Of a stretch of 64,000 nucleotides of DNA, positions 1 to 64,000 are shown in pieces. The position numbers and the translations under genes are program-made. The notes below the pieces were generated by a model. It was not told the origin of the DNA. It was given only the letters and a program-made list of their open reading frames with translations, and did not search any database. Every line of letters begins with the position of its first letter. Position 1 is the first letter of the stretch. Source of the stretch: Methylolobus aquaticus (GTDB lineage Bacteria > Pseudomonadota > Gammaproteobacteria > Methylococcales > Methylococcaceae); assembly GCA_004168015.1 (NCBI GenBank), contig SEYW01000004.1, positions 124,001 to 188,000 on the forward strand, given 5' to 3'.

Positions 1-468
1 CGAGAGCGTCGTGTGGTCCTCGGTTAGACGTGTGATCTTGCCGTGCATGAGTCGATATCCGCGCGAATCGCCCGCGTGCCACAAGCGTATGTGCGCCGCA
101 CTGGCCTCCGCCACGACGAGTGTGGCGGCCGCGTCTTCAAGGCGTGGATCGTGATCGAGTGCCGCCATAAGCCGTGTTTGAATCTGCTCCGTGCGGCCCT
201 GGGGATTGATCTTTGGCGATGCGGGGTAGGTGTCCCGAAGACTTTCCAACAGCACTCTCGCTGCCGCAGCGGGTTGTGGATGACCACTGACTCCGTCACT
301 GATCGCGAATGGGTGTACCGTTCCGGCGGCGAGCGTGCCGCAGAGGATTTCAGGCTTCTGTATGACCTGCCCTGCGATCAGGATGGCATCCTGATTTCGC
401 GCGAATGGCTTGCCCCGATGGGTCAGAGCCGCGTAATGGATGGTTATCTCAGGCGGCGTTGTGGTCAT
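1..468 (-). CDS. PP2C-family serine/threonine protein phosphatase, N-terminal part
   Basis: The reverse strand is open from an ATG at 468 to the left edge, giving 156 residues of a metal-dependent PP2C phosphatase that continues outside the window. Visible family motifs are RNQDA near residue 22 (the usual place of RxxNED), FAISDGVSGH near residue 53 with the metal-binding Asp-Gly pair, and HAGDSRGYRL followed by TEDHT near the truncated end. These fit in order and spacing. PP2C enzymes remove phosphate from Ser/Thr with two Mn/Mg ions. It points the same way as the DUF2779 gene about 270 bp upstream, so the two may be co-transcribed. A partner kinase would be expected beyond the edge, but that is inference. 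The long forward ORF over this stretch is its shadow. Confidence 0.85.
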   Translation of the reverse strand, partial: MTTTPPEITIHYAALTHRGKPFARNQDAILIAGQVIQKPEILCGTLAAGTVHPFAISDGVSGHPQPAAAARVLLESLRDTYPASPKINPQGRTEQIQTRLMAALDHDPRLEDAAATLVVAEASAAHIRLWHAGDSRGYRLMHGKITRLTEDHTTLS

Positions 469-735
469 GATGCGTGTTTACTGCCCACAATCATGCCGTC
501 GGCACCGTTCTGCGGAGACCTGTGCGACGGGAGTCGGATTTTGGTCGTCGGCTCGAGAGAAAAGGCCAATGACCACGCGCGGACGTTGAATGTGTCGCAG
601 CAGTTGCGTGACGCTTGGTACACCAGGCTGATCTCGGTAGGGGCGCGGGACGATCGGGCGGATTGCATCCTACGAGCGGTCGGTGACCTTGGTACGGTGA
701 GATTGCACATGCGGCATCGCTTAACGTACGGTTGT
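469..735. other. Gap between nuclease and phosphatase genes; no confident gene
   Basis: This 267-bp gap lies between the stop of the DUF2779 gene and the start of the phosphatase. On the reverse strand one frame starts with an ATG overlapping the DUF2779 stop (ATGGCTGA) and stays open for about 95 codons, but its composition is Arg/Ser/Cys-rich and I recognise no motif. Another reverse frame looks more protein-like near 480-600 but carries stops and no good start. It could be a small unrecognised gene or a decayed one. Confidence 0.3.
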
Positions 736-2238
736 TCAGCCATCTTGTCTCCAATCATCGCTTGTTTCGCTGACGGTGCGGCCTGCGAGATGCCACGCAA
801 TCCGGACTGCGGCCAACGTGTCAGTGTGACAGTAGCGAAGTAGGCTCTCTCGCAGCTCGGCTCGCCGCGCGGGCGGTGTCTCGGCAGTGATGAGTTCCAA
901 GTACGCTTCCTGTGCCATTGCACCGTGCTGCACGGCCAAAGTGACATAGTCCAACTCGGGTGCGATTGTCGGTAGCACGGATTTGATCGACCATGATCCC
1001 TGCATATAGGGGTGGTAATAGTGCTGCCGCGTCAACGGTAGCAAGTCGAATAGGCGCGCGGCGATCGCATGGAGAGGTGAGGTTAGATCGGGCAGGTCAG
1101 CTGCGAGTTGTCGAATGATGGTGCCTTCGAACCCAGCGTTATAAACGATGACCGCGCCGTCCTCACCGACCGCCTCGATGAGCGCTTCGGCAAAATCCCG
1201 ACGAGGATCCTCCCCGTCGTCTTTCAGAAACTCGCTGTGAAACTGTTCACCCGGTGCTCGCTCGCGATGGCAGGACCATTGGAAGCCGACTTGCTGATAA
1301 GGGTGCATCCCGGCCCAGATCGGTACGGCGAACTGGATCGTTTCGAAATCGATGTAGTAACGCGGATAAGGCAGAGCACGAAGTTCGTCGGCTGCGACCG
1401 GATCGAATTCTGCCTTGCGGGACTGCGCTGCCCGCCGCATCCGCTGGTGCTGGGGGCGGGTCAGCCGTTCGGCCGGGACCTCCCGAAGATCGCGATAGCC
1501 GTCGGCCAACAACTCGGCGATGAGGTTGCCGCCCTGCGGGAGGCTCTCGACGGGAAACAGTGTCCCGTCCTTGGCCAAGGCGCGGTGGCAGTGCTTGATG
1601 AAGGGACAATCAAATGGTTCGCTACACTGCGCGCCAGGAAGGATCATGGGCGCAGCGGTCGCCAGCGTGGCTCGGGCACGTGTGACCCAGCGAGGCACTT
1701 CTGGCAACAGTGCCGCGATCTGCTGCGTCACGTCGACAGTTCGGAGCAAGCCGCGGTAGTCGCCGCCACCGGGATAGACAAAGCCGGTTTCTATATGCGT
1801 CAACAGCACTTGTGTGAGAGGGAAGCCGGCGCCGCTGCAAACCCAGGCTTTCACCGCGCAATCGCGCAAGTGATAGTCTTTAACGGAGGTGCTGGCCTTG
1901 ACCTCGATCAACCGGAAGTTGGTCCCGTGCGGCTGCAGAACATCGACTCGGACCACAACGTCGTCATATGCAACAGCGGCCTCGAAAATCGGACGGCCGG
2001 GATGATCCCATAGTATCCGAATCGTTTTCCGGTGCGCCTCGTCGAAGCATTCGGCTTCGATCACTTTGCCGCCGGGATAGAGGGAGTGGGCCAACTCACC
2101 GATGCCCCTACCGCGCGCTAATGTCGCGGTGCCCTGGTCGATGTGGGCGGCACACTGAGGGCGGTAGACCTGCAGCCATAGCCGTTTCGGACATTGTAGA
2201 AAGCTGAGCAGACGGGATTTGGACAGACCATGGGACAT
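736..2238 (-). CDS. DUF2779 protein: Cas4-like Fe-S nuclease domain joined to a DEDD exonuclease domain
   Basis: A 500-residue protein with two nuclease folds. Residues 1-220 look like Cas4/AddB-type PD-(D/E)XK nucleases: C16 in LQCPKRLWL, D99 in RVDV, E112-V-K114 in LIEVKAS, and C205, C211, C217 near the end of the domain, i.e. the four-cysteine 4Fe-4S pattern with one early and three late cysteines. Residues 290-500 are the DUF2779 domain with DEDD exonuclease signs: D297 and E299 in YYIDFETI, then YNAGFEGTII, then RYCHTDTLAA. An upstream in-frame TTG at 2310 would place an inverted repeat inside the gene, so I chose the ATG at 2238 at LSKSRLLSFLQCPKR. No strong ribosome site is visible. 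Role unknown; the WYL regulator and phosphatase neighbours suggest a defence or DNA-repair setting. Confidence 0.85.
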   Translation of the reverse strand: MSHGLSKSRLLSFLQCPKRLWLQVYRPQCAAHIDQGTATLARGRGIGELAHSLYPGGKVIEAECFDEAHRKTIRILWDHPGRPIFEAAVAYDDVVVRVDVLQPHGTNFRLIEVKASTSVKDYHLRDCAVKAWVCSGAGFPLTQVLLTHIETGFVYPGGGDYRGLLRTVDVTQQIAALLPEVPRWVTRARATLATAAPMILPGAQCSEPFDCPFIKHCHRALAKDGTLFPVESLPQGGNLIAELLADGYRDLREVPAERLTRPQHQRMRRAAQSRKAEFDPVAADELRALPYPRYYIDFETIQFAVPIWAGMHPYQQVGFQWSCHRERAPGEQFHSEFLKDDGEDPRRDFAEALIEAVGEDGAVIVYNAGFEGTIIRQLAADLPDLTSPLHAIAARLFDLLPLTRQHYYHPYMQGSWSIKSVLPTIAPELDYVTLAVQHGAMAQEAYLELITAETPPARRAELRESLLRYCHTDTLAAVRIAWHLAGRTVSETSDDWRQDG

Positions 2239-2289
2239 TCGTTGCACCAACTGGAACGCATTGCGTGACAGGGCCAAGTCTACCGGTGT

Positions 2290-2310
2290 TTGCGACACTT
2301 TCTGTCGCAA
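2290..2310. promoter_or_regulatory. Perfect inverted repeat, candidate operator of the WYL regulator
   Basis: TTGCGACA at 2290-2297 and TGTCGCAA at 2303-2310 are exact reverse complements separated by 5 bp. The 21-bp element lies between the divergent nuclease gene (ATG 2238) and the WYL gene (ATG 2393), 52 bp from one start and 82 bp from the other. Dyads of this size in a divergent promoter are typical binding sites for dimeric winged-helix regulators. That the WYL protein binds it is inference. Confidence 0.55.
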
Positions 2311-2392
2311 TCGTGTCCGATGATGACGGTGCTCACAATCCGGTCACTGTGCCACCGGACTTTTTCCTGCCCTCGACCGAACTTGCACAAAG

Positions 2393-3403
2393 ATGAGTGT
2401 CACTTCACACCACCGTATCGAACGACTGAAACGACTGGAATCTCTGATTCCTTCGGCGGCCATGCTGCATGACGAATGTCCGGACGGAACACGTCTTCAG
2501 GAGATACTTTCAGAAGTTTACGGAAGCCGTGACAACCCAAGCGGCCGACGCGCGCTTGAGCGCGATCTGCAGGAACTCACCAAGGACGGTCGCATCGAAG
2601 CCGTTGATCCCCTGAAGAAGCCGCGCCGCTACCGACGCTGTGCGGATGATCTCGATGAGGATCCACTTGTTGGGCAGTACACCCTGCAGCAAATCCGAGA
2701 CTTGGTTGCCGAGGCGGTACCGGCAAAGCGGTTGGATCGGTTGTGGCAACGTCTGCTGAGCGAAATCGATCCTCCGCCTTTGGATGAGCAGCGTGTTAGG
2801 ACCATACCGGATACCTTCCGACTGCAACCGGTCGAGATCTACCCCGCCGTATTGCATGCGGTCATTCGGGCTTTGGCCGAGCATTCCGCGTTGCAAGTCC
2901 TTTACGAGAACGCCAACGCAGAGCGTGGGGAACCGATCCTTCATCCGCAAGCCTTGCTGCAGCGTGGGCCGATTCCGTACCTTGTGGCCTTAAAGAATGA
3001 CGAGACTGCGCCCTTCCGTTTGTATGCTCTGCATCGCATGATTCGGGCGGAGGTGCTGACGGGGAAGGTGGCCCGGACCGCAGAGAACTTCGATCTCGAT
3101 GCCTTCATTCGTGATGGAAAGGGGGATTTCGGAGAAGGAGAGTTGGTGAAACTGGAACTCCGCGTTCGCGGTTATCTGGATACCGTCCTGCGTGTCTGCC
3201 CGTTGAGTGCGGACCAGAAGATCGAGGATGAACCGGAGGACTCCGACTTTACCCTTCGTGCGTGCGCGCAGGTGCCTTCCACCGGCCAACTGCTACGTTG
3301 GTTACTTGGTGCTGGGGATAATCTCGAAGTCCTGGCCCCGGAGGAACTGCGCCATGTAGTCGCGATGCAGGCTGCGAAGATGGCTGCGCTGTACCAAGAG
3401 TGA
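2393..3403 (+). CDS. WYL-domain transcriptional regulator
   Basis: A 336-residue protein. Residues 1-85 resemble a winged helix-turn-helix (a stretch around RRALERDLQELTKDGRIE is the usual wing and recognition region of WYL regulators). Residues 150-225 match a WYL-type sensor domain: LQVLYENANAE, then LHPQALLQRGPIPYLVAL and FRLYALHRMIRAEVL, where the family usually has P..L....WYL....D....R.F...RI. The C-terminal 100 residues look like the WCX extension. Such proteins regulate phage defence and DNA-damage genes, often by binding a nucleic acid or nucleotide ligand. It is transcribed away from the DUF2779 nuclease with a perfect dyad between the two, suggesting it controls itself and that operon. 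Confidence 0.85.
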   Translation: MSVTSHHRIERLKRLESLIPSAAMLHDECPDGTRLQEILSEVYGSRDNPSGRRALERDLQELTKDGRIEAVDPLKKPRRYRRCADDLDEDPLVGQYTLQQIRDLVAEAVPAKRLDRLWQRLLSEIDPPPLDEQRVRTIPDTFRLQPVEIYPAVLHAVIRALAEHSALQVLYENANAERGEPILHPQALLQRGPIPYLVALKNDETAPFRLYALHRMIRAEVLTGKVARTAENFDLDAFIRDGKGDFGEGELVKLELRVRGYLDTVLRVCPLSADQKIEDEPEDSDFTLRACAQVPSTGQLLRWLLGAGDNLEVLAPEELRHVVAMQAAKMAALYQE

Positions 3404-3761
3404 TCCCTCAGGTTAGCGGTGCCTGATTCGGAAAAAAAATCGGGTTCACGTGCACCATCTCCGGGCTGTTTCGGGTGCGCTTTTCGGGTCGTCCAGGTCG
3501 GCAACTGTGCGCGTAAGGTCTACCACAACAAGCATCTGGTGCATCAGAGTCCAGCGAAGCGAATAGCAGCGAAGGCATCGCCAGGAATCCATCGAGGTCC
3601 GGTTGAACGCAGGGAGACAGCTCGGCTGCAAAGCGTCGGCGCCCCCAGCCTATTTGTGAAACTCTTGGCGCGACCCGTAGAGTCCGTTGGCCCGACGTGG
3701 TGTGCTGGCGGCGGCGTGATGTCGCACCTTCGGCGGGCGATAAGCGCATCCGAGCAGGATT
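3404..3761. other. Intergenic stretch between convergent genes, no gene seen
   Basis: This 358-bp stretch lies between the 3' ends of the WYL gene and the APC permease. Open frames exist on both strands but have biased composition, no ribosome site and overlap each other. A short stem (CCTGATT with AATCGGG at about 3421-3443, A-rich loop) sits just after the WYL stop and could help end transcription, although no T-run follows on the forward strand. Confidence 0.5.
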
Positions 3762-5057
3762 TCAGCCGCGCTTCCGGTCGGAAAATGCGTAGGCGACCAG
3801 ACCCAATAGTGCAGTGGACAGGCCGGCCAGGCTTTCGAGCGGATGCTGCACGACAAAGAATCCGCTGATACCCAAGGTGCCGAGCACGAAGGCGATGGGC
3901 GACCACGGGTAGCCCCATGCGCGGTAGGTGTCGGGCGGCCCGAGGCGTCGGCGCAGCACGATCACGCCGGCAACGGTCAGCAAGGTGAACAGCGATAACG
4001 TAAAGGCGGTGTAGTACAGCAGCGTATCGAAGCGCACAGTGTGCAACAGCACAATCGCGAGCACGGCCTGGAAGGCGATCGCACGGACCGGATTGCCGCC
4101 GGCGTTGGTTACCGACAACGCGCGCAGCGGAGGCATCGCGGCGCTCAGCGCCCGGACCACGCGCGGGCCGGCGATGATCATCGAACTGATCGACGAGACC
4201 AGCAACAGGCTGATCAAGGCGCCCATGAAATGGCCACCCGTTTCCCCGAACACGCTGACCGCCGCAACCAGGCCGACTTCCTTGACGCCCCGCAGCGCAT
4301 CGACCGAGGCGACACGCAAGAAGACGGCGTTCAGGCCGACATAAAGCGCCGTGACGAGCGCGGTGCCGTACAACAGGCTGCGCGACACATTCCGCTCCGG
4401 GTCGACGATCTCGCCGGCGAGATAGCTGCTCGCGTTCCAGCCGCTGTACGCGAACGACACCCAGACCAGATTGACCGCCAGCCCCGTGTTCCAGACCTCG
4501 GAAACGGAGAAGTCGAAGGGATTGAACGAAACGGGTTGAGTAGCAGAGGCGGCGAATCCGGCCAGCACGAACAGACCGATCACGGCGACCTTCAGCGCCG
4601 TGACGGCCTTTTGGAACGACAGTCCGGCCGAGAAGTGCGCGACATGCAGTCCCGCCACCGCGACGATGATCGCCGTCGCGACCGTCTTCTCCGGCAGGGC
4701 GGGGAACGCGCCCTTCAGATAGCCTGCGAACGCCAGCGAGGCGGCGGCGATCGGCGCCGCGAAGCCGATCGTCGCGCTGGTGAAGCCGGCCATGAAGCCC
4801 AGCGCCGGGTGGTAGATTTCGGTCAGGAAGTGGTACTCGCCCCCGCCCGCGGGCAGTCGCGTGGCGATTTCGGCGTAGCAGACCGCGCCGAGAAACGCCA
4901 GCAGTCCACCCAGCAGCCAGATCGCCAGTACCGGGAAGCCCGCGGGCGTCCCGAGCAACTGGTACCCGAGCGACGTGAACAGCCCCGTGCCGATCATGTT
5001 CGCGACCACGACGGCGATCGCGGTCGCCAGGTCGATCCGGCGGGTGCTCGGTTGCAT
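3762..5057 (-). CDS. APC-family amino acid permease
   Basis: A 431-residue integral membrane protein with about 12 hydrophobic segments. The first helix carries VVVANMIGTGLFTSLG, the signature of the APC superfamily substrate-binding loop (GxGxF-like), and the second region LLAFLGAVCYAEIATRLPAGGGEYHFL is the conserved helix 2-3 segment of amino acid/polyamine transporters. The length is normal for the family. An upstream TTG at 5069 extends the frame by four residues, but the ATG at 5057 is the better start. It acts in the inner membrane as a proton-coupled or exchange permease; the substrate cannot be read from the sequence. It stands alone, 61 bp from the methyltransferase-like gene on the same strand. 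Confidence 0.85.
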   Translation of the reverse strand: MQPSTRRIDLATAIAVVVANMIGTGLFTSLGYQLLGTPAGFPVLAIWLLGGLLAFLGAVCYAEIATRLPAGGGEYHFLTEIYHPALGFMAGFTSATIGFAAPIAAASLAFAGYLKGAFPALPEKTVATAIIVAVAGLHVAHFSAGLSFQKAVTALKVAVIGLFVLAGFAASATQPVSFNPFDFSVSEVWNTGLAVNLVWVSFAYSGWNASSYLAGEIVDPERNVSRSLLYGTALVTALYVGLNAVFLRVASVDALRGVKEVGLVAAVSVFGETGGHFMGALISLLLVSSISSMIIAGPRVVRALSAAMPPLRALSVTNAGGNPVRAIAFQAVLAIVLLHTVRFDTLLYYTAFTLSLFTLLTVAGVIVLRRRLGPPDTYRAWGYPWSPIAFVLGTLGISGFFVVQHPLESLAGLSTALLGLVAYAFSDRKRG

Positions 5058-5118
5058 GGGGACGCGCAATGGACGGCGCGGTGGCGAAGCGGAGGCGGAC
5101 GCGGCCGGGCCAGCCGTC

Positions 5119-5817
5119 CTAAGGCCGCGCGCTGATCAGGTACTGATAGGGCAAGGTCGCCGTGTCCACGGTGATGTCGCGAAAGCCCGCGGCGGCGAGT
5201 TCCTGCTCGATCTGCCGGGGTTCCAGTCGCATCTCGACCGGCGGTCCGTCGGGCGTCGGTACCTTCTTGAAGTCGACGACCAGCAACTGACCGTCCGGTT
5301 TCAGGCCTTCCCGCAATTTCCGGAGATACGCGTCGCGCCCCTCGATGTGGTGGAACACGTCGACCATCAAGGCCCGGTCGGCTTCCCCCTTGGCCAGGCC
5401 CGGGGAATCGTACGCGAGCTGGCGCGTGACGATCGAGCCAGGCGCCACAGGTGGTTCCTTCGCGAGGCGTTGCTCGATGTAATGCTGAAACTGGGGGTCG
5501 ACATCGGCCGCGATGACCCGGGCGCCGGCGGCCGCGGCGCGGAAGCTGAAGTAACCGGTGCCGGCACCGATGTCGATCACCGTCTTGCCCTTGACATCGC
5601 CCAGCGCCGCCAGCACGGCTTCCGGCTTTTGCCAGGCGGCGCGCTCGGGCGCCTCGAAGCGCGCAACCAGGGTGTCGAAGCCCATCATCTTCATGTGGGT
5701 GTTCGCGGCGCCGTGATGGGACGGCGCGGGGGATGGCGGTTCCGCGTCAGCCTGGCTGCAAAGGGTGGTCAACAGAAGGGCGGGAAGCGCAGAACATGAA
5801 CGTGTCGGTCTGAACAT
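5119..5817 (-). CDS. Class I SAM methyltransferase-like protein with signal peptide
   Basis: A 232-residue protein. Residues 1-25 form a typical Sec signal (basic start, ALPALLLTTLCSQADA, probable cleavage after ADA). The remainder is a Rossmann methyltransferase: motif I VIDIGAGTGYFSFRAA at about residue 80, acidic end of strand 2 in VIAADVDP, DRALMVDVFHHI as motif IV, and LLVVDFKK after it. The start ATG at 5817 has AAGGAA about 9 bp upstream. The oddity is the export signal, because S-adenosylmethionine is cytoplasmic; similar exported methyltransferase-like proteins are seen in proteobacteria, but I know no defined function. It is divergent from alsS, 134 bp away. Confidence 0.8.
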   Translation of the reverse strand: MFRPTRSCSALPALLLTTLCSQADAEPPSPAPSHHGAANTHMKMMGFDTLVARFEAPERAAWQKPEAVLAALGDVKGKTVIDIGAGTGYFSFRAAAAGARVIAADVDPQFQHYIEQRLAKEPPVAPGSIVTRQLAYDSPGLAKGEADRALMVDVFHHIEGRDAYLRKLREGLKPDGQLLVVDFKKVPTPDGPPVEMRLEPRQIEQELAAAGFRDITVDTATLPYQYLISARP

Positions 5818-5951
5818 GGGCTTTCAGTTCCTTGTAAGTGTTCGATGGTGCGGGCTGCATCATAGCAGTAGCGTCCCCGTAGATGGCGGTGGTTATCGTC
5901 ACAGACGATCGACTATGATCGCGACCTCATTGATTCCCCGGGGAAACCGAA

Positions 5952-7616
5952 ATGAGGCAAGGCAAGTCTTCGAGCAACGGCGCGAAACTGCTGGTGCAGT
6001 CGCTCCAGGCGCAAGGCGTCCGCTACATCTTCGGCGTACCCGGCGGCGCCGTGCTGTCGGTGATCGAGGCGCTCGCGGAACAGGGTCCGGAATTCGTCGT
6101 CTGCCGCGATGAAACGGGGGCCGCGTTCATGGCGCAGGCCTGGGGCCGCATCACCGGCCAGCCGGGCGTCGTGCTGACGACCTCGGGCCCGGGCTTGATC
6201 AACGCGGTCTGCGGGGTTTCGACGGCTACCGAGGATCGCGATCCGCTGGTGATCATCACCGGCCAGATCCCGCGCGCGATGCGTTTCAAGCAGAGCCACA
6301 TGAACCTCGATTCGGTGCAGTTGTTCGCGCCGATCACGAAATGGAGCGTCGAGATCGAGGCCGCCGACACGATTCCCGAAATCGTCGTCAATGCCTTCCG
6401 GATCGCCGCGGCGCCACGGGCCGGGGCGGTCCATCTGTCATTGCCCACCGATGTCGCGAAGGCGGCCGCATCGGCCGCACCGCTCCCGGCGCCTCCCCCG
6501 ACCCGTGCCGGGTGCGCGCCCGCCGAGTGTCTGGCCGAGGCGGTCGCCGTCCTCGGTCAGGCACGGTCGCCGGTCGTCCTGCTCGGCATGCGGGCCGGCG
6601 AGGCCGCGGCATCCGCGGCGGTACGTGCGCTGCTGCAACGCTGCCCGCTGCCGGTCGTCATGACCTTCGAAGCGGCCGGCGCCTTGTCGCGCGATCAACT
6701 CGATCGCTTCGTAGGCCGGGTCGGTTATGTGCGGAACCAGCCCGGCGACCGCGTGTTGCAGCAGGCCGATGCGGTGCTGGCGGTCGGCTATGACACGGTC
6801 GAATACGATCCGACCGAGTGGGCCAGTCCTGAGCGGGGGCACTTGATCCACCTCGATGCGCTGCCCGCGCTCGTCGACCGGTCCTACCGTCCGACCGTCG
6901 AGTTGATCGGCGACATCGCAGCCAATCTCGTCGCCCTGGCCGATCGCCTGCCCTCGGCGCCGCTGGTCGCGATGGATGCCATCGCGGCCGCCCGCGACGA
7001 ACTGCGCGAAGAACAGCAACGCGGCGCCAGCCTGGACGGCACGCCGATACACCCGCTGCGCTTCATGCATGAACTGCGTGCGGCGTTGTCCGATGAGGTG
7101 ACCGTGAGCTGCGACGTCGGCGCCCACGAAATCTGGATGGCCCGCTACTTCTTCTGCTACGAGCCGCGCCACCTGCTCTTCAGCATGGGCCACCAGACCA
7201 TGGGCGTCGCGCTGCCCTGGGCGATCGCCGCGGCGCTCGCACGCCCGGGCCGCAAGGCGGTGTCGGTGTCCGGGGACGGCTCGTTCATGATGACCTGCAT
7301 GGAACTCGAAACGGCGGTGCGGCGGAAGCTGCCGACCGTCCACATCGTCTGGAAGGACGGCGGGTACAACCTGATCGAATCGCTGCAGCAGCGTGATTAC
7401 GGGCACAGCTTTGGCGCGCGGTTCGGTCCCATCGACTTCGTCAAACTCGCCGAGGCCTTCGGCGCGGGGGGTTATCGTATCGACACGGCTGCGCAGATCG
7501 CCCCGACGCTGCGAGAGGCGCTGGCCGCTAGCGGTCCGGTGGTCATCGAGGTTCCGATCGACTACAGCGACAACGCGGATCTGGTCGACGCGGTGGACGC
7601 GTCGGCCCAACACTGA
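5952..7616 (+). CDS. alsS: Acetolactate synthase, catabolic type
   Basis: A 554-residue thiamine diphosphate enzyme that condenses two pyruvates to acetolactate and CO2. The N-terminal domain has FGVPGGAVLSVIEAL and CRDETGAAFMAQAWGR with the activating Glu; the TPP domain has GDGSFMMTCMELETAVR and IVWKDGGYNLI, the GDG...N metal-binding motif. SHMNLDSVQLFAPITKWS is characteristic of the FAD-independent catabolic enzymes (AlsS/BudB) rather than anabolic IlvB, and no small regulatory subunit follows. Acetolactate decarboxylase starts 16 bp after its stop, making an acetoin operon. A TATGAT at 5914-5919 upstream could be a -10 element, but no convincing -35 is seen. Confidence 0.9.
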   Translation: MRQGKSSSNGAKLLVQSLQAQGVRYIFGVPGGAVLSVIEALAEQGPEFVVCRDETGAAFMAQAWGRITGQPGVVLTTSGPGLINAVCGVSTATEDRDPLVIITGQIPRAMRFKQSHMNLDSVQLFAPITKWSVEIEAADTIPEIVVNAFRIAAAPRAGAVHLSLPTDVAKAAASAAPLPAPPPTRAGCAPAECLAEAVAVLGQARSPVVLLGMRAGEAAASAAVRALLQRCPLPVVMTFEAAGALSRDQLDRFVGRVGYVRNQPGDRVLQQADAVLAVGYDTVEYDPTEWASPERGHLIHLDALPALVDRSYRPTVELIGDIAANLVALADRLPSAPLVAMDAIAAARDELREEQQRGASLDGTPIHPLRFMHELRAALSDEVTVSCDVGAHEIWMARYFFCYEPRHLLFSMGHQTMGVALPWAIAAALARPGRKAVSVSGDGSFMMTCMELETAVRRKLPTVHIVWKDGGYNLIESLQQRDYGHSFGARFGPIDFVKLAEAFGAGGYRIDTAAQIAPTLREALAASGPVVIEVPIDYSDNADLVDAVDASAQH

Positions 7617-7632
7617 GCGGAGAGCGCAGCCC

Positions 7633-8415
7633 ATGGCAATCGACGATGCCTTCATCAAGGCCTTTCGCACTCACCGACAGCGGGGTGATCTGTTCCATCC
7701 GCCCGGACGCGAGGACAACGGCCTGTTCCAGACCTCGACCATCGGCGCGCTGATGGAAGGCATCTACGACGGCGAGGTGACCTACCGGGAATTGGCGACT
7801 CACGGCGATTTCGGCCTGGGCACCTTCAACGCGCTCGACGGCGAGATGATCGCATTCGACGGACGCTACTATCAGATGAAATCCGACGGCAGGGCCTACC
7901 CGGTCTCGCCGGATGCGAAGACGCCGTTTGCGGTCGTGATGTTCTTTGATCCGACGGTGAAGGTGATCTGGGAGGAGTTGATCGACTGGAAGCAGTTCCA
8001 GCAGGCGGTAGACAAGGCTGTGCCGAGTCGCAACGTGTTCTATGCCGTGAAGGTCCGGGCCCTGTTCGACTACGTCCGGGTGCGGACGGTGCCGCGCCAG
8101 ACCAAGCCGTATCCGCCGCTGGTCGAGGTGGCCAAGCATCAGCCCGAGTACACCCATGAAGGCGTCGAAGGCACCCTGGTCGGCTTCCGCTTCCCGGATT
8201 ACGCGCAGGGCCTCAATGTCGCCGGCTACCACGTGCATTTCCTGACGGCCGGCCTCGATGCCGGCGGCCACGTGCTGGACTTCCGGATGCGCGATGCGAC
8301 GATCGACATCGACGTAACCTCGGAGCTGCACATGGAAGTTCCGGAGTGTGGCGATTTCCTCGACGCCGACCTGTCGAAGGACCAGAGCGAGGACATCCAC
8401 CGCGCGGAGAACTGA
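7633..8415 (+). CDS. alsD: Alpha-acetolactate decarboxylase
   Basis: A 260-residue protein, the usual size, that decarboxylates acetolactate to acetoin. Landmarks are FQTSTIGALMEGIYDGEVTY near the start, the LGTFNALDGEMIAFDG segment, and GYHVHFLTAGLDAGGHVLDF, which holds the zinc-binding histidines, followed by a conserved C-terminal Glu-rich part. The frame is open far upstream inside alsS, but the ATG at 7633 has GGAGAG about 10 bp before it and gives the family length. It is co-transcribed with alsS; together they turn pyruvate into neutral acetoin, which serves overflow metabolism or pH control. No alsR-type LysR regulator lies next to it. Confidence 0.93.
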   Translation: MAIDDAFIKAFRTHRQRGDLFHPPGREDNGLFQTSTIGALMEGIYDGEVTYRELATHGDFGLGTFNALDGEMIAFDGRYYQMKSDGRAYPVSPDAKTPFAVVMFFDPTVKVIWEELIDWKQFQQAVDKAVPSRNVFYAVKVRALFDYVRVRTVPRQTKPYPPLVEVAKHQPEYTHEGVEGTLVGFRFPDYAQGLNVAGYHVHFLTAGLDAGGHVLDFRMRDATIDIDVTSELHMEVPECGDFLDADLSKDQSEDIHRAEN

Positions 8416-8463
8416 TCCGCTGGTGTAGTCCGCGGAGCCCGGGGTCGTGTGCGATATCCACCT

Positions 8464-8479
8464 GCCGGGTTCGCCCGGC
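8464..8479 (+). promoter_or_regulatory. UUCG-capped hairpin in the leader of the phosphate-binding/OmpA gene
   Basis: GCCGGG-TTCG-CCCGGC is a perfect 6-bp stem with a TTCG tetraloop, 21 bp before the ATG at 8501 and 48 bp after alsD. UUCG loops are very stable. It lacks a T-run, so it is either a weak end for the als transcript or an mRNA-stabilising leader structure. Confidence 0.45.
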
Positions 8480-8500
8480 ATCCAACCGAGAGGCCTTCCA

Positions 8501-9901
8501 ATGCGCTTGCCTTCGCTGCTGTTGCTGAGTGTTGGCGTTCTGTCCGGGTTGACTGCCTGTCAGCCTTCCGTCACCCACAAAAACCTGCCGAGTGGTCCGG
8601 CGCCGAGCCTGACTGGCTCCGGTTCCGCCCCCTTGCTGCGGCTGGTGGGTTCCAACAGTATCGGGAACACGCTCGCTCCCGCGCTCGCCAAGGCCTATAT
8701 GGAAAAGCGGCTCGGAGCAACCCGGGTGGTCGTGAGCGAGGATCCGGCGCGGCACTCCCGGCGGATCGAAGGATTCCTGCAGGGTGAAGCCGGGGCCCGT
8801 CACATCGAGGTTGTGGCGACCGGGTCCGGTTTCGCCTTCACTGCCCTCGAGCAGGGCAAGGCCGATATCGGCATGTCGTCGCGCTCGATCACTGCCGAAG
8901 AGATCGGGCGCCTGGCGTCTCTCGGGAACTTGAGCGATCCGAACTGCGAACACGTACTGGGGCTGGACGGTCTCGCGGTGATCGTCCACCCGGAGAATCC
9001 CGTCTCGAAACTCACCGTAGAGCAGCTTGCCCGGATCTACAGCGGCAGTGCCGGCAACTGGGGCGAGGTCGGTGGCCCGACGCTGCCGATTCATCGCTAC
9101 GCACGCAACCGTGAGTCGGGGACCTTCGGCTCCTTCATGGACCTGGTCCTCGGGCGCATGGGTGACATGGCCGGTGACACCCGCTATGTCGTGGACAGCC
9201 GCGAGCTCTCGGCCGCCGTTGCAGGGGATCGCGGTGCCATCGGGTTTGTCGCGCTGCCCTTCGTCGGTCAAGATCGCGCCGTCGGCATTGCGTCGTACAA
9301 CCCAATGCCGATTCCGCCGACGATCATCAATGTCGCCCGCGAAGCCTATCCGCTGACGCGACGGCTCTATCTGTATACGCCGGAGCATCCCGCCAATCCT
9401 GCGGTGGCCGAGTTCGTGCAGTTCGCGCTGTCGCCGGAAGGGCAGGCGATCGTCGACCGCCTGGGATTCGTCGGCCAAAGTGTCGAACCGGTGATGCCCG
9501 AACAATTCCTCGGACAGCTGCCCGCGAATACCCCCACCGCCTATCGGCAGTTGGCGCAAACGGCCCTGGTCGTTCCCGTCACGATCCGTTTCAAGCCGCA
9601 CAGCGCCGAGTTGGACAACAAGGCTACCCGAGACATCGGCAGGCTCGCCCAATGGTTGGACGCTTCGCGCTACCGCGGCCATGCGGTCACCCTGGCCGCT
9701 TTCGGTAACAGCCCGGATGGCCTCTATGCGGCACCTGACGAAGCCACAGCGGGCGCCGCGGCCGTCAAGGCGGAACTGATCCGCCATGGGATCGGTGCCG
9801 TGAGCATCCTGGACCTCGGTGGGGCCCTGCCCTTGGCACCCGAAGAAAGCGCGTGGGCCCGCGAGAAGAACCGGCGGGTCGAGATCTGGGTTAGTCGCTG
9901 A
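8501..9901 (+). CDS. Lipoprotein joining a PstS-like phosphate-binding domain to an OmpA-like domain
   Basis: A 466-residue protein. The signal peptide ends in a lipobox (LLSGLTAC, Cys20), predicting an outer- or inner-membrane lipoprotein. Residues 45-345 are a PstS-type type II periplasmic binding domain: LLRLVGSNSIGNTLAPALA, VVATGSGFAFTALEQGKADIGMSSR, RESGTFGSFMDLVLG, and GDRGAIGFVALPFV. Residues 355-466 resemble OmpA_C: VPVTIRFKPHSAELDNKA at the start and WAREKNRRVEIWV at the end, which is the peptidoglycan-binding signature. The combination tethers a phosphate-binding module to the wall. No pst transport genes are adjacent, so it may sense or scavenge phosphate rather than feed PstCAB. 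An in-frame upstream ATG at 8447 would spoil the signal peptide. Confidence 0.88.
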   Translation: MRLPSLLLLSVGVLSGLTACQPSVTHKNLPSGPAPSLTGSGSAPLLRLVGSNSIGNTLAPALAKAYMEKRLGATRVVVSEDPARHSRRIEGFLQGEAGARHIEVVATGSGFAFTALEQGKADIGMSSRSITAEEIGRLASLGNLSDPNCEHVLGLDGLAVIVHPENPVSKLTVEQLARIYSGSAGNWGEVGGPTLPIHRYARNRESGTFGSFMDLVLGRMGDMAGDTRYVVDSRELSAAVAGDRGAIGFVALPFVGQDRAVGIASYNPMPIPPTIINVAREAYPLTRRLYLYTPEHPANPAVAEFVQFALSPEGQAIVDRLGFVGQSVEPVMPEQFLGQLPANTPTAYRQLAQTALVVPVTIRFKPHSAELDNKATRDIGRLAQWLDASRYRGHAVTLAAFGNSPDGLYAAPDEATAGAAAVKAELIRHGIGAVSILDLGGALPLAPEESAWAREKNRRVEIWVSR

Positions 9902-10094
9902 TCCGGAGTTTTACCCGACCAATAGGCGCACGGACCGCTGCGGCCTGGCCTGGGCGCGTGAGGCGGTCGCCCGGTACCCCGGAGTGCCACGGGGGTGCGC
10001 AGGCCTTGTCCCGGGGAGGCCATTCAATTGTCGCAAAGCCGTAACAATGGCAGTGTGGAATGGCAGCAATGATCGGGTTGAGGCCTTCCAGACC

Positions 10095-11486
10095 ATGTGC
10101 AGCAATCATCGACGCTCTCCGGCAGCTGCCGCCGCCCCCCTGTCAACCGCGTCGCGGCGCGCCTGGTTAGGGCTCGCAGCCGTTTCTGTCGCCTTGTTGA
10201 GCGCGGTGAGCGATGCCCGGGCCGCGCCGGTGTTCCTGGGCGAGGGCACCATCCCGGGCAGTATTGCGGATGACACGGGACTGACTGAGATGCTGGAAGA
10301 CGGTGTCTCGCGACAAAACGTGGTCGGTGGTATCGGCTCGGGCTTGGCCTACAGCGGCGACGGAACCACCTACTTCGCCCTGGCGGACCGGGGACCAAAA
10401 GGTGGTTCGACCTCCTACATCAACCGCATGTACCGTGTCGATATCCGTCTGACGCGCTCAGCGGAGAACCGGTATCGCGTGGAACCCGTCCTGAAGTCCA
10501 CACTGCTGATGGGCCTCGGAAACGGGGCCTACTTCACCGGAAAAGCCGATGCCTACGACACGACGAACTCACCTGCCGGCAGGCGTTTGGACTCGGAAGG
10601 CATTCGCGTCACGGCTTGCGGCAAGACCGCCTTCGTCTGCGACGAGTACGGCCCTTTCATCTACGAGATCGATCTGAAGACCGGGCTGCGGCTCCGCAAC
10701 GTGCAGATCCCGCACCGTTTCGAGGTCGACTTTCCTTCCGCCAAAGCCGCCGTCGAGCGCGACCACAACCTGCACGGCCGCCAGCACAACCGCGGCTTCG
10801 AGGGCCTCGCCCTGACCCCGGACGGGAGCCGGCTCATCGCCGCCCTGCAGCAGCCGCTGTTGCAGGACAGTGGTCTGGACGCACAGAACAAGCCGCTCGG
10901 CTTGAACTGTCGACTGCTCGAGATCGACCTGAAAAGTGGCGCGATCCGCGAATTTGTCTATCCCCTGGATGCCCCCCTGAATGGGGTCAGCGAACTGGCC
11001 GCGATCAACGACCACGAATTCCTGATCGTCGAACACGATGCCCGGCCCATGTCCGAGGCGACGTACAAGCGGATCTTCCGGATCGATATCAGCGGCGCGA
11101 CCGATGTCCGCGACGTGCCTTCGCTGCCGCCCGCAGGGAATCGTGTCGAGGTTGCCGGAAAAACTCGTACGATCGAGCCCGTCAAGAAAGCACTGTTCCT
11201 GGATCTCCTGAATGCCGGCATCCCGTATATGCCGGAGAAGGTCGAGGGCCTGACCTTTGGGCCCGACTTGCCCGATGGCCGGCATCTGCTGATCGTCAGT
11301 TCCGACAACGACTTCGTGCCGACACAGCCCAACCAGTTCTGGGCCTTCGCCGTCGACCCGTCCGACCTTCCCGGTTACGAGCCCATGCATTTTCTGCGGG
11401 GCGCGGCGTGTAGCGACCGCACCGTGACGGCCTCCGCTGCAGTGGGCGGGCGTAATGGGAAGAGAAGCCGGCTTGGCGGGTCTTGA
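10095..11486 (+). CDS. Secreted esterase-like/phytase-like beta-propeller protein
   Basis: A 463-residue protein of the esterase-like activity of phytase family. A signal peptide follows a twin arginine (SRRAWLGLAAVSVALLSAVSDARA), so export may be Tat or Sec. The body shows the repeated blades of the family: GIGSGLAYSGDGTTYFALADRG, SEGIRVTACGKTAFVCDEYGPFI, NRGFEGLALTPDGSRLIAALQQPL, GVSELAAINDHEFLIVEHD and EKVEGLTFGPDLPDGRHLLIVSSDNDF. In-frame starts also exist at 9819 and 10047; 10095 places a signal peptide best. Family members act on phosphate esters or are of unknown substrate. It directly follows the phosphate-binding lipoprotein, so a joint role in organic phosphate use is plausible but inferred. 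Confidence 0.8.
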   Translation: MCSNHRRSPAAAAAPLSTASRRAWLGLAAVSVALLSAVSDARAAPVFLGEGTIPGSIADDTGLTEMLEDGVSRQNVVGGIGSGLAYSGDGTTYFALADRGPKGGSTSYINRMYRVDIRLTRSAENRYRVEPVLKSTLLMGLGNGAYFTGKADAYDTTNSPAGRRLDSEGIRVTACGKTAFVCDEYGPFIYEIDLKTGLRLRNVQIPHRFEVDFPSAKAAVERDHNLHGRQHNRGFEGLALTPDGSRLIAALQQPLLQDSGLDAQNKPLGLNCRLLEIDLKSGAIREFVYPLDAPLNGVSELAAINDHEFLIVEHDARPMSEATYKRIFRIDISGATDVRDVPSLPPAGNRVEVAGKTRTIEPVKKALFLDLLNAGIPYMPEKVEGLTFGPDLPDGRHLLIVSSDNDFVPTQPNQFWAFAVDPSDLPGYEPMHFLRGAACSDRTVTASAAVGGRNGKRSRLGGS

Positions 11487-11924
11487 TACGCGGAACATAC
11501 GGACGCCCGGGGGCCGCACGACGAAGCCAGGGCTCGTCTCGTGATCGTCAGTCCTCGTCCCGTTCGCTCACTGTCGAGACCGCTGGGAGCTGGCGATCGC
11601 GGGCGGGCTGTTCGGATGCTGCTGATCGGTTTGCGGGCGGGGTTGGGTTGTCACTCCGCAACGCCTGGACTTCAACGGGTTCCTGCCGGGCAACGATCGA
11701 ACGTAGCGTCGTCGCGGTAGCCAGGACGGTCTGGCCTGACTCCGTTCTGTAACGCCCGTTTGTTACACCACTCAACTTGGGGGCCCGCGACTCTCCCGAG
11801 TTTGCGGCCAGGGACCCGAATTGTCCTCACCGCCGGGCCTGCCATGGTGGCGAACGGGCGAGGCTCCGTCCAGGCCACCAGCCGTTGCAGTAGTTCCGAA
11901 GCTTCCGGAGGAGGCTGGAGGTGT
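11487..11924. other. Intergenic stretch at the border of the defence island
   Basis: This 438-bp stretch has no gene I can defend. A reverse frame from 11775 to 11548 (75 codons) has a reasonable composition (TESGQTVLATATTLRSIVAR) and could encode a small hypothetical protein, but it has no clear ribosome site and no recognised domain. No terminator with a T-run was seen. It separates housekeeping genes on the left from the accessory block on the right. Confidence 0.4.
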
Positions 11925-13349
11925 TCACCGCGATCGCTCCAGCGTGTTGCGGCCCACGGTGTAGCAATGCAGGCTCGTTGGCGCAAACTCGACGTCAATG
12001 CCATCCACCGTCTTCACGCCCCTGGCCGTCCGCGTGGTCACCAGCGGCATCCGGGCGAGCGTGTGCAGTCGGGCGAAGTCGACCAGGCCCTTCACCTCGC
12101 GGGGGTCGTCCCAGGGCCGGTCGGACCACTTCACCTCCACGGCAAAGCGCGGTTTCTGCCTCGCATCGAGGCTGACCAGATCAACCTCGCCCTTCTTCCA
12201 GCGCGCGTAGTGCAGCGATTCGATATAGGCATCATTGTGCAGCCACTGGCTGAAGACGGCTGTCTCCACCAGATGCCCGATGGCCGGGTGGTCCGCGGTC
12301 AGCGGCGCGAACAGCGCAGCCCGCATCGTCGAGTTCGTCAGGTACACCTTGAAGGTCATCGCTTTGCGAAAGCGCGCGGCGTTTTCGTCCACGCGGCGGA
12401 TGCGCTTGATGAGGAAGGCCGCCTCCAGGTAGTCGAGGTATTTGGCCAGCGTGGGCTTGCTGACGCCGCTGGACTGGGCTAGGCCCTCCAGGCTGATTTC
12501 CTCCGCCGAGTTGTAGGCCAGGGTGTTGAAGAGTGAGTTCAGTTCCTGCACGTCGGCAATGCCGTACAGGCTGGGCAGGTCGCGCAGAAGCACCTTGTCG
12601 ATGATGTCGTTCTTGATATAGCGGCGCGGGTTCCGGCGCACGGCTTCCGAGAACACGGCCTCGGGGTAGCCGCCGAAGTTCAGGTAGTGGATGAAGGTGT
12701 CATTCAAGCCCGTGATGTCCAGTGCCTTGAAGCGCGAGGCGTCGTCGCGGTCATCGTCGCTAGCGATGAGGTCGTCCTCGGCACCGGTGAAGCGCAGATA
12801 TTCGAAGAAGGTCAGTGGCGGCAACACGAACTCGGTGAAACGCCCGGCACCGCTCTCCGCGCTCTTGTGCTTCAGCGCCGCAGCAGCCGAGCCGGTGGCC
12901 ACGAAGCGGCAGCCACGCTGTGTGTCGACCAGCGACTTGAGATGCACCTCCCAACCCTTGAGGTACTGAATCTCGTCGAAGAACACGTACAGCGGCGCGC
13001 CCGGCGAACGCTCGAACGCCCGCTGGAAGCGCCGCACCAGTCTGTCGAGGCTTTGGCCGAAATAGGTCGGGGTTTCGAGCGACACATAGAGGATGTCGCG
13101 TCCGGCCACCCCGTCGCGCAGCAGGGCGTCGATCGTGTGGAAGACCATGATGGTCTTGCCCACACGGCGCGGTCCCAGCAGCAGCACGGCGCGTTGCGGC
13201 GCTGTCTGGCGCACCAATCGCGCAAAGGGCGGGAGATACGCGCGGCGGGGGAACTCGGCGTAGTCCCGGTCGATGCCCGCGCCAGACACCCACCAGGGGT
13301 TCTCTTCGCGCAGACGGTTGTCGATTTCCTGGTCGGAGACTTGGAGCAC
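11925..13349 (-). CDS. AAA ATPase with DUF4143 domain
   Basis: A 474-residue protein of the AAA_14/DUF4143 class. Walker A is LLLGPRRVGKTIMVFH near residue 57; Walker B is LYVFFDEIQYLKGWEVHLK; FVATGSAAAAL is the sensor I region. Residues 230-300 carry YLNFGGYPEAV and the winged-helix part LEGLAQSSGVSKPTLAKYLDYLEAAFLI. The C-terminal part has PD-(D/E)XK nuclease-like signs, KGEVDLVSL and RFAVEVKW. These ATPases are widespread in accessory regions and their function is poorly known; defence or mobile-element roles have been proposed. Start is GTG at 13349. It lies downstream of the hsdM fragment and hsdR on the same strand and is probably cargo of the same island. Confidence 0.85.
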   Translation of the reverse strand: MLQVSDQEIDNRLREENPWWVSGAGIDRDYAEFPRRAYLPPFARLVRQTAPQRAVLLLGPRRVGKTIMVFHTIDALLRDGVAGRDILYVSLETPTYFGQSLDRLVRRFQRAFERSPGAPLYVFFDEIQYLKGWEVHLKSLVDTQRGCRFVATGSAAAALKHKSAESGAGRFTEFVLPPLTFFEYLRFTGAEDDLIASDDDRDDASRFKALDITGLNDTFIHYLNFGGYPEAVFSEAVRRNPRRYIKNDIIDKVLLRDLPSLYGIADVQELNSLFNTLAYNSAEEISLEGLAQSSGVSKPTLAKYLDYLEAAFLIKRIRRVDENAARFRKAMTFKVYLTNSTMRAALFAPLTADHPAIGHLVETAVFSQWLHNDAYIESLHYARWKKGEVDLVSLDARQKPRFAVEVKWSDRPWDDPREVKGLVDFARLHTLARMPLVTTRTARGVKTVDGIDVEFAPTSLHCYTVGRNTLERSR

Positions 13350-13483
13350 GGCGGCGGGTCATGTCATCAAGAGAAACGAATTTTGTCTGATCGCCGATAT
13401 CAAAGCAATTCAAGTTTGCTTGATTCTGTAGCCTCAGGCGCGGTGTCTAAACGTCGCCGCCATGTTCGAAGGTGAGCCATAGA

Positions 13484-13702
13484 TCAGGCCGGCTTCTCGG
13501 CCAAGTCACCCGCGATCAACCGGAACTGCTCCAGCGCCGCCTCCAGATCGTCCACGATCTCCTGCGCGATCACCTCGGGTGGCGGCAGGTTGTCGGAATC
13601 GGCCAGGCTGTCGTCCTTGAGCCAGAAGATGTCCAGGCTCGCCTTGTCGCGTGCCACCAGCTCGTCGTATTCGTAGGCGCGCCAGCGGCCGTCAGGCGTC
13701 AT
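13484..13702 (-). pseudogene. Fragment of a type I DNA methylase, C-terminal end only
   Basis: 72 codons match the extreme C-terminus of a family of HsdM/N-6 DNA methylases: GRWRAYEYDELVARDKASLD, FWLKDDSLADSDNLP, then EVIAQEIVDDLEAALEQF. In those proteins this tail follows about 450 residues of methylase, none of which is present. The frame stays open only to about 13752 upstream and shows no further homology. It is not the C-terminus of the intact HsdM at 20353-22002, which ends differently, so it comes from another system. It lies 77 bp beyond the end of hsdR and is best read as the scar of a replaced hsdM. Expression as a small protein cannot be excluded. Confidence 0.75.
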
Positions 13703-13779
13703 TCCGGCCTCCGAGCCGGAATCCGGTTCAGCACTGGCATCGCTGAGCGGACACCCTCAATTCATTGATTGTACGGGGT

Positions 13780-16700
13780 CTACCGGGTCCACTCGTCCGA
13801 CAGCCGCTCCGCCTGTTCCAGCACCAGTCGGATGGCTTCTTCCTGTTTATCGGGCGGGTACTTATAGCGGCGCAAGGTGATTCGCACCAGGTTCCGCAAG
13901 CGTGCCCGCACGCTCTCACGCTTCTGCCAGTCAACGCTCGTGCTGCTGCGCAATTTTTCGGTCAACTCGAACGCGATCTTCTTCAGCACGTCATCGCCCA
14001 GTTCGCGCACCGCACTCTCGTTGTTCGCCAGGGCATCGTAGAACGCGAGCTCCGATTCGTTCAGCCCCAAGTTCTCGCCGCGCTTGGCTGCTTCGCGGAA
14101 CTCCTTCGCCATAACGATAAGTTCCTCAATCACCTGTGCGCTTTCTATCGCTCGGCTGCGGTAACGGTTCAGCGCCACCTGCAGTCGATCACTGAACTTC
14201 TTCTCCACAATGACGTTGGTGCGACTACGCGACTTGATCTCGTCGTTCAGGAGTTTCTGCAGCAGTTCCACGGCGAAGTTACGTTGCGGCAACTGCCGCA
14301 CCTCCTCGAGAAAGGCGTCAGACAGCAACCCGATATCCGGTCGTTCCAGGCCCGCGAGCTTGAAGATATCCTCGACGCCATCGGCGACCACCGCGTTATC
14401 GAGAATTTGCTTGAGCACTGCATTCTTGCGGTCTTGAGCCAGCTTCTTGTCGGTTTCCGTCGCCTTGGCGATGACATTCTTGATCGCCTGAAAGAACGCA
14501 ATCTCCTCACGCAGGTCGATTGCCTCGTCCATGGTCCCGCAGAGTGAGAAGGCTTTGGTGATCGCCAGCACCACATCGAACCAGCGCTTCTTCCCGTCCT
14601 CCAGCCCCAACACAAAGTTGGCGGCCGGCAGCAGCAAGCTGACAGCCTCGGTGCGAAAGTCCTGGTAGTCGAAGCCGTAGAGGATGCCCCGTGCGACCTC
14701 CATCAATTCCTGAAGCTTGGCGAGCGCCTCCGCCGTGTCCAGGGTCGGTTGGCCTTTACCGCGGCTTTCCGTGTAAGTCTTCAGTGCTCGGCGCAATTCT
14801 GCCGCGATGCCGATGTAGTCCACCACCAGGCCGCCCTCCTTGTCCCGGAACACCCGGTTTACCCGAGCAATGGCCTGCATCAGGTTGTGGTCGCGCATCG
14901 GCTTGTCCACATACATCGTGTGCAGGCAGGGCACGTCAAAGCCGGTGAGCCACATGTCGCGCACGATCACGATTTTCAGCGGGTCGCTCGGATTCTTGAA
15001 TCGCTTCTCCAGCAGCTTCTTGGCCCTGTTGGAGTAGATATGCGGCCGTAGTTTCCCGTCATCGGCGGCCGAGCCGGTCATTACGATTCGGATGACCCCA
15101 TCGTCGGGGCTATAGTGGCTTGGCTTCTCGGCATCCTTGCTCGGAACCAGGGTGCCTTGCCACTGCGGTCGCAGCGCGACGATCGCATCAAACAGGTCCA
15201 CGCAGATCTGGCGGCTCATGGCCACAATCATCGCCTTGCCGTCGATGGCAGCCACACGCCCCTCGAAGTGCTTGACCAGGTCCGCGGCGACTTCCCGAAC
15301 GCGTGGCTCGGCGCCCACCAGTTTTTCCAGGGCGGCCCACTTGGTTTTGGCCGCTTCTTTTGCGGCGTCCTCCTCGTCCTCGAAGATTTCCTCGACCTGG
15401 TCGCTGAGTTCTTCGATCTCGGCCTGATTGATATCCAGTTTGACCAGGCGACTCTCGTAATAAATCGGTACCGTTGCGCCATCGTCTACCGCATCCTGGA
15501 TATCGTAGACACTGACGTAGTCACCAAATACCGCTCGCGTGTCCTTGTCCTCGGTCTCTACCGGCGTGCCCGTGAATCCGACGAACGTCGCATTGGGTAG
15601 CGCGTCGCGCAGATGCTTGGCGAAGCCGTACTTGAATTTTCCAGACTTTTTGTCGAGTACCGCCCGAAACCCATATTGCGAGCGGTGAGCCTCATCGGCG
15701 ATGACCACGACATTGGAGCGCTCGGTCAGCCTCGGGAACTGCTCCTCCTCTGCTGCGGGCGAGAATTTCTGCACCGTCGTGAAGATGATGCCGCCCGAGG
15801 GGCGGCCGGCGAGCAGTTCCCTCAGTTGCTCTCGACCTTCGGCCTGTTGCGGTGACTCCCGCAACAGCGAACGCGCGCCCATGAACGTCTGGAAAAGCTG
15901 ACCATCGAGGTCGTTGCGATCGGTCACGACCACTAAGGTCGGGTTCTGCATTTCGGCACGCTGCATCAACTTGGCTGCAAAACACACCATCGACAGGCTC
16001 TTGCCCGAACCCTGGGTGTGCCAGACGATCCCTCCCTTACGTGAACCGGCTTCGACCCGCTTGCCATAGGTCGCGCGTTCTTCTCGGGCGGCACGCTCCG
16101 GCACAGGAACTTGCGTCGCGGCAATCACTGCCACTCGCACCGCCTCACGCACCGCGTGGAATTGATGATAGCCGGCGATCTTCTTGATGACGCCGTCCTC
16201 GCCTTGTTCGAACAGCACGAAGTAGCGCAGGAAGTCGAGCAGCAGGTCCGGGGCGAAGAAGCCACGTACCACGGTTTCCAACTCGAACTGCAAGAGCGGC
16301 CGGTCGTTTTCATTACGGACCACACGCCAGGGTAGAAAGCGCTCGCGGTCGGCCGTCAGCGAGCCGATGCGCGCATTCAAGCCGTCGGAAATCACTGCCG
16401 CTTCGTTGAACACGAACAAGTCGGCAATCTCGGTCTTATAGGTCTCGATCTGGTTGAACGCGGACCAGATGTCCGCCTGCCGGTCGGTTGGGTTCTTTAG
16501 CTCGATGACGGCGATAGGCAGCCCGTTGATGAAGCACACCAGATCGGGCCGACGCGGCTGCTTGCTACCCTTTACTGTGAACTGGTTGACCACCAGATAT
16601 CGATTGGCCGGCGGGTGCTCGAAATCGATCAACCGCACGCGGTCGCCGCGCTTGTTGCCCCCTTGGCCCACTTCCACCGGCAGGCCATCGATCAGGGCCT

Positions 16701-16962
16701 CGTGAAAGCGCCTGTTGCTCTGCACCAGGGACGGCTCGTGCAACTTCGCTACCCGGTGCAACACCTCGTCGAGTACCGGCGCTGGGATACCTCGATTGAG
16801 GCGATGTAGGGCCTCCTGCAGACGGCCCGTAAGAATGAACTGCCGATAGTCGGCCCGTTCGGGTGTCTCGCCTTCCGGCGCGATGTCCGGCCCGTGTCGA
16901 TATTCCCAGCCGGCGTCCTGGAACCAGCTCAGGGCCAATTGTTCGAGTTCGTCCTCGGTCAT
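13780..16962 (-). CDS. hsdR: Type I restriction enzyme, R (motor/nuclease) subunit
   Basis: A 1060-residue HsdR, full length. The N-terminal nuclease domain has a PD-(D/E)XK site: D140 in RRPDLVCF, then E154 and K156 in IAVIELKNP. The SF2 motor follows: Walker A IVWHTQGSGKSLSMV, VVVTDRNDLDGQLF, DEAH box VVIADEAHRSQYG, motif III FVGFTGTP, then MWLTGFDVPCLHTMYVDKP and motif VI MQAIARVNRVF. The helical C-terminal domain carries the docking region. It cleaves DNA away from the recognition site after ATP-driven translocation, in complex with HsdM and HsdS. I chose ATG 16962 (MTEDELEQLALSWFQDAGW); the frame extends upstream to 17073 without homology. It is separated from hsdS by the broken DUF3800 gene and an hsdR fragment. 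Confidence 0.93.
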   Translation of the reverse strand: MTEDELEQLALSWFQDAGWEYRHGPDIAPEGETPERADYRQFILTGRLQEALHRLNRGIPAPVLDEVLHRVAKLHEPSLVQSNRRFHEALIDGLPVEVGQGGNKRGDRVRLIDFEHPPANRYLVVNQFTVKGSKQPRRPDLVCFINGLPIAVIELKNPTDRQADIWSAFNQIETYKTEIADLFVFNEAAVISDGLNARIGSLTADRERFLPWRVVRNENDRPLLQFELETVVRGFFAPDLLLDFLRYFVLFEQGEDGVIKKIAGYHQFHAVREAVRVAVIAATQVPVPERAAREERATYGKRVEAGSRKGGIVWHTQGSGKSLSMVCFAAKLMQRAEMQNPTLVVVTDRNDLDGQLFQTFMGARSLLRESPQQAEGREQLRELLAGRPSGGIIFTTVQKFSPAAEEEQFPRLTERSNVVVIADEAHRSQYGFRAVLDKKSGKFKYGFAKHLRDALPNATFVGFTGTPVETEDKDTRAVFGDYVSVYDIQDAVDDGATVPIYYESRLVKLDINQAEIEELSDQVEEIFEDEEDAAKEAAKTKWAALEKLVGAEPRVREVAADLVKHFEGRVAAIDGKAMIVAMSRQICVDLFDAIVALRPQWQGTLVPSKDAEKPSHYSPDDGVIRIVMTGSAADDGKLRPHIYSNRAKKLLEKRFKNPSDPLKIVIVRDMWLTGFDVPCLHTMYVDKPMRDHNLMQAIARVNRVFRDKEGGLVVDYIGIAAELRRALKTYTESRGKGQPTLDTAEALAKLQELMEVARGILYGFDYQDFRTEAVSLLLPAANFVLGLEDGKKRWFDVVLAITKAFSLCGTMDEAIDLREEIAFFQAIKNVIAKATETDKKLAQDRKNAVLKQILDNAVVADGVEDIFKLAGLERPDIGLLSDAFLEEVRQLPQRNFAVELLQKLLNDEIKSRSRTNVIVEKKFSDRLQVALNRYRSRAIESAQVIEELIVMAKEFREAAKRGENLGLNESELAFYDALANNESAVRELGDDVLKKIAFELTEKLRSSTSVDWQKRESVRARLRNLVRITLRRYKYPPDKQEEAIRLVLEQAERLSDEWTR

Positions 16963-17055
16963 GGTGCTGGGCCCGCCATAAGATATTCCGGCTTGAAATC
17001 TTCCTCCGGCGCACCGATAATCCGCACAGCGGATTGGGGATTCCCGGTCGGCAGC

Positions 17056-17090
17056 AGGCCTCGGTGGAAGCACCGGGGCCTTTTGTTTTT
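17056..17090 (+). terminator. Strong forward-strand intrinsic terminator, antisense to the hsdR leader
   Basis: AGGCC-T-CGGTG, loop GAAG, CACCG-G-GGCCT followed by TTTGTTTTT: an 11-bp stem (one U-G pair) with a 4-base loop and a nearly pure T tract, a textbook Rho-independent terminator reading left to right. All annotated genes around it read right to left. It must therefore end a forward transcript starting within or before the 5' end of hsdR, for instance an antisense or small RNA, or be left over from a lost gene. TAAGAT at about 16979-16984 could be a -10 element, but its -35 is weak. Confidence 0.75.
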
Positions 17091-17181
17091 CAGGGGAAAC
17101 ATTTCAACCCCCAGCCGTTGAGCTTGCCGCTGGCCCTGGTATATCGCTCCCGCAAGCTCTGATTCGGAATCTTTGCATCTA

Positions 17182-17376
17182 TCACGTAACGCAGACACCA
17201 ATGCTGATAACCGGCCAAAATCGGAACTTGCCTGTCCGTTCCACCGAATGGATTCGGCCCCAAAAGGATCGCAAACGCAAGCCGGTAGCCCGCTCGGGTG
17301 CATCACCTTCAGGCTCGATATCCTCTTGGTTCCGGCATGTCCAGCCAGCATCCTGGAACCAGGTCAAGCCGTTCAT
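17182..17376 (-). pseudogene. Fragment of a second hsdR, N-terminal start only
   Basis: About 35 codons at the start of this frame repeat the N-terminus of the neighbouring HsdR: LTWFQDAGWTCRNQEDIEPE followed by GDAPERA, against LSWFQDAGWEYRHGPDIAPE and GETPERA in the intact protein. After that the similarity stops and the remaining residues are unrelated. The identity is high but not complete, so this is a diverged paralogue or the 5' end of a related system lost by recombination, not a recent tandem duplication. It lies 220 bp upstream of the intact hsdR start and marks a recombination joint within the hsd operon. Confidence 0.8.
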
Positions 17377-17496
17377 GTTCGGATCCCGCGTGATTGACTT
17401 GGCTTGGTTTCTCGGTTAGCTTTAGCCTTACGCCGTGACTGCGCCGCTACTAGCAGGATCGCGAGGGAAACCTCCGACACGGCGCCTTACCCCTTG

Positions 17497-18254
17497 CTAC
17501 CAGCCCGTCTTCGGAAATTTCACCAGACCGTATCCTTCTATCTGGCCGGACGGCGAGCGTCTGAATGAGGGCTCGATCTGGGAATAGAACCGAGCGTCGC
17601 CTGCCTTGAACTGGCGGAAGACCGCGCCGGCCACCATGTCGGCAAACTGGATCCCGACGCTAAGATGTGAAGGCGCAATGAACAAGCCTTCGATCAGGTT
17701 TGCGTAGCGCGACGCCGTGGTCTTGGCACCCGCCAACAGTTGATGATGCAGCTCGCGCAGGCGTTCATCATCCTTGGGCGCGCGGTGATCGCAGACCACA
17801 ATGCCATGCACGCGCTGGCCGACGGTGCGCTCTAGGTCCTGTAGGTAGTACTGAAAGCGCTCGGTTAGTTGCTTGTAGCTGTACCAGTAAAGATCATCTG
17901 CCGTCCTGATGTAGGGCAGCCTGTAAGACATTGGCACATGCGTCACGACGCAGATGGTCCGCAGCGACTTGTAGTTCCGGATGGCCCCAAAGGCTTGCTA
18001 CGCAGGATCTCCTTTTGCGCCACGGTCAGGTGGGAAAGGCTGTTCGGCTTGGCCCCGGGTTTACTGGGCGCAAAATACCGCCACTTGATTTGCCCTTCGA
18101 TCTTGAAGGCAGCCTTCAAACGGTTAAGGTCGGTGGCGAGCTTGGTCCAGAAGTCCTCCGGCACCACAAGACCGCCGAGAACGAATAGCGGCGTGTCGTG
18201 CTGCTTTTCGGGCGGAGGCGGCGTTCCGGATTCATCGACAAACAGGATTTGCAT
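17497..18254 (-). pseudogene. DUF3800 protein gene, split by a frameshift
   Basis: Two overlapping reverse frames together make one DUF3800 protein of about 250 residues. The first part starts MQILFVDESGTPPPPEKQ (the conserved DESG motif) and runs to LTVAQKEILRSK. The second, in another frame, continues with AIRNYKSLRTICVVTHVPM, YRTADD-like contacts, GIVVCDHRAPKDDERLRE and VGIQFADMVAGAVFRQFKAG, the conserved DxxAGa end of the family. The break is at about 17990-18000 where one base appears to be missing (AAGCCTTTGGGGCC). DUF3800 proteins have an RNase H-like fold and are common beside restriction-modification and toxin-antitoxin genes. The start ATG lies 1 bp past the hsdS stop, so it is operonic. 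The lesion may be real or a sequencing error. Confidence 0.8.
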
Positions 18255-18255
18255 A

Positions 18256-19941
18256 TCAAGGGGATTCCGATGCCGCTATGTCTCGACCAACTGGCAGTTC
18301 GCCGGAGAGGAGCTTGGGGAGGAGGGTGTCGCGCACGGCGCCTAGTGTTTCCGATTCATGAACCCTTGCGGTAATCTGATCATACAGAGGCATGACGTAT
18401 TGATGAAAAGCTTTCAGCACATGCTTCCCGGGAACAAGCACGGCCATCGGTCGAAAGTTCGTTTTACTAATTTCAGCAAAGGTTGTTCCACTTCCTCTTT
18501 GCTTGATTGCGTCAAGATGCTCGATAGCCCATTGCAGAACATAGGTATTCGGCAGTCTCTTGTCGCAGACCATGGCGATGAAACCCTGATTGACTGAGAC
18601 GGGGATCATAGTCAGCGCTAGGTAACCAATCGGCGCCCTCGATGAAAGTAGTACCGTACCTATCTGCAGTTGGCCCGAGCTGATTTTCTTCACGCCTGCT
18701 TGCGTGATTTTTCTATCAGAACCAATTAACACCCTTGCAGTTGCTCCGGACAAGTCCTTTGGCGTAACCCACGCATACTCGCCATTCCAAAACTCGGGAT
18801 TGCCTGTGCTTGGTGTACCGCCACCGAGTATCGAAACTTCTTGGCCAATTGAACTCCACCGCCACCCCTGCGGAATCTCGCCGAGTTCGGAGTCGACGAG
18901 GCGGTCGGGGAAGAGGGCGAGGAGGTCGGGGGTTAGCCGTAAGTGGCGGCAGATGGACTCGGGTGGCTCGCCGCTGGCTTTGGCGCGAACGGGGTCGAAG
19001 TCGACGAACCAGGACTTGAAGATCGCCCGCGCGATGGCCTCCAGCGTTTCGTTCATCCGGCGGTTCAGCTCGATCTTGTCGTCGAGCGTACCGAGAACGT
19101 GGGCGATACAGCACTGTTCTTCAGGGGCTGGCAGACTAATCGTGAGCCGCTTCTGATCGACCAGGCTGAGATACGGCGCCATGTCAGTTGATGTCGACAG
19201 GCCGCGCAACTGACGCTGGAACTGTTCGCCTCTTGACCAATATCGCAGATAGCCGGGAGAAAGCACACTTGGATCCAAGGAGCGCCAGTAGCTCAAATGT
19301 GGCGAGTAAACGAACGGTGGCATCGAGTCATCAACGTATGCAACCCGTCCTGTGCTATTTCCTTTTGTGGTGACGACTACATCACCCGCCTTTGACATCT
19401 TGCTTGCGACCTTAGAAGCACGGTGCACATGAAACCGCTCGGCGCCATCAAACGTAATGTGCGTGTCCGACACTAACCCTGCACGGAGAAATATCGGACC
19501 ACTTCCGCCAAGCTCTTCGAGTTTCGCTCGATAGCCATCGCCGATCGCGAGGACACCTCGGCGAATTAGATCATCGAACGTCGCGATATTAAAATTTCCC
19601 GCCATGCCCCTTCTATACTGCCCCTCCTGCACCACCACCTTATCCCGCTCGATGATCTTGCGAAACGATTCACTGGTGGTGGCCCAGTCGACAACATCCA
19701 CCTTCCACGGCAAATCGGATTCGGACAAATCGTCGGCGAGCGCGGCGCTTACCGAGATGCTTAAGGGCCGGTCGGTGATCACCGCCAGATCGAGATCGGA
19801 ATAGTCCTTGGCCGTCCAAGTGGCGCGCGAACCAAAGGCCCAAACCTCGTACTGCGGTACATGCTTGTGCAGAATGTCGCGGACGATGACCCAGTGGTCG
19901 GGGCGAATGTCTATCCGCGGCGGCTTAGCGGTTGCGGACAT
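18256..19941 (-). CDS. hsdS: Nucleotidyltransferase-HsdS fusion: MntA-like domain joined to the type I specificity subunit
   Basis: A 561-residue protein. Residues 1-107 are a minimal nucleotidyltransferase: F36-G-S-R, then SDLDLAV with D49 and D51, and KVDVVDW with D82, i.e. all three metal-binding Asp. Residues 113-561 are a complete HsdS with two target-recognition domains, each ending in a coiled conserved region (ISLPAPEEQCCIAHVLGTLD followed by NRRMNETLEAIARAIFKSWF, and LKAFHQYVMPLYDQITARVH at the C-terminus). There is no stop between the parts. An internal ATG at 19605, with GAAGGGG just before it, could also give free HsdS. The ATG at 19941 overlaps the end of the HEPN gene by 17 bp, so translation is coupled. 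HsdS determines the DNA target; the MNT domain presumably AMPylates the HEPN partner. Confidence 0.88.
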   Translation of the reverse strand: MSATAKPPRIDIRPDHWVIVRDILHKHVPQYEVWAFGSRATWTAKDYSDLDLAVITDRPLSISVSAALADDLSESDLPWKVDVVDWATTSESFRKIIERDKVVVQEGQYRRGMAGNFNIATFDDLIRRGVLAIGDGYRAKLEELGGSGPIFLRAGLVSDTHITFDGAERFHVHRASKVASKMSKAGDVVVTTKGNSTGRVAYVDDSMPPFVYSPHLSYWRSLDPSVLSPGYLRYWSRGEQFQRQLRGLSTSTDMAPYLSLVDQKRLTISLPAPEEQCCIAHVLGTLDDKIELNRRMNETLEAIARAIFKSWFVDFDPVRAKASGEPPESICRHLRLTPDLLALFPDRLVDSELGEIPQGWRWSSIGQEVSILGGGTPSTGNPEFWNGEYAWVTPKDLSGATARVLIGSDRKITQAGVKKISSGQLQIGTVLLSSRAPIGYLALTMIPVSVNQGFIAMVCDKRLPNTYVLQWAIEHLDAIKQRGSGTTFAEISKTNFRPMAVLVPGKHVLKAFHQYVMPLYDQITARVHESETLGAVRDTLLPKLLSGELPVGRDIAASESP

Positions 19942-20356
19942 CCAAGGCTTCCAACAAGGCACAGGCGTCGCGAATAAAGGTCAGCGTGCCATCGTAAACG
20001 GCCTTGGCCTTCTGATGGTCGTATGTGTGTGCAGTAATGTTGCGCATCTTGCGATAGCCAAACCATGCTTCCACATCGGCAATCAATCCTTTTTCGGCTG
20101 CGGTACGCAAGAGATCGCGAAAATCGGCGAAATCGGCTTCCGTCGGACTTGCGGCTTCTTTCTCGATTTGCCTGCGTATCATTTTGACGCCGAGTTCGTA
20201 AACAAACTCAAAGTTCTGAATCACGCCGGCGATCAGGGTGTTTTTAACTGCAGGGGACTGTGCGTTGAACCAGTGATCGTTGCTCACCACGCCGATTCCC
20301 TCTTGAAGCGAAACGATCGCGTTACGAAACGCGCTCAAGTCGAGTTTTTCGGTCAC
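19925..20356 (-). CDS. HEPN-domain nucleotidyltransferase substrate-binding protein
   Basis: A 143-residue all-helical protein of the HI0074-like family that pairs with minimal nucleotidyltransferases. The catalytic/regulatory motif RX4HXY is intact at residues 105-112 (RNITAHTY). In HepT toxins this R and H form the RNase site and the Tyr is the residue AMPylated by MntA. Characteristic upstream helices read VIQNFEFVYELGVKMIRRQ and FRDLLRTAAEKGLI. Start is GTG at 20356 overlapping the hsdM stop by 4 bp (GTGA), and its 3' end overlaps the MNT-HsdS gene by 17 bp, so it is embedded in the hsd operon. It is probably a toxin kept inactive by the fused MNT domain, which is inference. Confidence 0.87.
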   Translation of the reverse strand: MTEKLDLSAFRNAIVSLQEGIGVVSNDHWFNAQSPAVKNTLIAGVIQNFEFVYELGVKMIRRQIEKEAASPTEADFADFRDLLRTAAEKGLIADVEAWFGYRKMRNITAHTYDHQKAKAVYDGTLTFIRDACALLEALDVRNR

Positions 20357-22002
20357 TTCGTTTTCTCCATGGCGAAGCCCAGGCTTGCAAGATTGCGCCG
20401 GATCGCAGTTTCCAGTTTTTCGCTCTCGGCAAACTGCTCGTCGAGCTGCCCGGTCAGCCGTGCCATCTTCTCCTCGAATAGCTCGCCGTCGGCCTCCTGC
20501 TCAGCCGCGCCCACGTAGCGGCCGGGCGTCAGCACGTGGTCGTGCTTGCGGATGTCCTCCAGCTTCGCGGCCTTGCAGAAGCCGGGCTCATCGGCGTAGC
20601 CCTCGCCACGCTTCCAGGTGTGGAAGGTGCCGGCGATCTTCTGGATGTCATCCGCGCTGAAGTCGCGCAGCACGCGGTCCTTCATGTAGCCCAGGTTGCG
20701 GGCATCGATGAAAAGCGTCTCGCCCGCGCGGTCGCGCCACTCATTTCGGGCGGACTTGCTGCGGGTGAGAAGCCAGATGCAGGCCGGGATCTGGGTGTTG
20801 GTGAAGAGCTGGCCGGGCAGCGCCACCATGCATTCGACGAGGTCGGCCTCGACGATGGCCTTGCGGATCTCGCCTTCGTTGTTGGTGCTGCTGCTCATCG
20901 AGCCATTGGCGAGCAACAGCGCCATGCTGCCCTGCGGTGCCAGGTGGTGGATCATGTGCTGCATCCACGCGAAGTTGGCGTTGCCCGCGGGCGGGATGCC
21001 GTACTTCCAGCGCGGGTCGTCGTCCTTCACGCCAGCGTTCCACTCCTTCATGTTAAAGGGCGGGTTGGCCATGATGTAGTCGGCGCGCAGGTCGGGGTGC
21101 TGGTCGCGGGTGTAAGTGCTGGCCGGTTCCTTGCCGAAGTCGTAGTCCATGCCCCGGATCGCCATGTTCATCGATGCGAGACGCCAGGTGGTGGGGTTGG
21201 ACTCCTGGCCGTAGATGGAAAGCTGGCCCACGCGGCCGCCGTGCTCCTCGACGAATTTTTCGCTCTGCACAAAGAAGCCGCCCGAGCCGCAGCAGGGGTC
21301 GTACACACGCCCCTGGAAGGGCTGCAGCATCTCGACGATGACGGTCACGATGCTCTTGGGTGTGTAGTACTGCCCGCCCTTCTTGCCCTCAGCAATGGCG
21401 AACTCGCCGAGGAAATATTCATAGACATGACCGAGGATGTCCTTGGCCTTGAGCGTGCCGTGGTGGAAGGGGATTTTGCCAATGACCTCGTTAATCAGGC
21501 CGGGTAGAGCATCGTCGATCTGCTTGCGGGCGTAGTCCTTTTCCAGAACCCCTTTGAGCTTGGGGTTCTCCTTTTCCACCGCCTCCAGCGCGTCGTCCAA
21601 TAGCCGGCCGATGCCCTTGAACTCGTACTCGTTGGTCTTGCCGTTCTTGACCTCCAGCTTGGTGCCAACGGCCACCTTGGCGTGCGCCTGGATGAAGTCC
21701 CAGCGCGCCAGCGCCGGCACCCAGAACACGTTCTTTTCCGTGTAGTAGTCGCGGGCTTCGAGTTCTTCGGCAATCAGATCGCCGGCATCGTCGCCCAGGT
21801 AGTAATCGTGCTGTGGGTCGCCAAAAGCGGCTTCCAACTCGGCACGCCGCTCCTTGAAAGCGTCCGAGATGTACTTGAGAAAGATCAGGCCCAGGACGAC
21901 GTGCTTGTAGACTGCCGCATCGAGCATGGGCAGCAGCCTGTTGGCAGCGTTCCAGAGTTTCTTATCGAGGCTGTTGAGGAATTCTCGTTCTGCCGGATTC
22001 AT
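20353..22002 (-). CDS. hsdM: Type I restriction-modification DNA methylase (M subunit)
   Basis: A 549-residue N6-adenine methyltransferase, full length. The helical N-terminal domain (FLNSLDKKLWNAANRLLP) precedes the catalytic domain: GGQYYTPKSIVTVIVEML, SAM motif I YDPCCGSGGFFVQ (residues 234-246), and the catalytic NPPF in YIMANPPFNMKEW (313-316). A C-terminal coiled stretch contacts HsdS. It protects host sites by methylating adenine in the sequence chosen by HsdS. ATG 22002 is used; a TTG three codons earlier is possible. It is the first gene of the operon hsdM-HEPN-MNT::hsdS-(DUF3800)-hsdR, each junction overlapping or nearly so up to DUF3800. Confidence 0.94.
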   Translation of the reverse strand: MNPAEREFLNSLDKKLWNAANRLLPMLDAAVYKHVVLGLIFLKYISDAFKERRAELEAAFGDPQHDYYLGDDAGDLIAEELEARDYYTEKNVFWVPALARWDFIQAHAKVAVGTKLEVKNGKTNEYEFKGIGRLLDDALEAVEKENPKLKGVLEKDYARKQIDDALPGLINEVIGKIPFHHGTLKAKDILGHVYEYFLGEFAIAEGKKGGQYYTPKSIVTVIVEMLQPFQGRVYDPCCGSGGFFVQSEKFVEEHGGRVGQLSIYGQESNPTTWRLASMNMAIRGMDYDFGKEPASTYTRDQHPDLRADYIMANPPFNMKEWNAGVKDDDPRWKYGIPPAGNANFAWMQHMIHHLAPQGSMALLLANGSMSSSTNNEGEIRKAIVEADLVECMVALPGQLFTNTQIPACIWLLTRSKSARNEWRDRAGETLFIDARNLGYMKDRVLRDFSADDIQKIAGTFHTWKRGEGYADEPGFCKAAKLEDIRKHDHVLTPGRYVGAAEQEADGELFEEKMARLTGQLDEQFAESEKLETAIRRNLASLGFAMEKTK

Positions 22003-22074
22003 TGGGTTCAATCAGTCGTGCCACCGGACTTTCGCCAGCGCGGCAGGTTAAGCGCGCCGTTCCCTGTGTGGAGA

Positions 22075-22309
22075 AATGCAACGCGTCGGGTCGGGCAGTT
22101 TGACATTCATGATCCCCGCCGCCCTGCCATCGACGTAGAGCAGATAATCGGGGGGACGGGACGCCGAATCCCGTGTTCAGCGGAAACTCGCGCAGCGCGA
22201 TGCCGCGATGAGCGGTGATATTCACCTCGGCCGGCGAGCAGACGAACCAGCCCGCCTGCTCCAACAAGCGATCGATCTGCTGCCGTGCACGCTGTTCCGG
22301 TGGAATCAT
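22075..22309 (-). pseudogene. Fragment of an EcoEI-type hsdR, N-terminal start, frameshifted
   Basis: The reverse frame from 22309 begins PPEQRARQQIDRLLEQAGW, then AEVNITAHRGIALREFPLNT and GFG, the typical N-terminus of HsdR proteins of the EcoEI family, a subfamily different from the intact hsdR here. After GVPSP the match continues one frame over as DYLLYVDGRAAGI; the switch falls in a run of six C (about 22150-22155), where five C would restore the frame. The match ends soon after, before the catalytic region. It abuts hsdM and is a third type I restriction relic in the locus. Confidence 0.78.
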
Positions 22310-22444
22310 GCCCCTGAAGTCCCTTGCCCCCTGTACCGTATTGTAACCAGGTACTCAGCGGTTGGAGACAATAACGATCAGGCGGTTAACGATACCCGAA
22401 ATGCCTGGGCATGTGCTTCCGGCGGCGCGCCGGCGTGCCGCGCT

Positions 22445-22789
22445 TCAATCGTCGGACCCGAGTAGGGCGGTTACGTCTCTGAGCAGTGCAGGAACCTGTT
22501 GTTGGATCGTGCTCCAGACGAGCCGGTGATCGACGAGGTCGTAGCCGTGAATGAGGATGTTTCGAAACGCGATGATCTGACGGTAGTCGCCGATCTCTGC
22601 AACCGAGTCCGGGTCGTGCTGCGCGAGGCGCTTCATGGCTTCCCCGATAATTTCGAAGTTGCGTTCGATAGCCTGCCGCAGAATGCGGTCGTCATGGTAG
22701 TCATCGATCGTCTTGCCCCGCACGGCTTCGCTGACGAAAGCCGCGGCGTCCCGGATGTCCTCAAGCAGCTTGGGTGTCTTCGGCTGCAT
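22445..22789 (-). CDS. hepT: HepT-like HEPN RNase toxin (DUF86)
   Basis: A 114-residue HEPN protein of the DUF86 class. The helical body reads LLEDIRDAAAFVSEAVRGKT, ILRQAIERNFEIIGEAMKRL, and the RX4HXY motif is present as R76-NILI-H81-G-Y83 followed by DLVDHRLVW. In the characterised HepT-MntA pairs this motif is the RNase active site, and its Tyr is AMPylated by MntA to silence it. It lies downstream of the cognate mntA with a 29-bp overlap. It belongs to a different HEPN subfamily from the one in the hsd operon. Confidence 0.9.
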   Translation of the reverse strand: MQPKTPKLLEDIRDAAAFVSEAVRGKTIDDYHDDRILRQAIERNFEIIGEAMKRLAQHDPDSVAEIGDYRQIIAFRNILIHGYDLVDHRLVWSTIQQQVPALLRDVTALLGSDD

Positions 22790-23084
22790 AGACGACCTGC
22801 CGGGTCTTGTTCGCTGATGCTATGAAATAGGGATTTTGCATCGCCGTGATCATCACCAGATCAACGTCGCGTTCGTAGAGCGCTTCGAGAGACTCTTTCA
22901 GCCCGAAGTAACGATGGAAGAGATTGGCTGGACTCTCGTCGAAATCCACCAGAAAGTCGAGGTCGCTGCGTTCGGGGTCGAAGGCATCGGTCGTTGCCGA
23001 ACCGAACAGCTCCAGCCGCGCCACGCCGTAGCGGCGGCAGAGCTCGGGGATCTCGGTGACGTGCGGAGTGAGTACGCTGGCCAT
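22761..23084 (-). CDS. mntA: MntA-like nucleotidyltransferase antitoxin
   Basis: A 107-residue minimal nucleotidyltransferase. The active site is complete: LFGSATTDAF with G28-S29, ERSDLDFLVDF with D41 and D43, and RDVDLV with D75. It is the antitoxin that transfers AMP to the HepT tyrosine. Two consecutive ATG codons (23087, 23084) are both possible starts. It is the first gene of a two-gene operon and overlaps hepT by 29 bp, which favours balanced synthesis. The pair lies about 750 bp from hsdM on the same strand but seems an independent module. Confidence 0.9.
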   Translation of the reverse strand: MASVLTPHVTEIPELCRRYGVARLELFGSATTDAFDPERSDLDFLVDFDESPANLFHRYFGLKESLEALYERDVDLVMITAMQNPYFIASANKTRQVVYAAEDTQAA

Positions 23085-23275
23085 CATGAGCGACGATTAT
23101 ATCCATTCGAGCCGGGACCACTTCCACGGCGGCCATCGGCAGCATTGAAGGCTAACAGCACCTGACTGCTTATTCGACAAGCCAGCGCACGGCGCCAACC
23201 CCCAATGGAACTCATCGATCACCGTCGACAGTGCCCGACCCAAGAGCTGATGAGCCCGGCGCAGTGCCGCCCGCC

Positions 23276-25021
23276 TCAGGCCGGCGCGCTGGCCGGAAGT
23301 GGCTGGTCCACGAAATGTCCGGGCTGACCCGACGCCGGATCGCGCGCCAGACGCAGTTCCCGACCGTGGTAGGCGCGGAGGCTCGCCCGGTGGCCGATCG
23401 AGATGATGCTGGCCTGCGGCAGGTGTTGCGCCAGCAGGCGGTATAGCTCGCTCTCGGCGTCTTCGTCGACCGCCGAGGTGGCCTCGTCCAGGAACAGCCA
23501 ATCCGGCTGGATGACCAAGGCGCGGGCGATCGCGATGCGCTGCTGCTCGCCGCCGGACAGCCGCTGCGCCCAGTGCGCGTGTTCGCCCAGCGCGGGAATC
23601 AGATGCGGCAGGCCAACGGCGCGCAGTGCCTCGGCCAGCCGGTCTTCGCTGACCTCCAGTGAGCTTTCCGGGTAGCGCAGCACGTCGGCCAGCGTGCCGA
23701 TCGGCAGGTAAGCCCGCTGGGGCAGGAACAGCATGCGGGCCTGCTTCGGCTTCGTGACGCGGCCGTGCCCGAACGGCCAGATGCCGGCCAGCGTCCGGAA
23801 CAGCGTCGATTTGCCCGATCCCGACGCGCCGGTCACGAGCACGCGGTCGCCGCGGACAAAGCTCAGGTCGGCATGGTCGACCAGGGCGCGGCCGTCCGGC
23901 AGCTTCAGGCTCACCCCCGCGAGTTCCAGATCGCTGTCGGCGTGCGTATCCAGCTTGAACCCATCGCCGGCCAGGGTGGCCCGCTCGATTTCGGCAATCG
24001 CGCGCTCGAAGGTGGTCAGCCGCTCGACCACGGCGCGCCACTGGGCCAGATCGGTGTAGCTGTCGACGAAGAAGCTCAGCGCGCCCTGGACCTGCCCGAA
24101 GGCGCCCGCCGTCTGCGTGATACCGCCGAGTTGCATCGCGCCGGAAAAATACCGCGGCGCCGCGACGATGACCGGGAAGATGTTTGCGGCCAGGCTGTAG
24201 AAGGTCGTCATCGCGAAGACGTTCTTCTGTACGGTCATCAGCTGGCGCCAGTTCTGCACGACATGGCCGAAGTTGTCGAAGAAGCCGCGCCGCTCGTCGT
24301 TCTCGCCGCGGTACAGGGCGACGGCCTCGGCATTCTCGCGGAAGCGCACCAGCCCGAATCGGAAGTCGGCCTCGTAGCGCTGCTGGTCGAAGGTCAGACC
24401 GATCAGGCGCCGGCCGATCATGTGCGTAAGCCAGGTGCCGACGATCGCGTAGATCAGCGCGACCCAGACCATGTAACCGGGGATGGTGACGCCGTTCCAG
24501 GTGAGGCTGCCCGACAGTTGCCAGAGGATCGCGACGAAAGAGATCAGCGTGACGAGTTGGCTCAGGAATCCGAGACTCAAATCCAGGGTCGTGTCGACGA
24601 ACAGCTTCAGGTCTTCGGCGATGCGCTGGTCCGGGTTGTCGGTGACGCCGTTGCCGAACTGCATCCGGTAGTAGGCCCGATGGCTCAGCCAGCGGTCGAT
24701 GAAGCGGCGCGTCAGCCATTCGCGCCAGCGGATGCGCAGCCACATCTGCAGATAGATCCGGGTCAGGCCGAACAGGACGTAGATGCAGACGATCACGCCC
24801 CATTCGATCAGCAGCTTCCAGAACGCGGCCTCGTTCTTGTCCTGCAGGGCGTTGTAGAACTCACCGTTCCAGGTATTCAGGCGCACGTTCAGGTAGACCA
24901 GGAACAGGCTGATCGCGACGATCACGCCGAGCAGGATGCGGCCGGGCCAGCGATCGGAGGACACCCAGTAGGGTTTCAGCAGGGTCCATAGATCATGCAG
25001 GAAAGGCCGGATACTCCGCAT
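23276..25021 (-). CDS. SbmA/YddA-type ABC transporter, membrane and ATPase domains fused
   Basis: A 581-residue half-transporter. Residues 1-340 are the SbmA/BacA-like membrane domain with six helices; WNGEFYNALQDKNEAAFWKLL and RWREWLTRRFIDRWL, then NPDQRIAEDLKLFVDTTLDL are its signatures. The nucleotide-binding domain follows: Walker A LVTGASGSGKSTLFRTLAG, signature LSGGEQQRIAIARALV, Walker B WLFLDEATSAVDED, H-loop IISIGHRASL. It resembles YddA and the eukaryotic ABCD family, which export or import lipidic or peptide substrates as homodimers. ATG 25021 was chosen over the upstream frame start at 25075. It is followed by 180 bp of noncoding DNA before mntA. Confidence 0.88.
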   Translation of the reverse strand: MRSIRPFLHDLWTLLKPYWVSSDRWPGRILLGVIVAISLFLVYLNVRLNTWNGEFYNALQDKNEAAFWKLLIEWGVIVCIYVLFGLTRIYLQMWLRIRWREWLTRRFIDRWLSHRAYYRMQFGNGVTDNPDQRIAEDLKLFVDTTLDLSLGFLSQLVTLISFVAILWQLSGSLTWNGVTIPGYMVWVALIYAIVGTWLTHMIGRRLIGLTFDQQRYEADFRFGLVRFRENAEAVALYRGENDERRGFFDNFGHVVQNWRQLMTVQKNVFAMTTFYSLAANIFPVIVAAPRYFSGAMQLGGITQTAGAFGQVQGALSFFVDSYTDLAQWRAVVERLTTFERAIAEIERATLAGDGFKLDTHADSDLELAGVSLKLPDGRALVDHADLSFVRGDRVLVTGASGSGKSTLFRTLAGIWPFGHGRVTKPKQARMLFLPQRAYLPIGTLADVLRYPESSLEVSEDRLAEALRAVGLPHLIPALGEHAHWAQRLSGGEQQRIAIARALVIQPDWLFLDEATSAVDEDAESELYRLLAQHLPQASIISIGHRASLRAYHGRELRLARDPASGQPGHFVDQPLPASAPA

Positions 25022-25147
25022 TGCAGTCCTCTTGGAAATCAGCGTGTCAGGAAAAGGGCTTAAGCCGGGCGCCAAGCCGCGGGAGCATGGGCAGCGCCGC
25101 CCGGAATGTCAACGCGAGTGCAGCCCCATCGGAGACATACGGAAGGC

Positions 25148-26842
25148 TCAGGTCCGGAATAGCGCGCCGAGTTTCTTGCCCAGCACGGCGCCGGCGCCGA
25201 GCATCGTGATCGTCAGGAAGACCATCGACCAGACGCCGAGCGCTGCGGCCAGCGCCGGGCCGTCGCCCAGCGAGGAGGCGAGCGTGTAGATGGCCTTGGT
25301 GATCGGGAAGTGCGCCGCCTGCTGGGCCAGGATCATCGAGTCGCTGACTTCGAGCATCGCGAACGAGAACGCCAGCAACGCGCCGGCGATCAGGTTCGGC
25401 GTGACCAGCGGCAGCGTGATGCGCCACAGCGCGCGTTCCGGCGAGGCGCCGAGGTTTTGCGCGGCTTCTTCCAGGATGGGATTCACCTGCTGGAAGCCGG
25501 CGGCGGCAGAGCGGACCACGTAAGGCAGCCGCCGCATCGCGTAGGCGACGACCAGCAGCAGCAACGGGTCTTCGCCCAACATGAGCGCATGCAACGGCTG
25601 GCCTTCACGCGACAATGCCAGATAACCGAAGGCCATCACGAGACCGGGCACTGCCAGCGGCAGCATGGCCATCGCATCCAGCAACTGCCGTCCCGGCAGG
25701 GTCGTACGCACCACCACGTAGGCGACGCCGATGCCGAGTACGACATCGAGCAGGGTCGCCAGCGAGGCGTATTTCAGACTGTTCGCGATCGAGCCCAGCG
25801 TCAGTTCGTGGCCCAGCGCCTCCTCGTAGTGACGCAAGGTCAGGGTGTCGGGAATGATCGTCGCGTACCAGTCCTGCGCGAACGACAGCAGGATCACGCC
25901 GAGGTGGGGGATCAGCGCGAGCCCGGTCAGGGTCGCGAACGCCGCCGTGCACAGCAAAGCCCGCGGTGCCGACAGCGTCACGGTCTCGCGGCCGGTCGTC
26001 GCGCGGCCGCCGCCGGTCGCGACGCTGCGCTCGAAGGCCAGTTTGCTGAGCCCGTAGAACAGCGTCGAGAAGAACAGCAAGACGACGACCAGGGCGTAGG
26101 GGAAGGGGTTGTTGCTGAGATCCTTGATCGCGTTGAAGATTTGCACCGAGGTTACGCGGTCGAAATCGAACACCAGCGGCACGCCGAGCTCGGTGAAGGC
26201 CCAGATGAAGGCGATCGCGCTGCCGGCGAAGATGCCGGGCATCGTCAGCGGCAGCGTGATCCGCCAGAACCGTCGCCACGGTGGGCAGCCGAGGTTCGAG
26301 GCCGCTTCCTCCAGCGCGGGGTCGAGGTTTGCCAGGGCCGCGGCGGCGTTCAGGTAGACGATGGGGTACAGGTGCAGCACGTTCATGATGACGACGCCGG
26401 CCATCTGGCCGTTCCCAAGCCAGTCCATCGGTTGCTCGCGGCTCATCAGGCCGAGACCCATCAACAGGCTGTTCAGCGCGCCGGCCTGGCCCAGCATGGC
26501 CTGTATGCCGAGCGCGCCGACGAAGGGCGGCAGGATCAGCGGCGTCAGCACCAGCGAATTGAGCAGGGTCTTTCCCGGAAAATCGAAACGCACGTAGACG
26601 ATCGCGAGCGGCAGGGCCGTCAGCAGACAGCCCAGCGTGGTCCAGGCAGCAATGATGAAGGAGTTGACGAGCCCCTCCCGGTACAAGGCATTCCGGAATA
26701 CTTCCAGCACGAACTCGAGCGTGAAGTGCCCGTCCGCATCGATGAAGGCGCTGCGCAGCGTGCCCCAGATCGGCAGCACGAAGAACAGCGCGAAGAACAC
26801 CAGCATCACCCCGAATACGGTACGGCTCAGGGTCTTGCTCAT
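25148..26842 (-). CDS. ABC importer permease, duplicated (FbpB-type)
   Basis: A 564-residue inner membrane protein with about 12 helices made of two homologous permease halves, as in FbpB/SfuB iron transporters and some phosphonate transporters. Each half has the cytoplasmic coupling loop: EEAASNLGCPPWRRFWRITL (first) and EEAAQNLGASPERALWRITL (second), the EAA motif that docks on the ATPase. The start ATG overlaps the stop of the solute-binding gene by 4 bp (ATGA). It is the last gene of the ATPase-binding protein-permease operon. Confidence 0.88.
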   Translation of the reverse strand: MSKTLSRTVFGVMLVFFALFFVLPIWGTLRSAFIDADGHFTLEFVLEVFRNALYREGLVNSFIIAAWTTLGCLLTALPLAIVYVRFDFPGKTLLNSLVLTPLILPPFVGALGIQAMLGQAGALNSLLMGLGLMSREQPMDWLGNGQMAGVVIMNVLHLYPIVYLNAAAALANLDPALEEAASNLGCPPWRRFWRITLPLTMPGIFAGSAIAFIWAFTELGVPLVFDFDRVTSVQIFNAIKDLSNNPFPYALVVVLLFFSTLFYGLSKLAFERSVATGGGRATTGRETVTLSAPRALLCTAAFATLTGLALIPHLGVILLSFAQDWYATIIPDTLTLRHYEEALGHELTLGSIANSLKYASLATLLDVVLGIGVAYVVVRTTLPGRQLLDAMAMLPLAVPGLVMAFGYLALSREGQPLHALMLGEDPLLLLVVAYAMRRLPYVVRSAAAGFQQVNPILEEAAQNLGASPERALWRITLPLVTPNLIAGALLAFSFAMLEVSDSMILAQQAAHFPITKAIYTLASSLGDGPALAAALGVWSMVFLTITMLGAGAVLGKKLGALFRT

Positions 26843-28545
26843 GGCTTGGGTCCTGCGCTGACGGCCAGGTCGTAGGCGCGCCGGTATTGCGCCCTGAACG
26901 CATCGCCGAGTTCGCGCGCCAGACGCACCTCCTGCACGCGGTCGCGGGCCCGCAGCACTTGTGCGATGCGGCCCACCGTCTGGTCGTAGCTCACCTGGCT
27001 AAGGTCATGGAAGGTGGCCACGGCCGGGGCCGGGAAGCCATGTGCGACCAGGGCCTGCCAGGCCCGTTTCATTTCCCGGTGAGTGTCCGCGCACATCACT
27101 CGAATCAGGAAGCGGATCCCGGCAAAGGCCGGGCCGGTCCATTCCGGGTGATAGACGAAGACCTCACCCAGGGAGTAGGGGCGCTCCGCGGGATCGGTCA
27201 TGAAGCGCCGGTTTTCCTCGGTGTAGAAGTCCTTGCGCACCGGCAGCCGTCGCAGGGCCGTATCGATCGGGCCGCCCGGCGCGCCGGGACGAAAGGCCCA
27301 GAGTTTCTGCCCCTCCGGGGAAAGGATGAAGGCGATGAACGCGGTGGCCAGTTCCGGGTCGGGGGCCCCGCGCAGCATGGCAATAGAATCCACGCTGATC
27401 GACGTGCCGCCCCGGGGTGCCACGAAGCCCACGCGCGAAGTGCCGTCGGCCTGGCGGACGAACTCCTCGGTGGCGCGGCCATAGGAGTCGATCGCCATTC
27501 CGGCCGCGGCGTCGCCCCGTGCCACCTCCAGCGGAATCTTCGCGGCCGAATCGGTGAAATAACGCGCGTTCGCGCTGATGCGCTGGATCATCCGGAGTCC
27601 GGCTTCCCAGCCCCGCCGCACGCCCTCGGCTTCCAGCTCCGCGGCCGGAGCGGTCGCCGAGCCGGGCTCGCGCGACAGGGCCGCGACGGCCTGGTGCATC
27701 TGTTGCTGGATCATCAGTTCGAAGGCCTTGGCGACCGAGCCGCTTTTGGTTGGGTCCGACAGGGCGACCTGGCCGAGCAGGGCCGGGTCGGCGAGATCCG
27801 CCCACTGCGCCGGCTCCGACAGTACACCGAGCCGATGCAGCACGTCCCGGTTGTAGACGATGCCGAAACTCGCGAGCACGACGCCGATCCAGCGCGCCGA
27901 GCGGTCCCGGAACGGCTCGCCGCCGACCTGCGCCGGCATCACCGCCGCCTCGAACCAGTCGGGGTGGTCGGCCATCACCGCGGTCAGGCCGTGTTGTCCG
28001 TCCGCATCATGGGCGACCAGATAGCCGGCATCGGCATGCTGCTGGAAGTCGTAGGAACCGCCGCCGAACAACACATCGACGCCGATGCCGACCGATGAGG
28101 CCAGAAAGGTTTGCCGTGCGTCCGCCCCGGCACCGGACTCGTCCCGCAGCCTGGGATTCGCGAACGCGGCCGCCACCTCCTGCGTCCAGCCCTTGCCGAG
28201 CCGGTTCTGCCATTCATACTGAAAGGCACCGGCGAACTCCGATTTGAGGAACAGCGCGATTTCCGAGGAACCGCCCGGAATGCGCCAGTCGATATACAGC
28301 GCTTCGCCGGTCCGGGCCTTCCAGACCCGGGCGAACGCATGGCCGATCTCCGCGCGAATGCGCTCGTTGTGCGGGGACAGGATCACCAGCCGGCGATCGT
28401 AGGCGATGGGTGCCGTCGTCTCGGCCGACCGCAGCAGGAACGGCCCGATGAGCGTCAGCAGCAGCGCGCCGAGGAGCAGCAGCTCCTTGTGCCGGCTTGG
28501 ATGCGCGGCAAGCGTGCCGGGTGTGGCCGGTTCAGTGGGCTTCAT
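26839..28545 (-). CDS. ABC importer solute-binding protein, membrane-anchored
   Basis: A 568-residue extracellular solute-binding protein of the iron/phosphonate/spermidine class, much longer than the usual 330-350. Residues 18-40 (HKELLLLGALLLTLIGPFLL) form one hydrophobic segment without an obvious cleavage site or lipobox, so it may stay anchored. The binding fold shows LVILSPHNERIRAEIGHAFA, GVDVLFGGGSYDFQQH, ARWIGVVLASFGIVYN, GLAIDSYGR-like AAGMAIDSYGR and ATAFIAFILSPEGQKLWAF. The extra C-terminal 130 residues are helical and unexplained. It starts 6 bp after the ATPase stop. Substrate unknown: ferric iron, an aminophosphonate or another oxyanion are possible. Confidence 0.85.
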   Translation of the reverse strand: MKPTEPATPGTLAAHPSRHKELLLLGALLLTLIGPFLLRSAETTAPIAYDRRLVILSPHNERIRAEIGHAFARVWKARTGEALYIDWRIPGGSSEIALFLKSEFAGAFQYEWQNRLGKGWTQEVAAAFANPRLRDESGAGADARQTFLASSVGIGVDVLFGGGSYDFQQHADAGYLVAHDADGQHGLTAVMADHPDWFEAAVMPAQVGGEPFRDRSARWIGVVLASFGIVYNRDVLHRLGVLSEPAQWADLADPALLGQVALSDPTKSGSVAKAFELMIQQQMHQAVAALSREPGSATAPAAELEAEGVRRGWEAGLRMIQRISANARYFTDSAAKIPLEVARGDAAAGMAIDSYGRATEEFVRQADGTSRVGFVAPRGGTSISVDSIAMLRGAPDPELATAFIAFILSPEGQKLWAFRPGAPGGPIDTALRRLPVRKDFYTEENRRFMTDPAERPYSLGEVFVYHPEWTGPAFAGIRFLIRVMCADTHREMKRAWQALVAHGFPAPAVATFHDLSQVSYDQTVGRIAQVLRARDRVQEVRLARELGDAFRAQYRRAYDLAVSAGPKP

Positions 28546-28551
28546 CGCGGG

Positions 28552-29634
28552 TCAACCCGGCAGCATGACGACGTCGTCGATACGAACGGTCGCCGTGACG
28601 GTCGTTCCGGACGGTTCCAGCAGGGCCGTCGGGTTCATCTGCGTGATCTTCAGGGCCACCCGGTCGTTCAGTCGCAGTTCGTACTGCGCTGTCGCACCGA
28701 GGTACATCGTGTTGTCGATGCACCCGCTGAAGCGGTCCGACGAAGTCTCTCCGTCGTCGGTGAGCCGCAGCGCTTCCGGGCGCAGCGACACCAACACGGG
28801 CTCGCCGGGTGCGGGTCGCCAGCCGGCCAGATGGCAGGATGCGGTCAGCGGGCCGGTATCGGTGTCGACCTCGAACTGCGCGGCTTCGGTGCCGGGACCG
28901 ATGACTGTCCCGGGCAGGATGTTGGTCTCGCCGATGAACTCCGCGACCATCCGGTTGACCGGATTGCGGTAGACCTCGAGGGGTGTGCCGACCTGGACCA
29001 GCCTCCCGGCTTCCATGACGGCCAGCCGGTCCGCCATCGACAGGGCTTCTTCCTGGTCATGCGTCACGTAGATCCCGGTCAGGCCGAATTCCTTGCAGAT
29101 CCGGCGAATCTCGGTGCGCATGTCCAGGCGCAGCTTGGCGTCCAGGTTCGACAGGGGTTCATCCAGGAACAGGCATTTCGGTCGAATGACCAGGGCCCGG
29201 GCCAGTGCGACGCGCTGCTGCTGTCCCCCGGACAACTGCTGGATCCGCCGCTCGCCAAGGCCCTCGAGCTTTACCGCGGCTAGCGCCTCGGCCACCCGCG
29301 CGGCGATCTCCGGTTGGGGACACTTGCGCTCTTCAAGGCCAAAGGCGACGTTCTCCGCAACTGTCATATGGGGCCACAGCGCGTAGCTCTGGAACATCAT
29401 GCCGGTGCCGCGCTGATGCGCGGGCAGATGCGTAACGTCTTCGTCGTCGAAGTGGATCGTGCCGGCATCGGGTGTGTAGAACCCGGCCAGATGGCGCAGC
29501 AGTGTGGTCTTGCCGCAGCCGCTGGGGCCGAGCAGGAAAAACAGCTCGCCGGGTTCGATGCGCAGGTTGATGTCGGCCAGCACCGTCGCCGTACCGAAGC
29601 GCTTCGTCAGTCTGTCTACCGTGATTGCGACCAT
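28552..29634 (-). CDS. ABC importer ATPase subunit (FbpC/PotA type)
   Basis: A 360-residue ATPase. Walker A FLLGPSGCGKTTLLRHLAG, Q-loop MMFQSYALWPHMTV, signature QQLSGGQQQRVALARALV, Walker B CLFLDEPLSNLDAKLR, H-loop IYVTHDQEEALSMADR. Residues 240-360 are a TOBE regulatory domain (LVSLRPEALRL and LGATAQYELRL). It energises the duplicated permease encoded two genes downstream. It is the first gene of the operon, so the promoter should lie in the 29635-29951 gap. Confidence 0.92.
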   Translation of the reverse strand: MVAITVDRLTKRFGTATVLADINLRIEPGELFFLLGPSGCGKTTLLRHLAGFYTPDAGTIHFDDEDVTHLPAHQRGTGMMFQSYALWPHMTVAENVAFGLEERKCPQPEIAARVAEALAAVKLEGLGERRIQQLSGGQQQRVALARALVIRPKCLFLDEPLSNLDAKLRLDMRTEIRRICKEFGLTGIYVTHDQEEALSMADRLAVMEAGRLVQVGTPLEVYRNPVNRMVAEFIGETNILPGTVIGPGTEAAQFEVDTDTGPLTASCHLAGWRPAPGEPVLVSLRPEALRLTDDGETSSDRFSGCIDNTMYLGATAQYELRLNDRVALKITQMNPTALLEPSGTTVTATVRIDDVVMLPG

Positions 29635-29951
29635 CGATGCGGAGTTCCCCTTTACTGCTGCAGGGCTACGCCATCATGCGTAAGGCAGCATGGTAGGGCA
29701 ATCAGGTAGTCATTCGCGACCCCCTGCGTCGCCGCAGGCTGACTGCCGTGGCGCCTTTCGTCTCCGAAAACTGTGGCATTTGCCACACCCGGCTATGGGT
29801 CTTGACTCAGTTTTGGGCGTGTTCGATGGTGCCCACGTAAGCATCCCCTTATCGAACAAGGGAGATACGCTTGGGCACGATTGTTGGATCTATCCGGTCG
29901 TCGCCAAGTCTGACTGCGGCCCATAACTTAAAACGACCGAGGAAAGCCTGA
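29635..29951. other. Divergent intergenic region with a small inverted repeat
   Basis: This 317-bp region must hold the promoter of the ABC importer operon (leftward) and of the small gene at 29952 (rightward). TGTGGC-ATTT-GCCACA at 29772-29787 is a perfect 6-bp dyad. TTGACT at about 29802 resembles a -35 box for rightward transcription, but the -10 at the right distance is poor. GAGGAAAG before 29952 is a good ribosome site. No known riboswitch consensus was recognised. Confidence 0.4.
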
Positions 29952-30197
29952 ATGACCGCCACTGCTATTGCGCCGCTCCGCTCATCTGCTCCCAACCGCG
30001 AATCCGGCAAGCTGTTGCTCGGCACCGGCCTCGCGTTCGCGTCGCTGATCCTGGTGCCGGCTGTCGCCGCTCAAATCGGCCTGGGCGCCAGCCTCACTGG
30101 CGCGCTGCGCATCGCTCTGATGAAGGCGTCGAGCCGCGCCGTCCGGGGTTCCGGCACGGGCGGCGACGACGTCGCCGCATCGTTCAGCTGCCATTGA
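29952..30197 (+). CDS. Small hypothetical protein with one hydrophobic segment
   Basis: 81 codons beginning with an ATG preceded by GAGGAAAG at good distance. Residues 20-50 (LLLGTGLAFASLILVPAVAA, then QIGLGASLTG) are hydrophobic and could be a membrane helix or a signal peptide; the rest is Ser/Gly-rich. I recognise no family. A hairpin (GGAGAG with CTCTCC, 30221-30254) shortly after the stop could end the message. The ribosome site and hydrophobic pattern favour a real gene, but it stands alone. Confidence 0.45.
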   Translation: MTATAIAPLRSSAPNRESGKLLLGTGLAFASLILVPAVAAQIGLGASLTGALRIALMKASSRAVRGSGTGGDDVAASFSCH

Positions 30198-30348
30198 CGC
30201 GACGGGCCAACCGCTCGCGTGGAGAGGGGCGCGGCACCCTGTCGGCCTCTCTCCTACGCATTCGCCCGACGGGTGATGCCAAGACGTCGGCGCAGGGCAT
30301 CAGTCACCGTGATTCGGACGGCGCCTTTCGCAAAGTCCCGGGCATCTG

Positions 30349-31128
30349 TTACGGCCGGTAGCTCTCGATCTTTTGGTCCAGGGTCTGTTCCTGCGGCCGG
30401 GTGGTGAACGAGCCGGTTTCATGGCAGCTGATCAGTCGCTGAGTGCCGCGTTCCCGCCACACCTTCAACGCGGCCCGCACGCTGTCCCAGGCATCCAGAT
30501 TGCGGATGTCGAGCAGGCCGACGCGTTTGTCGACCGCCGCTGACAGGCGTTCGCCGGTCACCGAGTCGAGGTATTCGAGTTCGTAGGCGACGTCGCCGGT
30601 GAACAGTGCCTGCCCTTTGCCTTCCGCGTAAACCGTTGCTGCACCGCTGACGTAGGGGGCGGCCGCACTGATGTCTTCTAGCAGGACGTTCGCCTTTTCG
30701 GCTTCGGTGAAGGCGCCGCGGATGCGCATGACACCGGGGCCGGGGCTGTCGACGATCGTCATTCCGGCATCGGTGACCGTCTGGCGCAGTGCCTCGGCGC
30801 CGAGTGTCCGCAGCATATCCCGATCCTTTTCCTCGAGTTGTTGCAGCGATGACTGATCGCCGCGAGCCCACAAGGTCACAGGATCGATCATCGCCTTTCT
30901 GTAGAGCCGACAGTCGGCTCTGGGATTGCCGTATACCAGGTAGGGTTCATTACCGACTCCACGGCGCATATCCGAGTAATCACCGAGAAATCCGGCCGGC
31001 GTGACGCGGCGTGCCTCCTTGGTCGTGCTGCAGCCGGTCATTGCGATGGCGCCGAGCGCAATGGCCAGTGAAACGGTGACGGCGCTGATCCGCCGCCGAT
31101 ATGGTCGGGGTAGTGGAAGAGTGTTCAT
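30349..31128 (-). CDS. DUF3313-like lipoprotein
   Basis: A 259-residue lipoprotein. The signal peptide ends in AIAMTGC (lipobox). The mature part matches DUF3313 proteins: VTPAGFLGDYSDMR near the start, YRKAMIDPVTLWA, then a domain with MRIRGAFTEAEKANV, VYAEGKGQALFTGDVAYELEY and AWDSVRAALKVWRERG. These are predicted outer-membrane lipoproteins of unknown function. ATG 31128 and ATG 31140 are both possible. It is divergent from the YbaY-META gene about 290 bp away. Confidence 0.78.
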   Translation of the reverse strand: MNTLPLPRPYRRRISAVTVSLAIALGAIAMTGCSTTKEARRVTPAGFLGDYSDMRRGVGNEPYLVYGNPRADCRLYRKAMIDPVTLWARGDQSSLQQLEEKDRDMLRTLGAEALRQTVTDAGMTIVDSPGPGVMRIRGAFTEAEKANVLLEDISAAAPYVSGAATVYAEGKGQALFTGDVAYELEYLDSVTGERLSAAVDKRVGLLDIRNLDAWDSVRAALKVWRERGTQRLISCHETGSFTTRPQEQTLDQKIESYRP

Positions 31129-31421
31129 GGGATTCACCATCGATTCTCACAGGGGGGGAAAGTTTGATGCGTTGCGCAATGAGCCAAGGCCGCGCCGACG
31201 CTTCCGTCGCTTACAGTCTGGTGCAAGTTGGCGAAAACGGGCGCGTTTCGCGCCGCCGGTCACGGGCGAGCGGTCCGCAAGCTCTCTCGTTTCGGGCTTG
31301 CTCGTAGTGGTCGCGGAGACCTGCGGGTTCCCGTGTCGTCGTTGACAAGCTTCTGGAGCGCGGGCACGCTGCGCCTTGCTTGAAGCACTGCCGTTTCTGG
31401 AGACCTTTCGGATAACCCGTC

Positions 31422-32186
31422 ATGAAGCGAAAAATCCTGTTTTCCTTGGTCGCGTGTCTTGGCCTGCCGGCGGCTGGTGCGGTGACGGCAGCAACGCTCA
31501 GCGGCACCGCGACCTATCGCGAGCGCATCGCGCTGCCGCCGGACGCGGCGTTCGAAGCGGTAGTGGAAGATGTCTCCAGGGCCGATGCGCCGTCCACCGC
31601 GATCGGCCGTATCGACCTGAAGCCGGCGGGACAGGTGCCCATCCGTTTTGAGATTCCGTATGACGAATCCCGCGTGCAGGTGGGCCATCGCTACAGCGTG
31701 CGCGCCCGAGTCACTCACGAGGGCCGTTTGTTGTATACCACCACCCGGATGTATCCGGTGCTCACGCCGTCTTCCGGTGGCACAGTGGAGTTGATGATGG
31801 AGCGCGTTTCCCGAACCCAGGACTACAAGCCAGACCGCAGTCTGGCGAACACCTACTGGAAGTTGACCGAACTGAACGGCGGTCCGGTGAAGGTATTGCC
31901 GCAGCAACGCGAACCGCACCTGATCCTGCAGTCCGAGCAGCAGCGTCTGGCCGGTTCCGGCGGATGCAATCGCTTGCTGGGTTCGTACACGCTGCAAGGC
32001 GCGTCGGTCGCGTTCGGCAAGGTGGCGTCGACGATGATGGCCTGTGTCGACGGCATGGAGCAGGAGACGGCCTTCTTCCACACCCTGGAGTCCGTGCGTG
32101 CCTGGAAGATCCGTGGTGATGGTCTCGAGTTGCTCGACGAGTCGGGGCGGGTCGTCGCGCGCTTCGTGGCCGTCGATCTGCGCTGA
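31422..32186 (+). CDS. Secreted protein with YbaY-like and META (HslJ) domains
   Basis: A 254-residue exported protein with a Sec signal peptide (FSLVACLGLPAAGAVTA). Residues 24-130 match the YbaY-type domain: LSGTATYRERIALPPDAAFE, IPIRFEIPYDESRV. Residues 140-254 are a META domain: NTYWKLTELNGGPV, then LAGSGGCNRLLGSYTLQG and TMMACVDGMEQETAFFHTLE, the conserved NxxxGxY and C...E...F signature of HslJ. Both modules belong to envelope stress and heat-shock proteins of unknown activity. It precedes the chagasin-like gene by 20 bp and is probably co-transcribed with it. Confidence 0.85.
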   Translation: MKRKILFSLVACLGLPAAGAVTAATLSGTATYRERIALPPDAAFEAVVEDVSRADAPSTAIGRIDLKPAGQVPIRFEIPYDESRVQVGHRYSVRARVTHEGRLLYTTTRMYPVLTPSSGGTVELMMERVSRTQDYKPDRSLANTYWKLTELNGGPVKVLPQQREPHLILQSEQQRLAGSGGCNRLLGSYTLQGASVAFGKVASTMMACVDGMEQETAFFHTLESVRAWKIRGDGLELLDESGRVVARFVAVDLR

Positions 32187-32206
32187 CCCTGAACCGCGAG
32201 TTCCGT

Positions 32207-32629
32207 ATGCGCCCCGAAAAAGCGCCGTATTGGGCGCTGCTGCTGTCTCTCGTTGCCGTCGGCGCTTGCGCAGCGGTAAAGCCGCTCCCACCCGTACCGG
32301 AGCCAATGGTCGTCAGTGCTGATCGATCCGGCGCCGACTTGGCGCTGGTTCCCGGACAGGAGTTGGTGATCCGCCTGCCGGGCAATCCAACGACAGGTTA
32401 TCGCTGGTCTTCGTTCGGGCCGACCGAGGCTGTGCTGATTGCCACGGGACCGGCGGCGTACGAACCGGACGCCGGAACTTCCCAGCGCGTCGGCGCCGGC
32501 GGCTTCGAGATCTGGCGCTTCGTCGCCGCCCGCGCCGGCACGGCCGAACTGCGCTTCGAGTATCGCCGGCCCTGGGAAACGGGCGTGGCACCCCTTCAGG
32601 TGGTTCGCTATACCGTCAGCGTGCGCTGA
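32207..32629 (+). CDS. Chagasin-like cysteine protease inhibitor (I42) lipoprotein
   Basis: A 140-residue protein with a signal peptide and probable lipobox (LVAVGAC). It keeps the three inhibitory loops of chagasin-type inhibitors: NPTTGYRW near residue 63, GAGGFEIWRF near 104, and RRPWETG near 124. These loops block papain-like peptidases. Its target here is unknown; bacterial versions are thought to guard the envelope against host, predator or own cysteine peptidases. It follows the META-domain gene and precedes mscL by 111 bp. Confidence 0.88.
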   Translation: MRPEKAPYWALLLSLVAVGACAAVKPLPPVPEPMVVSADRSGADLALVPGQELVIRLPGNPTTGYRWSSFGPTEAVLIATGPAAYEPDAGTSQRVGAGGFEIWRFVAARAGTAELRFEYRRPWETGVAPLQVVRYTVSVR

Positions 32630-32740
32630 TTCGTCAGAGAAGCGAGAGGCGTTCTCCAATCACGGATCACCGATATGGTGTTGTAAAATTGGGCCCGGTT
32701 CGCTTGTCTAAACGCGTCACACACCATATGGGAACAGCAG

Positions 32741-33193
32741 ATGCTTGAGGATTTCAAGAAATTCATTTTGAAGGGTAGTGTCGTCGATCTATCCACCGGC
32801 GTCATTATCGGCGCGGCCTTCACCGGCATTGTCACGGCGTTCACGAAAGGGATCGTAGAGCCGGTCATCGCCCTTGCCGGCGGTGGTCCCAGTCCGAAAC
32901 TGACCATCCCGATCATGCAGAAGGTGGTCGAGGTCACCGAGAAGAATGCCGCCGGACAGGATGTGACCCATATGGTCAACAAGCTGATCGAACTGGATGT
33001 CGGCATCATCATCGGTGCGGTCACCAGCTTTTTGATCACCGCAGCGGTGGTGTTTTTCGTGATCATCAAGCCCATGAACAAGCTAGTCGAACTCGCCAAC
33101 AAGAGCCAACCGGAGCCGCCGCCTCCGGAAACGCCGGCCGACGTGCAGTTGCTGACCGAAATCCGCGACCTGCTCAAGTCCCGTACCAACTAA
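32741..33193 (+). CDS. mscL: Large-conductance mechanosensitive channel
   Basis: A 150-residue MscL. It has the N-terminal amphipathic helix (MLEDFKKFILKGSVVDLSTG), the pore-lining first helix GVIIGAAFTGIVTAFTKGIV, a periplasmic loop, the second helix VGIIIGAVTSFLITAAVVFF and the C-terminal bundle ending in LLTEIRDLLKSR. It opens under membrane tension to release solutes on hypo-osmotic shock. A TAAAAT at 32684-32689 may be its -10, without a good -35. A stable hairpin follows the gene. Confidence 0.95.
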   Translation: MLEDFKKFILKGSVVDLSTGVIIGAAFTGIVTAFTKGIVEPVIALAGGGPSPKLTIPIMQKVVEVTEKNAAGQDVTHMVNKLIELDVGIIIGAVTSFLITAAVVFFVIIKPMNKLVELANKSQPEPPPPETPADVQLLTEIRDLLKSRTN

Positions 33194-33204
33194 GCCAGCG
33201 CCGG

Positions 33205-33235
33205 CTTGGTCCGGTTCGCAATCGACCGGACCGAG
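33205..33235 (+). terminator. Hairpin after mscL
   Basis: CTTGGTCCGGT and ACCGGACCGAG can form an 11-bp RNA stem (8 contiguous Watson-Crick pairs, then a U-G and two more pairs) around a 9-base loop, 12 bp after the mscL stop. No T-run follows, so it is a weak or Rho-assisted terminator or a 3' stabiliser. Confidence 0.5.
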
Positions 33236-33392
33236 CAGGGCGATTCTCCAGTACGGGCGGATACTTTCGGTTTGAGTAGGTGACCCCACGCCGAGTAGGC
33301 TCCACGCCAGTGGCTCAATCCCGCCCCGCAGTTCTTTGCGGCGTAGCGCTTTCGTCCGTGAGGGCGCCAGGCGCGCGGTGGGCCCTACAGGG

Positions 33393-33632
33393 TCAAACCA
33401 CGCCGTAGATTTTCCCGACCCATTCGGGGCGCTCGACGTGATCGATCAGATAGTCCACCCACTCTTCACTGCGTTTGCGTTCGATCGGTGCCAGTGCCGG
33501 ATAGGCGCGGCGGTAAATCGCATTGAATTCGTGGATGTCGGTGAGCGTAAAGGGCGGTTCGTGGCTGACAAAGAAGTGATTGATCGCGCCGTAGTTTGCA
33601 GAATGCAGAGCCTTGATCTTGGCAGTTACCAT
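33393..33632 (-). CDS. Small hypothetical cytoplasmic protein
   Basis: 79 residues, no signal or membrane segment, mixed charge: it reads like a folded soluble protein (INHFFVSHEPPFTLTDIHEF, then EEWVDYLIDHVERPEWVGKI). The frame is open much further upstream, but the ATG at 33632 has GGGGGAA 5 bp before it. I do not recognise the family. It stands alone between mscL and a membrane protein gene on the other strand. Confidence 0.6.
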   Translation of the reverse strand: MVTAKIKALHSANYGAINHFFVSHEPPFTLTDIHEFNAIYRRAYPALAPIERKRSEEWVDYLIDHVERPEWVGKIYGVV

Positions 33633-34021
33633 GAATTCCCCCTGGGCGCGCCATCGCGCCATCTTGCTTATCTGGCGTTCACCAGCAGTGACAGTGTCCT
33701 GGCGGTAAAGTTCGTGACTTGATACACACAGGACGATTAAGCAAGCCGAGTGCCACCCGGTAAACACATGAATCGTGTGGAAATTGGCGGGGCGATAGGT
33801 GAATGGGGGGATCTTTTCACCCAGGCATTGGGTATTTTGGCGCACTCTGACCGATGGGTTGTCGCGCGCGATGCTCCCCATGCGCTGCAGGCGCCCGGCT
33901 CCAATCACTAGTTTCATGATCCGGTTCCGGTGTATCGTCCGCTCCGCCTGCGGTGGGGCCAGCACTCTGCCGGCGAATGGGCACGACTCGTTTTTTTTTC
34001 CCAGTCGGGGTGATCTACACC
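33633..34021. other. Divergent intergenic region, no gene seen
   Basis: This 389-bp region separates the small protein gene from the rightward membrane protein gene and should hold both promoters. A run of nine T at about 33993-34001 lies 20 bp before the membrane protein start, flanked by CGACT and AGTCG. Open frames here have no ribosome site or recognisable motif. Confidence 0.4.
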
Positions 34022-35209
34022 ATGCATGATGCACACGTTCGGGACGGCGCGGAGGCGGGACTCTCGCTGGTGCGCAACGATCTGCTGTTTCGCTTGCAGC
34101 GCAAGCTGGGTCTCGTGCCGGAAAACGGCCTCGGTGTGGTTCGGCGGGCGATCTTCTGGTCGCTTGTCGCGTGGTTGCCGGTGGCACTGTGGGCTTACTG
34201 GGCCGGCCATTTTCGCCCCGAAGCAACAGGGGAATCGCTGTTGCAGCATTTCGGGGTCAACGCGCGCTGCCTGATCGCGATACCGTTGTTCATACTCGCG
34301 GAAGGCACCAGCCACCGGCTGACGACGGGGCTCATTCCCTACTTCGAGACCTCGGGATTGGTGCGGCCGTCCGATGTGCTCCGGTTTCGGGAGTTGCTGG
34401 TCGGCGTCGCGCGGTTGCGCGACACGGTTTATCCGTGGATCGTGATCCTGGGCCTGATCGTTACTCTGGAAACCCTGCCGCTCACCTTGACCGATGCGCA
34501 TGAACTCGCGTGGGCTGGCTCCGAGACCGACATCGACGGCTTGGGTTTCGGTGGTTGGTGGTACCTCCACGTCTCGCGCGCGATCTTCCTGGTTCTGCTG
34601 CTCGCCTGGCTGTGGCGCGTCATCCTGCTGACCACCTTGTTCCATCGGATCTCCAGGCTGGATCTACAACTCGTGCCGACGCATCCGGATGGTGCTGGAG
34701 GGCTCGGCTTCCTGGAGCGTTTTCCGCAGGCATTCAGCTTGGTGCTGCTGGCGATTTCGACAGTCCCCGCATCGAAATGGGCGCACGAGGTGCTCTACCA
34801 CGGCAAGGATGTGCATGCCCTTCAGTCCGGCATGATCGGCCTGGCCCTGGTCCTGCTACTGGTGTTCGCCTCGCCGTACCTGGTCTGGGTCGGCACGCTG
34901 GCCCGCACACGGAAGCAGGCGCTGCTCGACTATGGCGCGCTCGTCGGAGAGCATGGACGCCTGGTCCGCCGGCGCTGGATAGACAAGATGCCGGTAGGGG
35001 ACGATGCGGTGCTGACCGCGCCCGAACTCGGCCCGGTGGCCGATACGGCCGCGCTGTACGAAGCAGCGCAGAACATGCGAGCACTGCCGCTGGGGAAGCA
35101 GTCGCTGCTCGCGCTCGTGGTGCCGATCGCTTTGCCGATGTTGGTCGTGGTCGCGCTGCGGATTCCGGTCAAGGAGATCCTGCTGACCCTGTTGAAGGCG
35201 CTGGCCTGA
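34022..35209 (+). CDS. Multi-pass membrane protein of unknown function
   Basis: 395 residues with about six hydrophobic segments: around 43-65 (AIFWSLVAWLPVALWAYWAG), 82-100, 135-160 (VYPWIVILGLIVTLETLPL), 180-205, 275-300 (MIGLALVLLLVFASPYLVWV) and 365-385. The N-terminal 40 residues are soluble (FRLQRKLGLVPENGLG), and the 300-360 stretch is a charged loop. A motif LQLVPTHPDGAGGLGFLE sits between helices 4 and 5. I cannot place the family with confidence. An in-frame start exists at 33953, but 34022 gives the more natural N-terminus. Confidence 0.75.
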   Translation: MHDAHVRDGAEAGLSLVRNDLLFRLQRKLGLVPENGLGVVRRAIFWSLVAWLPVALWAYWAGHFRPEATGESLLQHFGVNARCLIAIPLFILAEGTSHRLTTGLIPYFETSGLVRPSDVLRFRELLVGVARLRDTVYPWIVILGLIVTLETLPLTLTDAHELAWAGSETDIDGLGFGGWWYLHVSRAIFLVLLLAWLWRVILLTTLFHRISRLDLQLVPTHPDGAGGLGFLERFPQAFSLVLLAISTVPASKWAHEVLYHGKDVHALQSGMIGLALVLLLVFASPYLVWVGTLARTRKQALLDYGALVGEHGRLVRRRWIDKMPVGDDAVLTAPELGPVADTAALYEAAQNMRALPLGKQSLLALVVPIALPMLVVVALRIPVKEILLTLLKALA

Positions 35210-35341
35210 GACCGCGGTGCCGATGATCCGCGAATCGGCTCCGGCCTACTCACGACGTTAATCGGAAGAAGAGAATGGCCCGACTGCATAGCCGGGCCAG
35301 GGCGATAGACCGGGCGCGGCGGCGCCTCGGTTACGGAGCGG

Positions 35342-35935
35342 CTAGGGCACCCCGGGGCTCAGGTTTGAAGAACCGAAAGTGATGAAGAAGAAGGCCGTGG
35401 CGCCCCGCACGTAGGTGTGGCCCTCGTACGTCGGCGTGGAGGCGAGGTACTTGCCCGAAGCACGCTCATAGATATCGATCGTAAAGCGCGTGAAGGCACT
35501 TTGCGTGCTGGATTTGTAGAACGCCATCTCGGGCAGGGAGATCGGGAACAGGGAGCCGGTCACCGGCGGGATACCGAAGAAGAACTCGTTGCTGTTGGTG
35601 CCGAATGCATGAATCATCACCCGCAGCAGGTACTGTTCATTCTTGTCTCCCGGGATCCGCAGGCCTTGTTTTCCCAGCCAGCGCGTGATGCCGGCCTGCA
35701 CGAACGTTTTGTCGGGCACGGTGTCGGGGCTCAGGCCGTAAGTCTCGATGGCGACCGATCGGCCCGCCGGTATGTTGATGCGGGCGTGAGCGACTGTCTG
35801 TGCGAGCGACTGATCCAGTATCAGCTGCTCGGTTGCAGTGCGCGGTGTGTCGGTCATGCGGCCGGATGTCGTACAGCCGCTGAGTGATGCGACGCCCACG
35901 GCGACGCTGAGGAGGGCGAGGCTACGTCGGATCAT
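35342..35935 (-). CDS. Lipoprotein of unknown function (possibly DUF6655)
   Basis: A 197-residue lipoprotein with lipobox GVASLSGC. The mature part starts with RTATEQLILDQSLAQTVAHA and continues with INIPAGRSVAIETYGLSPD and GKQGLRIPGDKNEQYLLRVM; it then has a Phe-rich end. The TEQL...A pattern resembles the DUF6655 group as I remember it. A very strong ribosome site (AAGGAGGA) precedes ATG 35935, which lies 3 bp after the stop of the upstream lipoprotein gene, so the two are translated from one message and probably act together at the envelope. Confidence 0.75.
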   Translation of the reverse strand: MIRRSLALLSVAVGVASLSGCTTSGRMTDTPRTATEQLILDQSLAQTVAHARINIPAGRSVAIETYGLSPDTVPDKTFVQAGITRWLGKQGLRIPGDKNEQYLLRVMIHAFGTNSNEFFFGIPPVTGSLFPISLPEMAFYKSSTQSAFTRFTIDIYERASGKYLASTPTYEGHTYVRGATAFFFITFGSSNLSPGVP

Positions 35936-35938
35936 GGC

Positions 35939-36475
35939 TTAGTCCTCCTTGGGCTGCAGGCCCCAGGCGGTCATCAGTGCCTGGTCGGTCAATACGGTCA
36001 TGGTTTCGGTATTCGGCAGTCCAAAGAAGGTTTCGTAGCGCGCATCGCCGGTCCAGATCAGCCGTCCGGTGCGGGCGTCAACGCCCTTGACCGTTACCAG
36101 TGGGGGGCGGGCCTCGTCCGCGCGGTCGGCGAACACGACTGCGTCGGCGCCCACTGCATTGGCCGCTTGGACGATCGTTTCTTCCTTGATCAAGAAAGCG
36201 TCTTCAGTCGCGACCTGGGTCCCGAGCGCTTCGTGGATTCGGTCGCGGTGAATCACGGACAAACCGTGTGCCTTTACCCAGGCTGCAGCCGCGTCGATGG
36301 TCCGTGCATCATTGCCCCATACGACCACTGACCGCACGTTGCGGGGTTTTGCGCCTGGAAAACCGGACACGGTAGGAGGTTCCGACGGAAGGTATTCATC
36401 CAGGACGGTGCCTGTGGAGCACCCCGAAAGAATTGGGATTATTGCCCACATGAGGCGGGTGGCTATTTTTCGCAC
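35939..36475 (-). CDS. Lipoprotein of unknown function, possible GNA1162/CsgG-like fold
   Basis: A 178-residue lipoprotein starting at GTG 36475 with AAGGAG 8 bp upstream; lipobox IPILSGC. The mature part has VRSVVVWGNDARTIDAAAAW, SVIHRDRIHEALGTQ, ANAVGADAVVFADRADE and VKGVDARTGRLIWTGDARYE. The alternation of an ageing-protein-like hR...L domain with A.A.GAD.VV and ARTG.LIW is the pattern seen in CsgG/GNA1162-type secretion lipoproteins; the match is by pattern only. First gene of a two-lipoprotein operon. Confidence 0.7.
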   Translation of the reverse strand: MRKIATRLMWAIIPILSGCSTGTVLDEYLPSEPPTVSGFPGAKPRNVRSVVVWGNDARTIDAAAAWVKAHGLSVIHRDRIHEALGTQVATEDAFLIKEETIVQAANAVGADAVVFADRADEARPPLVTVKGVDARTGRLIWTGDARYETFFGLPNTETMTVLTDQALMTAWGLQPKED

Positions 36476-37087
36476 ACTACTGTCTCCTTGCTGCGTGACT
36501 CAAAAATGGTTCGTTCAGGCACAGTACCGGAACACGATCGCGGATACGCGCCGCCGTTGCTGCCCATGGCATAGAATACGGGATTTTCGGGGGATTCGCG
36601 TGCTCACCCGATGTACTTCAGTCCCCGCGCGAGTAAGGGCCATGCCGAGAATACCGCGCAGCGCCTTGCGACATCTCGGAGACGGGGGTTCAGGCGCCGA
36701 GTAACCACTGGTCAGATACCCGGTGCCAGGCGGATGGTAAGCACTCCAAGATCCGGGGCGACACAGACTGGTCGACGAGAACACGAGTGACTGATACCTA
36801 TATCTTTCGCGCGTGCCGGTGACGGATAGAGGGTGAAAAGGCTGATCCAATTCCCTATACCGCGCGGTTAGAGAGGTTATTTCCCGTACGAAAGAGCGAA
36901 AGAGAAGGTACCTGCGCGCCCGGCCTCAGTGAGGGGCACTCCGGTCCATCTGCACACTCTGACGGCTTGCTTCGTCACGACCAGGCAAGCCGGCTGGGCA
37001 TTGGGCGGGGGGGCGACCGGGCCCCACCTTGCGGGTTTGCAGTGCAAACCCATTACACTCCCCGCATTCTTGATAGGGAATCCGAGC
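36476..37087. other. Long divergent intergenic region, no gene seen
   Basis: 612 bp between the lipoprotein operon (leftward) and the HAD hydrolase (rightward). Several short frames overlap but none has a ribosome site or recognisable sequence; the in-frame upstream extension of the hydrolase (to 36929) lacks homology. No clear terminator, RNA gene or repeat was found. The length leaves room for an unrecognised small RNA. Confidence 0.4.
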
Positions 37088-38068
37088 ATGAAGACACTAA
37101 TCACCCTGGTCATCGCGGCCATGCTGACTACCGCCGGCCCTGCCGTTGCGGGCCCCGATCCGCTTCCGTCCTGGACCGAAGGCCCCGCGAGGTCACGCAT
37201 TCTGAATTTTGTGCAGACCGTCACGCAGCAGGGCGGGCCAGACTACGTCGCGCCCGCCGACCGTATCGCGGTCTTCGATAACGACGGGACCTTGTGGTCG
37301 GAGCAGCCCGCCTACTTCCAGTTGCTGTTCGCAATCGACCGCGTGAAGTCGCTAGCCGCCAAGCATCCCGAATGGAAGAAGAAGCAGCCGTTCAAGGCCG
37401 TGCTCGAGGGTGACATGAAGGCCTTGGCCGCTTCCGGCGAGAAGGGGTTGCTGGAATTGGTCATCGCGACCCATGTCGGGAACACGAGCGATGAGTTCGC
37501 CGTGATCGTCAAGGATTGGCTCGCAACCGCGAAACACCCGAAGTTCCAGCGCCCCTACACGGACCTCGTGTTCCAGCCGATGCTGGAACTATTGGCCTAC
37601 CTGCGTGCGCACGGATTCAAAACCTATATCGTGTCCGGCGGTGGCATCGAATTCCTGCGCGTATTCGCCGAGGAGCGCTACGGAATCCCACCCGAGCAGG
37701 TGTTCGGTTCCAGTGTGAAGACGAAGTACGAGGTGCGCGACGGCAACCCGGTGATCGTCCGGCTGCCGGAAGTCGACTTCATCGATGACAAGGCCGGCAA
37801 GCCGGTCGGCATCAATACCTTTATCGGAAAGCGGCCGATCGCCGCGTTCGGCAACTCCGATGGCGACTTCCAGATGCTCGAATGGGTCACCTCGGGTCCG
37901 GGCGCACGGTTCGGCTTGATCGTCCATCACGACGATGCCGCGCGCGAATTCGCCTACGACCGCCACAGCGCTTTTGGCCGGCTCGACCGCGGCCTGGATG
38001 AAGCGCCCAAACGCGGCTGGACGCTGGTCAGCATGAAGACCGATTGGCGTCGTGTCTATCCCGAGTAG
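37088..38068 (+). CDS. Exported HAD-family phosphatase
   Basis: A 326-residue protein with a Sec signal peptide (LITLVIAAMLTTAGPAVA). It carries the HAD motifs in order: motif I VFDNDGTLWSEQ with the nucleophile Asp and the general acid, motif II TYIVSGGGIEF, and motif IV AFGNSDGDFQMLEW; the motif III Lys probably lies near EVDFIDDKAGKPVGI. Exported HADs of this group (acid phosphatase-like) hydrolyse phosphomonoesters in the periplasm. ATG 37088 was chosen because it begins the signal peptide. Convergent with the cytochrome gene 39 bp downstream. Confidence 0.87.
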   Translation: MKTLITLVIAAMLTTAGPAVAGPDPLPSWTEGPARSRILNFVQTVTQQGGPDYVAPADRIAVFDNDGTLWSEQPAYFQLLFAIDRVKSLAAKHPEWKKKQPFKAVLEGDMKALAASGEKGLLELVIATHVGNTSDEFAVIVKDWLATAKHPKFQRPYTDLVFQPMLELLAYLRAHGFKTYIVSGGGIEFLRVFAEERYGIPPEQVFGSSVKTKYEVRDGNPVIVRLPEVDFIDDKAGKPVGINTFIGKRPIAAFGNSDGDFQMLEWVTSGPGARFGLIVHHDDAAREFAYDRHSAFGRLDRGLDEAPKRGWTLVSMKTDWRRVYPE

Positions 38069-38106
38069 GTCGGGCGCGCCGCGTCGGGGTCCTCCCCTGC
38101 CTCCGC

Positions 38107-38919
38107 CTACTCCCCCGGTCCGCTGCAGGCGGCCGGGTTTGCGCTGGCCGCCGGAATGGCCCGCAGATACTGATAGACGGCGTCGAGGTCGTCGTTGGTC
38201 ATCTGCCCGAGCATCGGCCATGGCATGACCTGCAGCAGCGGGCTGATGTCGGGGTGAACGTTCTTTAAGTCCTTCCCGGTCCGCATGGTGACTCGAAATT
38301 GCGCCAGGGTCATGCCGGCCGGAAGACCGTTTTCGTCCTTGGTGAGGTTGCGTGATACGAAGGGACCGAACGTGACTCCGCCGCCCAGATACCCGCGTGC
38401 TCTGAACTGCTTCGGCTCGCCCTTGAACGGGTTGTGGCCTTTCGCGTAAGTCGGGCAGCTGTGGCAGTCGGCGCAGGACCCCTGGGCATTGACGATGTAG
38501 CTACCGAGACCCACCGCATCGCGTTGACGCGGCGAGTAGCGAAGCCGGACCGGCGCAATCGCCAGCCCCTGCTCGACCCGCGGATCTTCGACGGCGGCTG
38601 GTTTCACGGTGACGGTACCCGACATCCCTGAAAAGCAATGGACGAAGCAGAAATACGGATACGTGCCGGGCTCGGTAAAGGTCCGGCTGAAGGTCGTGCC
38701 CGACGAATCCCACTTGCCGTCCCTGCGGCAATCGGTGCCGCTGGTCGATGTATGGAGGCTGCTGACCAACTCCCATTTGACGGTGTCGCCGACGTTGATT
38801 TCGACGTGTTCCGGGCTGAACGTCGTGCCGCCGGCTCTGACGACGACTTCCGCCGCCATCGCCTGGACAGCGGCAAGGCCACTGCTCAGCGCCAGCAGTA
38901 CCCAATATGCGTATTTCAT
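38107..38919 (-). CDS. Periplasmic cupredoxin-cytochrome c fusion
   Basis: 270 residues. After a signal peptide (LLALSSGLAAVQAMA) comes a plastocyanin-like domain: VVVRAGGTTFSPEHVEINVG, TVKWELVSSLHTSTSG, then PYFCFVHCFSGMSGTV, where Cys, His and Met occur at the copper-site places. Residues 150-270 are a single-haem cytochrome c: CADCH is the haem attachment site (in QGSCADCHSCPTYAKG), and MPWPMLGQMTNDDLDAVYQYL holds the distal Met region and the C-terminal helix. It is a periplasmic electron carrier that can pass electrons from a copper centre to haem. The partner enzyme is not nearby. Confidence 0.85.
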   Translation of the reverse strand: MKYAYWVLLALSSGLAAVQAMAAEVVVRAGGTTFSPEHVEINVGDTVKWELVSSLHTSTSGTDCRRDGKWDSSGTTFSRTFTEPGTYPYFCFVHCFSGMSGTVTVKPAAVEDPRVEQGLAIAPVRLRYSPRQRDAVGLGSYIVNAQGSCADCHSCPTYAKGHNPFKGEPKQFRARGYLGGGVTFGPFVSRNLTKDENGLPAGMTLAQFRVTMRTGKDLKNVHPDISPLLQVMPWPMLGQMTNDDLDAVYQYLRAIPAASANPAACSGPGE

Positions 38920-39231
38920 CCCGGCCCTCACGTCTCGCGGTTTGTGACTCACGGCAATCCCCAGCCCCGCGTTCAGGATTACATAGGTTGCGAAGGATTG
39001 GAAACCCGGCCGGACGGGTTCGACCGCAATAGGCCACCGCGATCGACACGGCGCATGAAAGGCTCGATCCACTGCCCGGTATAATGCAGGCTCGCGACCC
39101 GAGTGCCCGACCAGGGGGCGCGCGGCGGGCCGCCAGCGATTCCTAGCCGTTCTGTCCCGCGAGGCCCGCCCGGCTTGCGGTGTCCGCCTGCCCTGATCGC
39201 ACTTCACCAACCCGATTTCCGAATCTCGATA

Positions 39232-40218
39232 ATGTCCTCTACCGTCACCAGCCGCCGCGACCCATCGTTGCAGGCCGTACTAGGCAAGGGAACCCCGCTG
39301 CGCTATTCGTCCGGCTCGGACCCCTCACTGGACCGGCCAGCCCATGTCCGGGCGGGGTCCGGGCTCGTTCGTCTGGGGGAGCGCATTGCCATCATTCAGG
39401 ACGATGCCCTGTTCATCGCCTTGCTCGACCCCGCGACCGGCGAAGTTTCTCCGGTGACCCTGCCGGCGGGTGAAGGCGGGCAGCGCCTCTTCGACGAAGC
39501 ACGTGGCAACAAACATTTCAAGCTGGACCTGGAGGCCTGTACCACGGTGCCATGGGAGGGCGGCGAGGCGCTGCTGGCGTTCGGGTCGGGGTCGAGCGCG
39601 CGTCGGGAGACGTTGGTGCTGCTGTCGGAGTCGGGCGAGATGCGGACACTGGAGGTGCCCGGCTTCTATGCAGCGCTCCGGGCCGAAACCCGCTTCAGCG
39701 GCAGTGAACTCAACATCGAAGGCGCGTTGTACGCAGACGGCCGGCTGCGGCTGTTCAACCGGGGCAACGGCGCCCCGCGTGACGGTCTTCAACCCGTCAA
39801 CGCGGTTGCTGAACTCGACTGGGCCGGGTTCTGGGCCTATGTGACGGACCGCGGCGGAAACCTTGCACCCGCTCTCGAGAATATCCGGCAATACGACCTC
39901 GGATTGCTGAATGGAGGCAGGTTAGGATTCACCGATGCCAGTATGACGCCGTTTGGTCTACTGTACGCCGCCAGCGCCGAGGACTCGCCCGACGTGACCC
40001 GCGACGGGGTCGTGACGGGCTCTGCGGTCGGTATCCTTTCCGGTGCGGCTGGCCCGCGCTGGACCGAACTGCGCGATCCCGATGGAAAGCTGTTCCCGCA
40101 CAAGGTCGAAGGACTGTGTCCGGCGAATGATTCGGGGCGCCTTTATCTGGTGGTCGACGTGGACGATCCGGATCGGCCCTCGGAGCTCTATGAGGTCGAA
40201 CTGATCGGTGAGTGGTGA
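39232..40218 (+). CDS. Cytoplasmic beta-propeller-like protein (DUF6929-like)
   Basis: 328 residues, no signal peptide or membrane segment. Blade-like repeats: SGLVRLGERIAIIQDDALFI, LDLEACTTVPWEGGEALLAF, FSGSELNIEGALYADGRLRL, PFGLLYAASAEDSPD, HKVEGLCPANDSGRLYLVVD and VDDPDRPSELYEVEL. The final KVEGL...DVDDPD..S.LYEV pattern is typical of DUF6929 proteins as I recall them; no enzyme activity is known. ATG 39232 fits the first homologous residues. Confidence 0.7.
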   Translation: MSSTVTSRRDPSLQAVLGKGTPLRYSSGSDPSLDRPAHVRAGSGLVRLGERIAIIQDDALFIALLDPATGEVSPVTLPAGEGGQRLFDEARGNKHFKLDLEACTTVPWEGGEALLAFGSGSSARRETLVLLSESGEMRTLEVPGFYAALRAETRFSGSELNIEGALYADGRLRLFNRGNGAPRDGLQPVNAVAELDWAGFWAYVTDRGGNLAPALENIRQYDLGLLNGGRLGFTDASMTPFGLLYAASAEDSPDVTRDGVVTGSAVGILSGAAGPRWTELRDPDGKLFPHKVEGLCPANDSGRLYLVVDVDDPDRPSELYEVELIGEW

Positions 40219-40254
40219 TTCCCGGTGGGGAGGCAATCAAGCTCCGCAGGCCTC

Positions 40255-42093
40255 TCACCAGAAGTGCAGCCGCGCCCAGCCCGATACGCCGATCGAGACG
40301 CGATGGCGGAGGAGACTGGTCCTCCGTCGCAGTCCTAGCTGACCGTTCCAGCGTCGTATGGCCTGCCTGAGGCTACCGGGAAGCCAGTGGCGAGCCAGCG
40401 ACGTTTTGCGACCCCAGAAGCGGTACTTGCCCGCGAACTCGAAGCCGGCAGTCAACAGGTTGGCATGGAGGCGCGGACAGGCCTCAGCGAAGGTTTCATC
40501 GCGGGATGCGTCCAGATCGTTCGTGAAGCGAATGAACTCCTCGCGGAGCAGCGCTGACTCGGCCGGCGCGGGACGCGGCCGCCGCAAACTGGCGATCACC
40601 GTGGACACATGCCATCGATTGGCGTCGGTACATTCCGTGTCCAGGTAGTCCGTCCAGGCCCGGAGTGCTTCGTCGATCACGGTCTGGGGCAACAGGTCGA
40701 CACTGAGGTAACGGGGTTCCGTCAGCACGTTGTCCAGCACGAACGGAATCCCCTCCTGCTCACACATGCGCACGAGATCAAGCAAACCGAACACGTTGTA
40801 AGCCTGGAGTGTGGGTCTGACCGAGATCGGTACGCCGGCTTCACGGAAAGCGAGAATATTCGTCTTGATTGCCTCCCATTTTGCGGGAGGCCTGATGTAT
40901 TCCTGGACCGTGCCGATGCCATCGAGGCTGAAGCCCATCTCCACCTTTTGGAATTGCTTCAACTGCTCCGCCATGGCGGCAGAATAAACGGTCCCGTTGG
41001 TGGTGATGTACAGCGCAATGTGTTGTGAGTGCCCGTCCCGTACCAGACGATCGAGAATGCGGGGCAGCGTCGGGTTGATCAGCGGTTCGCCACCGGAAAC
41101 AACAATGTTTCTGAGGTGTTCCGGATGCGCGAAAACCTCCCCGAATACGACATCTTCGCTCTTGAACCAGTGTGGATTCTCGGGGATGCGGCTGACGATC
41201 TCGCGTGGTGGCCTCTTGCTGCTGATGGCCTTCGTGGTCAGCGTCAGGTCGCTAACGTCGATCTGCCCTCGGGCGCCCGTCAGCAGCAGCGACAGTTGCA
41301 TTCCGGAAGGGCAGGACAGCGCTGGTTCGGGCTGGATCGAGAGTCGCCAACGGCGGCCTGAGAGCCATTTTTTAGCGAGTCGTGTTCCATTGACCACAAC
41401 CGTGAGACGGCAGGGGAAGCGCGAACGCTTGATGCCGGCGAGTTCGATCGCTGCGATCGCTTCGGAAATGCCCGGCAGGGTGATCGTTGCTTCGACCGCC
41501 GCGATGGCACGGGTTTGCCGGTGATTCTCTTCCTCGAGTTGGCCGAATCCCGCATAGGTAATACCCTTGAGGTATTGGGGCAGTAATGCTTCGGTACGGG
41601 ACAGGTCTCCTCTCCAGTTGGAATGCAAGGCGTCGGCGGCAATTTGCGAGCTGAATGTCGGGCTGCACATCCGGCATTTCAGATTGCACAGGTTCCCCAG
41701 CCATAGATGGAGTCCGGACGGTGGCGGCGCGGCCGCCTGCTGTGTCTCGACGATGGTCCGCGCTCTGGCGAACAGTTCACTGTCGTCGGCTACCTCCATG
41801 ATGTCGATTGCGGCGCGATTGGCTATCTGGCGTAGGCTGGTACCACCGTCGTCTTCCTTTGCGTAGCAGCCCTTGCATGCATCGATTTCCGTGCCGTCGA
41901 GCATCCGGCGGCGAACGTCGCGCATGTATCCCGAATTCCAGATTTGCTCGAAAGGCACCGTGTGCAGGGAAAGTGTTCGATTACCTTGCGTCGCTTTGTG
42001 GGCCGTACTGCAACACAGGCTCGCCTTGCCGTCCGACTTGATATTGATTTGGTAAAACGGATATGCGCAGAAGGTTTTGTTGGTGTCGTGCAT
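40255..42093 (-). CDS. Twitch-domain radical SAM protein with a large inserted domain
   Basis: 612 residues. The N-terminal twitch/SPASM-like part has C9 (FCAYPFYQINIKSDG), C27-C28 (ASLCCST), C73 and C76 (DACKGCYAKED), which can bind an auxiliary Fe-S cluster. The radical SAM cysteines are C136, C140, C143 in LGNLCNLKCRMCSPTFSSQI. In usual relatives the GGEPL strand follows within about 60 residues; here it is at 334-338 (NIVVSGGEPLINP), because residues about 175-300 form an extra domain with beta-rich stretches (RLTVVVNGTRLAKKWLSGR, MQLSLLLTGARGQIDVSDL). The barrel continues with ALYITTNGTVY and EMGFSLDGIG. Relatives sit in polysaccharide and natural-product loci; the substrate here is unknown. 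It stands alone. Confidence 0.85.
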   Translation of the reverse strand: MHDTNKTFCAYPFYQINIKSDGKASLCCSTAHKATQGNRTLSLHTVPFEQIWNSGYMRDVRRRMLDGTEIDACKGCYAKEDDGGTSLRQIANRAAIDIMEVADDSELFARARTIVETQQAAAPPPSGLHLWLGNLCNLKCRMCSPTFSSQIAADALHSNWRGDLSRTEALLPQYLKGITYAGFGQLEEENHRQTRAIAAVEATITLPGISEAIAAIELAGIKRSRFPCRLTVVVNGTRLAKKWLSGRRWRLSIQPEPALSCPSGMQLSLLLTGARGQIDVSDLTLTTKAISSKRPPREIVSRIPENPHWFKSEDVVFGEVFAHPEHLRNIVVSGGEPLINPTLPRILDRLVRDGHSQHIALYITTNGTVYSAAMAEQLKQFQKVEMGFSLDGIGTVQEYIRPPAKWEAIKTNILAFREAGVPISVRPTLQAYNVFGLLDLVRMCEQEGIPFVLDNVLTEPRYLSVDLLPQTVIDEALRAWTDYLDTECTDANRWHVSTVIASLRRPRPAPAESALLREEFIRFTNDLDASRDETFAEACPRLHANLLTAGFEFAGKYRFWGRKTSLARHWLPGSLRQAIRRWNGQLGLRRRTSLLRHRVSIGVSGWARLHFW

Positions 42094-42652
42094 GGAGCCT
42101 CGCTGCGTTATCGGATTTCCTTTTTCACCGAGTGTGGGAGTCGTCCATGGCAGAAATCGCCATTACCTTCTGAGCTTAATGGTTATATCGGTTCGGCTAG
42201 AAAACCATTTCATCGTTGCGGCTTCTATGGTTTTGAAAGTGCTGCCACCGATGGAGGAGGGTCGCGGCCGAACTTTCGCTGGATGGTCGAAAACCCAAAA
42301 TGTGGGGGTTTAAGTCACGTTAACAGAATACCACTGAAACCCGCCAGGCCCGAGTCGGTTTTCCCGCACGGGGGCATCCATCTCGTGCGTTCTTTCGAGT
42401 GGGTAGGCTCGGGGCGTGGCGCCGCGCGGAGGAATTCGGCTTTCAGCCCAGCGCGTCGCCGTGGCGGGGACGTCCGCCTCAAGCGGGGTCAGGCTGGTGC
42501 GCCGGATCCCAATTCGATAGTCGCGCTGCCTGTCAGGAGAAGCGGCAGGGCTTGGAGCGGCGTTCCCCCACCGTGGGATCCGGGGCAATTGCGGGGCGCT
42601 GCGGCACGTTGCCAAAAGCGCCGGAGGACGCACGACGATGCGCGCGCGCCGT
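42094..42652. other. Intergenic stretch, no gene seen
   Basis: 559 bp between the radical SAM gene (whose promoter it must hold) and the 3' end of the split hydrolase. Part of it (42160-42330) is noticeably AT-richer than its surroundings. Forward frames that run through it have no recognisable protein sequence. No terminator or repeat was identified. Confidence 0.4.
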
Positions 42653-44581
42653 TCATCGTCTGCCCGTGTCGACAGGAAGCGCCGCCGCATTGACCGACAG
42701 ATCTCCGGAGGCAGGGTGCCCCAGGTGTTCGATCATGATCCGCCGCACTTCCTCGATGGTCGCGGGGTGCCCCTGACAAGAGTGTCCGGAACGAACCACC
42801 AGTTCGGATTCAACCTTGTCGAGGTGGGCGCTGCGGTATTCCACGACCCCGTCGTTGCCCGTTGGTATCGCTTCACCGGGCAGCACGGCGATGATGGAAT
42901 GGGCCTTGATGTCAGGGCCCAGCGGGAGTCTGAGCAGCGTCTCCAGTACGGGATTGTGCTCCGCCATGCCGTCGACGCTGGTGGGCACCTTGTCGCGAAT
43001 CTCGTCAGGAACCTTCAATTGCCCGGTCAGGCGTGCGATACCGTCCGCTCCTCCCTGAATGAGGGTCGTGGGAAGCGTGACGAAGTTTCGGGCCAGCCTG
43101 CGGACCCAGCTCTTGGTCAGGAAGCTGCCGCGATGCGGTGTCGCAATGAAGACGACGCGCTTGACAAAAGGCAGCGGCTCGAAAAACATCGCGCGCTCGA
43201 TCTTCTGTTTGATTTCGGCGCTGGCATCCAGCGCCGCGACCGGCTTATCACTGACCGAACGCCATAACTCGTCGCCGGTCTTCACCGCGGTCATGTGCGT
43301 CAGCAGCCCCCCTTGACTGTGCCCGATGACGATCATCTGGCGCATCGCTGGATCCTGTCCCGCCGGGTCGAGGCGCGTGACCATGCCGGTCAAGGCATCG
43401 CGCAGATCGGCACCCGAGGCCGCCAGCATCAGGTTGCTGGTGTACTGATAGAACCAGAACTGGTAGCGCTTGCGGATCGTCGGGTCGCTGCGCAGCATGT
43501 TGACCATCTCGGCCCACCATACCGGGCTGCTCCCCGTGCCGTGCACGAGGACCACGGGAATCCGCCCGGGTTGATAGGGTTGGACGAACAGCACATGGTG
43601 CTTGATGTCCTCCCCGAACAGGAAGCGCTTCAGGCCCAGATTCCAGATTTCCGGATCATTCAGCCGATAGGCGAGCGGGGCCGTGGTATCTGATTGCAGG
43701 GGGACTTCCTTGCCCTTGAAGTTCACCGCATGGTCGTCGTAAGCGGAGTAAAGCTACAGTCGCGCTTTGGCTCGACCGGCCTCCAGATCGCGCAGGCCGC
43801 CCTCCAGCAGCAAGAACGCCGTCAGCGGCAGGGCGCCGCCGTTGGGGGCTTCCTCGGTGTTCTTCATGACGCCGATGAGCGGCGCGCCCATACCGGGGGT
43901 GCGGTTGCGAATCGAGAAACCGTGCACATCGAAAGCGTCGGCCGGAAGAAAGGACTCGAAGTCCGATGTCTTCCACCCAAGCCGGCTGTTGTCGATCAGT
44001 ACCGGCAAAGACTTGCCCGCGACGGTTCGCGCTCTCCCAATGAATTCCGCCCTGCCATCATCACCGCTCGCAAAGGCTCGGGCCAGCGCGCGGTTATAGA
44101 GTTCGCAGGTTTCCCGAAAGCGGTGGTCGTAAGGTGTCGGTGCTGGTTCGGCGCCATCGCCCAACAGATAAAGGAACGCATAGATTGCCGATTGCAGGAA
44201 CAGGTCACGCTGCGCCGGTTGCTCGGTCCGGCTCGAAGACACTGGCTCGCCCTGGGCATAGCTGAGTTCAGCCAGCGCGTACAAGACATCCCGCCGGTCA
44301 TCCTTCAGTGCAATCCGGTGCAGTTGCATGATGGCCTGCCAAGGATCCGACTCGTACACATCGCCCAGGTTGTAGCGGTGCAGCACAGCCTTGGCGTCAT
44401 TGCTGAGTTCGGCGTTGGTTAGCGGATTACGCGATGCGATCTGATACGATTCCTCCGGCGTCACGCGCGTGACGCCGATGGGTGTCGAGCATCCCGAGCA
44501 CCCGAGCGCGACTGCGATGAGCAGGTTCCTGGAAAGTGTCCGTCGCGAAATCGGGGACGGGAGGTACTGTCTGTGGTGCAT
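42653..44581 (-). pseudogene. Lipoprotein alpha/beta hydrolase split by one in-frame amber codon
   Basis: One reverse reading frame of 643 codons interrupted only by TAG at 43754-43756. The first part starts at 44581, has a lipobox (VALGCSGC) and a helical region (LHRYNLGDVYESDPWQAIMQ, RRDVLYALAELSYAQGEPV, QSAIYAFLYLLGD). The second part, in the same frame after the stop, continues LYSAYDDHAVNFKGKEVPLQ and holds the hydrolase: oxyanion VVLVHGTGSSPVWW, nucleophile elbow VIGHSQGGLLTHM, and ATPHRGS. Related proteins carry both regions in one chain. The change could be a single CAG/GAG to TAG substitution, a sequencing error, or two polypeptides restarting at GTG 43726; no other lesion is seen. 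It is divergent from the ion-channel gene. Confidence 0.85.
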
Positions 44582-44750
44582 CGGTTGCTCAAGATTGATG
44601 ACGGCGTGTCGCCATGATGCCACGCGAGCGTTTGGCCGACAGGGGGAGATTCGGTGTCGTGCGCGGTACGATCCTGAGCCGCGTGCCTCTACCATCACCA
44701 CCACAGGGCCCGTCGCCCCTTTCCCACTTTACCGCACGCTAAATCGCGTC

Positions 44751-45896
44751 ATGAGACATTTTTTTGGACCTCCGGGCCGGGATCGTTCGGTCGCGACCGC
44801 GTTCGGCCTGTTTGTGGTCTTTTGCATTGCTGCCGTCATCCTGATCCGTACCGGGCTGCTGGAATCACCGGAGCTTGAACTGGGCGACCGGGTCACCCCG
44901 GTGGCGGGTGAGGTGCGGACTGCCGAGGGTATTCCGATACAGATCGGGGCGTATCTCGAAAACGTCTACCTGTTTTCGTCCGACGATGGAACGTTCGATG
45001 CGGATGGCACGGTATGGCTGATTTTTCCGGAGCAGGTCGCTCGTCTGTTGACAGAACGGGAACTGGTACCAGCCGATCTGCTGCATTTCGTCAACCGTAT
45101 CGACGATTATGATTTCTCCCTGGAGTCGCGGCAGAAGGAGCCTCTGCGGCTCAGCGATGGCCGCTTATACCAGGCGTTCCGTTTCTCGGGGCATTTCTAC
45201 GTGAATGACCTGGATTTTCACCGGTTTCCATTCCAAACGGTCCGGCTACCGCTGGTGTTCGAATTGTACGAATTGGGCACCGAACCGGATCGACTGGTTC
45301 TCAACCTGCTGCCGGACCGGACGGCGTCGGGGGTGGCCTCCTATGTCAGCGTTGTCGGTTACCGCACGGTCGGTTTCCACGTCGCCTCGGGGGTTCGCGA
45401 ATACGCGACTGATTTCGGTTTGGGTAATGTCGACAGCCGCTCTCATCGAACGGGTCAGGTGTCATTCGTCGTGTCTTACCAAAGGTCCGTGAACTCGGCC
45501 TTGCTGACCCTGTTCCTGCCCCTGATCGTCCTTATGGCGCTGGTGCTGTTTTCGCCGATGCTGTCGGCCTCGCTCTGGGACGTACGCCTCGGGATCCCTC
45601 CGATGGCCTTGCTGACCCTGATATTCCTGCAGCAGGGTTACCGGGACAAATTGCCTGAGCTCCCCTACATCACGTTCATGGACGTCATCTACAACCTTTG
45701 TTATTTCGTGAACCTGATCCTGTTCGCGCTATTTCTTTGGGGTTCCAATCGGCTGCATCTGGCGTCCGAGGAGGAGAGGCCGGACGTTGTCCGCTCTCTC
45801 GATGTAATCGACCGCCGGTTTCAATTGGGACTCTCCCTGGCCATCATCTTGCTGGCACTGGTCAACTGGTTCGTGATCGCAAGCCATTTCGGTTAA
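44751..45896 (+). CDS. Pentameric ligand-gated ion channel homologue
   Basis: 381 residues. An N-terminal hydrophobic helix (16-34, signal or anchor) is followed by a periplasmic beta-sandwich (about 40-245) and four closely packed membrane helices at about 249-269, 280-296, 307-331 and 356-379: the order of Cys-loop/GLIC channels. The loop before the last strands has FYVNDLDFHRFPFQTVRLPL, equivalent to the conserved D..rFPfD region of the family; as in other prokaryotic members, no Cys-loop disulfide is visible. SHRTGQVSFVVSYQRSVNSA leads into the first helix, as the R..Y....i consensus does. It probably forms a ligand- or pH-gated channel in the inner membrane. ATG 44751 is the start nearest to the homologous sequence. 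Ligand unknown. Confidence 0.8.
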   Translation: MRHFFGPPGRDRSVATAFGLFVVFCIAAVILIRTGLLESPELELGDRVTPVAGEVRTAEGIPIQIGAYLENVYLFSSDDGTFDADGTVWLIFPEQVARLLTERELVPADLLHFVNRIDDYDFSLESRQKEPLRLSDGRLYQAFRFSGHFYVNDLDFHRFPFQTVRLPLVFELYELGTEPDRLVLNLLPDRTASGVASYVSVVGYRTVGFHVASGVREYATDFGLGNVDSRSHRTGQVSFVVSYQRSVNSALLTLFLPLIVLMALVLFSPMLSASLWDVRLGIPPMALLTLIFLQQGYRDKLPELPYITFMDVIYNLCYFVNLILFALFLWGSNRLHLASEEERPDVVRSLDVIDRRFQLGLSLAIILLALVNWFVIASHFG

Positions 45897-45952
45897 CGTG
45901 AAAGAGTCGCGCAGCGACACGGGGAATTCGCGTCATCGGAGGTGATGGGGAT

Positions 45953-47128
45953 ATGTTGAAGCCCAATCTGCAATGCGCTGGTCTCTCGCTGCTGGCCTGC
46001 CTGTTCGCCGACCGGGTGGCGGTCGCCGGGGGGGCAACCGAGCGTTTGTCACCGCGGGGCGCGGGCAGGATGACCGTCGGCGATTACGCCAACGCCCGGG
46101 CGATGCCTCTTCCCGGAGTCGATGCGCTCACGGGAATGGGCGCGCCTTCGGCGAGACGCGCTGCCGGAAATCTCAACCCCGCTTCCTCCGCGGGCAGCCC
46201 AGGGGATGGCAAAACGGTGCCCGAGGTGATTGTCCCGCGCCATCGGCTGCAGGCGTCCCAGCGGCATGATGGGGAAGGTGGCATCGAACCTCAGGCCTTC
46301 GGCCAAGCCGGTCAGCCCTTTACGACTTCCCGCGTGGACCTGAGGGGTAACCCGGTTTCCCGATTCCACCCTTTCAGCGAGAGCGGAAGGCTTTTCGTGA
46401 AGGTCGCAGGTCAGACGCTGTATTGCTCCGCAGCGCTGATCAAACGGGGGCTGGTCGTGACCGCAGCGCATTGCGTTGCGAGGTTTGGGCGAGGACAGGC
46501 ATTCGACACCATTCGTTTCGTCCCCGCCTATCTTCGGGGCGTTGCGCCGTTCGGGACCTGGCGGGCGAAGCAGGTCCTTGTCCCCAAGGCCTACCTTGAT
46601 GGCTCCGACGCGTGTGTCGCGCACAGCCCCGGTGTCATCTGTGAGAGCGACATGGCAGTGATCACGCTGACCGCCAAGCCTGGCAGCTTATGCACGGATG
46701 ACTATGCCGGCGATCATGCCGGTTGGTATCGCATCGGCTGGGATGGCTACGGCTTCACCGACGAGAATCAGGCCTTGATCTCGCAGTTCGGGTATCCCCT
46801 GTCGCACGACGACGGGCAGATGATGCAGCGCACCGACTCACAGGGCTACATCAGCTTCCTGTTGGCCAACAACACGGTCATCGGCAGTCGCCAGACCAAC
46901 GGGGCGAGCGGTGGGCCCTTGCTGGTGAACTTCGGCCGCGTCGCGGTATTGAGCGGCACGACGCGTGGTGCGGACGCCGCCCCGAACACCGTGGTCGGGG
47001 TCACCAGTTGGGGCTACACCGACCGGGCGATCAAGCAGATGGGCGCGAGTCCGTTCCTGTCGACGAATATCAAACTTTTGGTTGATGCGGCTTGCGCTGA
47101 GACGCCCGGTGCCTGCGGGAGTTGCTGA
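45953..47128 (+). CDS. Secreted trypsin-like serine protease (S1/V8 type)
   Basis: 391 residues with a signal peptide (LSLLACLFADRVAVAGG), then a low-complexity propeptide-like stretch of about 110 residues. The catalytic triad is complete: H173 in GLVVTAAHCVARFG, D233 in ESDMAVITL, S319 in QTNGASGGPLLVNFG. C158 and C174 flank the active-site His as in trypsins, and a Cys-rich tail (AETPGACGSC) closes the protein. A GGAGGTGATGGGG ribosome site precedes ATG 45953. It probably acts outside the cell or in the periplasm; a zymogen mechanism is suggested by the long leader. It follows the channel gene by 56 bp. Confidence 0.87.
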   Translation: MLKPNLQCAGLSLLACLFADRVAVAGGATERLSPRGAGRMTVGDYANARAMPLPGVDALTGMGAPSARRAAGNLNPASSAGSPGDGKTVPEVIVPRHRLQASQRHDGEGGIEPQAFGQAGQPFTTSRVDLRGNPVSRFHPFSESGRLFVKVAGQTLYCSAALIKRGLVVTAAHCVARFGRGQAFDTIRFVPAYLRGVAPFGTWRAKQVLVPKAYLDGSDACVAHSPGVICESDMAVITLTAKPGSLCTDDYAGDHAGWYRIGWDGYGFTDENQALISQFGYPLSHDDGQMMQRTDSQGYISFLLANNTVIGSRQTNGASGGPLLVNFGRVAVLSGTTRGADAAPNTVVGVTSWGYTDRAIKQMGASPFLSTNIKLLVDAACAETPGACGSC

Positions 47129-47177
47129 GGTGGTGCGACCGGCGGAGTGCGCGTGGTAACCGACCAACCACGCTCTA

Positions 47178-47924
47178 TCAGGTTGAGTTCCCGCCGGCAG
47201 TCAGGGCGCTGCGGTTAAAGACGAGATCCCAGACGCCATGGCCCAAGCGCTGCCCTCGGCGTTCGAATTTGGTCTCGGGGCGATAGGCGGGGCGTTCGCT
47301 GAATCCGCCGGATCGATCGGCATTGACCAGTTCCGGACACGCGCCCAGCACTTCCAGCATCTGGTGGGCATAGTCTTCCCAGTCGGTTGCGGCGTGGAAG
47401 AGTCCGCCCGCGCGGAGCTTGCCGACGGCGAGGCGGACGAATTCCGCGTTGAGCAGCCGCCGCTTCTGGTGCCGCTTTTTGTGCCAGGGATCCGGAAAAA
47501 AGACGAACAGCCCCGACAGCGATGCATCCGGAACGCAGCGCTCCAGCACCTCGACCGCATCGTGGGTATAGACCCGCACGTTACCCAGGCCGCGGCGTTC
47601 CAGTTCCAGCAACAGGTGGCCTATGCCGGGCGGGTGGACCTCGATGCCGATGAAGTCGTGTTCCGGCTGGATTTCGGCCAGGTGCGCCAGGGTTTCTCCA
47701 TTACCGAAGCCGATCTCGACGAACACCGGCGCGTCACGCCCGAAGGTGGCGCGGGGAGTGAGTGCTAGTGATGGGTCCAGACCGAAGCGCGGCAGCAACT
47801 CGTCCAGTGCCTTGCGCTGGGCCGGTGTGATCCGCCCCTGGCGCCGGACGAAACTGCGGATGCGTGCCGGCTGCGGTTCGCCTGCAGGATCGGTCGGCGC
47901 GGCCAACTCGGGCGTCTCCGTCAT
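47178..47924 (-). CDS. trmB: tRNA (guanine-46-N7) methyltransferase
   Basis: 248 residues, normal size. SAM motif VFVEIGFGNGETLAHLAEIQ, FIGIEVHPPGIGHLL, catalytic region FVFFPDPWHKKRHQKRRL with the conserved Asp-Pro-Trp and Lys/His, and YRPETKFERRGQRLGHGVWD at the end. It methylates G46 in the variable loop of tRNAs. The start ATG overlaps the mxaL stop by 4 bp (ATGA), so it is translationally coupled to the mxa operon, an unusual place for this housekeeping gene. Confidence 0.95.
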   Translation of the reverse strand: MTETPELAAPTDPAGEPQPARIRSFVRRQGRITPAQRKALDELLPRFGLDPSLALTPRATFGRDAPVFVEIGFGNGETLAHLAEIQPEHDFIGIEVHPPGIGHLLLELERRGLGNVRVYTHDAVEVLERCVPDASLSGLFVFFPDPWHKKRHQKRRLLNAEFVRLAVGKLRAGGLFHAATDWEDYAHQMLEVLGACPELVNADRSGGFSERPAYRPETKFERRGQRLGHGVWDLVFNRSALTAGGNST

Positions 47925-48856
47925 CGCGCGACCGCCGGCCGACGCAGGCGCGGCATGCGCCAGTAACTGGCGATCAGCAGCAGCCAGGCCAGGCCGGCGA
48001 GCAGCGGCGCCAGATCGACCTGCACGCGCTGCGGTTCGGCATATTTGTCGGAACGCAGCGCGTGCCGCAGATCCTCCGCGCGGTTCAGCCGCAGATAGTC
48101 CAGTCCGGTGGTCGCGGCGAGCCGCTTCAGGTGATCCTCGTGCAGGCGCGACAGGTAGAACCCGCTCGGCGGGGTCTCCGGTATCGCCTGCGCTTCGAAT
48201 TGCTGGGTGGGCGTGCGATCCTCGGGGGCGGTCAGGTCGGCGTTTTCCCAGTAGCCGGTTTGCCGGTTCTCGCGGTCGAGCTTCGGCACCAGCATCGGCT
48301 GCGAGCCGCCCACGCCGACCACCACGCCCTTGACCTCGCCGGCCTTGCCCATGAAGGGTGGCGTGATCGCTTCGTCGGGTGTCTGCTGGCCGTCCGACAG
48401 GAACACCAGCCGGGTTGCCGGCTTGCGCTGGCCGACCTGGCGCAGCGCGTTATACAGCCCGGTCGCGATGTAGCTGTCGGCCGCCCAGGCCATGCGCCAG
48501 TCGATATGCGAGAGCACATCGGTGATGATGGGCAGGTGCTCGCAGACTTCCAGCGGCTCGAACAGCAACTCGGCGTTGCGGGTCGTGAACAGGCCTAGGC
48601 CGACTTCCGAACCGCAGGGCAACTCGAACAGTGCCTCGGCAAGCGTCTGCTTGACGAAGCCGAGCCGGTCGGCGGGCTGTCCGGTGACGTGGTAGTCACG
48701 GACGTTCATGCTCTGCGTGATGTCGATCACGAAGAAGTACCGAAACACGTTGCGCTCGAACGGGACGCGCGGATGCGCGATCGCCACCGCGGTCAGCACC
48801 GCGGCCAGTACTGCCAGCCAAAGCCGCCACCGGAAGGGGCGGTCGCCGCTTGTCAC
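47921..48856 (-). CDS. mxaL: MxaL-like von Willebrand A protein
   Basis: 311 residues: N-terminal membrane helix (LWLAVLAAVLTAVAIAHP), a periplasmic VWA domain with MIDAS-type FVIDITQSMNVRDY, GSEVGLGLFTTRNAELLFEP and RLVFLSDGQQTPD, and a C-terminal membrane helix (LLAGLAWLLLIASYW). In methylotrophs MxaL with MxaA, C and K is needed to insert or mature the metal site of methanol dehydrogenase. GTG start overlaps the mxaK stop by 4 bp (GTGA). The gene name follows the position and architecture: VWA-TPR-VWA-MxaA-DUF58-MoxR is the mxaL-K-C-A-S-R order. Confidence 0.82.
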   Translation of the reverse strand: MTSGDRPFRWRLWLAVLAAVLTAVAIAHPRVPFERNVFRYFFVIDITQSMNVRDYHVTGQPADRLGFVKQTLAEALFELPCGSEVGLGLFTTRNAELLFEPLEVCEHLPIITDVLSHIDWRMAWAADSYIATGLYNALRQVGQRKPATRLVFLSDGQQTPDEAITPPFMGKAGEVKGVVVGVGGSQPMLVPKLDRENRQTGYWENADLTAPEDRTPTQQFEAQAIPETPPSGFYLSRLHEDHLKRLAATTGLDYLRLNRAEDLRHALRSDKYAEPQRVQVDLAPLLAGLAWLLLIASYWRMPRLRRPAVAR

Positions 48857-49413
48857 GGACCGCCTCCGGGCAGGCTTGGCATGGTCGCGAACACGCTGCT
48901 CTTGGAACCCTGGAAGTCGCTCTTTGCCCGTTCCTTCGGCGGCGGCGTGATGCGGTGCGCATATTCGAGGTTGTAGCGCGCGTCCCAGGCGTCAGGGTTC
49001 AAGCGCAGCGCGGCACGGTAGCTCTCCTTCGCGAGCGCGACCAGCGTGTCGACGCGCGCGTATTCGAGCACGCCGACCGCATTCCACAGCGGGGCTGCTT
49101 CACGCAGGTACAGGTTGGCGATGTTGTAGTGGACGCGCTCGCGAAATTCGGGCGTGCCCTCGCGGATGATGGTGTTGTACAGCCGCAGGGCTTCCTGCTC
49201 ATTACCGCGTGCGGCTTGCGCGCGGGCCGCGGCAAAGACCAGTTCCGGGTCCGTGTCGTCGGTGAGCGTGATCCGGCCAGGCTCGGCGAGCGCGCGGTTG
49301 TCGCGTTCGAAGCGGGACCATTCCAGCCCCTCGTAGGCGGCTAGGCCCAGGAACGCCAGGGTCGCAAGGCCGAGCACCGGTGTGCCCGGAAGCAGCTTTT
49401 TCAGAAACGCCAT
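48853..49413 (-). CDS. mxaK: MxaK-like TPR protein
   Basis: 186 residues: an N-terminal membrane helix (LGLATLAFLGLAAYEGL) and a periplasmic tetratricopeptide-like region (DPELVFAAARAQAARGNEQE, ERVHYNIANLYLREAAPL, LNPDAWDARYNLEYAHR). Size and order match MxaK of methanol dehydrogenase clusters. It overlaps mxaC by 13 bp at its start and mxaL by 4 bp at its end. It is expected to act as a scaffold between the two VWA proteins. Confidence 0.82.
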   Translation of the reverse strand: MAFLKKLLPGTPVLGLATLAFLGLAAYEGLEWSRFERDNRALAEPGRITLTDDTDPELVFAAARAQAARGNEQEALRLYNTIIREGTPEFRERVHYNIANLYLREAAPLWNAVGVLEYARVDTLVALAKESYRAALRLNPDAWDARYNLEYAHRITPPPKERAKSDFQGSKSSVFATMPSLPGGGP

Positions 49414-50387
49414 CGGTCGACCTCCAGGGCGCGCGAAGCGAGCAGTGGCAACAGGAACACCAGTGCGGCGACATAGCCGTACGTGGAAAGATCCTGCCGA
49501 GGGATTTTTTCCAGATAGGGCAGGGGGTCGTTCTCCAGCGCTTCGATATCGGCGACCGCGAGCCGCAGTGCATCGGCATTCTCGGCTTCGTAGGCACGAT
49601 ACGGGCTGCCCAGCGTCTGGAAAAACTGGTGCAGAAAATACTCGGGTGTCGTCGACTCTCCGGGATTCTCGGGCGGTGCATCCAGGTGGACACCCGTGCG
49701 GTTGCGGAGATAGATCCAGTACAGCCGCGCATCGGTGTCCGAGAAGGCCTGGTGCAGCCGTTCGCGCGTTTCTTCCTCGATCCGCGCCGCGCCATCCGAT
49801 ACAAGCAGGATGATACGCGCTCCCCCCTTGCGGCGACCTTCAAAAAAATCCAGCGCCATGGCGAGGCCCGAGCCGATATTCGTGATGCCGTGGCCGCGCT
49901 CGGTCGAACTGCGCACGGCGGCTGACACGGCCCCGCGGTCCTGCGTCAGAGGCAGCACATAGATCGGCGCGGCACTGAACGCGACCACCGCAAACAGATC
50001 GTCCTTCCGGCGCGTGACGAAATCGGTCAGGATCTCGCGGGCGACGGCGCCCTTGGTTTCCCGCGCGGCGCCGCCGAGATAGCGGCCGACAAAACTCTCG
50101 TTCATGCTGCTGCTGCGATCGATCAGCAGCACGATTTCGGCGCCGAAGCCCAGGCGCTCCACGGTCTGTTCACGCCGATAGGGTCCTGCGACGGCGACCA
50201 CAAGTGCGATCAATCCGAGACTCGCGGACAGCCTCACCGCGCGGTCGATCAGGGTCGAGACACGGTCGGTCGGTGCGACCGTGAGGCTGGAATAACGCAG
50301 CGGGGGCTGGCCGCTGGCCAGCCACGGAATCAGCGCCGACAGCGCCGCGAGCAGCAGCCACGGCATCGCGAAACCGACGTTCGTCAC
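49401..50387 (-). CDS. mxaC: MxaC-like von Willebrand A protein
   Basis: 328 residues with an N-terminal helix, a second membrane segment (LSASLGLIALVVAVAGPY), a VWA domain with a perfect MIDAS (IVLLIDRSSSMNESF), DDLFAVVAFSAAPIYVLPL and IILLVSDGAARIEEETRERL, and a C-terminal helix (YVAALVFLLPLLASRAL). GTG 50387 overlaps the mxaA stop (GTGA); ATG 50366 is an alternative. Expected role is metal-site assembly or activation of methanol dehydrogenase together with MxaL and the MoxR ATPase. Confidence 0.82.
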   Translation of the reverse strand: MTNVGFAMPWLLLAALSALIPWLASGQPPLRYSSLTVAPTDRVSTLIDRAVRLSASLGLIALVVAVAGPYRREQTVERLGFGAEIVLLIDRSSSMNESFVGRYLGGAARETKGAVAREILTDFVTRRKDDLFAVVAFSAAPIYVLPLTQDRGAVSAAVRSSTERGHGITNIGSGLAMALDFFEGRRKGGARIILLVSDGAARIEEETRERLHQAFSDTDARLYWIYLRNRTGVHLDAPPENPGESTTPEYFLHQFFQTLGSPYRAYEAENADALRLAVADIEALENDPLPYLEKIPRQDLSTYGYVAALVFLLPLLASRALEVDRWRF

Positions 50388-51277
50388 GCGCTGCGTTCCA
50401 GTCGGGCGCAGCGACGGCAAAAGCCTTCGAGCGCCTGGCAATGGGCCGAGTTGTCGGCTTCTTCCGCACCGGGTTCGAAGAAATGGCGCTGCGAGGCATC
50501 GAAGAAGGCCTCGAACTCCGCACGCAACGGAGCGAAGACCGGTCGGGCCTCGAAGAACGCATCGAGCATCGCCGGGAACACTGGCTTGCCGTGCGTCTTG
50601 GCCAGCGCCTCGTGAATGGCACGCAGACCGGCATCCAGTCGGACGTCGGGGCTGGCTGAGCGCAGCCGCGCGATGCGCCGGCAGGCGTCGGCGAACGGGC
50701 GACGCCGGCCCAGGCCGGGAATCAGGCCGAAACGAAAAGCCAGCGCCAGGGCTCCGAGCGCCGCGGCGGACAGGAAGCCGACGAACCGGTAGAACGCCGA
50801 CCGCGCCGGGAACTGCCGTTCATGCGCATCCCCGCGGAGCATGACCTTGTCGTCGGGTGTGGCCGGCGGGATCATCGGGATCAGGCCGAAGGACCATTCC
50901 GGCGTATGGATCTCGGCATTCGTTCCGCCGACGCGGTAGGCGATCGCGAGCGGCGGGATCACCGCCGTTTCCGGATCGCGTACGCCCTTGAAAACCTGGT
51001 AGGTCACGTCGATCCGCACCACGTGGGCACTCTCCTGCTTCCAGCGGAGGGTACGGAGGTCCAGCCAGTCGTTGACTGCGCCGGGGCTGGGCAGCAGCGG
51101 CGTCACCAATTCGGCGCCGTCCGGCAGCCACAGCCGGAGGTGATGCTCGATCAGACTGCCCAATGTGTAGCCGAAATCGCGCGAGGCCTGCAGCTCAAGG
51201 TGCGGGGCGGCCGTCTCGGCCCGCAGGGCCCCGGCGGCGAGGCATAGCATCAGCGCAATCGAACGCATCAGGGCCAT
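50384..51277 (-). CDS. mxaA: MxaA-like exported protein
   Basis: 297 residues: signal peptide (ALMLCLAAGALRAETAA), a beta-rich periplasmic domain (LQASRDFGYTLGSLIEHHLR, VVRIDVTYQVFKGVRDPETA, VIPPLAIAYRVGG), one membrane helix at about residues 162-185 and a helical cytoplasmic tail with paired Cys (GFCRRCARLE). Matches MxaA in size and topology; in methylotrophs mxaA mutants have methanol dehydrogenase lacking calcium. Lies 8 bp downstream of mxaS. Confidence 0.8.
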   Translation of the reverse strand: MALMRSIALMLCLAAGALRAETAAPHLELQASRDFGYTLGSLIEHHLRLWLPDGAELVTPLLPSPGAVNDWLDLRTLRWKQESAHVVRIDVTYQVFKGVRDPETAVIPPLAIAYRVGGTNAEIHTPEWSFGLIPMIPPATPDDKVMLRGDAHERQFPARSAFYRFVGFLSAAALGALALAFRFGLIPGLGRRRPFADACRRIARLRSASPDVRLDAGLRAIHEALAKTHGKPVFPAMLDAFFEARPVFAPLRAEFEAFFDASQRHFFEPGAEEADNSAHCQALEGFCRRCARLERSA

Positions 51278-51285
51278 GGGTCTGG

Positions 51286-52131
51286 CTACTCCGTCAAGAA
51301 ATAGCGCGTCAGCGCATCGGCGTCGAACGGATCATCGAGAAAAAACGGTCGCCGGCCATGGCGTCCGCAGATGCGGTTCAACTCGTCGCGGCGGTTCCGA
51401 AAATTCTCCATGAAACGCTCGCGCAGGCTCGGACGCATGAACAGGCGGCGCTGCCGGCCGGTTTCGGGATCGGCGAGATTGATCCAGCCGAAAGCGGGCA
51501 GCTTCTGGTATTCAGTGTCCGACCACACGACGATCGGAACGACATCGTGGTGCACGAAGGCGTCGAGCACCCGGTTCGTTTCGTCCGCACCGAGGTGAAA
51601 ATCGGATACCAGGAACACGAGGCTGCGCTGTCGCCCGAGTTGCGCGGCGGCGGCGCACAGGCCCTCGACCGATGAGTTTCCGTCGGGTTCCAGCGTGGAC
51701 AAGCTGTTCCGGAAGTCTTCGGGCAGGCCCTTGTACCACCGCAGCGGAAGGCACAGATCCGAGCGCAGCGCAGTGTCGCAGGCCAGGAAGCCGAACGGAT
51801 CGCCCGTCCGGAAAGCGGAATAGGCCGCCGCCGCACAGAAGTCGGCAATGCGGGCCAGCTTGCCCGAGCGTTCGCCGAAACCCATTGAGGCCGAGACGTC
51901 GGCCACGACTTGGACCGGTACCGAACTGCGCTGGCGGAACACGCGAACCATGAACTGACCGAAGGGATCGTGCAGCGTCGCATGCACGTCGATATGGCGC
52001 GGCTCGGGGTAGGCCATCAGCGGCGCGTGGCCGTAGAACTCGTCGCTGCCCCCGGTCTGGCTGCTGCGGTGGTGACCGGGATGAACCCGGAACGACCGCC
52101 AGCGGATCGGATAATGAAATTCAGCGATCAA
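51286..52131 (-). CDS. mxaS: MxaS-like DUF58 protein
   Basis: 281 residues of the DUF58/VWA-like class usually paired with MoxR ATPases. RHIDVHATLHDPFGQFMVRV and VQVVADVSASMGFGE (MIDAS-like DVSAS) and LVFLVSDFHLGADETNRVLD are the landmarks. It starts at TTG 52131, overlapping the mxaR stop as TTGA; no closer ATG keeps the domain. The cytoplasmic protein is thought to be the target-recognition partner of MxaR. Confidence 0.83.
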   Translation of the reverse strand: MIAEFHYPIRWRSFRVHPGHHRSSQTGGSDEFYGHAPLMAYPEPRHIDVHATLHDPFGQFMVRVFRQRSSVPVQVVADVSASMGFGERSGKLARIADFCAAAAYSAFRTGDPFGFLACDTALRSDLCLPLRWYKGLPEDFRNSLSTLEPDGNSSVEGLCAAAAQLGRQRSLVFLVSDFHLGADETNRVLDAFVHHDVVPIVVWSDTEYQKLPAFGWINLADPETGRQRRLFMRPSLRERFMENFRNRRDELNRICGRHGRRPFFLDDPFDADALTRYFLTE

Positions 52132-53156
52132 GGCGCTGGGACGTTGTTCAGGATGCCGGTCATCAGTTCGCCGATCAATTCCGAGCGCCGCAGTTCATAG
52201 ACCGGGTGTAAGAATACGCGGTGCGCCGTGGTTTCGCGAAACACGCCACGGATGTCTTCGGGCACCAGATAATCCCGGCCGTCCAGCCAGGCCGCGACGC
52301 GGGCCGCGCGCATCATCATGCTGACACCGCGCGCGCTCGCGCCGGCCAGAATCAGCTGATCCATGTCGAGGTTGCCGATTGCGACGTCATAGGCCGCGGG
52401 CTTTCGAGTCGCCTCCCACAGGGCGAGCGCGTACTGCTGCAAAGCGTCGCTGGCACGCACCGATTCCTGGATGATCGGCGCCAGACCGGCGATCTCCCGA
52501 TACGGCAGCACGCCGGGCTCGATGCTCTCGAGCAATTTGTCGACGTCGTGGAAGCGCGGGTTGAACATCAGTTCCAGCCGCTCCGCCTGGTCTTCAGGCG
52601 CTTCGATGTGCAATTCCATCAGGAAACGGTCGCGCGCGGCGGACGGAATCTCGAAGGTTTCTTCCTTCTCGACCCGGTTGCGGTCGGCGAAGACCTGCAG
52701 ATGCGGGAAGAAATGCTCGCGGTTGAATGCGGTCACGCTGCGCTCGGCCATCACGCGCAACAGCAGCGAGTGCACCTGGGGACGCGCCCGGTTGACCTCA
52801 TTGAAGAAGAACACGGACAGTTCCGGGCCGTGCTTCAGGATGGGGCCGGGGTCGACCTGGGGCTTGCCATCTTCGTTGATGTACGTGTGGTACACCAGAT
52901 CGTTGGGCATCAAGTCGATGGTGCCCTCGATCCGTTCGTAGGCGCCGCCGATGCCGCGCGCGACGGCACGCAGCAGGGTCGTCTTGCCGACGCCGACGTC
53001 ACCCTCGAGCATCACATGGCCGCGGGCGAAGATCGCCAGCGTGATGTGCCGAATCGGGCCATCCATGCCGATCAGGCATTGCTTGATCGAGGATTCGAGG
53101 GCGAGGGCGCGGGGGCGCCAGTCGGCGAGCAGGGAATCGTGGCCGGAGGAACTCAT
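52128..53156 (-). CDS. mxaR: MoxR-family AAA ATPase (MxaR)
   Basis: 342 residues. Walker A MLEGDVGVGKTTLLRAVARG, Walker B VFFFNEVNRARPQVHSLLLR, AERSVTAFNREHFFPHLQV as the pre-sensor part, and sensor 2 region GASARGVSMMMRAARVAAWL. MoxR ATPases act as chaperones that insert cofactors; MxaR is the one in methanol dehydrogenase clusters. It heads the mxaRSACKL run, with mxaS overlapping its stop. A small membrane protein gene lies 117 bp upstream on the same strand. Confidence 0.88.
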   Translation of the reverse strand: MSSSGHDSLLADWRPRALALESSIKQCLIGMDGPIRHITLAIFARGHVMLEGDVGVGKTTLLRAVARGIGGAYERIEGTIDLMPNDLVYHTYINEDGKPQVDPGPILKHGPELSVFFFNEVNRARPQVHSLLLRVMAERSVTAFNREHFFPHLQVFADRNRVEKEETFEIPSAARDRFLMELHIEAPEDQAERLELMFNPRFHDVDKLLESIEPGVLPYREIAGLAPIIQESVRASDALQQYALALWEATRKPAAYDVAIGNLDMDQLILAGASARGVSMMMRAARVAAWLDGRDYLVPEDIRGVFRETTAHRVFLHPVYELRRSELIGELMTGILNNVPAP

Positions 53157-53273
53157 GAGTGGTTGGCTACACAGTTACTCGACGGAAATGACGGAATGGA
53201 GGGCTTGGCGGCCCTGCCGGAACGGGTCGGGTTCGGGATCGGCGGGCCGGTGTACCGACCCGCCCGGAGCTGG

Positions 53274-53624
53274 TCAGGCCGTGGTCGGGCTGTCGCTGGT
53301 CGCAGGCTTGCTGTCCTCGATCAGCGGATCGAAGCGGCGCAACTGCGCCTGACCGAAGGCGATCAGCTCCATGCCGATATCGATGACCAATTGGTACAAC
53401 TGGGGCAACTGATAGATCCGGTAGCCGAGGTAGCCGACGCCACCGATGCCGAGTGCCGCAGCGATGACCGTCGGGAGACCGATCGCGCTGAAGATCCGGG
53501 TCAGCTGGGTCATGACGTCGAGCGGGAGCAACAGCAGAAAGCCGAAATACACCAGCACCATGAACATGAACAACACGAACGTGAAGAACTTAAGCACCTT
53601 GGCCAGGACCCACTCTAGTTTCAT
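53274..53624 (-). CDS. Small two-helix membrane protein, unknown
   Basis: 116 residues with two hydrophobic segments: 12-34 (FFTFVLFMFMVLVYFGFLLL) and 52-74 (GLPTVIAAALGIGGVGYLGY), then a soluble tail. CAGAGGT lies about 8 bp before ATG 53624; the ATG at 53630 is too close to it. I do not recognise the family. It sits between the phosphopantetheinyl transferase and mxaR on the same strand and may be part of the operon. Confidence 0.65.
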   Translation of the reverse strand: MKLEWVLAKVLKFFTFVLFMFMVLVYFGFLLLLPLDVMTQLTRIFSAIGLPTVIAAALGIGGVGYLGYRIYQLPQLYQLVIDIGMELIAFGQAQLRRFDPLIEDSKPATSDSPTTA

Positions 53625-53922
53625 CGGCATACCTCTGCGAACTTTAATCTGAGGAAAAATCAACGCGACACAGTTCCCGCGGTCCGACGCGACAGCGCCG
53701 AAGACGCCGCTCAGGGGCGGGACGAAGGGGGTTCGGTGTTCGATCGGGATGGTGACCCCGGCGGGCTTGCCCACCGGCCCATCGCCGCTAATCGTTGAAT
53801 ACTATCACATCGTCTCTCTCGCGACAGCGCTCCGCGAGCGGTCGGCTGGCCGACGGCGAAAGCGGTGCTTCCCGCGTGTCCCGCGAAGGGCCGTCGGAGC
53901 GGGGTCTGGCCGCGCGGCTGTG

Positions 53923-54711
53923 CTAAGCGGGCAGCAGCAGCCTGCCGGGTGCGAATTTGTACTCCCTTGGCTGAGCCATCGGGCGGTCCAGCGCGACCGC
54001 ACCACTGATTCCGGCCGGCAATGGCAATTCGGCGAAATGCCATGAACACGCAACGTCCGGTTTCGGTGCCGGCGCGATCAGCCGTGGTATTGGGCCTGCG
54101 CACTCGAAGACGCAGCGTTGCAGTCCGTAGGCCAGGCCTCGACCGATGGCTTTGCAGAAGGCCTCCTTCAGTGTCCACAGGCGGAACAGCGCCGCCGTCT
54201 GCCGTGCCGGGTCCAGACTGCGAAGCCAGGCCCTTTCGCTCTCGGCGCAGCAGCGCTGCAACAAGGGATCGACATGCCGGATTTGCCGCCACGCCTGAAG
54301 GTCGATACCGATCTGCCCGTCCCACGCCAGCGCCAAGACCCCGCGATCCGCCGTATGCGATAGGTTGAAGACCAGGCCGCGGGCGCCGTCCGAATCGGCC
54401 AGTTGCGGCTTTCCGTGCGCCCCTGCGATGATGACCACAGAACGCGGCTCCACGCGCAGGTATCGGCCGAGGACGATCCTGAGCGTCGCGCGGGACGCCA
54501 TGAAGCGCCGGCGCGAAGCGGGGTCCTTGAACTGCGCGCTGCGGCGCAGTTCCTGCTCGGACAGCAAGGCGCCCAGCGCGCCGGCGGGCGAGACCGTTGC
54601 ATCGATGTCGAAGTGCCAACAATGCACCGCGCCGCTGACGAGTTCGCTGACGTCGTACGATGCGTCGCCGAAATCGCGAGGCGGCGCGGAAACTTCGGTC
54701 CTGGTCCACAT
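53923..54711 (-). CDS. Sfp-type 4'-phosphopantetheinyl transferase
   Basis: 262 residues. Conserved blocks: RRRFMASRATLRIVLGRYL (the R..F...R..LR region), HGKPQLADSDGARGLVFNLS, HTADRGVLAL, IGIDLQAWRQI (the metal-binding GxD.E place, here with Gln after Leu), and LWTLKEAFCKAIGRGLAYGL (W.KEA.K). It transfers phosphopantetheine from CoA to acyl- or peptidyl-carrier proteins. No polyketide or non-ribosomal peptide genes lie in the window, so its carrier protein is elsewhere. Its GIDLQ in place of GIDIE is a mild deviation. Confidence 0.88.
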   Translation of the reverse strand: MWTRTEVSAPPRDFGDASYDVSELVSGAVHCWHFDIDATVSPAGALGALLSEQELRRSAQFKDPASRRRFMASRATLRIVLGRYLRVEPRSVVIIAGAHGKPQLADSDGARGLVFNLSHTADRGVLALAWDGQIGIDLQAWRQIRHVDPLLQRCCAESERAWLRSLDPARQTAALFRLWTLKEAFCKAIGRGLAYGLQRCVFECAGPIPRLIAPAPKPDVACSWHFAELPLPAGISGAVALDRPMAQPREYKFAPGRLLLPA

Positions 54712-54976
54712 CGGTTTGAGGTGTTGGGGGGCGCTGGGTCCTTTGACAGTGCGCCGCAGTGTAACGCGTTGCCCGGTGTCGGACCCACCCTCCGGCGTGC
54801 AATCCGATCAGTTGCTATCGCCGGGTGGCTTTCACTTTCAGCGGTGCTGATGGGCCTGTACCCTAGCGGTGCAGTATCCGAATGAGTGGCGGACCGCGGG
54901 TTCCTTCCGTTCGACTTGCTGGCGGTTCCTGAGAGAGGTACCGGCTGGGCTGCGCCCCATCACCGCGAGGGTATCC

Positions 54977-56143
54977 ATGCACGACTCCACGACCACGAAG
55001 CCCCAGACGCCGCTGAAGCGGGGCCACGCCCCGCATTTCTGGGGTCTGGTGCCGATCGGCGTCGGCTGGCTGTTGTGGGGGCTGCTCAAGACAGAGTCGC
55101 TCCATCTGCCGCTGGACACCGATCCAGCGACGGCGCTGGGCTACGGTGTGGCGATCTTCGGAGTGATGCTGGGCTGTGTATCCTCCGTGGTTCGTCGTGC
55201 GGATCGTCTGGCCGAACTGCTTCGCGAACCTGTCGGAACCCTCATTCTGACCTTGTCCGCGACCCTGATCGAGGGCAGCCTGATGCTGGCGGTCATGTTG
55301 GAGGGGCGCCAGAATCCCACCCTGTTGCGCGACACGGTTTTCGCGACGCTGATGTTGTCGATGAACGCACTGGTGGGGCTGGCGCTCACGGGCGGTGCCT
55401 GGCGGCATCGCGAACAGAGCTTCAATCTGCGAGGTGCCTTGTCCTTCCTGCACCTGATCATCCCGCTGTCGCTGATGTTGCTCATTCTGCCGAACTACAC
55501 GCGTTCGACACCCGGCCCGACACTGGCGCCGCATCAGGAGGCGTTTCTCGGTGGCCTGTGTCTCGTGGTCTATGCGCTGTTTTTGCTGATCCAGACGGGG
55601 CGCCACCGGTCGTATTTCGATCACCTCGACGTAGGCCGTGCCGACCAGAGCAGTCGGCCGCTTTCGGCCGCAACCCTGCGCAGTGATCGCCGGGAGGTCG
55701 CCGTCAATGCCCTAGGGCTTGTTGTATCGCTGCTTCCAGTGTTGTTGTTGGCGAAGTCTCTGGGCCGCGTAATCAATTACGGGATCGATGAACTCGGCGC
55801 GCCGACGGCGCTCGGGGGGTTGATCATCGCCAATCTCGGCTTGATGTCCGAGGGAGCCGGTGCGCTGCGCGCCGCGCTCGCGAACCGGATGCAACGCGCC
55901 GTGAACATCTGCCTGGGGTCCTCCCTCGCCACGATCGGGCTCACCGTGCCGGCGGTGCTGCTCGCTGCCGGATGGCTCGACATGCAGCTGACGCTGGGGC
56001 TCGCGGGCAAGGACGCGACCCTTCTGGCCGCCACCCTGTTGAGTGCCATGCTCACCTTCGTTAGCGGCTCGGCCAACCTGCTGCAGGGCATCGTTCATCT
56101 GATGCTGTTCTTCGGGTATGTTATGTTCATCCTGTTCCCCTGA
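54977..56143 (+). CDS. chaA: ChaA-like Ca2+/H+ antiporter
   Basis: 388 residues, about 11 membrane helices. The two CaCA alpha repeats are visible: PVGTLILTLSATLIEGSLML with the key Glu in helix 2, and LGSSLATIGLTVPAVLLAAG in the second half. It exchanges cytoplasmic Ca2+, Na+ or K+ for protons. GCGAGGG precedes ATG 54977; an upstream in-frame start (54869) has no homology. It is divergent from the phosphopantetheinyl transferase gene. Confidence 0.87.
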   Translation: MHDSTTTKPQTPLKRGHAPHFWGLVPIGVGWLLWGLLKTESLHLPLDTDPATALGYGVAIFGVMLGCVSSVVRRADRLAELLREPVGTLILTLSATLIEGSLMLAVMLEGRQNPTLLRDTVFATLMLSMNALVGLALTGGAWRHREQSFNLRGALSFLHLIIPLSLMLLILPNYTRSTPGPTLAPHQEAFLGGLCLVVYALFLLIQTGRHRSYFDHLDVGRADQSSRPLSAATLRSDRREVAVNALGLVVSLLPVLLLAKSLGRVINYGIDELGAPTALGGLIIANLGLMSEGAGALRAALANRMQRAVNICLGSSLATIGLTVPAVLLAAGWLDMQLTLGLAGKDATLLAATLLSAMLTFVSGSANLLQGIVHLMLFFGYVMFILFP

Positions 56144-56236
56144 GCGTCTCCGGACCAGGGCGTGACGGTCGCGCGGATCAGGCTAGCTGCCGCGGGAGTC
56201 CTGGCACTCGGGGGCGCCACAACCGCGGTGCATTGC

Positions 56237-56944
56237 ATGAAACTTGAACGCCGGTGGCTCGCCCTGGTCCCGCTTCTGATCGCCTACGTTGGACCTGGCA
56301 TGTCGGGTGCCCCGCCGGATGTCGTCGCTCTCGCCGAACGGTTGGATCAGGAGTGGGCCGAGATCTTCTACGATGCCAACGAAGCCGGTAAGGCGCGGCG
56401 CCTTGTCGACCTGCTCGCTCGTGCGGAAGCTTTCAAGGCCGCCAACCCCACCTGGGCTGAACCGCGCATCGTGACCGCCGTAACGCTTTGCTCCCTGGCC
56501 GGCGTCGATTGGGGCCTCGATTCCCTGAGTCGTATCGATCAGGCCCGGCAACTCCTGACGCAGGCCGTCGACCTGGATCCCAAGGCCATGGAGGGTGCGG
56601 CCTACATTGCGCTGGGCAATCTGTACTGGCGAATGCCGGGCTGGCCGATCTCTTTCGGTGACGACGCGCGGGCGCGGCAGTATCTGACGAACGCCGTGAA
56701 CCTTTTTCCCGCAGCGATCGACGCCAACTTCTTCATGGCCGACTTCTTGATAGACCAAGGGGAATACCCGCAGGCCCATACCTTTTTGGAGAGGGCCGAG
56801 CGGGCGCCTATCCGAGCCAGCGCCCGGACTTCCGACACGCGGTTGAAAGAGGAAATGGTCGAGGCGCGACGTGTCATCACCGAAAAGGGCCGTTCCCGGC
56901 CGGGGTTTTTCTCCCGTCTGTTGCCGGATTTCGGGTCTTCATAG
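56237..56944 (+). CDS. Periplasmic TPR-like protein
   Basis: 235 residues with a signal peptide (ERRWLALVPLLIAYVGPGMSG). The helical repeats read LLARAEAFKAANPTWAEPRI, ARQLLTQAVDLDPKAMEGAA, YIALGNLYWRMPGWPISFGD, ARQYLTNAVNLFPAAIDANF and FMADFLIDQGEYPQAHTFLE, the tetratricopeptide pattern also found in TAtT-like periplasmic proteins. A GTG at 56162, 19 bp after the chaA stop, would add 25 residues. Probably co-transcribed with chaA; function unknown. Confidence 0.78.
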   Translation: MKLERRWLALVPLLIAYVGPGMSGAPPDVVALAERLDQEWAEIFYDANEAGKARRLVDLLARAEAFKAANPTWAEPRIVTAVTLCSLAGVDWGLDSLSRIDQARQLLTQAVDLDPKAMEGAAYIALGNLYWRMPGWPISFGDDARARQYLTNAVNLFPAAIDANFFMADFLIDQGEYPQAHTFLERAERAPIRASARTSDTRLKEEMVEARRVITEKGRSRPGFFSRLLPDFGSS

Positions 56945-57022
56945 AGCGAGCGCTACGGGCGACGGTTGTTGCACCCAGGGCGGGCTCAACAATGAAGTGC
57001 AACACCGGACCTCTGGTACGGT

Positions 57023-57172
57023 ATGCCCATGGGAACCCACTATACGCATCTGAGTATGGACGAGCGGAATACGATTCATCGGCGGTGGTTGGAGGGTCAG
57101 AGCCTGCTGCGGGCCTTTGGTGCCGATCCGCCGAGGTATATGATCAGCCGGGTGATTGAAGGCATCATTTGA
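57023..57172 (+). pseudogene. IS30-family transposase, N-terminal relic
   Basis: 49 codons whose first half is the typical IS30 N-terminus: GTHYTHLSMDERNTIHRRWL, then EGQSLLRAFGADPPRYMISR where intact enzymes have G.S...IA..LGR.PSTISRE. The helix-turn-helix is degraded and the frame stops soon after; no DDE catalytic domain follows. It is the remnant of an insertion sequence next to the exopolysaccharide-type glycosyltransferase. No terminal inverted repeats were identified. Confidence 0.75.
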
Positions 57173-57897
57173 CGGGCTCCTTGGGGCACCGGGCGGAGCT
57201 CCCGTAATCGCCCATTGCTGCAGGCTGATACGACCCTGTGGTTCATTTCGCTGTCGTGGGCGAAGTGCGGGTCCATCGGGAGCCGTATGCGCCTCAAACG
57301 ACGATATCCGGGGTTCCATCCCAAGCCGGCGGCGACGGCAATGAGCCCGCGCCATCCAGGATCCGGCCCCGCGTGCCCAACCCGCGCGACCCCGAATCGG
57401 AATTCCGCGCCAGGTTGTCATTGAGAGCTGTGGGCGTCAGCGATCATCGGCCACCAGCAGCCGTGAGCGGAGCAGAGGTGCCGGACATATCTCCTTCCGG
57501 GTGCCCCGGAAGCGGAGACGCCGTCGGTGACTGGATCTTGCCTGTACTGAACGGATCGGCGTCGCCCCCGGCCGCGGGTCGTGGCGGCCGCTCGGCACAC
57601 GCACTCCCTGTCCCCCAACCCGTTGGAGTTGTGATCGCCCGCGTCCACCGCGCGACTGCCCTCTCGGGCGTTATCGGGCATTGTGGTGGCCGTGTCCATG
57701 GTGCGCGGTCGACGGGCCAAGCCTTCGCCCTGTGCGCGGCGTGGAGTCTCGGCACATGGTCCGGATCTCCCGGAGCTTCCCCGGTACGCCGTTCGTGCTC
57801 AGAGGGATGCCCCGAAAACGGCTATGGTCCCAGGGGTTGGGTTCAGATTCTTCCGTGTCGCCGTTGTGGCTGATCCTTCCATTATTTCACCAAGAGG
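57173..57897. other. Intergenic stretch after the IS30 relic, no gene seen
   Basis: 725 bp with no recognisable protein in any frame, although several frames are open because of the high GC content (for example 57238-57873 forward: Pro/Gly/Ser-rich, no motif). It may contain more decayed insertion-sequence DNA. The last 40 bp carry the AAGAGG ribosome site of the glycosyltransferase gene. Confidence 0.45.
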
Positions 57898-57903
57898 ATG
57901 ACC

Positions 57904-58995
57904 ATGAAGATCGCGATGATTGGACAGCGAGGTATTCCGGCTCTCTTTGGTGGACCGGAGCGCCACGTCGAGGAGTTGGCTGTCCGCCTCGCAGCAAGGG
58001 GGCATGATGTGACGGTGTATACCCGCCCAAGCTACACCGATCCGGGTTTACTCAGCTATCGGGGGGTGCATCTGAAGAGCTTGCCTTCCCTGGCCACCAA
58101 GCATCTCGATGCGATAACGCACTCCGTGATCTGCACGCTGCACGCGATTTATTCCGGTGCGGATATCGTGCACTTCCATGCGGCCGGTCCTGGCCTGCTG
58201 TGCTGGTTGCCGCGGCTGGTCGGTCGAAGCGTGATTGTGACGCTGCATGGGCAGGACTGGCGCCGCCAAAAATGGGGCGGCTTCGCAAGTAAGGTGCTCC
58301 GGATCGGTGAGTGGGTTTCAGCCAGGCTGCCCCATGCAACGATCTGTGTTTCCAGCACGTTAAAACAGGAGATAGACAGAGTCTACGGAGCTGCGGCAGA
58401 TTTCATTCCCAATGGTGTCTCTGTGGTGGCGGAAAGCGATACAGGCATTCTGGAGAAAAATCACCTGAAGAAGGGCGGATATGTTCTGTTTGCTGCCCGG
58501 TTGGTCCCCGAGAAAGGGTGCCATCATCTGTTGGCCGCATGGGCGGGTAACCAGAGCGATATGAAACTCGTGATTGCCGGAGACTCTGGGTTCTCGGATG
58601 CCTATGTTGACCAGTTGAAGGCTGCTGCACCGCGCGATGTTGTCTTTCTTGGCTGGGTGTATGGTGCGCAGCTTGCAACGCTGTTCCGCAATGCCGCGCT
58701 ATTCGTCATGCCATCGGATCTGGAGGGAATGCCCATAGCGCTGCTCGAGGCGCTCGGGTATGGGGTTCCTGTTCTGGCCAGCGACATCCCGGAGATTATC
58801 GAAGTGCTCGGGGAATGGGGGGCGACTTTCCGCACCAACTCGGTCGAAGATCTAAGGGAACAGCTCAGGCTATGCCTGGCTGATCTGCCGCGGCGAAAAA
58901 AGTTGGCGGCTATGGCGAGTGGGCGGGTTGCCGAGCAGTATGACTGGGACGCGATAACGACCAGTCTGCTGGAGATTTATAAGCGGGTGACTTAG
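57904..58995 (+). CDS. Family 4 glycosyltransferase
   Basis: 363 residues. GT-B fold: N-terminal KIAMIGQRGIPALFGGPERH and VEELAVRLAARGHDVTVYTR, FHAAGPGLLCWLPRLVGRSV, and the C-terminal nucleotide-sugar domain with FAARLVPEKGCHHLLAAWAG, VVFLGWVYGAQLATLFRNAA, FVMPSDLEGMPIALLEALGY (the EGxPxxLLEA motif) and GVPVLASDIPEI. AAGAGG lies 7 bp before ATG 57904; the ATG at 57898 is too close. It adds a sugar to a lipid or polysaccharide precursor in the cytoplasm. Its codon use looks somewhat less GC-rich than its neighbours, and it stands alone next to an IS30 relic, so it may be acquired. Confidence 0.88.
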   Translation: MKIAMIGQRGIPALFGGPERHVEELAVRLAARGHDVTVYTRPSYTDPGLLSYRGVHLKSLPSLATKHLDAITHSVICTLHAIYSGADIVHFHAAGPGLLCWLPRLVGRSVIVTLHGQDWRRQKWGGFASKVLRIGEWVSARLPHATICVSSTLKQEIDRVYGAAADFIPNGVSVVAESDTGILEKNHLKKGGYVLFAARLVPEKGCHHLLAAWAGNQSDMKLVIAGDSGFSDAYVDQLKAAAPRDVVFLGWVYGAQLATLFRNAALFVMPSDLEGMPIALLEALGYGVPVLASDIPEIIEVLGEWGATFRTNSVEDLREQLRLCLADLPRRKKLAAMASGRVAEQYDWDAITTSLLEIYKRVT

Positions 58996-59315
58996 CCTGG
59001 CGCGTTTTCGCAATGGCGCGAAATCGTGTTGCGCGATCTTTACCTGTCGGCTTTGTGAGGCAAGCGCCATTCGTGCCACCTCTCGGGCTCTTTTATCCGA
59101 GCGAAAGCGGTGGCCTGAACGCGAGAATGTCGGGCGATACCGACGGCGAACACCGGTGCGCGCTACTGGTATTCCAGGGAAAAATGACTCGATAAGGCAA
59201 TCGTTGGCGGGATGCCAAGGGATGGCAACCTATCCAGTTTCGCGTTTGCGTGATGAGCCACATCTCCCGCCTGCTCGTGGATAGGATAATCGAGGCCTCT
59301 GTCGGATCTGATCGC
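58996..59315. other. Intergenic stretch between convergent genes
   Basis: 320 bp between the glycosyltransferase and the NlpE-like gene, both ending here. No gene, no terminator with a T-run, no RNA gene recognised. Confidence 0.45.
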
Positions 59316-59855
59316 TCAATGCACGTGCATGGTGCGATTGTTTGCCTTATCGCTTCGTTGCAGCAGGTATCTGTCCTGGTCTCCGCTCATATGTGCGCCA
59401 TCGCTGGTTAGGTAGAGCAGCGTTTCCTCCCCCTTGATCGCGAGGCGACGCTGCGGGGCATCCTTGTTTGGTGTAAGCGTCAGAACTCCGGCCGCATCAT
59501 CCCACTGATATTTTCCTTTCTCGAAGGACTCCCGGTTCTGGGGCTTTGCAGGCTGTATGACCAAAAGATATTTATCCTTGGCATTCAAGGAGAGGGTCAT
59601 TTTGATGCCATTGCAGTCTTGTTCATGACAGGGAAGGTAACCATAAAAAACGCCCCGGAATTGACCTGGCAATTGATTGGGATTCAGGTGCGTTGAATGA
59701 TCCATCTCACCACCCTGGCTCTGTTCACGTGCCTTGAGAGCCTTTTCCTGCATTTGCATATCGGTTTCGGCAAGAGCGGCGTTGAGTGAGGACAACAGGG
59801 CACCGAAGATAAACACTAGGTGTCGTCTGGTCGTGTTCCTGTCGGAATGTGTCAT
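59316..59855 (-). CDS. NlpE-like copper resistance/envelope-sensing protein
   Basis: 179 residues with a signal peptide (FIFGALLSSLNAALA), no lipobox. Residues 65-165 match the NlpE N-terminal domain: FRGVFYGYLPCHEQDCNGIK, then MTLSLNAKDKYLLVI and YQWDDAAGVLTLTPNKDA. The usual LPCADC becomes LPCHEQDC, a CX4C instead of CX2C spacing. The tail ends TMHVH and together with DHSTH could bind copper. In E. coli NlpE signals envelope and surface stress to CpxA and is linked to copper tolerance. The gene stands alone. Confidence 0.78.
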   Translation of the reverse strand: MTHSDRNTTRRHLVFIFGALLSSLNAALAETDMQMQEKALKAREQSQGGEMDHSTHLNPNQLPGQFRGVFYGYLPCHEQDCNGIKMTLSLNAKDKYLLVIQPAKPQNRESFEKGKYQWDDAAGVLTLTPNKDAPQRRLAIKGEETLLYLTSDGAHMSGDQDRYLLQRSDKANNRTMHVH

Positions 59856-60088
59856 ACGGTGCTTCTCCTGTTCCTTAGTTCCTGATGTGTTCCGCCGTGC
59901 GGGTCGGACCTGCCTGCCGCCATTTACGGTGGTCGCGCTATGTTAGCGTGCCTGAGCGGTGCTGTCCTTCATTCTGGCCGAATGAGCCGAGGTCGCGCCT
60001 GTGACATCGGGGACGGAGTATCGACTCGGTATGGCAAAAGGGGTGAGCGGTTGGTTCGGGACAGTCGGTTCCTCAGTGAGGTTGCCGT

Positions 60089-62164
60089 TCATACCTCGGC
60101 ATACTGAATCGAGCGCCCGATCCAGCGGCGATGTAGCAGAGCGGGAACGGTGGAGCCCTCAGCGCCGACTCGGTCGGCGGCCTCGGCTACCCGCGGCAGC
60201 ATCCAGGCGTCTCTGGGCAGCGCGGCGACGCGGAAGCTGCCGCCACCGGTCTGCCGGGTGCCGAGCAGTTCCCCCGAGCCGCGTAGCTCCCAATCCTTCT
60301 CGGCAATCGCGAAGCCATCGTTCGACTCCCTGAGTATGTCGAGGCGTTGCCGGGCAGTGGTGCCCAGCGGGGGTTGATACAAGAGCACGCAGAAGGCATC
60401 GCCGGCACCGCGCCCGACGCGGCCGCGCAACTGATGCAGTTGGGACAGGCCGAAGCGCTCCGCGTTTTCTATGATCATCAATCCCGCGTTCGGAACATCG
60501 ACTCCCACCTCGATCACGGTCGTCGCAACCAGCAGGTCGAACTCGTGGCGCTTGAATGCCTGCATGACACTCTCCTTGTCGGCGCTTTTCATCCGCCCAT
60601 GGACCAGGCCAATGCGGATCCCGTCCAGCGCTGCCGAGAGGCCTTTCGCCGTCTTTTCCGCTGCCTCGCACTGCAGCGTCTCAGACTCCTCGATCAGGGC
60701 GCAGACCCAATAGGCCTGCCGTCCCCTGCCGACCCAGTCGGCAATGCGTCCGATGATCTCGTCCCGGCGATCGCCGCGCATCGCGATGGTCCGCACCGGT
60801 GTCCGTCCCGGGGGCAGGGCATCGATGATGGACAGATCGAGATCGGCGTAGTCGAGCATCGCGCGTGTCCGGGGAATCGGAGTTGCGGTCATGATCAGCT
60901 GATGCGGGACCAGGGCGCCGGTGTCGCCCTTGGCGCGCAGGGCGAGTCGCTGGTGCACACCGAAGCGGTGCTGCTCGTCGATGATCACCAGCCCCAGCCG
61001 ATGGAACGCGACATGGCGCTGGAACAGAGCATGGGTGCCGATCACGACGCCGGCGCGGCCTTCGGCGACACGGGCCAACCGTTCTTCGCGCTGGCTGTTC
61101 TTGTGGCGGCCCAGCAGTAGCACAATCTCGACGCCGAGCGGCGCTAGCCAACCGCTCAGGTTTGCGAAGTGTTGCTCGGCCAGCAACTCCGTGGGTGCCA
61201 TCAGCGCCGTCTGCCATTGCGACGCAGCGGCGGTCAGCGCAGCGAGTGCCGCGACGACGGTCTTGCCGGACCCGACGTCGCCTTGCAGCAGGCGCATCAT
61301 CGGCGCGGCTTGTCGCAGGTCTTGCCCGATCTCTGCCGATACCCGCTGCTGCGCAGCGGTCAAGGCAAACGGCAGCTGCGACTCGAAGGCCTGGCGGGTC
61401 CGGACGTCGAGCGCAAGCACCGGCGCTGCATGCCGGCGACCTTCGACGCGTCGTCTGAGCATACTGAGGCGATGGGCGAGCAGTTCCTCGAAGGCAAGGC
61501 GTTCGCGCGCCGCGTCGGTGCGTTCCGCGTCGTTTGTCCCCGGCTGGTGGAGCAGACGCAGCGCTTCCGGCAGCGGTGGGTGAGCGGATGTCGGGCCAGG
61601 CCGGTCGGCGAGCGGGTCGTGCAGACTGGCGCTACCCGAGTCCAGTCGTTGCAGGGTTTGTTCGACCAAGCCGCGGAAGGTGCGCTGGCGCAAACCCTCG
61701 GCGATCGGGTAGACGGGCGTCAGTCCCGTTTCGGTTGGACCCGCTCCATCGGGAGTGGGGAAGCGGTATTCCGGATGGATCATCTCCGGTCCGAGCAAGC
61801 CGATGCGAACCTCGCCAAAACATTGGATTTGCGCGCCCGGAATGAAGCGCGACAGCTGCGTCGCACTGTAGTGAAACAGCCGGATATACAGGGTGCCGGT
61901 CTCGTCCTCCAGGCGGCAGACGACCGCTCTGCGCCGTCCTCGGGTCGCTTCGATGCCACCGACGCGGGCGTTGACCAGAGCGCGAACGCCGGGCACCAGT
62001 GCGGTGATCGGCGTCAGTTCCGTCCGGTTCTCGTAGCGGAGCGGCAGATGAACGAGCAGGTCGAACAGTGTGAACAGGCCCAGCTTGCCGAGTCGCTCGC
62101 GCGTCGCATGGCCGATGCCCTTGAGGGTGTCTATCGGCAGCGATTCCAGGGCCGGCGCCGGCAC
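60089..62164 (-). CDS. recG: ATP-dependent DNA helicase RecG
   Basis: 691 residues, normal size. The wedge domain is N-terminal (LPIDTLKGIGHATRERLGKL, PLRYENRTELTPI). Helicase motifs: Walker A LLQGDVGSGKTVVAALAALT, motif II LVIIDEQHRFGVHQR, motif III MTATPIPRT, motif V ATTVIEVGVDVPNAG, motif VI LHQLRGRVGRGAGDAFCVLL. It remodels stalled forks and Holliday junctions. Start is GTG 62164, 10 bp after the ridA stop; the longer frame to 62293 runs through ridA. Confidence 0.94.
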   Translation of the reverse strand: MPAPALESLPIDTLKGIGHATRERLGKLGLFTLFDLLVHLPLRYENRTELTPITALVPGVRALVNARVGGIEATRGRRRAVVCRLEDETGTLYIRLFHYSATQLSRFIPGAQIQCFGEVRIGLLGPEMIHPEYRFPTPDGAGPTETGLTPVYPIAEGLRQRTFRGLVEQTLQRLDSGSASLHDPLADRPGPTSAHPPLPEALRLLHQPGTNDAERTDAARERLAFEELLAHRLSMLRRRVEGRRHAAPVLALDVRTRQAFESQLPFALTAAQQRVSAEIGQDLRQAAPMMRLLQGDVGSGKTVVAALAALTAAASQWQTALMAPTELLAEQHFANLSGWLAPLGVEIVLLLGRHKNSQREERLARVAEGRAGVVIGTHALFQRHVAFHRLGLVIIDEQHRFGVHQRLALRAKGDTGALVPHQLIMTATPIPRTRAMLDYADLDLSIIDALPPGRTPVRTIAMRGDRRDEIIGRIADWVGRGRQAYWVCALIEESETLQCEAAEKTAKGLSAALDGIRIGLVHGRMKSADKESVMQAFKRHEFDLLVATTVIEVGVDVPNAGLMIIENAERFGLSQLHQLRGRVGRGAGDAFCVLLYQPPLGTTARQRLDILRESNDGFAIAEKDWELRGSGELLGTRQTGGGSFRVAALPRDAWMLPRVAEAADRVGAEGSTVPALLHRRWIGRSIQYAEV

Positions 62165-62174
62165 CGGCGTGGGG

Positions 62175-62561
62175 CTATTGACCGAGGACCAGTATCGCGT
62201 CCATTTCGACCGCGGCGCCGCGCGGCAGCGACGCGACGCCAATCGCGGCGCGGGCTGGGTAGGGTTGGGTGAAATAGTCCGACATGACCGCATTCACCAG
62301 CGGAAAATGCGTCAGATCGGTTAGGTAGACGTTCAGCTTGACGATGTCGGACAGGTCTCCGCCAGCGGCAGAGGCGACCGCTTGCAGGTTGTCCAGCACA
62401 CGTCGTATCTGTGTGTCGATGGGGCCGGGCACCAGCTCCATCGTGGCCGGGTCCAGCGGGATCTGGCCTGACAAATACACGGTGTCGCCGGTCCGGATCG
62501 CCTGCGAATACGTGCCGATCGCGGCGGGGGCCTGATCGGTGTGAATCACTTGCCTAGTCAT
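62175..62561 (-). CDS. ridA: Reactive intermediate/imine deaminase RidA
   Basis: 128 residues, full length. Typical sequence: [20 protein letters not shown] at the start, [36 protein letters not shown], and [20 protein letters not shown] with the catalytic Arg (PARAAIGV) of the RidA family. It hydrolyses 2-aminoacrylate and similar enamines from PLP enzymes. Its ATG overlaps the end of spoT by 8 bp; recG follows by 10 bp: the spoT-ridA-recG order is common in gammaproteobacteria. Confidence 0.95.
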
Positions 62562-64000
62562 GCCTGCGGGTTTTCTTGGTTTCCGATTTGACGCGTGTAA
62601 TGCGCGTTACGACCGACAGCTTGCGCAATTCCCGCATCACGTTGGCCAGGTGGGCCCGGTCGCGGACGCTGAGCGTAATGATGTCGGTGGATATCTGGTT
62701 GTCCTGATTGGTGATCTGCACGTTTTCGATATTGGCGGACATCCGGGAGATGCTTGCCGCGACCTGGGCCAGCGTGCCGGGCTGGTTGAGCAGTTCGAGC
62801 CGGATCACGGCCGGGAAGTCGCCGCTCGCCTGCTTGTCCCACTCGACGTCCACCCAGTTCATCTGCTTCATCCGCAGTTCGGTGACGTTCTTGCAGTCGC
62901 TCTGGTGGATCACCAGGCCCTTGCCCGGATTGAAGAAACCGATGATCGGATCGCCCGGAATCGGGCGGCAGCATTTGCCGAGGTTCACCACCATGTTTTC
63001 GGTGCCCTTGATCACGAGCGGGGAGCGTGTCCTCTTTCGCGATCCTTGGGTCGCGTCGGGACCGCCTTCATCCTGAACCAGGTGCTTGATGATCAGGAAT
63101 GGCAGGCGGTTGCCAAGGCCAAGGTCTTCCAGCAGCGCATCGAGTGACGGGAGGTCCAGACTCGTCAGGAGTTGGTGGATATGGTCGCCGGGCAGATCCT
63201 CCAGTGTCGTGCCCTGGGCCGCGAGTTCCTTCTCGAGCAGGCGACGGCCCAGCGCAATGGCTTCCTGCTTCTTGAAATTCCTCAGGTAGCTGCGTATCGC
63301 GGCCCGCGCTTTCGCTGTCACGACATAGCTCAGCCACATCGGGTTCGGACGTGCCCACGGGGCGGTCACGATCTCGATGGTCTGGCCGTTCTCGAGGGTG
63401 GTTTGCAACGGCACCAGCGCGCGGTCGATGCGGGCTGAAACGCAGGCATTGCCGATATCGGTATGGACGGAATAGGCGAAGTCGACGACGGTCGCGCCGC
63501 GCGGTAGCTTGATGATCTTGCCGCGTGGGGTGAACACGTACACTTCCTGCTGGAAGAGGTCGACCTTCAGGTTGTCGAGGAATTCGAGCGAGTCGCCGGC
63601 GGTTTGCTGGATTTCGAGCAGGTTGCGCAGCCACTCATAGGCGCGGGCCTGGCTGCGGTCGCCGAGCTCGCTGTCGGACTTGTACAGCCAGTGTGCCGCA
63701 ATCCCGGATTCTGCGACCTGATTCATGGCGCGCGTCCGGATCTGAATCTCGAGCGGCATCCCATGCGGCCCGATCAGCACGGTGTGCAGCGACTGATAGC
63801 CGTTGCCCTTAGGGACGGCGATATAATCCTTGAAGCGGCCGGGCACCGGCTTGTAGAGGTTATGCACCATGCCCAGCGAGCGGTAACATTCGTCGACGTT
63901 GCCGACGACGATCCGGAACGCGAAGAAATCGTGCACCTGCTGGAACGTCAGCCGCTTGCTCCGCATTTTCTGATACAGGCTGAACAGGTGCTTCTCCCGG
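62554..64000 (-). CDS. spoT: (p)ppGpp synthetase/hydrolase SpoT, C-terminal part
   Basis: About 481 residues of a RelA/SpoT protein; the frame is open through the right edge ([10 protein letters not shown] precedes the first ATG in frame), so the N-terminal hydrolase domain lies outside. Visible: the synthetase domain end ([40 protein letters not shown]), TGS domain ([32 protein letters not shown]), the Cys/His region ([19 protein letters not shown]) and a C-terminal ACT domain ([20 protein letters not shown]). Co-location with ridA and recG favours SpoT over RelA. It controls the stringent response. Confidence 0.93.

What the first reader, a model, noticed from the sequence alone, without database searches (positions are those of the whole stretch)
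1..3403. PP2C phosphatase, double-nuclease DUF2779 protein and WYL regulator: candidate defence module
WYL regulators commonly control phage-defence operons. Here one faces a protein combining Cas4-like and DEDD nuclease domains, followed by a PP2C phosphatase whose kinase partner may lie beyond the edge. The perfect 21-bp dyad between them looks like a shared operator. I do not match this set to a named system.
Basis: partly seen in the sequence, partly recalled or inferred. Interest (0 to 1): 0.68.

Follow-up and report, generated by a model that had tools for sequence, protein, structure and literature searches.

The report
WYL-controlled double-nuclease islet, possibly anti-phage
A methane-oxidizer relative has acquired a compact four-gene DNA islet, centred on a regulator and a protein carrying two DNA-cutting domains, which looks like an undescribed anti-phage cassette although no defence activity has been shown.

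Summary
PP2C (complete once extended left, 276 aa), DUF2779 (ATG start at 2238, not the TTG at 2310) and a wHTH-WYL-WCX regulator are present. DUF2779 really is a double nuclease: a Cas4-like fold with invariant 4-Cys and PD-(D/E)XK residues, plus a DEDDy exonuclease fold, catalytic residues invariant in 22 relatives. A perfect 8-5-8 dyad lies in the divergent promoter region and is unique in the genome.

Extending left finds no kinase but a PD-(D/E)XK nuclease (PDDEXK_4; PADLOC candidate PDC-S26). A same-genus genome has the two flanking genes adjacent (48 bp against 6,068 bp), so these four genes form one acquired islet with foreign composition.

Co-conservation is mixed. WYL lies near DUF2779 in 16 of 40 loci, far above chance; PP2C in only 3, PDDEXK_4 in 2. 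Relatives sit as cargo among prophage head genes, or beside SspBCD, Qat, an IetA-like AAA+ protein or a reverse transcriptase.

Best reading: a mobile WYL-DUF2779 nuclease cassette, probably defensive, with interchangeable partners. Nothing here shows anti-phage activity; the WYL ligand and the role of PP2C are unknown. No held paper or PADLOC model describes the pair.

The parts
1..468 (-). N-terminal part of the PP2C phosphatase gene (complete gene 276 aa, G000:C32:123638-124468; start at 468, remainder left of the window)
469..735 (.). 267-bp gap between DUF2779 stop and PP2C start; no conserved ORF, no Rfam or tRNA hit
736..2238 (-). DUF2779 protein, 500 aa: Cas4-like PD-(D/E)XK nuclease with 4 invariant Cys (C16, C205, C211, C217) plus C-terminal DEDDy exonuclease (D297, E299, E371, D398, Y469, D473)
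2290..2310 (.). perfect dyad TTGCGACA-CTTTC-TGTCGCAA, candidate WYL operator in the divergent promoter region
   Evidence: geometry as in published BrxR boxes
2393..3403 (+). wHTH-WYL-WCX transcriptional regulator, 336 aa
1..3773 (.). window part of the acquired islet (whole islet about C32:121706-127773, 6,068 bp; also holds PDDEXK_4 at C32:122018-123313, minus, left of the window)

Best explanation
This is a horizontally acquired four-gene islet whose core is a WYL regulator and a DUF2779 double nuclease, most likely an inducible anti-phage / anti-foreign-DNA cassette. Shown: the four genes sit together in a segment absent from a same-genus relative; the DUF2779 protein carries two intact nuclease sites; WYL and DUF2779 genes are linked across Proteobacteria. 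Inferred: a WYL dimer binds the 8-5-8 dyad and holds down transcription of DUF2779 (and of itself). DNA intermediates of an invading phage or plasmid, probably single-stranded DNA as for DriD, PafBC and CapW, bind the WYL domain and switch transcription. The Cas4-like Fe-S nuclease and the DEDDy 3'-5' exonuclease then cut and degrade the foreign DNA. PP2C and PDDEXK_4 are accessory cargo: PP2C may reset a phosphorylated host protein, and PDDEXK_4 may be a separate nuclease effector. Rough weights: acquired islet 0.93; WYL and DUF2779 work as a unit 0.75; role is defence rather than repair 0.6; PP2C is a working part 0.35.
For: Empty site: in G341 (same genus) the genes for the cache/HAMP protein and the amino-acid permease are adjacent. 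The flanks align at 95.5% and 92.3%, with 48 bp between them against 6,068 bp here; junction sequences. Foreign composition: GC3 0.50-0.68 for the four genes, 0.84-0.86 for the flanks. DUF2779: invariant Cys quartet, E86/D99/E112/K114 and D297/E299/E371/D398/Y469/D473 in 22 relatives. AlphaFold2 model pLDDT 84: Foldseek best match Cas4 4r5q at E 1.6e-4; residues 291-485 match family-B polymerase exonuclease domains at Z 15.8, rmsd 2.4, 169 aligned. Linkage: WYL within about 6 kb in 16 of 40 DUF2779 loci; in the order, WYL is present in 7 of 7 DUF2779 genomes against 73 of 301 overall, p 4e-5, and close by in 6 of 7. Defence-type company: prophage head-gene cargo in L086 (terminase and portal) and in L174 (SU10 portal, reverse transcriptase, NgoFVII-type PLD nuclease); beside Qat in L033, SspBCD in L095, IetA-like AAA+ in 10 loci. 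Patchy distribution: 18 of 274 class genomes, 7 of 301 order genomes, none in two same-genus genomes. WYL model: DriD-ssDNA, PafBC, CapW-ssDNA and BrxR are the best folds.
Against: No experiment. 24 of 40 DUF2779 loci have no WYL nearby by this test, so DUF2779 can work without it. The WYL here is very divergent (end branch 3.99; 32% to the WYL of L082, whose DUF2779 is 56% identical), so the partner was swapped or evolves fast. WYL is normally co-directional with DUF2779 in relatives; the divergent layout is unusual. The dyad itself has a 3.4% chance score. PP2C occurs in 3 of 40 loci and PDDEXK_4 in 2. PDDEXK_4 has a distinctly lower GC, suggesting a separate arrival. No PADLOC or PHROG family covers DUF2779 beyond a weak Cas4 score.
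Confidence: 0.5

Rival explanations
1. DNA-damage response module: the WYL protein is a DriD/PafBC-like activator that senses single-stranded DNA from host damage and turns on a DUF2779 repair nuclease; phage defence is at most a side effect.
For: The nearest folds and profiles of the WYL protein are the damage activators DriD and PafBC, better than BrxR/CapW. DUF2779 is classed among 3'-5' exonucleases, and Cas4/RecB-type exonuclease domains also serve repair (general knowledge).
Against: Patchy distribution, an islet absent from a sister genome, cargo position in prophages, and neighbours such as SspBCD and Qat fit defence better than housekeeping repair.
Confidence: 0.2
2. Chance or opportunistic collection: four independently useful genes of the mobile gene pool were carried in together; WYL-DUF2779 may be a unit, but PP2C and PDDEXK_4 have no functional tie to it.
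For: PP2C in only 3 of 40 and PDDEXK_4 in 2 of 40 DUF2779 loci. PDDEXK_4 has GC 0.46 / GC3 0.50 against 0.58-0.60 / 0.62-0.68 for the other three. 325- and 267-bp gaps separate the minus-strand genes. PDDEXK_4 alone matches a single-gene candidate, PDC-S26.
Against: The close PP2C family is rare (7 of 301 genomes) yet falls beside DUF2779 in G556 as well as here (overlap p 0.009); five of nine PP2C loci also hold a WYL of this type, one of them divergently adjacent (L141).
Confidence: 0.25
3. Phospho-signalling defence system of the kinase / PP2C / vWA kind, with the kinase lost or elsewhere.
For: PP2C with metal-ligand motifs kept (NQD, SDG, GDSR, VSDG); kinase-PP2C-vWA triads are described in conflict systems; L036 carries an FHA-ARPP-1 protein in the same island.
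Against: No kinase or vWA gene in the islet or among the ORFs searched in 20 kb to the left; the only Pkinase match in the assembly is on another contig. The assembly is about 90% complete, so a missed one is possible.
Confidence: 0.05

Closest known systems
BrxR / CapW family of WYL regulators of phage-defence islands
   Same: wHTH-WYL-C-terminal extension, defence-type neighbourhoods, inverted repeat with a 5-bp spacer upstream (published BrxR boxes: 10-11 bp arms, 5-bp spacer; PMC9122601)
   Different: Sequence and fold are closer to DriD and PafBC; arms here are 8 bp; no BREX or CBASS genes in the islet
DriD and PafBC, single-stranded-DNA-sensing WYL-WCX activators
   Same: Same domain order including WCX; best profile and fold matches
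   Different: Those control damage regulons; here one divergent nuclease gene. DNA sensing here is not tested
DUF2779 proteins (RNase H-like family F.17, with DUF83 / Cas4-like domain)
   Same: A member: PF11074 over cut-off, same two-domain make-up as published (PMC3985635)
   Different: The published family has no assigned biological role; the WYL linkage and prophage-cargo positions are observations made here
Solo-Cas4 and COG2251 (TM0106-type) RecB-like nucleases
   Same: Cas4-like PD-(D/E)XK plus RNase H-like domain combination (COG2251, PMC3985635)
   Different: No helicase domain and no CRISPR or cas genes in the islet
PDC-S26 (PADLOC candidate single-gene defence, PDDEXK_4)
   Same: The fourth gene matches at 5.5e-41
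   Different: Candidate only; not specifically linked to DUF2779

Membership tests
DUF2779 (PF11074) double-nuclease family | PF11074 domain over Pfam's cut-off | tested here: met
   149.3 bits against 23.3
DUF2779 (PF11074) double-nuclease family | Cas4-like domain with 4 Cys and PD-(D/E)XK residues | tested here: met
   C16, C205, C211, C217, D99, E112, K114 invariant in 22 sequences; Foldseek to Cas4 4r5q E 1.6e-4
DUF2779 (PF11074) double-nuclease family | RNase H-like DEDD exonuclease domain | tested here: met
   D297/E299, E371, D398, Y469-x3-D473; Z 15.8 to a family-B polymerase exonuclease region
DUF2779 (PF11074) double-nuclease family | nuclease activity | not testable with these tools
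   needs purified protein
WYL-WCX transcriptional regulators (DriD/PafBC type) | wHTH, WYL and WCX domains in this order | tested here: met
   PF13280 and PF25583 over cut-off; N-terminal helices, with DriD and PafBC the best folds (model pLDDT 72, from 3 sequences)
WYL-WCX transcriptional regulators (DriD/PafBC type) | binds single-stranded DNA through the WYL domain | not testable with these tools
   inferred from relatives only
BrxR family (WYL regulator of defence islands) | sequence membership among BrxR homologues | tested here: inconclusive
   no single-sequence hit to solved BrxR; family profile hits BrxR only at E 0.06-0.12; fold match E 1.8e-7
BrxR family (WYL regulator of defence islands) | inverted repeat with about 5-bp spacer upstream of the gene | tested here: met
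   2290-2310, 8-5-8, unique in the genome
Kinase-PP2C-vWA phosphorylation system | kinase gene adjacent to PP2C | tested here: not met
   none in the islet or 20 kb left; one Pkinase match in the assembly, elsewhere
PDC-S26 candidate defence gene | match to PDC-S26 model | tested here: met
   PDLC04983, 5.5e-41 for the PDDEXK_4 gene left of the window
CRISPR-Cas Cas4 | cas1 or cas2 next to the gene | tested here: not met
   flanking genes are cache/HAMP, PDDEXK_4, PP2C, WYL and permease
Any system named in PADLOC 2.0 | its signature genes present together | tested here: not met
   DUF2779 scores only weakly as Cas4; PP2C weakly as PDC-M21C; no complete multi-gene system

The most novel reading that the evidence does not exclude
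WYL-DUF2779 is an undescribed anti-phage system family: a DNA-sensing WYL-WCX regulator derepresses a single protein that combines a Cas4-like Fe-S nuclease with a DEDDy 3'-5' exonuclease. The core travels as an islet or prophage cargo and recruits interchangeable partners (IetA-like AAA+, SIR2-type protein, PP2C, PDDEXK_4).
Probability: 0.35. Interest if true: 0.68.

Novelty: new variant of a known kind. Interest (0 to 1): 0.5.

Why it matters
DUF2779 proteins are scattered across bacteria and have been predicted to be 3'-5' exonucleases, but in the library searched no paper gives them a biological role (6 papers hold the name). The genomic linkage to WYL regulators and the cargo position in prophages make a concrete, cheap test possible: clone a two- or four-gene cassette of about 3-6 kb and challenge it with phages. 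If it protects, it adds a nuclease type and its regulator to the known defence repertoire, and would help explain why WYL regulators sit beside so many unrelated systems.

Tried and rejected
Kinase partner to the left: not found. Small gene between DUF2779 and PP2C (94-aa frame at 465-749): no Pfam, PADLOC or NCBIfam hit and only weak short tblastx matches in the fetched loci; treated as non-coding. RNA or tRNA in the islet: none. Sigma-70 promoters and terminators: no more than shuffles give. Integrase, terminal repeats or target duplication at the islet ends: none seen; only a chance 5-bp repeat. Phage records (INPHARED): no DUF2779 match, although IMG/VR has nine. A PP2C relative in IMG/VR: none. 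The IetA-like AAA+ partner of relatives: not in this islet; only weak, partial AAA matches elsewhere in the assembly. Single-sequence search of the PDB with the WYL protein: nothing; a family profile was needed. A 5-bp-spacer dyad also turned up upstream of 3 other WYL genes (L036, L083, L157), a post-hoc pattern that I do not count as proof. The PP2C chance estimate for 39 loci uses the density of close relatives only and overstates the case for the distant PP2C of L036; I rely on the G556 overlap instead.
Full report
What is there. The window starts inside a PP2C gene. In the assembly (window = G000:C32:124001-188000) the gene is complete: 276 aa, C32:123638-124468, minus strand. Next, also on the minus strand, is a DUF2779 gene at 736-2238. 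The TTG start at 2310 proposed by ORF calling would put the dyad inside the gene; relatives begin at the equivalent of the ATG at 2238 (MSHGLSKSRLLSFLQCPKRLWL). A WYL gene runs the other way at 2393-3403. The 154-bp gap holds TTGCGACA-CTTTC-TGTCGCAA at 2290-2310.

Left of the window. The next gene, on the same strand 325 bp past PP2C, is a 431-aa PD-(D/E)XK protein (PDDEXK_4, 3.2e-18) that matches the PADLOC candidate PDC-S26 at 5.5e-41. Beyond it come a cache/HAMP sensor, a P-type ATPase, ribonucleotide reductase and other ordinary genes. No kinase was found there; the assembly's single Pkinase match lies on contig 41.

An islet with an empty site. In G341, a genome of the same genus, the cache/HAMP gene and the amino-acid permease gene that flank our genes are neighbours (95-96% identical proteins). 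Nucleotide alignment gives L003 1-1705 and 7774-9716 against one continuous stretch of G341 with 48 bp between (junctions). So 6,068 bp holding exactly PDDEXK_4, PP2C, DUF2779 and WYL occupy the spacer between two genes. GC3 is 0.50 (PDDEXK_4), 0.63, 0.68 and 0.62, against 0.84-0.86 in the flanks. I read this as an acquisition rather than a loss in G341. The low value of PDDEXK_4 hints that it joined separately. No integrase or target duplication was seen.

The DUF2779 protein. Pfam hit 8.3e-44; weak Cas4 score in PADLOC. In 22 relatives the Cas4-type cysteines C16, C205, C211, C217 and the PD-(D/E)XK residues D99, E112, K114 are invariant, as are D297, E299, E371, D398, Y469 and D473 of a DEDDy site. 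The AlphaFold2 model (pLDDT 84, pTM 0.78) matches Cas4, MGME1 and RecE, and its residues 291-485 match the exonuclease region of family-B polymerases with Z 15.8. A published classification places DUF2779 in the exonuclease clade of the RNase H-like superfamily and notes its DUF83 domain (PMC3985635).

The WYL protein. WYL and WCX domains. A 20-member family profile hits DriD, PafBC and, marginally, BrxR and CapW. The model, modest in quality (pLDDT 72), gives the same order: DriD-ssDNA-DNA, PafBC, CapW-ssDNA, BrxR. BrxR binds 10-11-bp inverted repeats with a 5-bp spacer (PMC9122601); the dyad here has 8-bp perfect arms and a 5-bp spacer, and is the only one in the assembly at up to 2 mismatches. 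Operator function is inferred. Papers found on DriD and PafBC report single-stranded DNA as the WYL ligand (abstracts); whether that holds here is not tested.

Co-conservation. DUF2779 relatives were sought in class, order and phylum samples and in plasmids. In 40 neighbourhoods (own included, some near-duplicates) a homologue of this WYL lies within about 6 kb in 16, mostly directly adjacent, an AAA+ protein with an IetA-like domain in 10, and PP2C in 3. In the order sample DUF2779 is in 7 of 301 genomes and all 7 also hold a WYL of this type (73 of 301 overall; p 4e-5; close by in 6 of 7). Three of these genomes are one genus, so the events are fewer than seven. The close PP2C family is in 7 of 301 genomes, overlapping DUF2779 in two (p 0.009). 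Its loci share a mosaic of other genes: WYL, AAA+, SIR2-type, GmrSD, and two small conserved families. The WYL here is very divergent from those beside close DUF2779 relatives, so partners are exchanged or evolve fast.

Company. Relatives of the pair or of DUF2779 sit between terminase and portal genes of a prophage (L086), downstream of the portal gene of another viral contig next to a reverse transcriptase and an NgoFVII-type PLD nuclease (L174), beside Qat (L033) and beside SspBCD with a GmrSD/DUF262-type protein (L095). WYL relatives sit beside SspBCD-family genes in four further genomes. This is typical company for defence genes, and is indirect evidence only.

Mechanism offered. WYL holds the divergent promoters through the dyad; a nucleic-acid ligand switches it; the double nuclease destroys invading DNA; PP2C and PDDEXK_4 are accessory. 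Each functional step is inferred from families. The main rivals are a loose collection of cargo genes and a damage-response module of DriD type.

Verdict. Real, correctly seen in outline, extended and corrected; a plausible undescribed WYL-regulated nuclease cassette; defence unproven.

Noticed in passing
window 11925-22011: Complete type I restriction-modification set (HsdR 13780-17073, specificity 18256-19962, methyltransferase 20353-22011) next to a DUF4143 AAA protein (PDC-S01 match), 8-18 kb from the islet.
   Followed up: partly
L086:4638-15357: DUF2779-WYL pair with a GIY-YIG protein and an M41 peptidase domain protein inserted between terminase large subunit and portal genes of a prophage.
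   Followed up: partly
L174:1-13476: IMG/VR contig with SU10-type portal, reverse transcriptase, unknown 785-aa protein, DUF2779 and an NgoFVII-type PLD nuclease in a row; looks like a defence cargo site.
   Followed up: partly
L149, L151, L154, L157: A distinct clade of WYL regulators is divergently placed beside SspBCD-family genes with a conserved extra gene (family F5) between; a possible dedicated Ssp regulator.
   Followed up: no
L036:1-16554: Large mosaic island: IetA-like AAA+, SIR2, FHA-ARPP-1 protein, DUF2779, PP2C, WYL, and ORFs that look by eye like RtcB and PrfH (not searched).
   Followed up: no
L141:7554-8464: PP2C divergently adjacent to a WYL in G515, but its C-terminus departs from the family and lacks the last metal-ligand motifs; probably a broken gene.
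   Followed up: no
L085 (G338:C1:1260603-1262062): DUF2779 reads in two overlapping frames, so it is probably frameshifted there.
   Followed up: no
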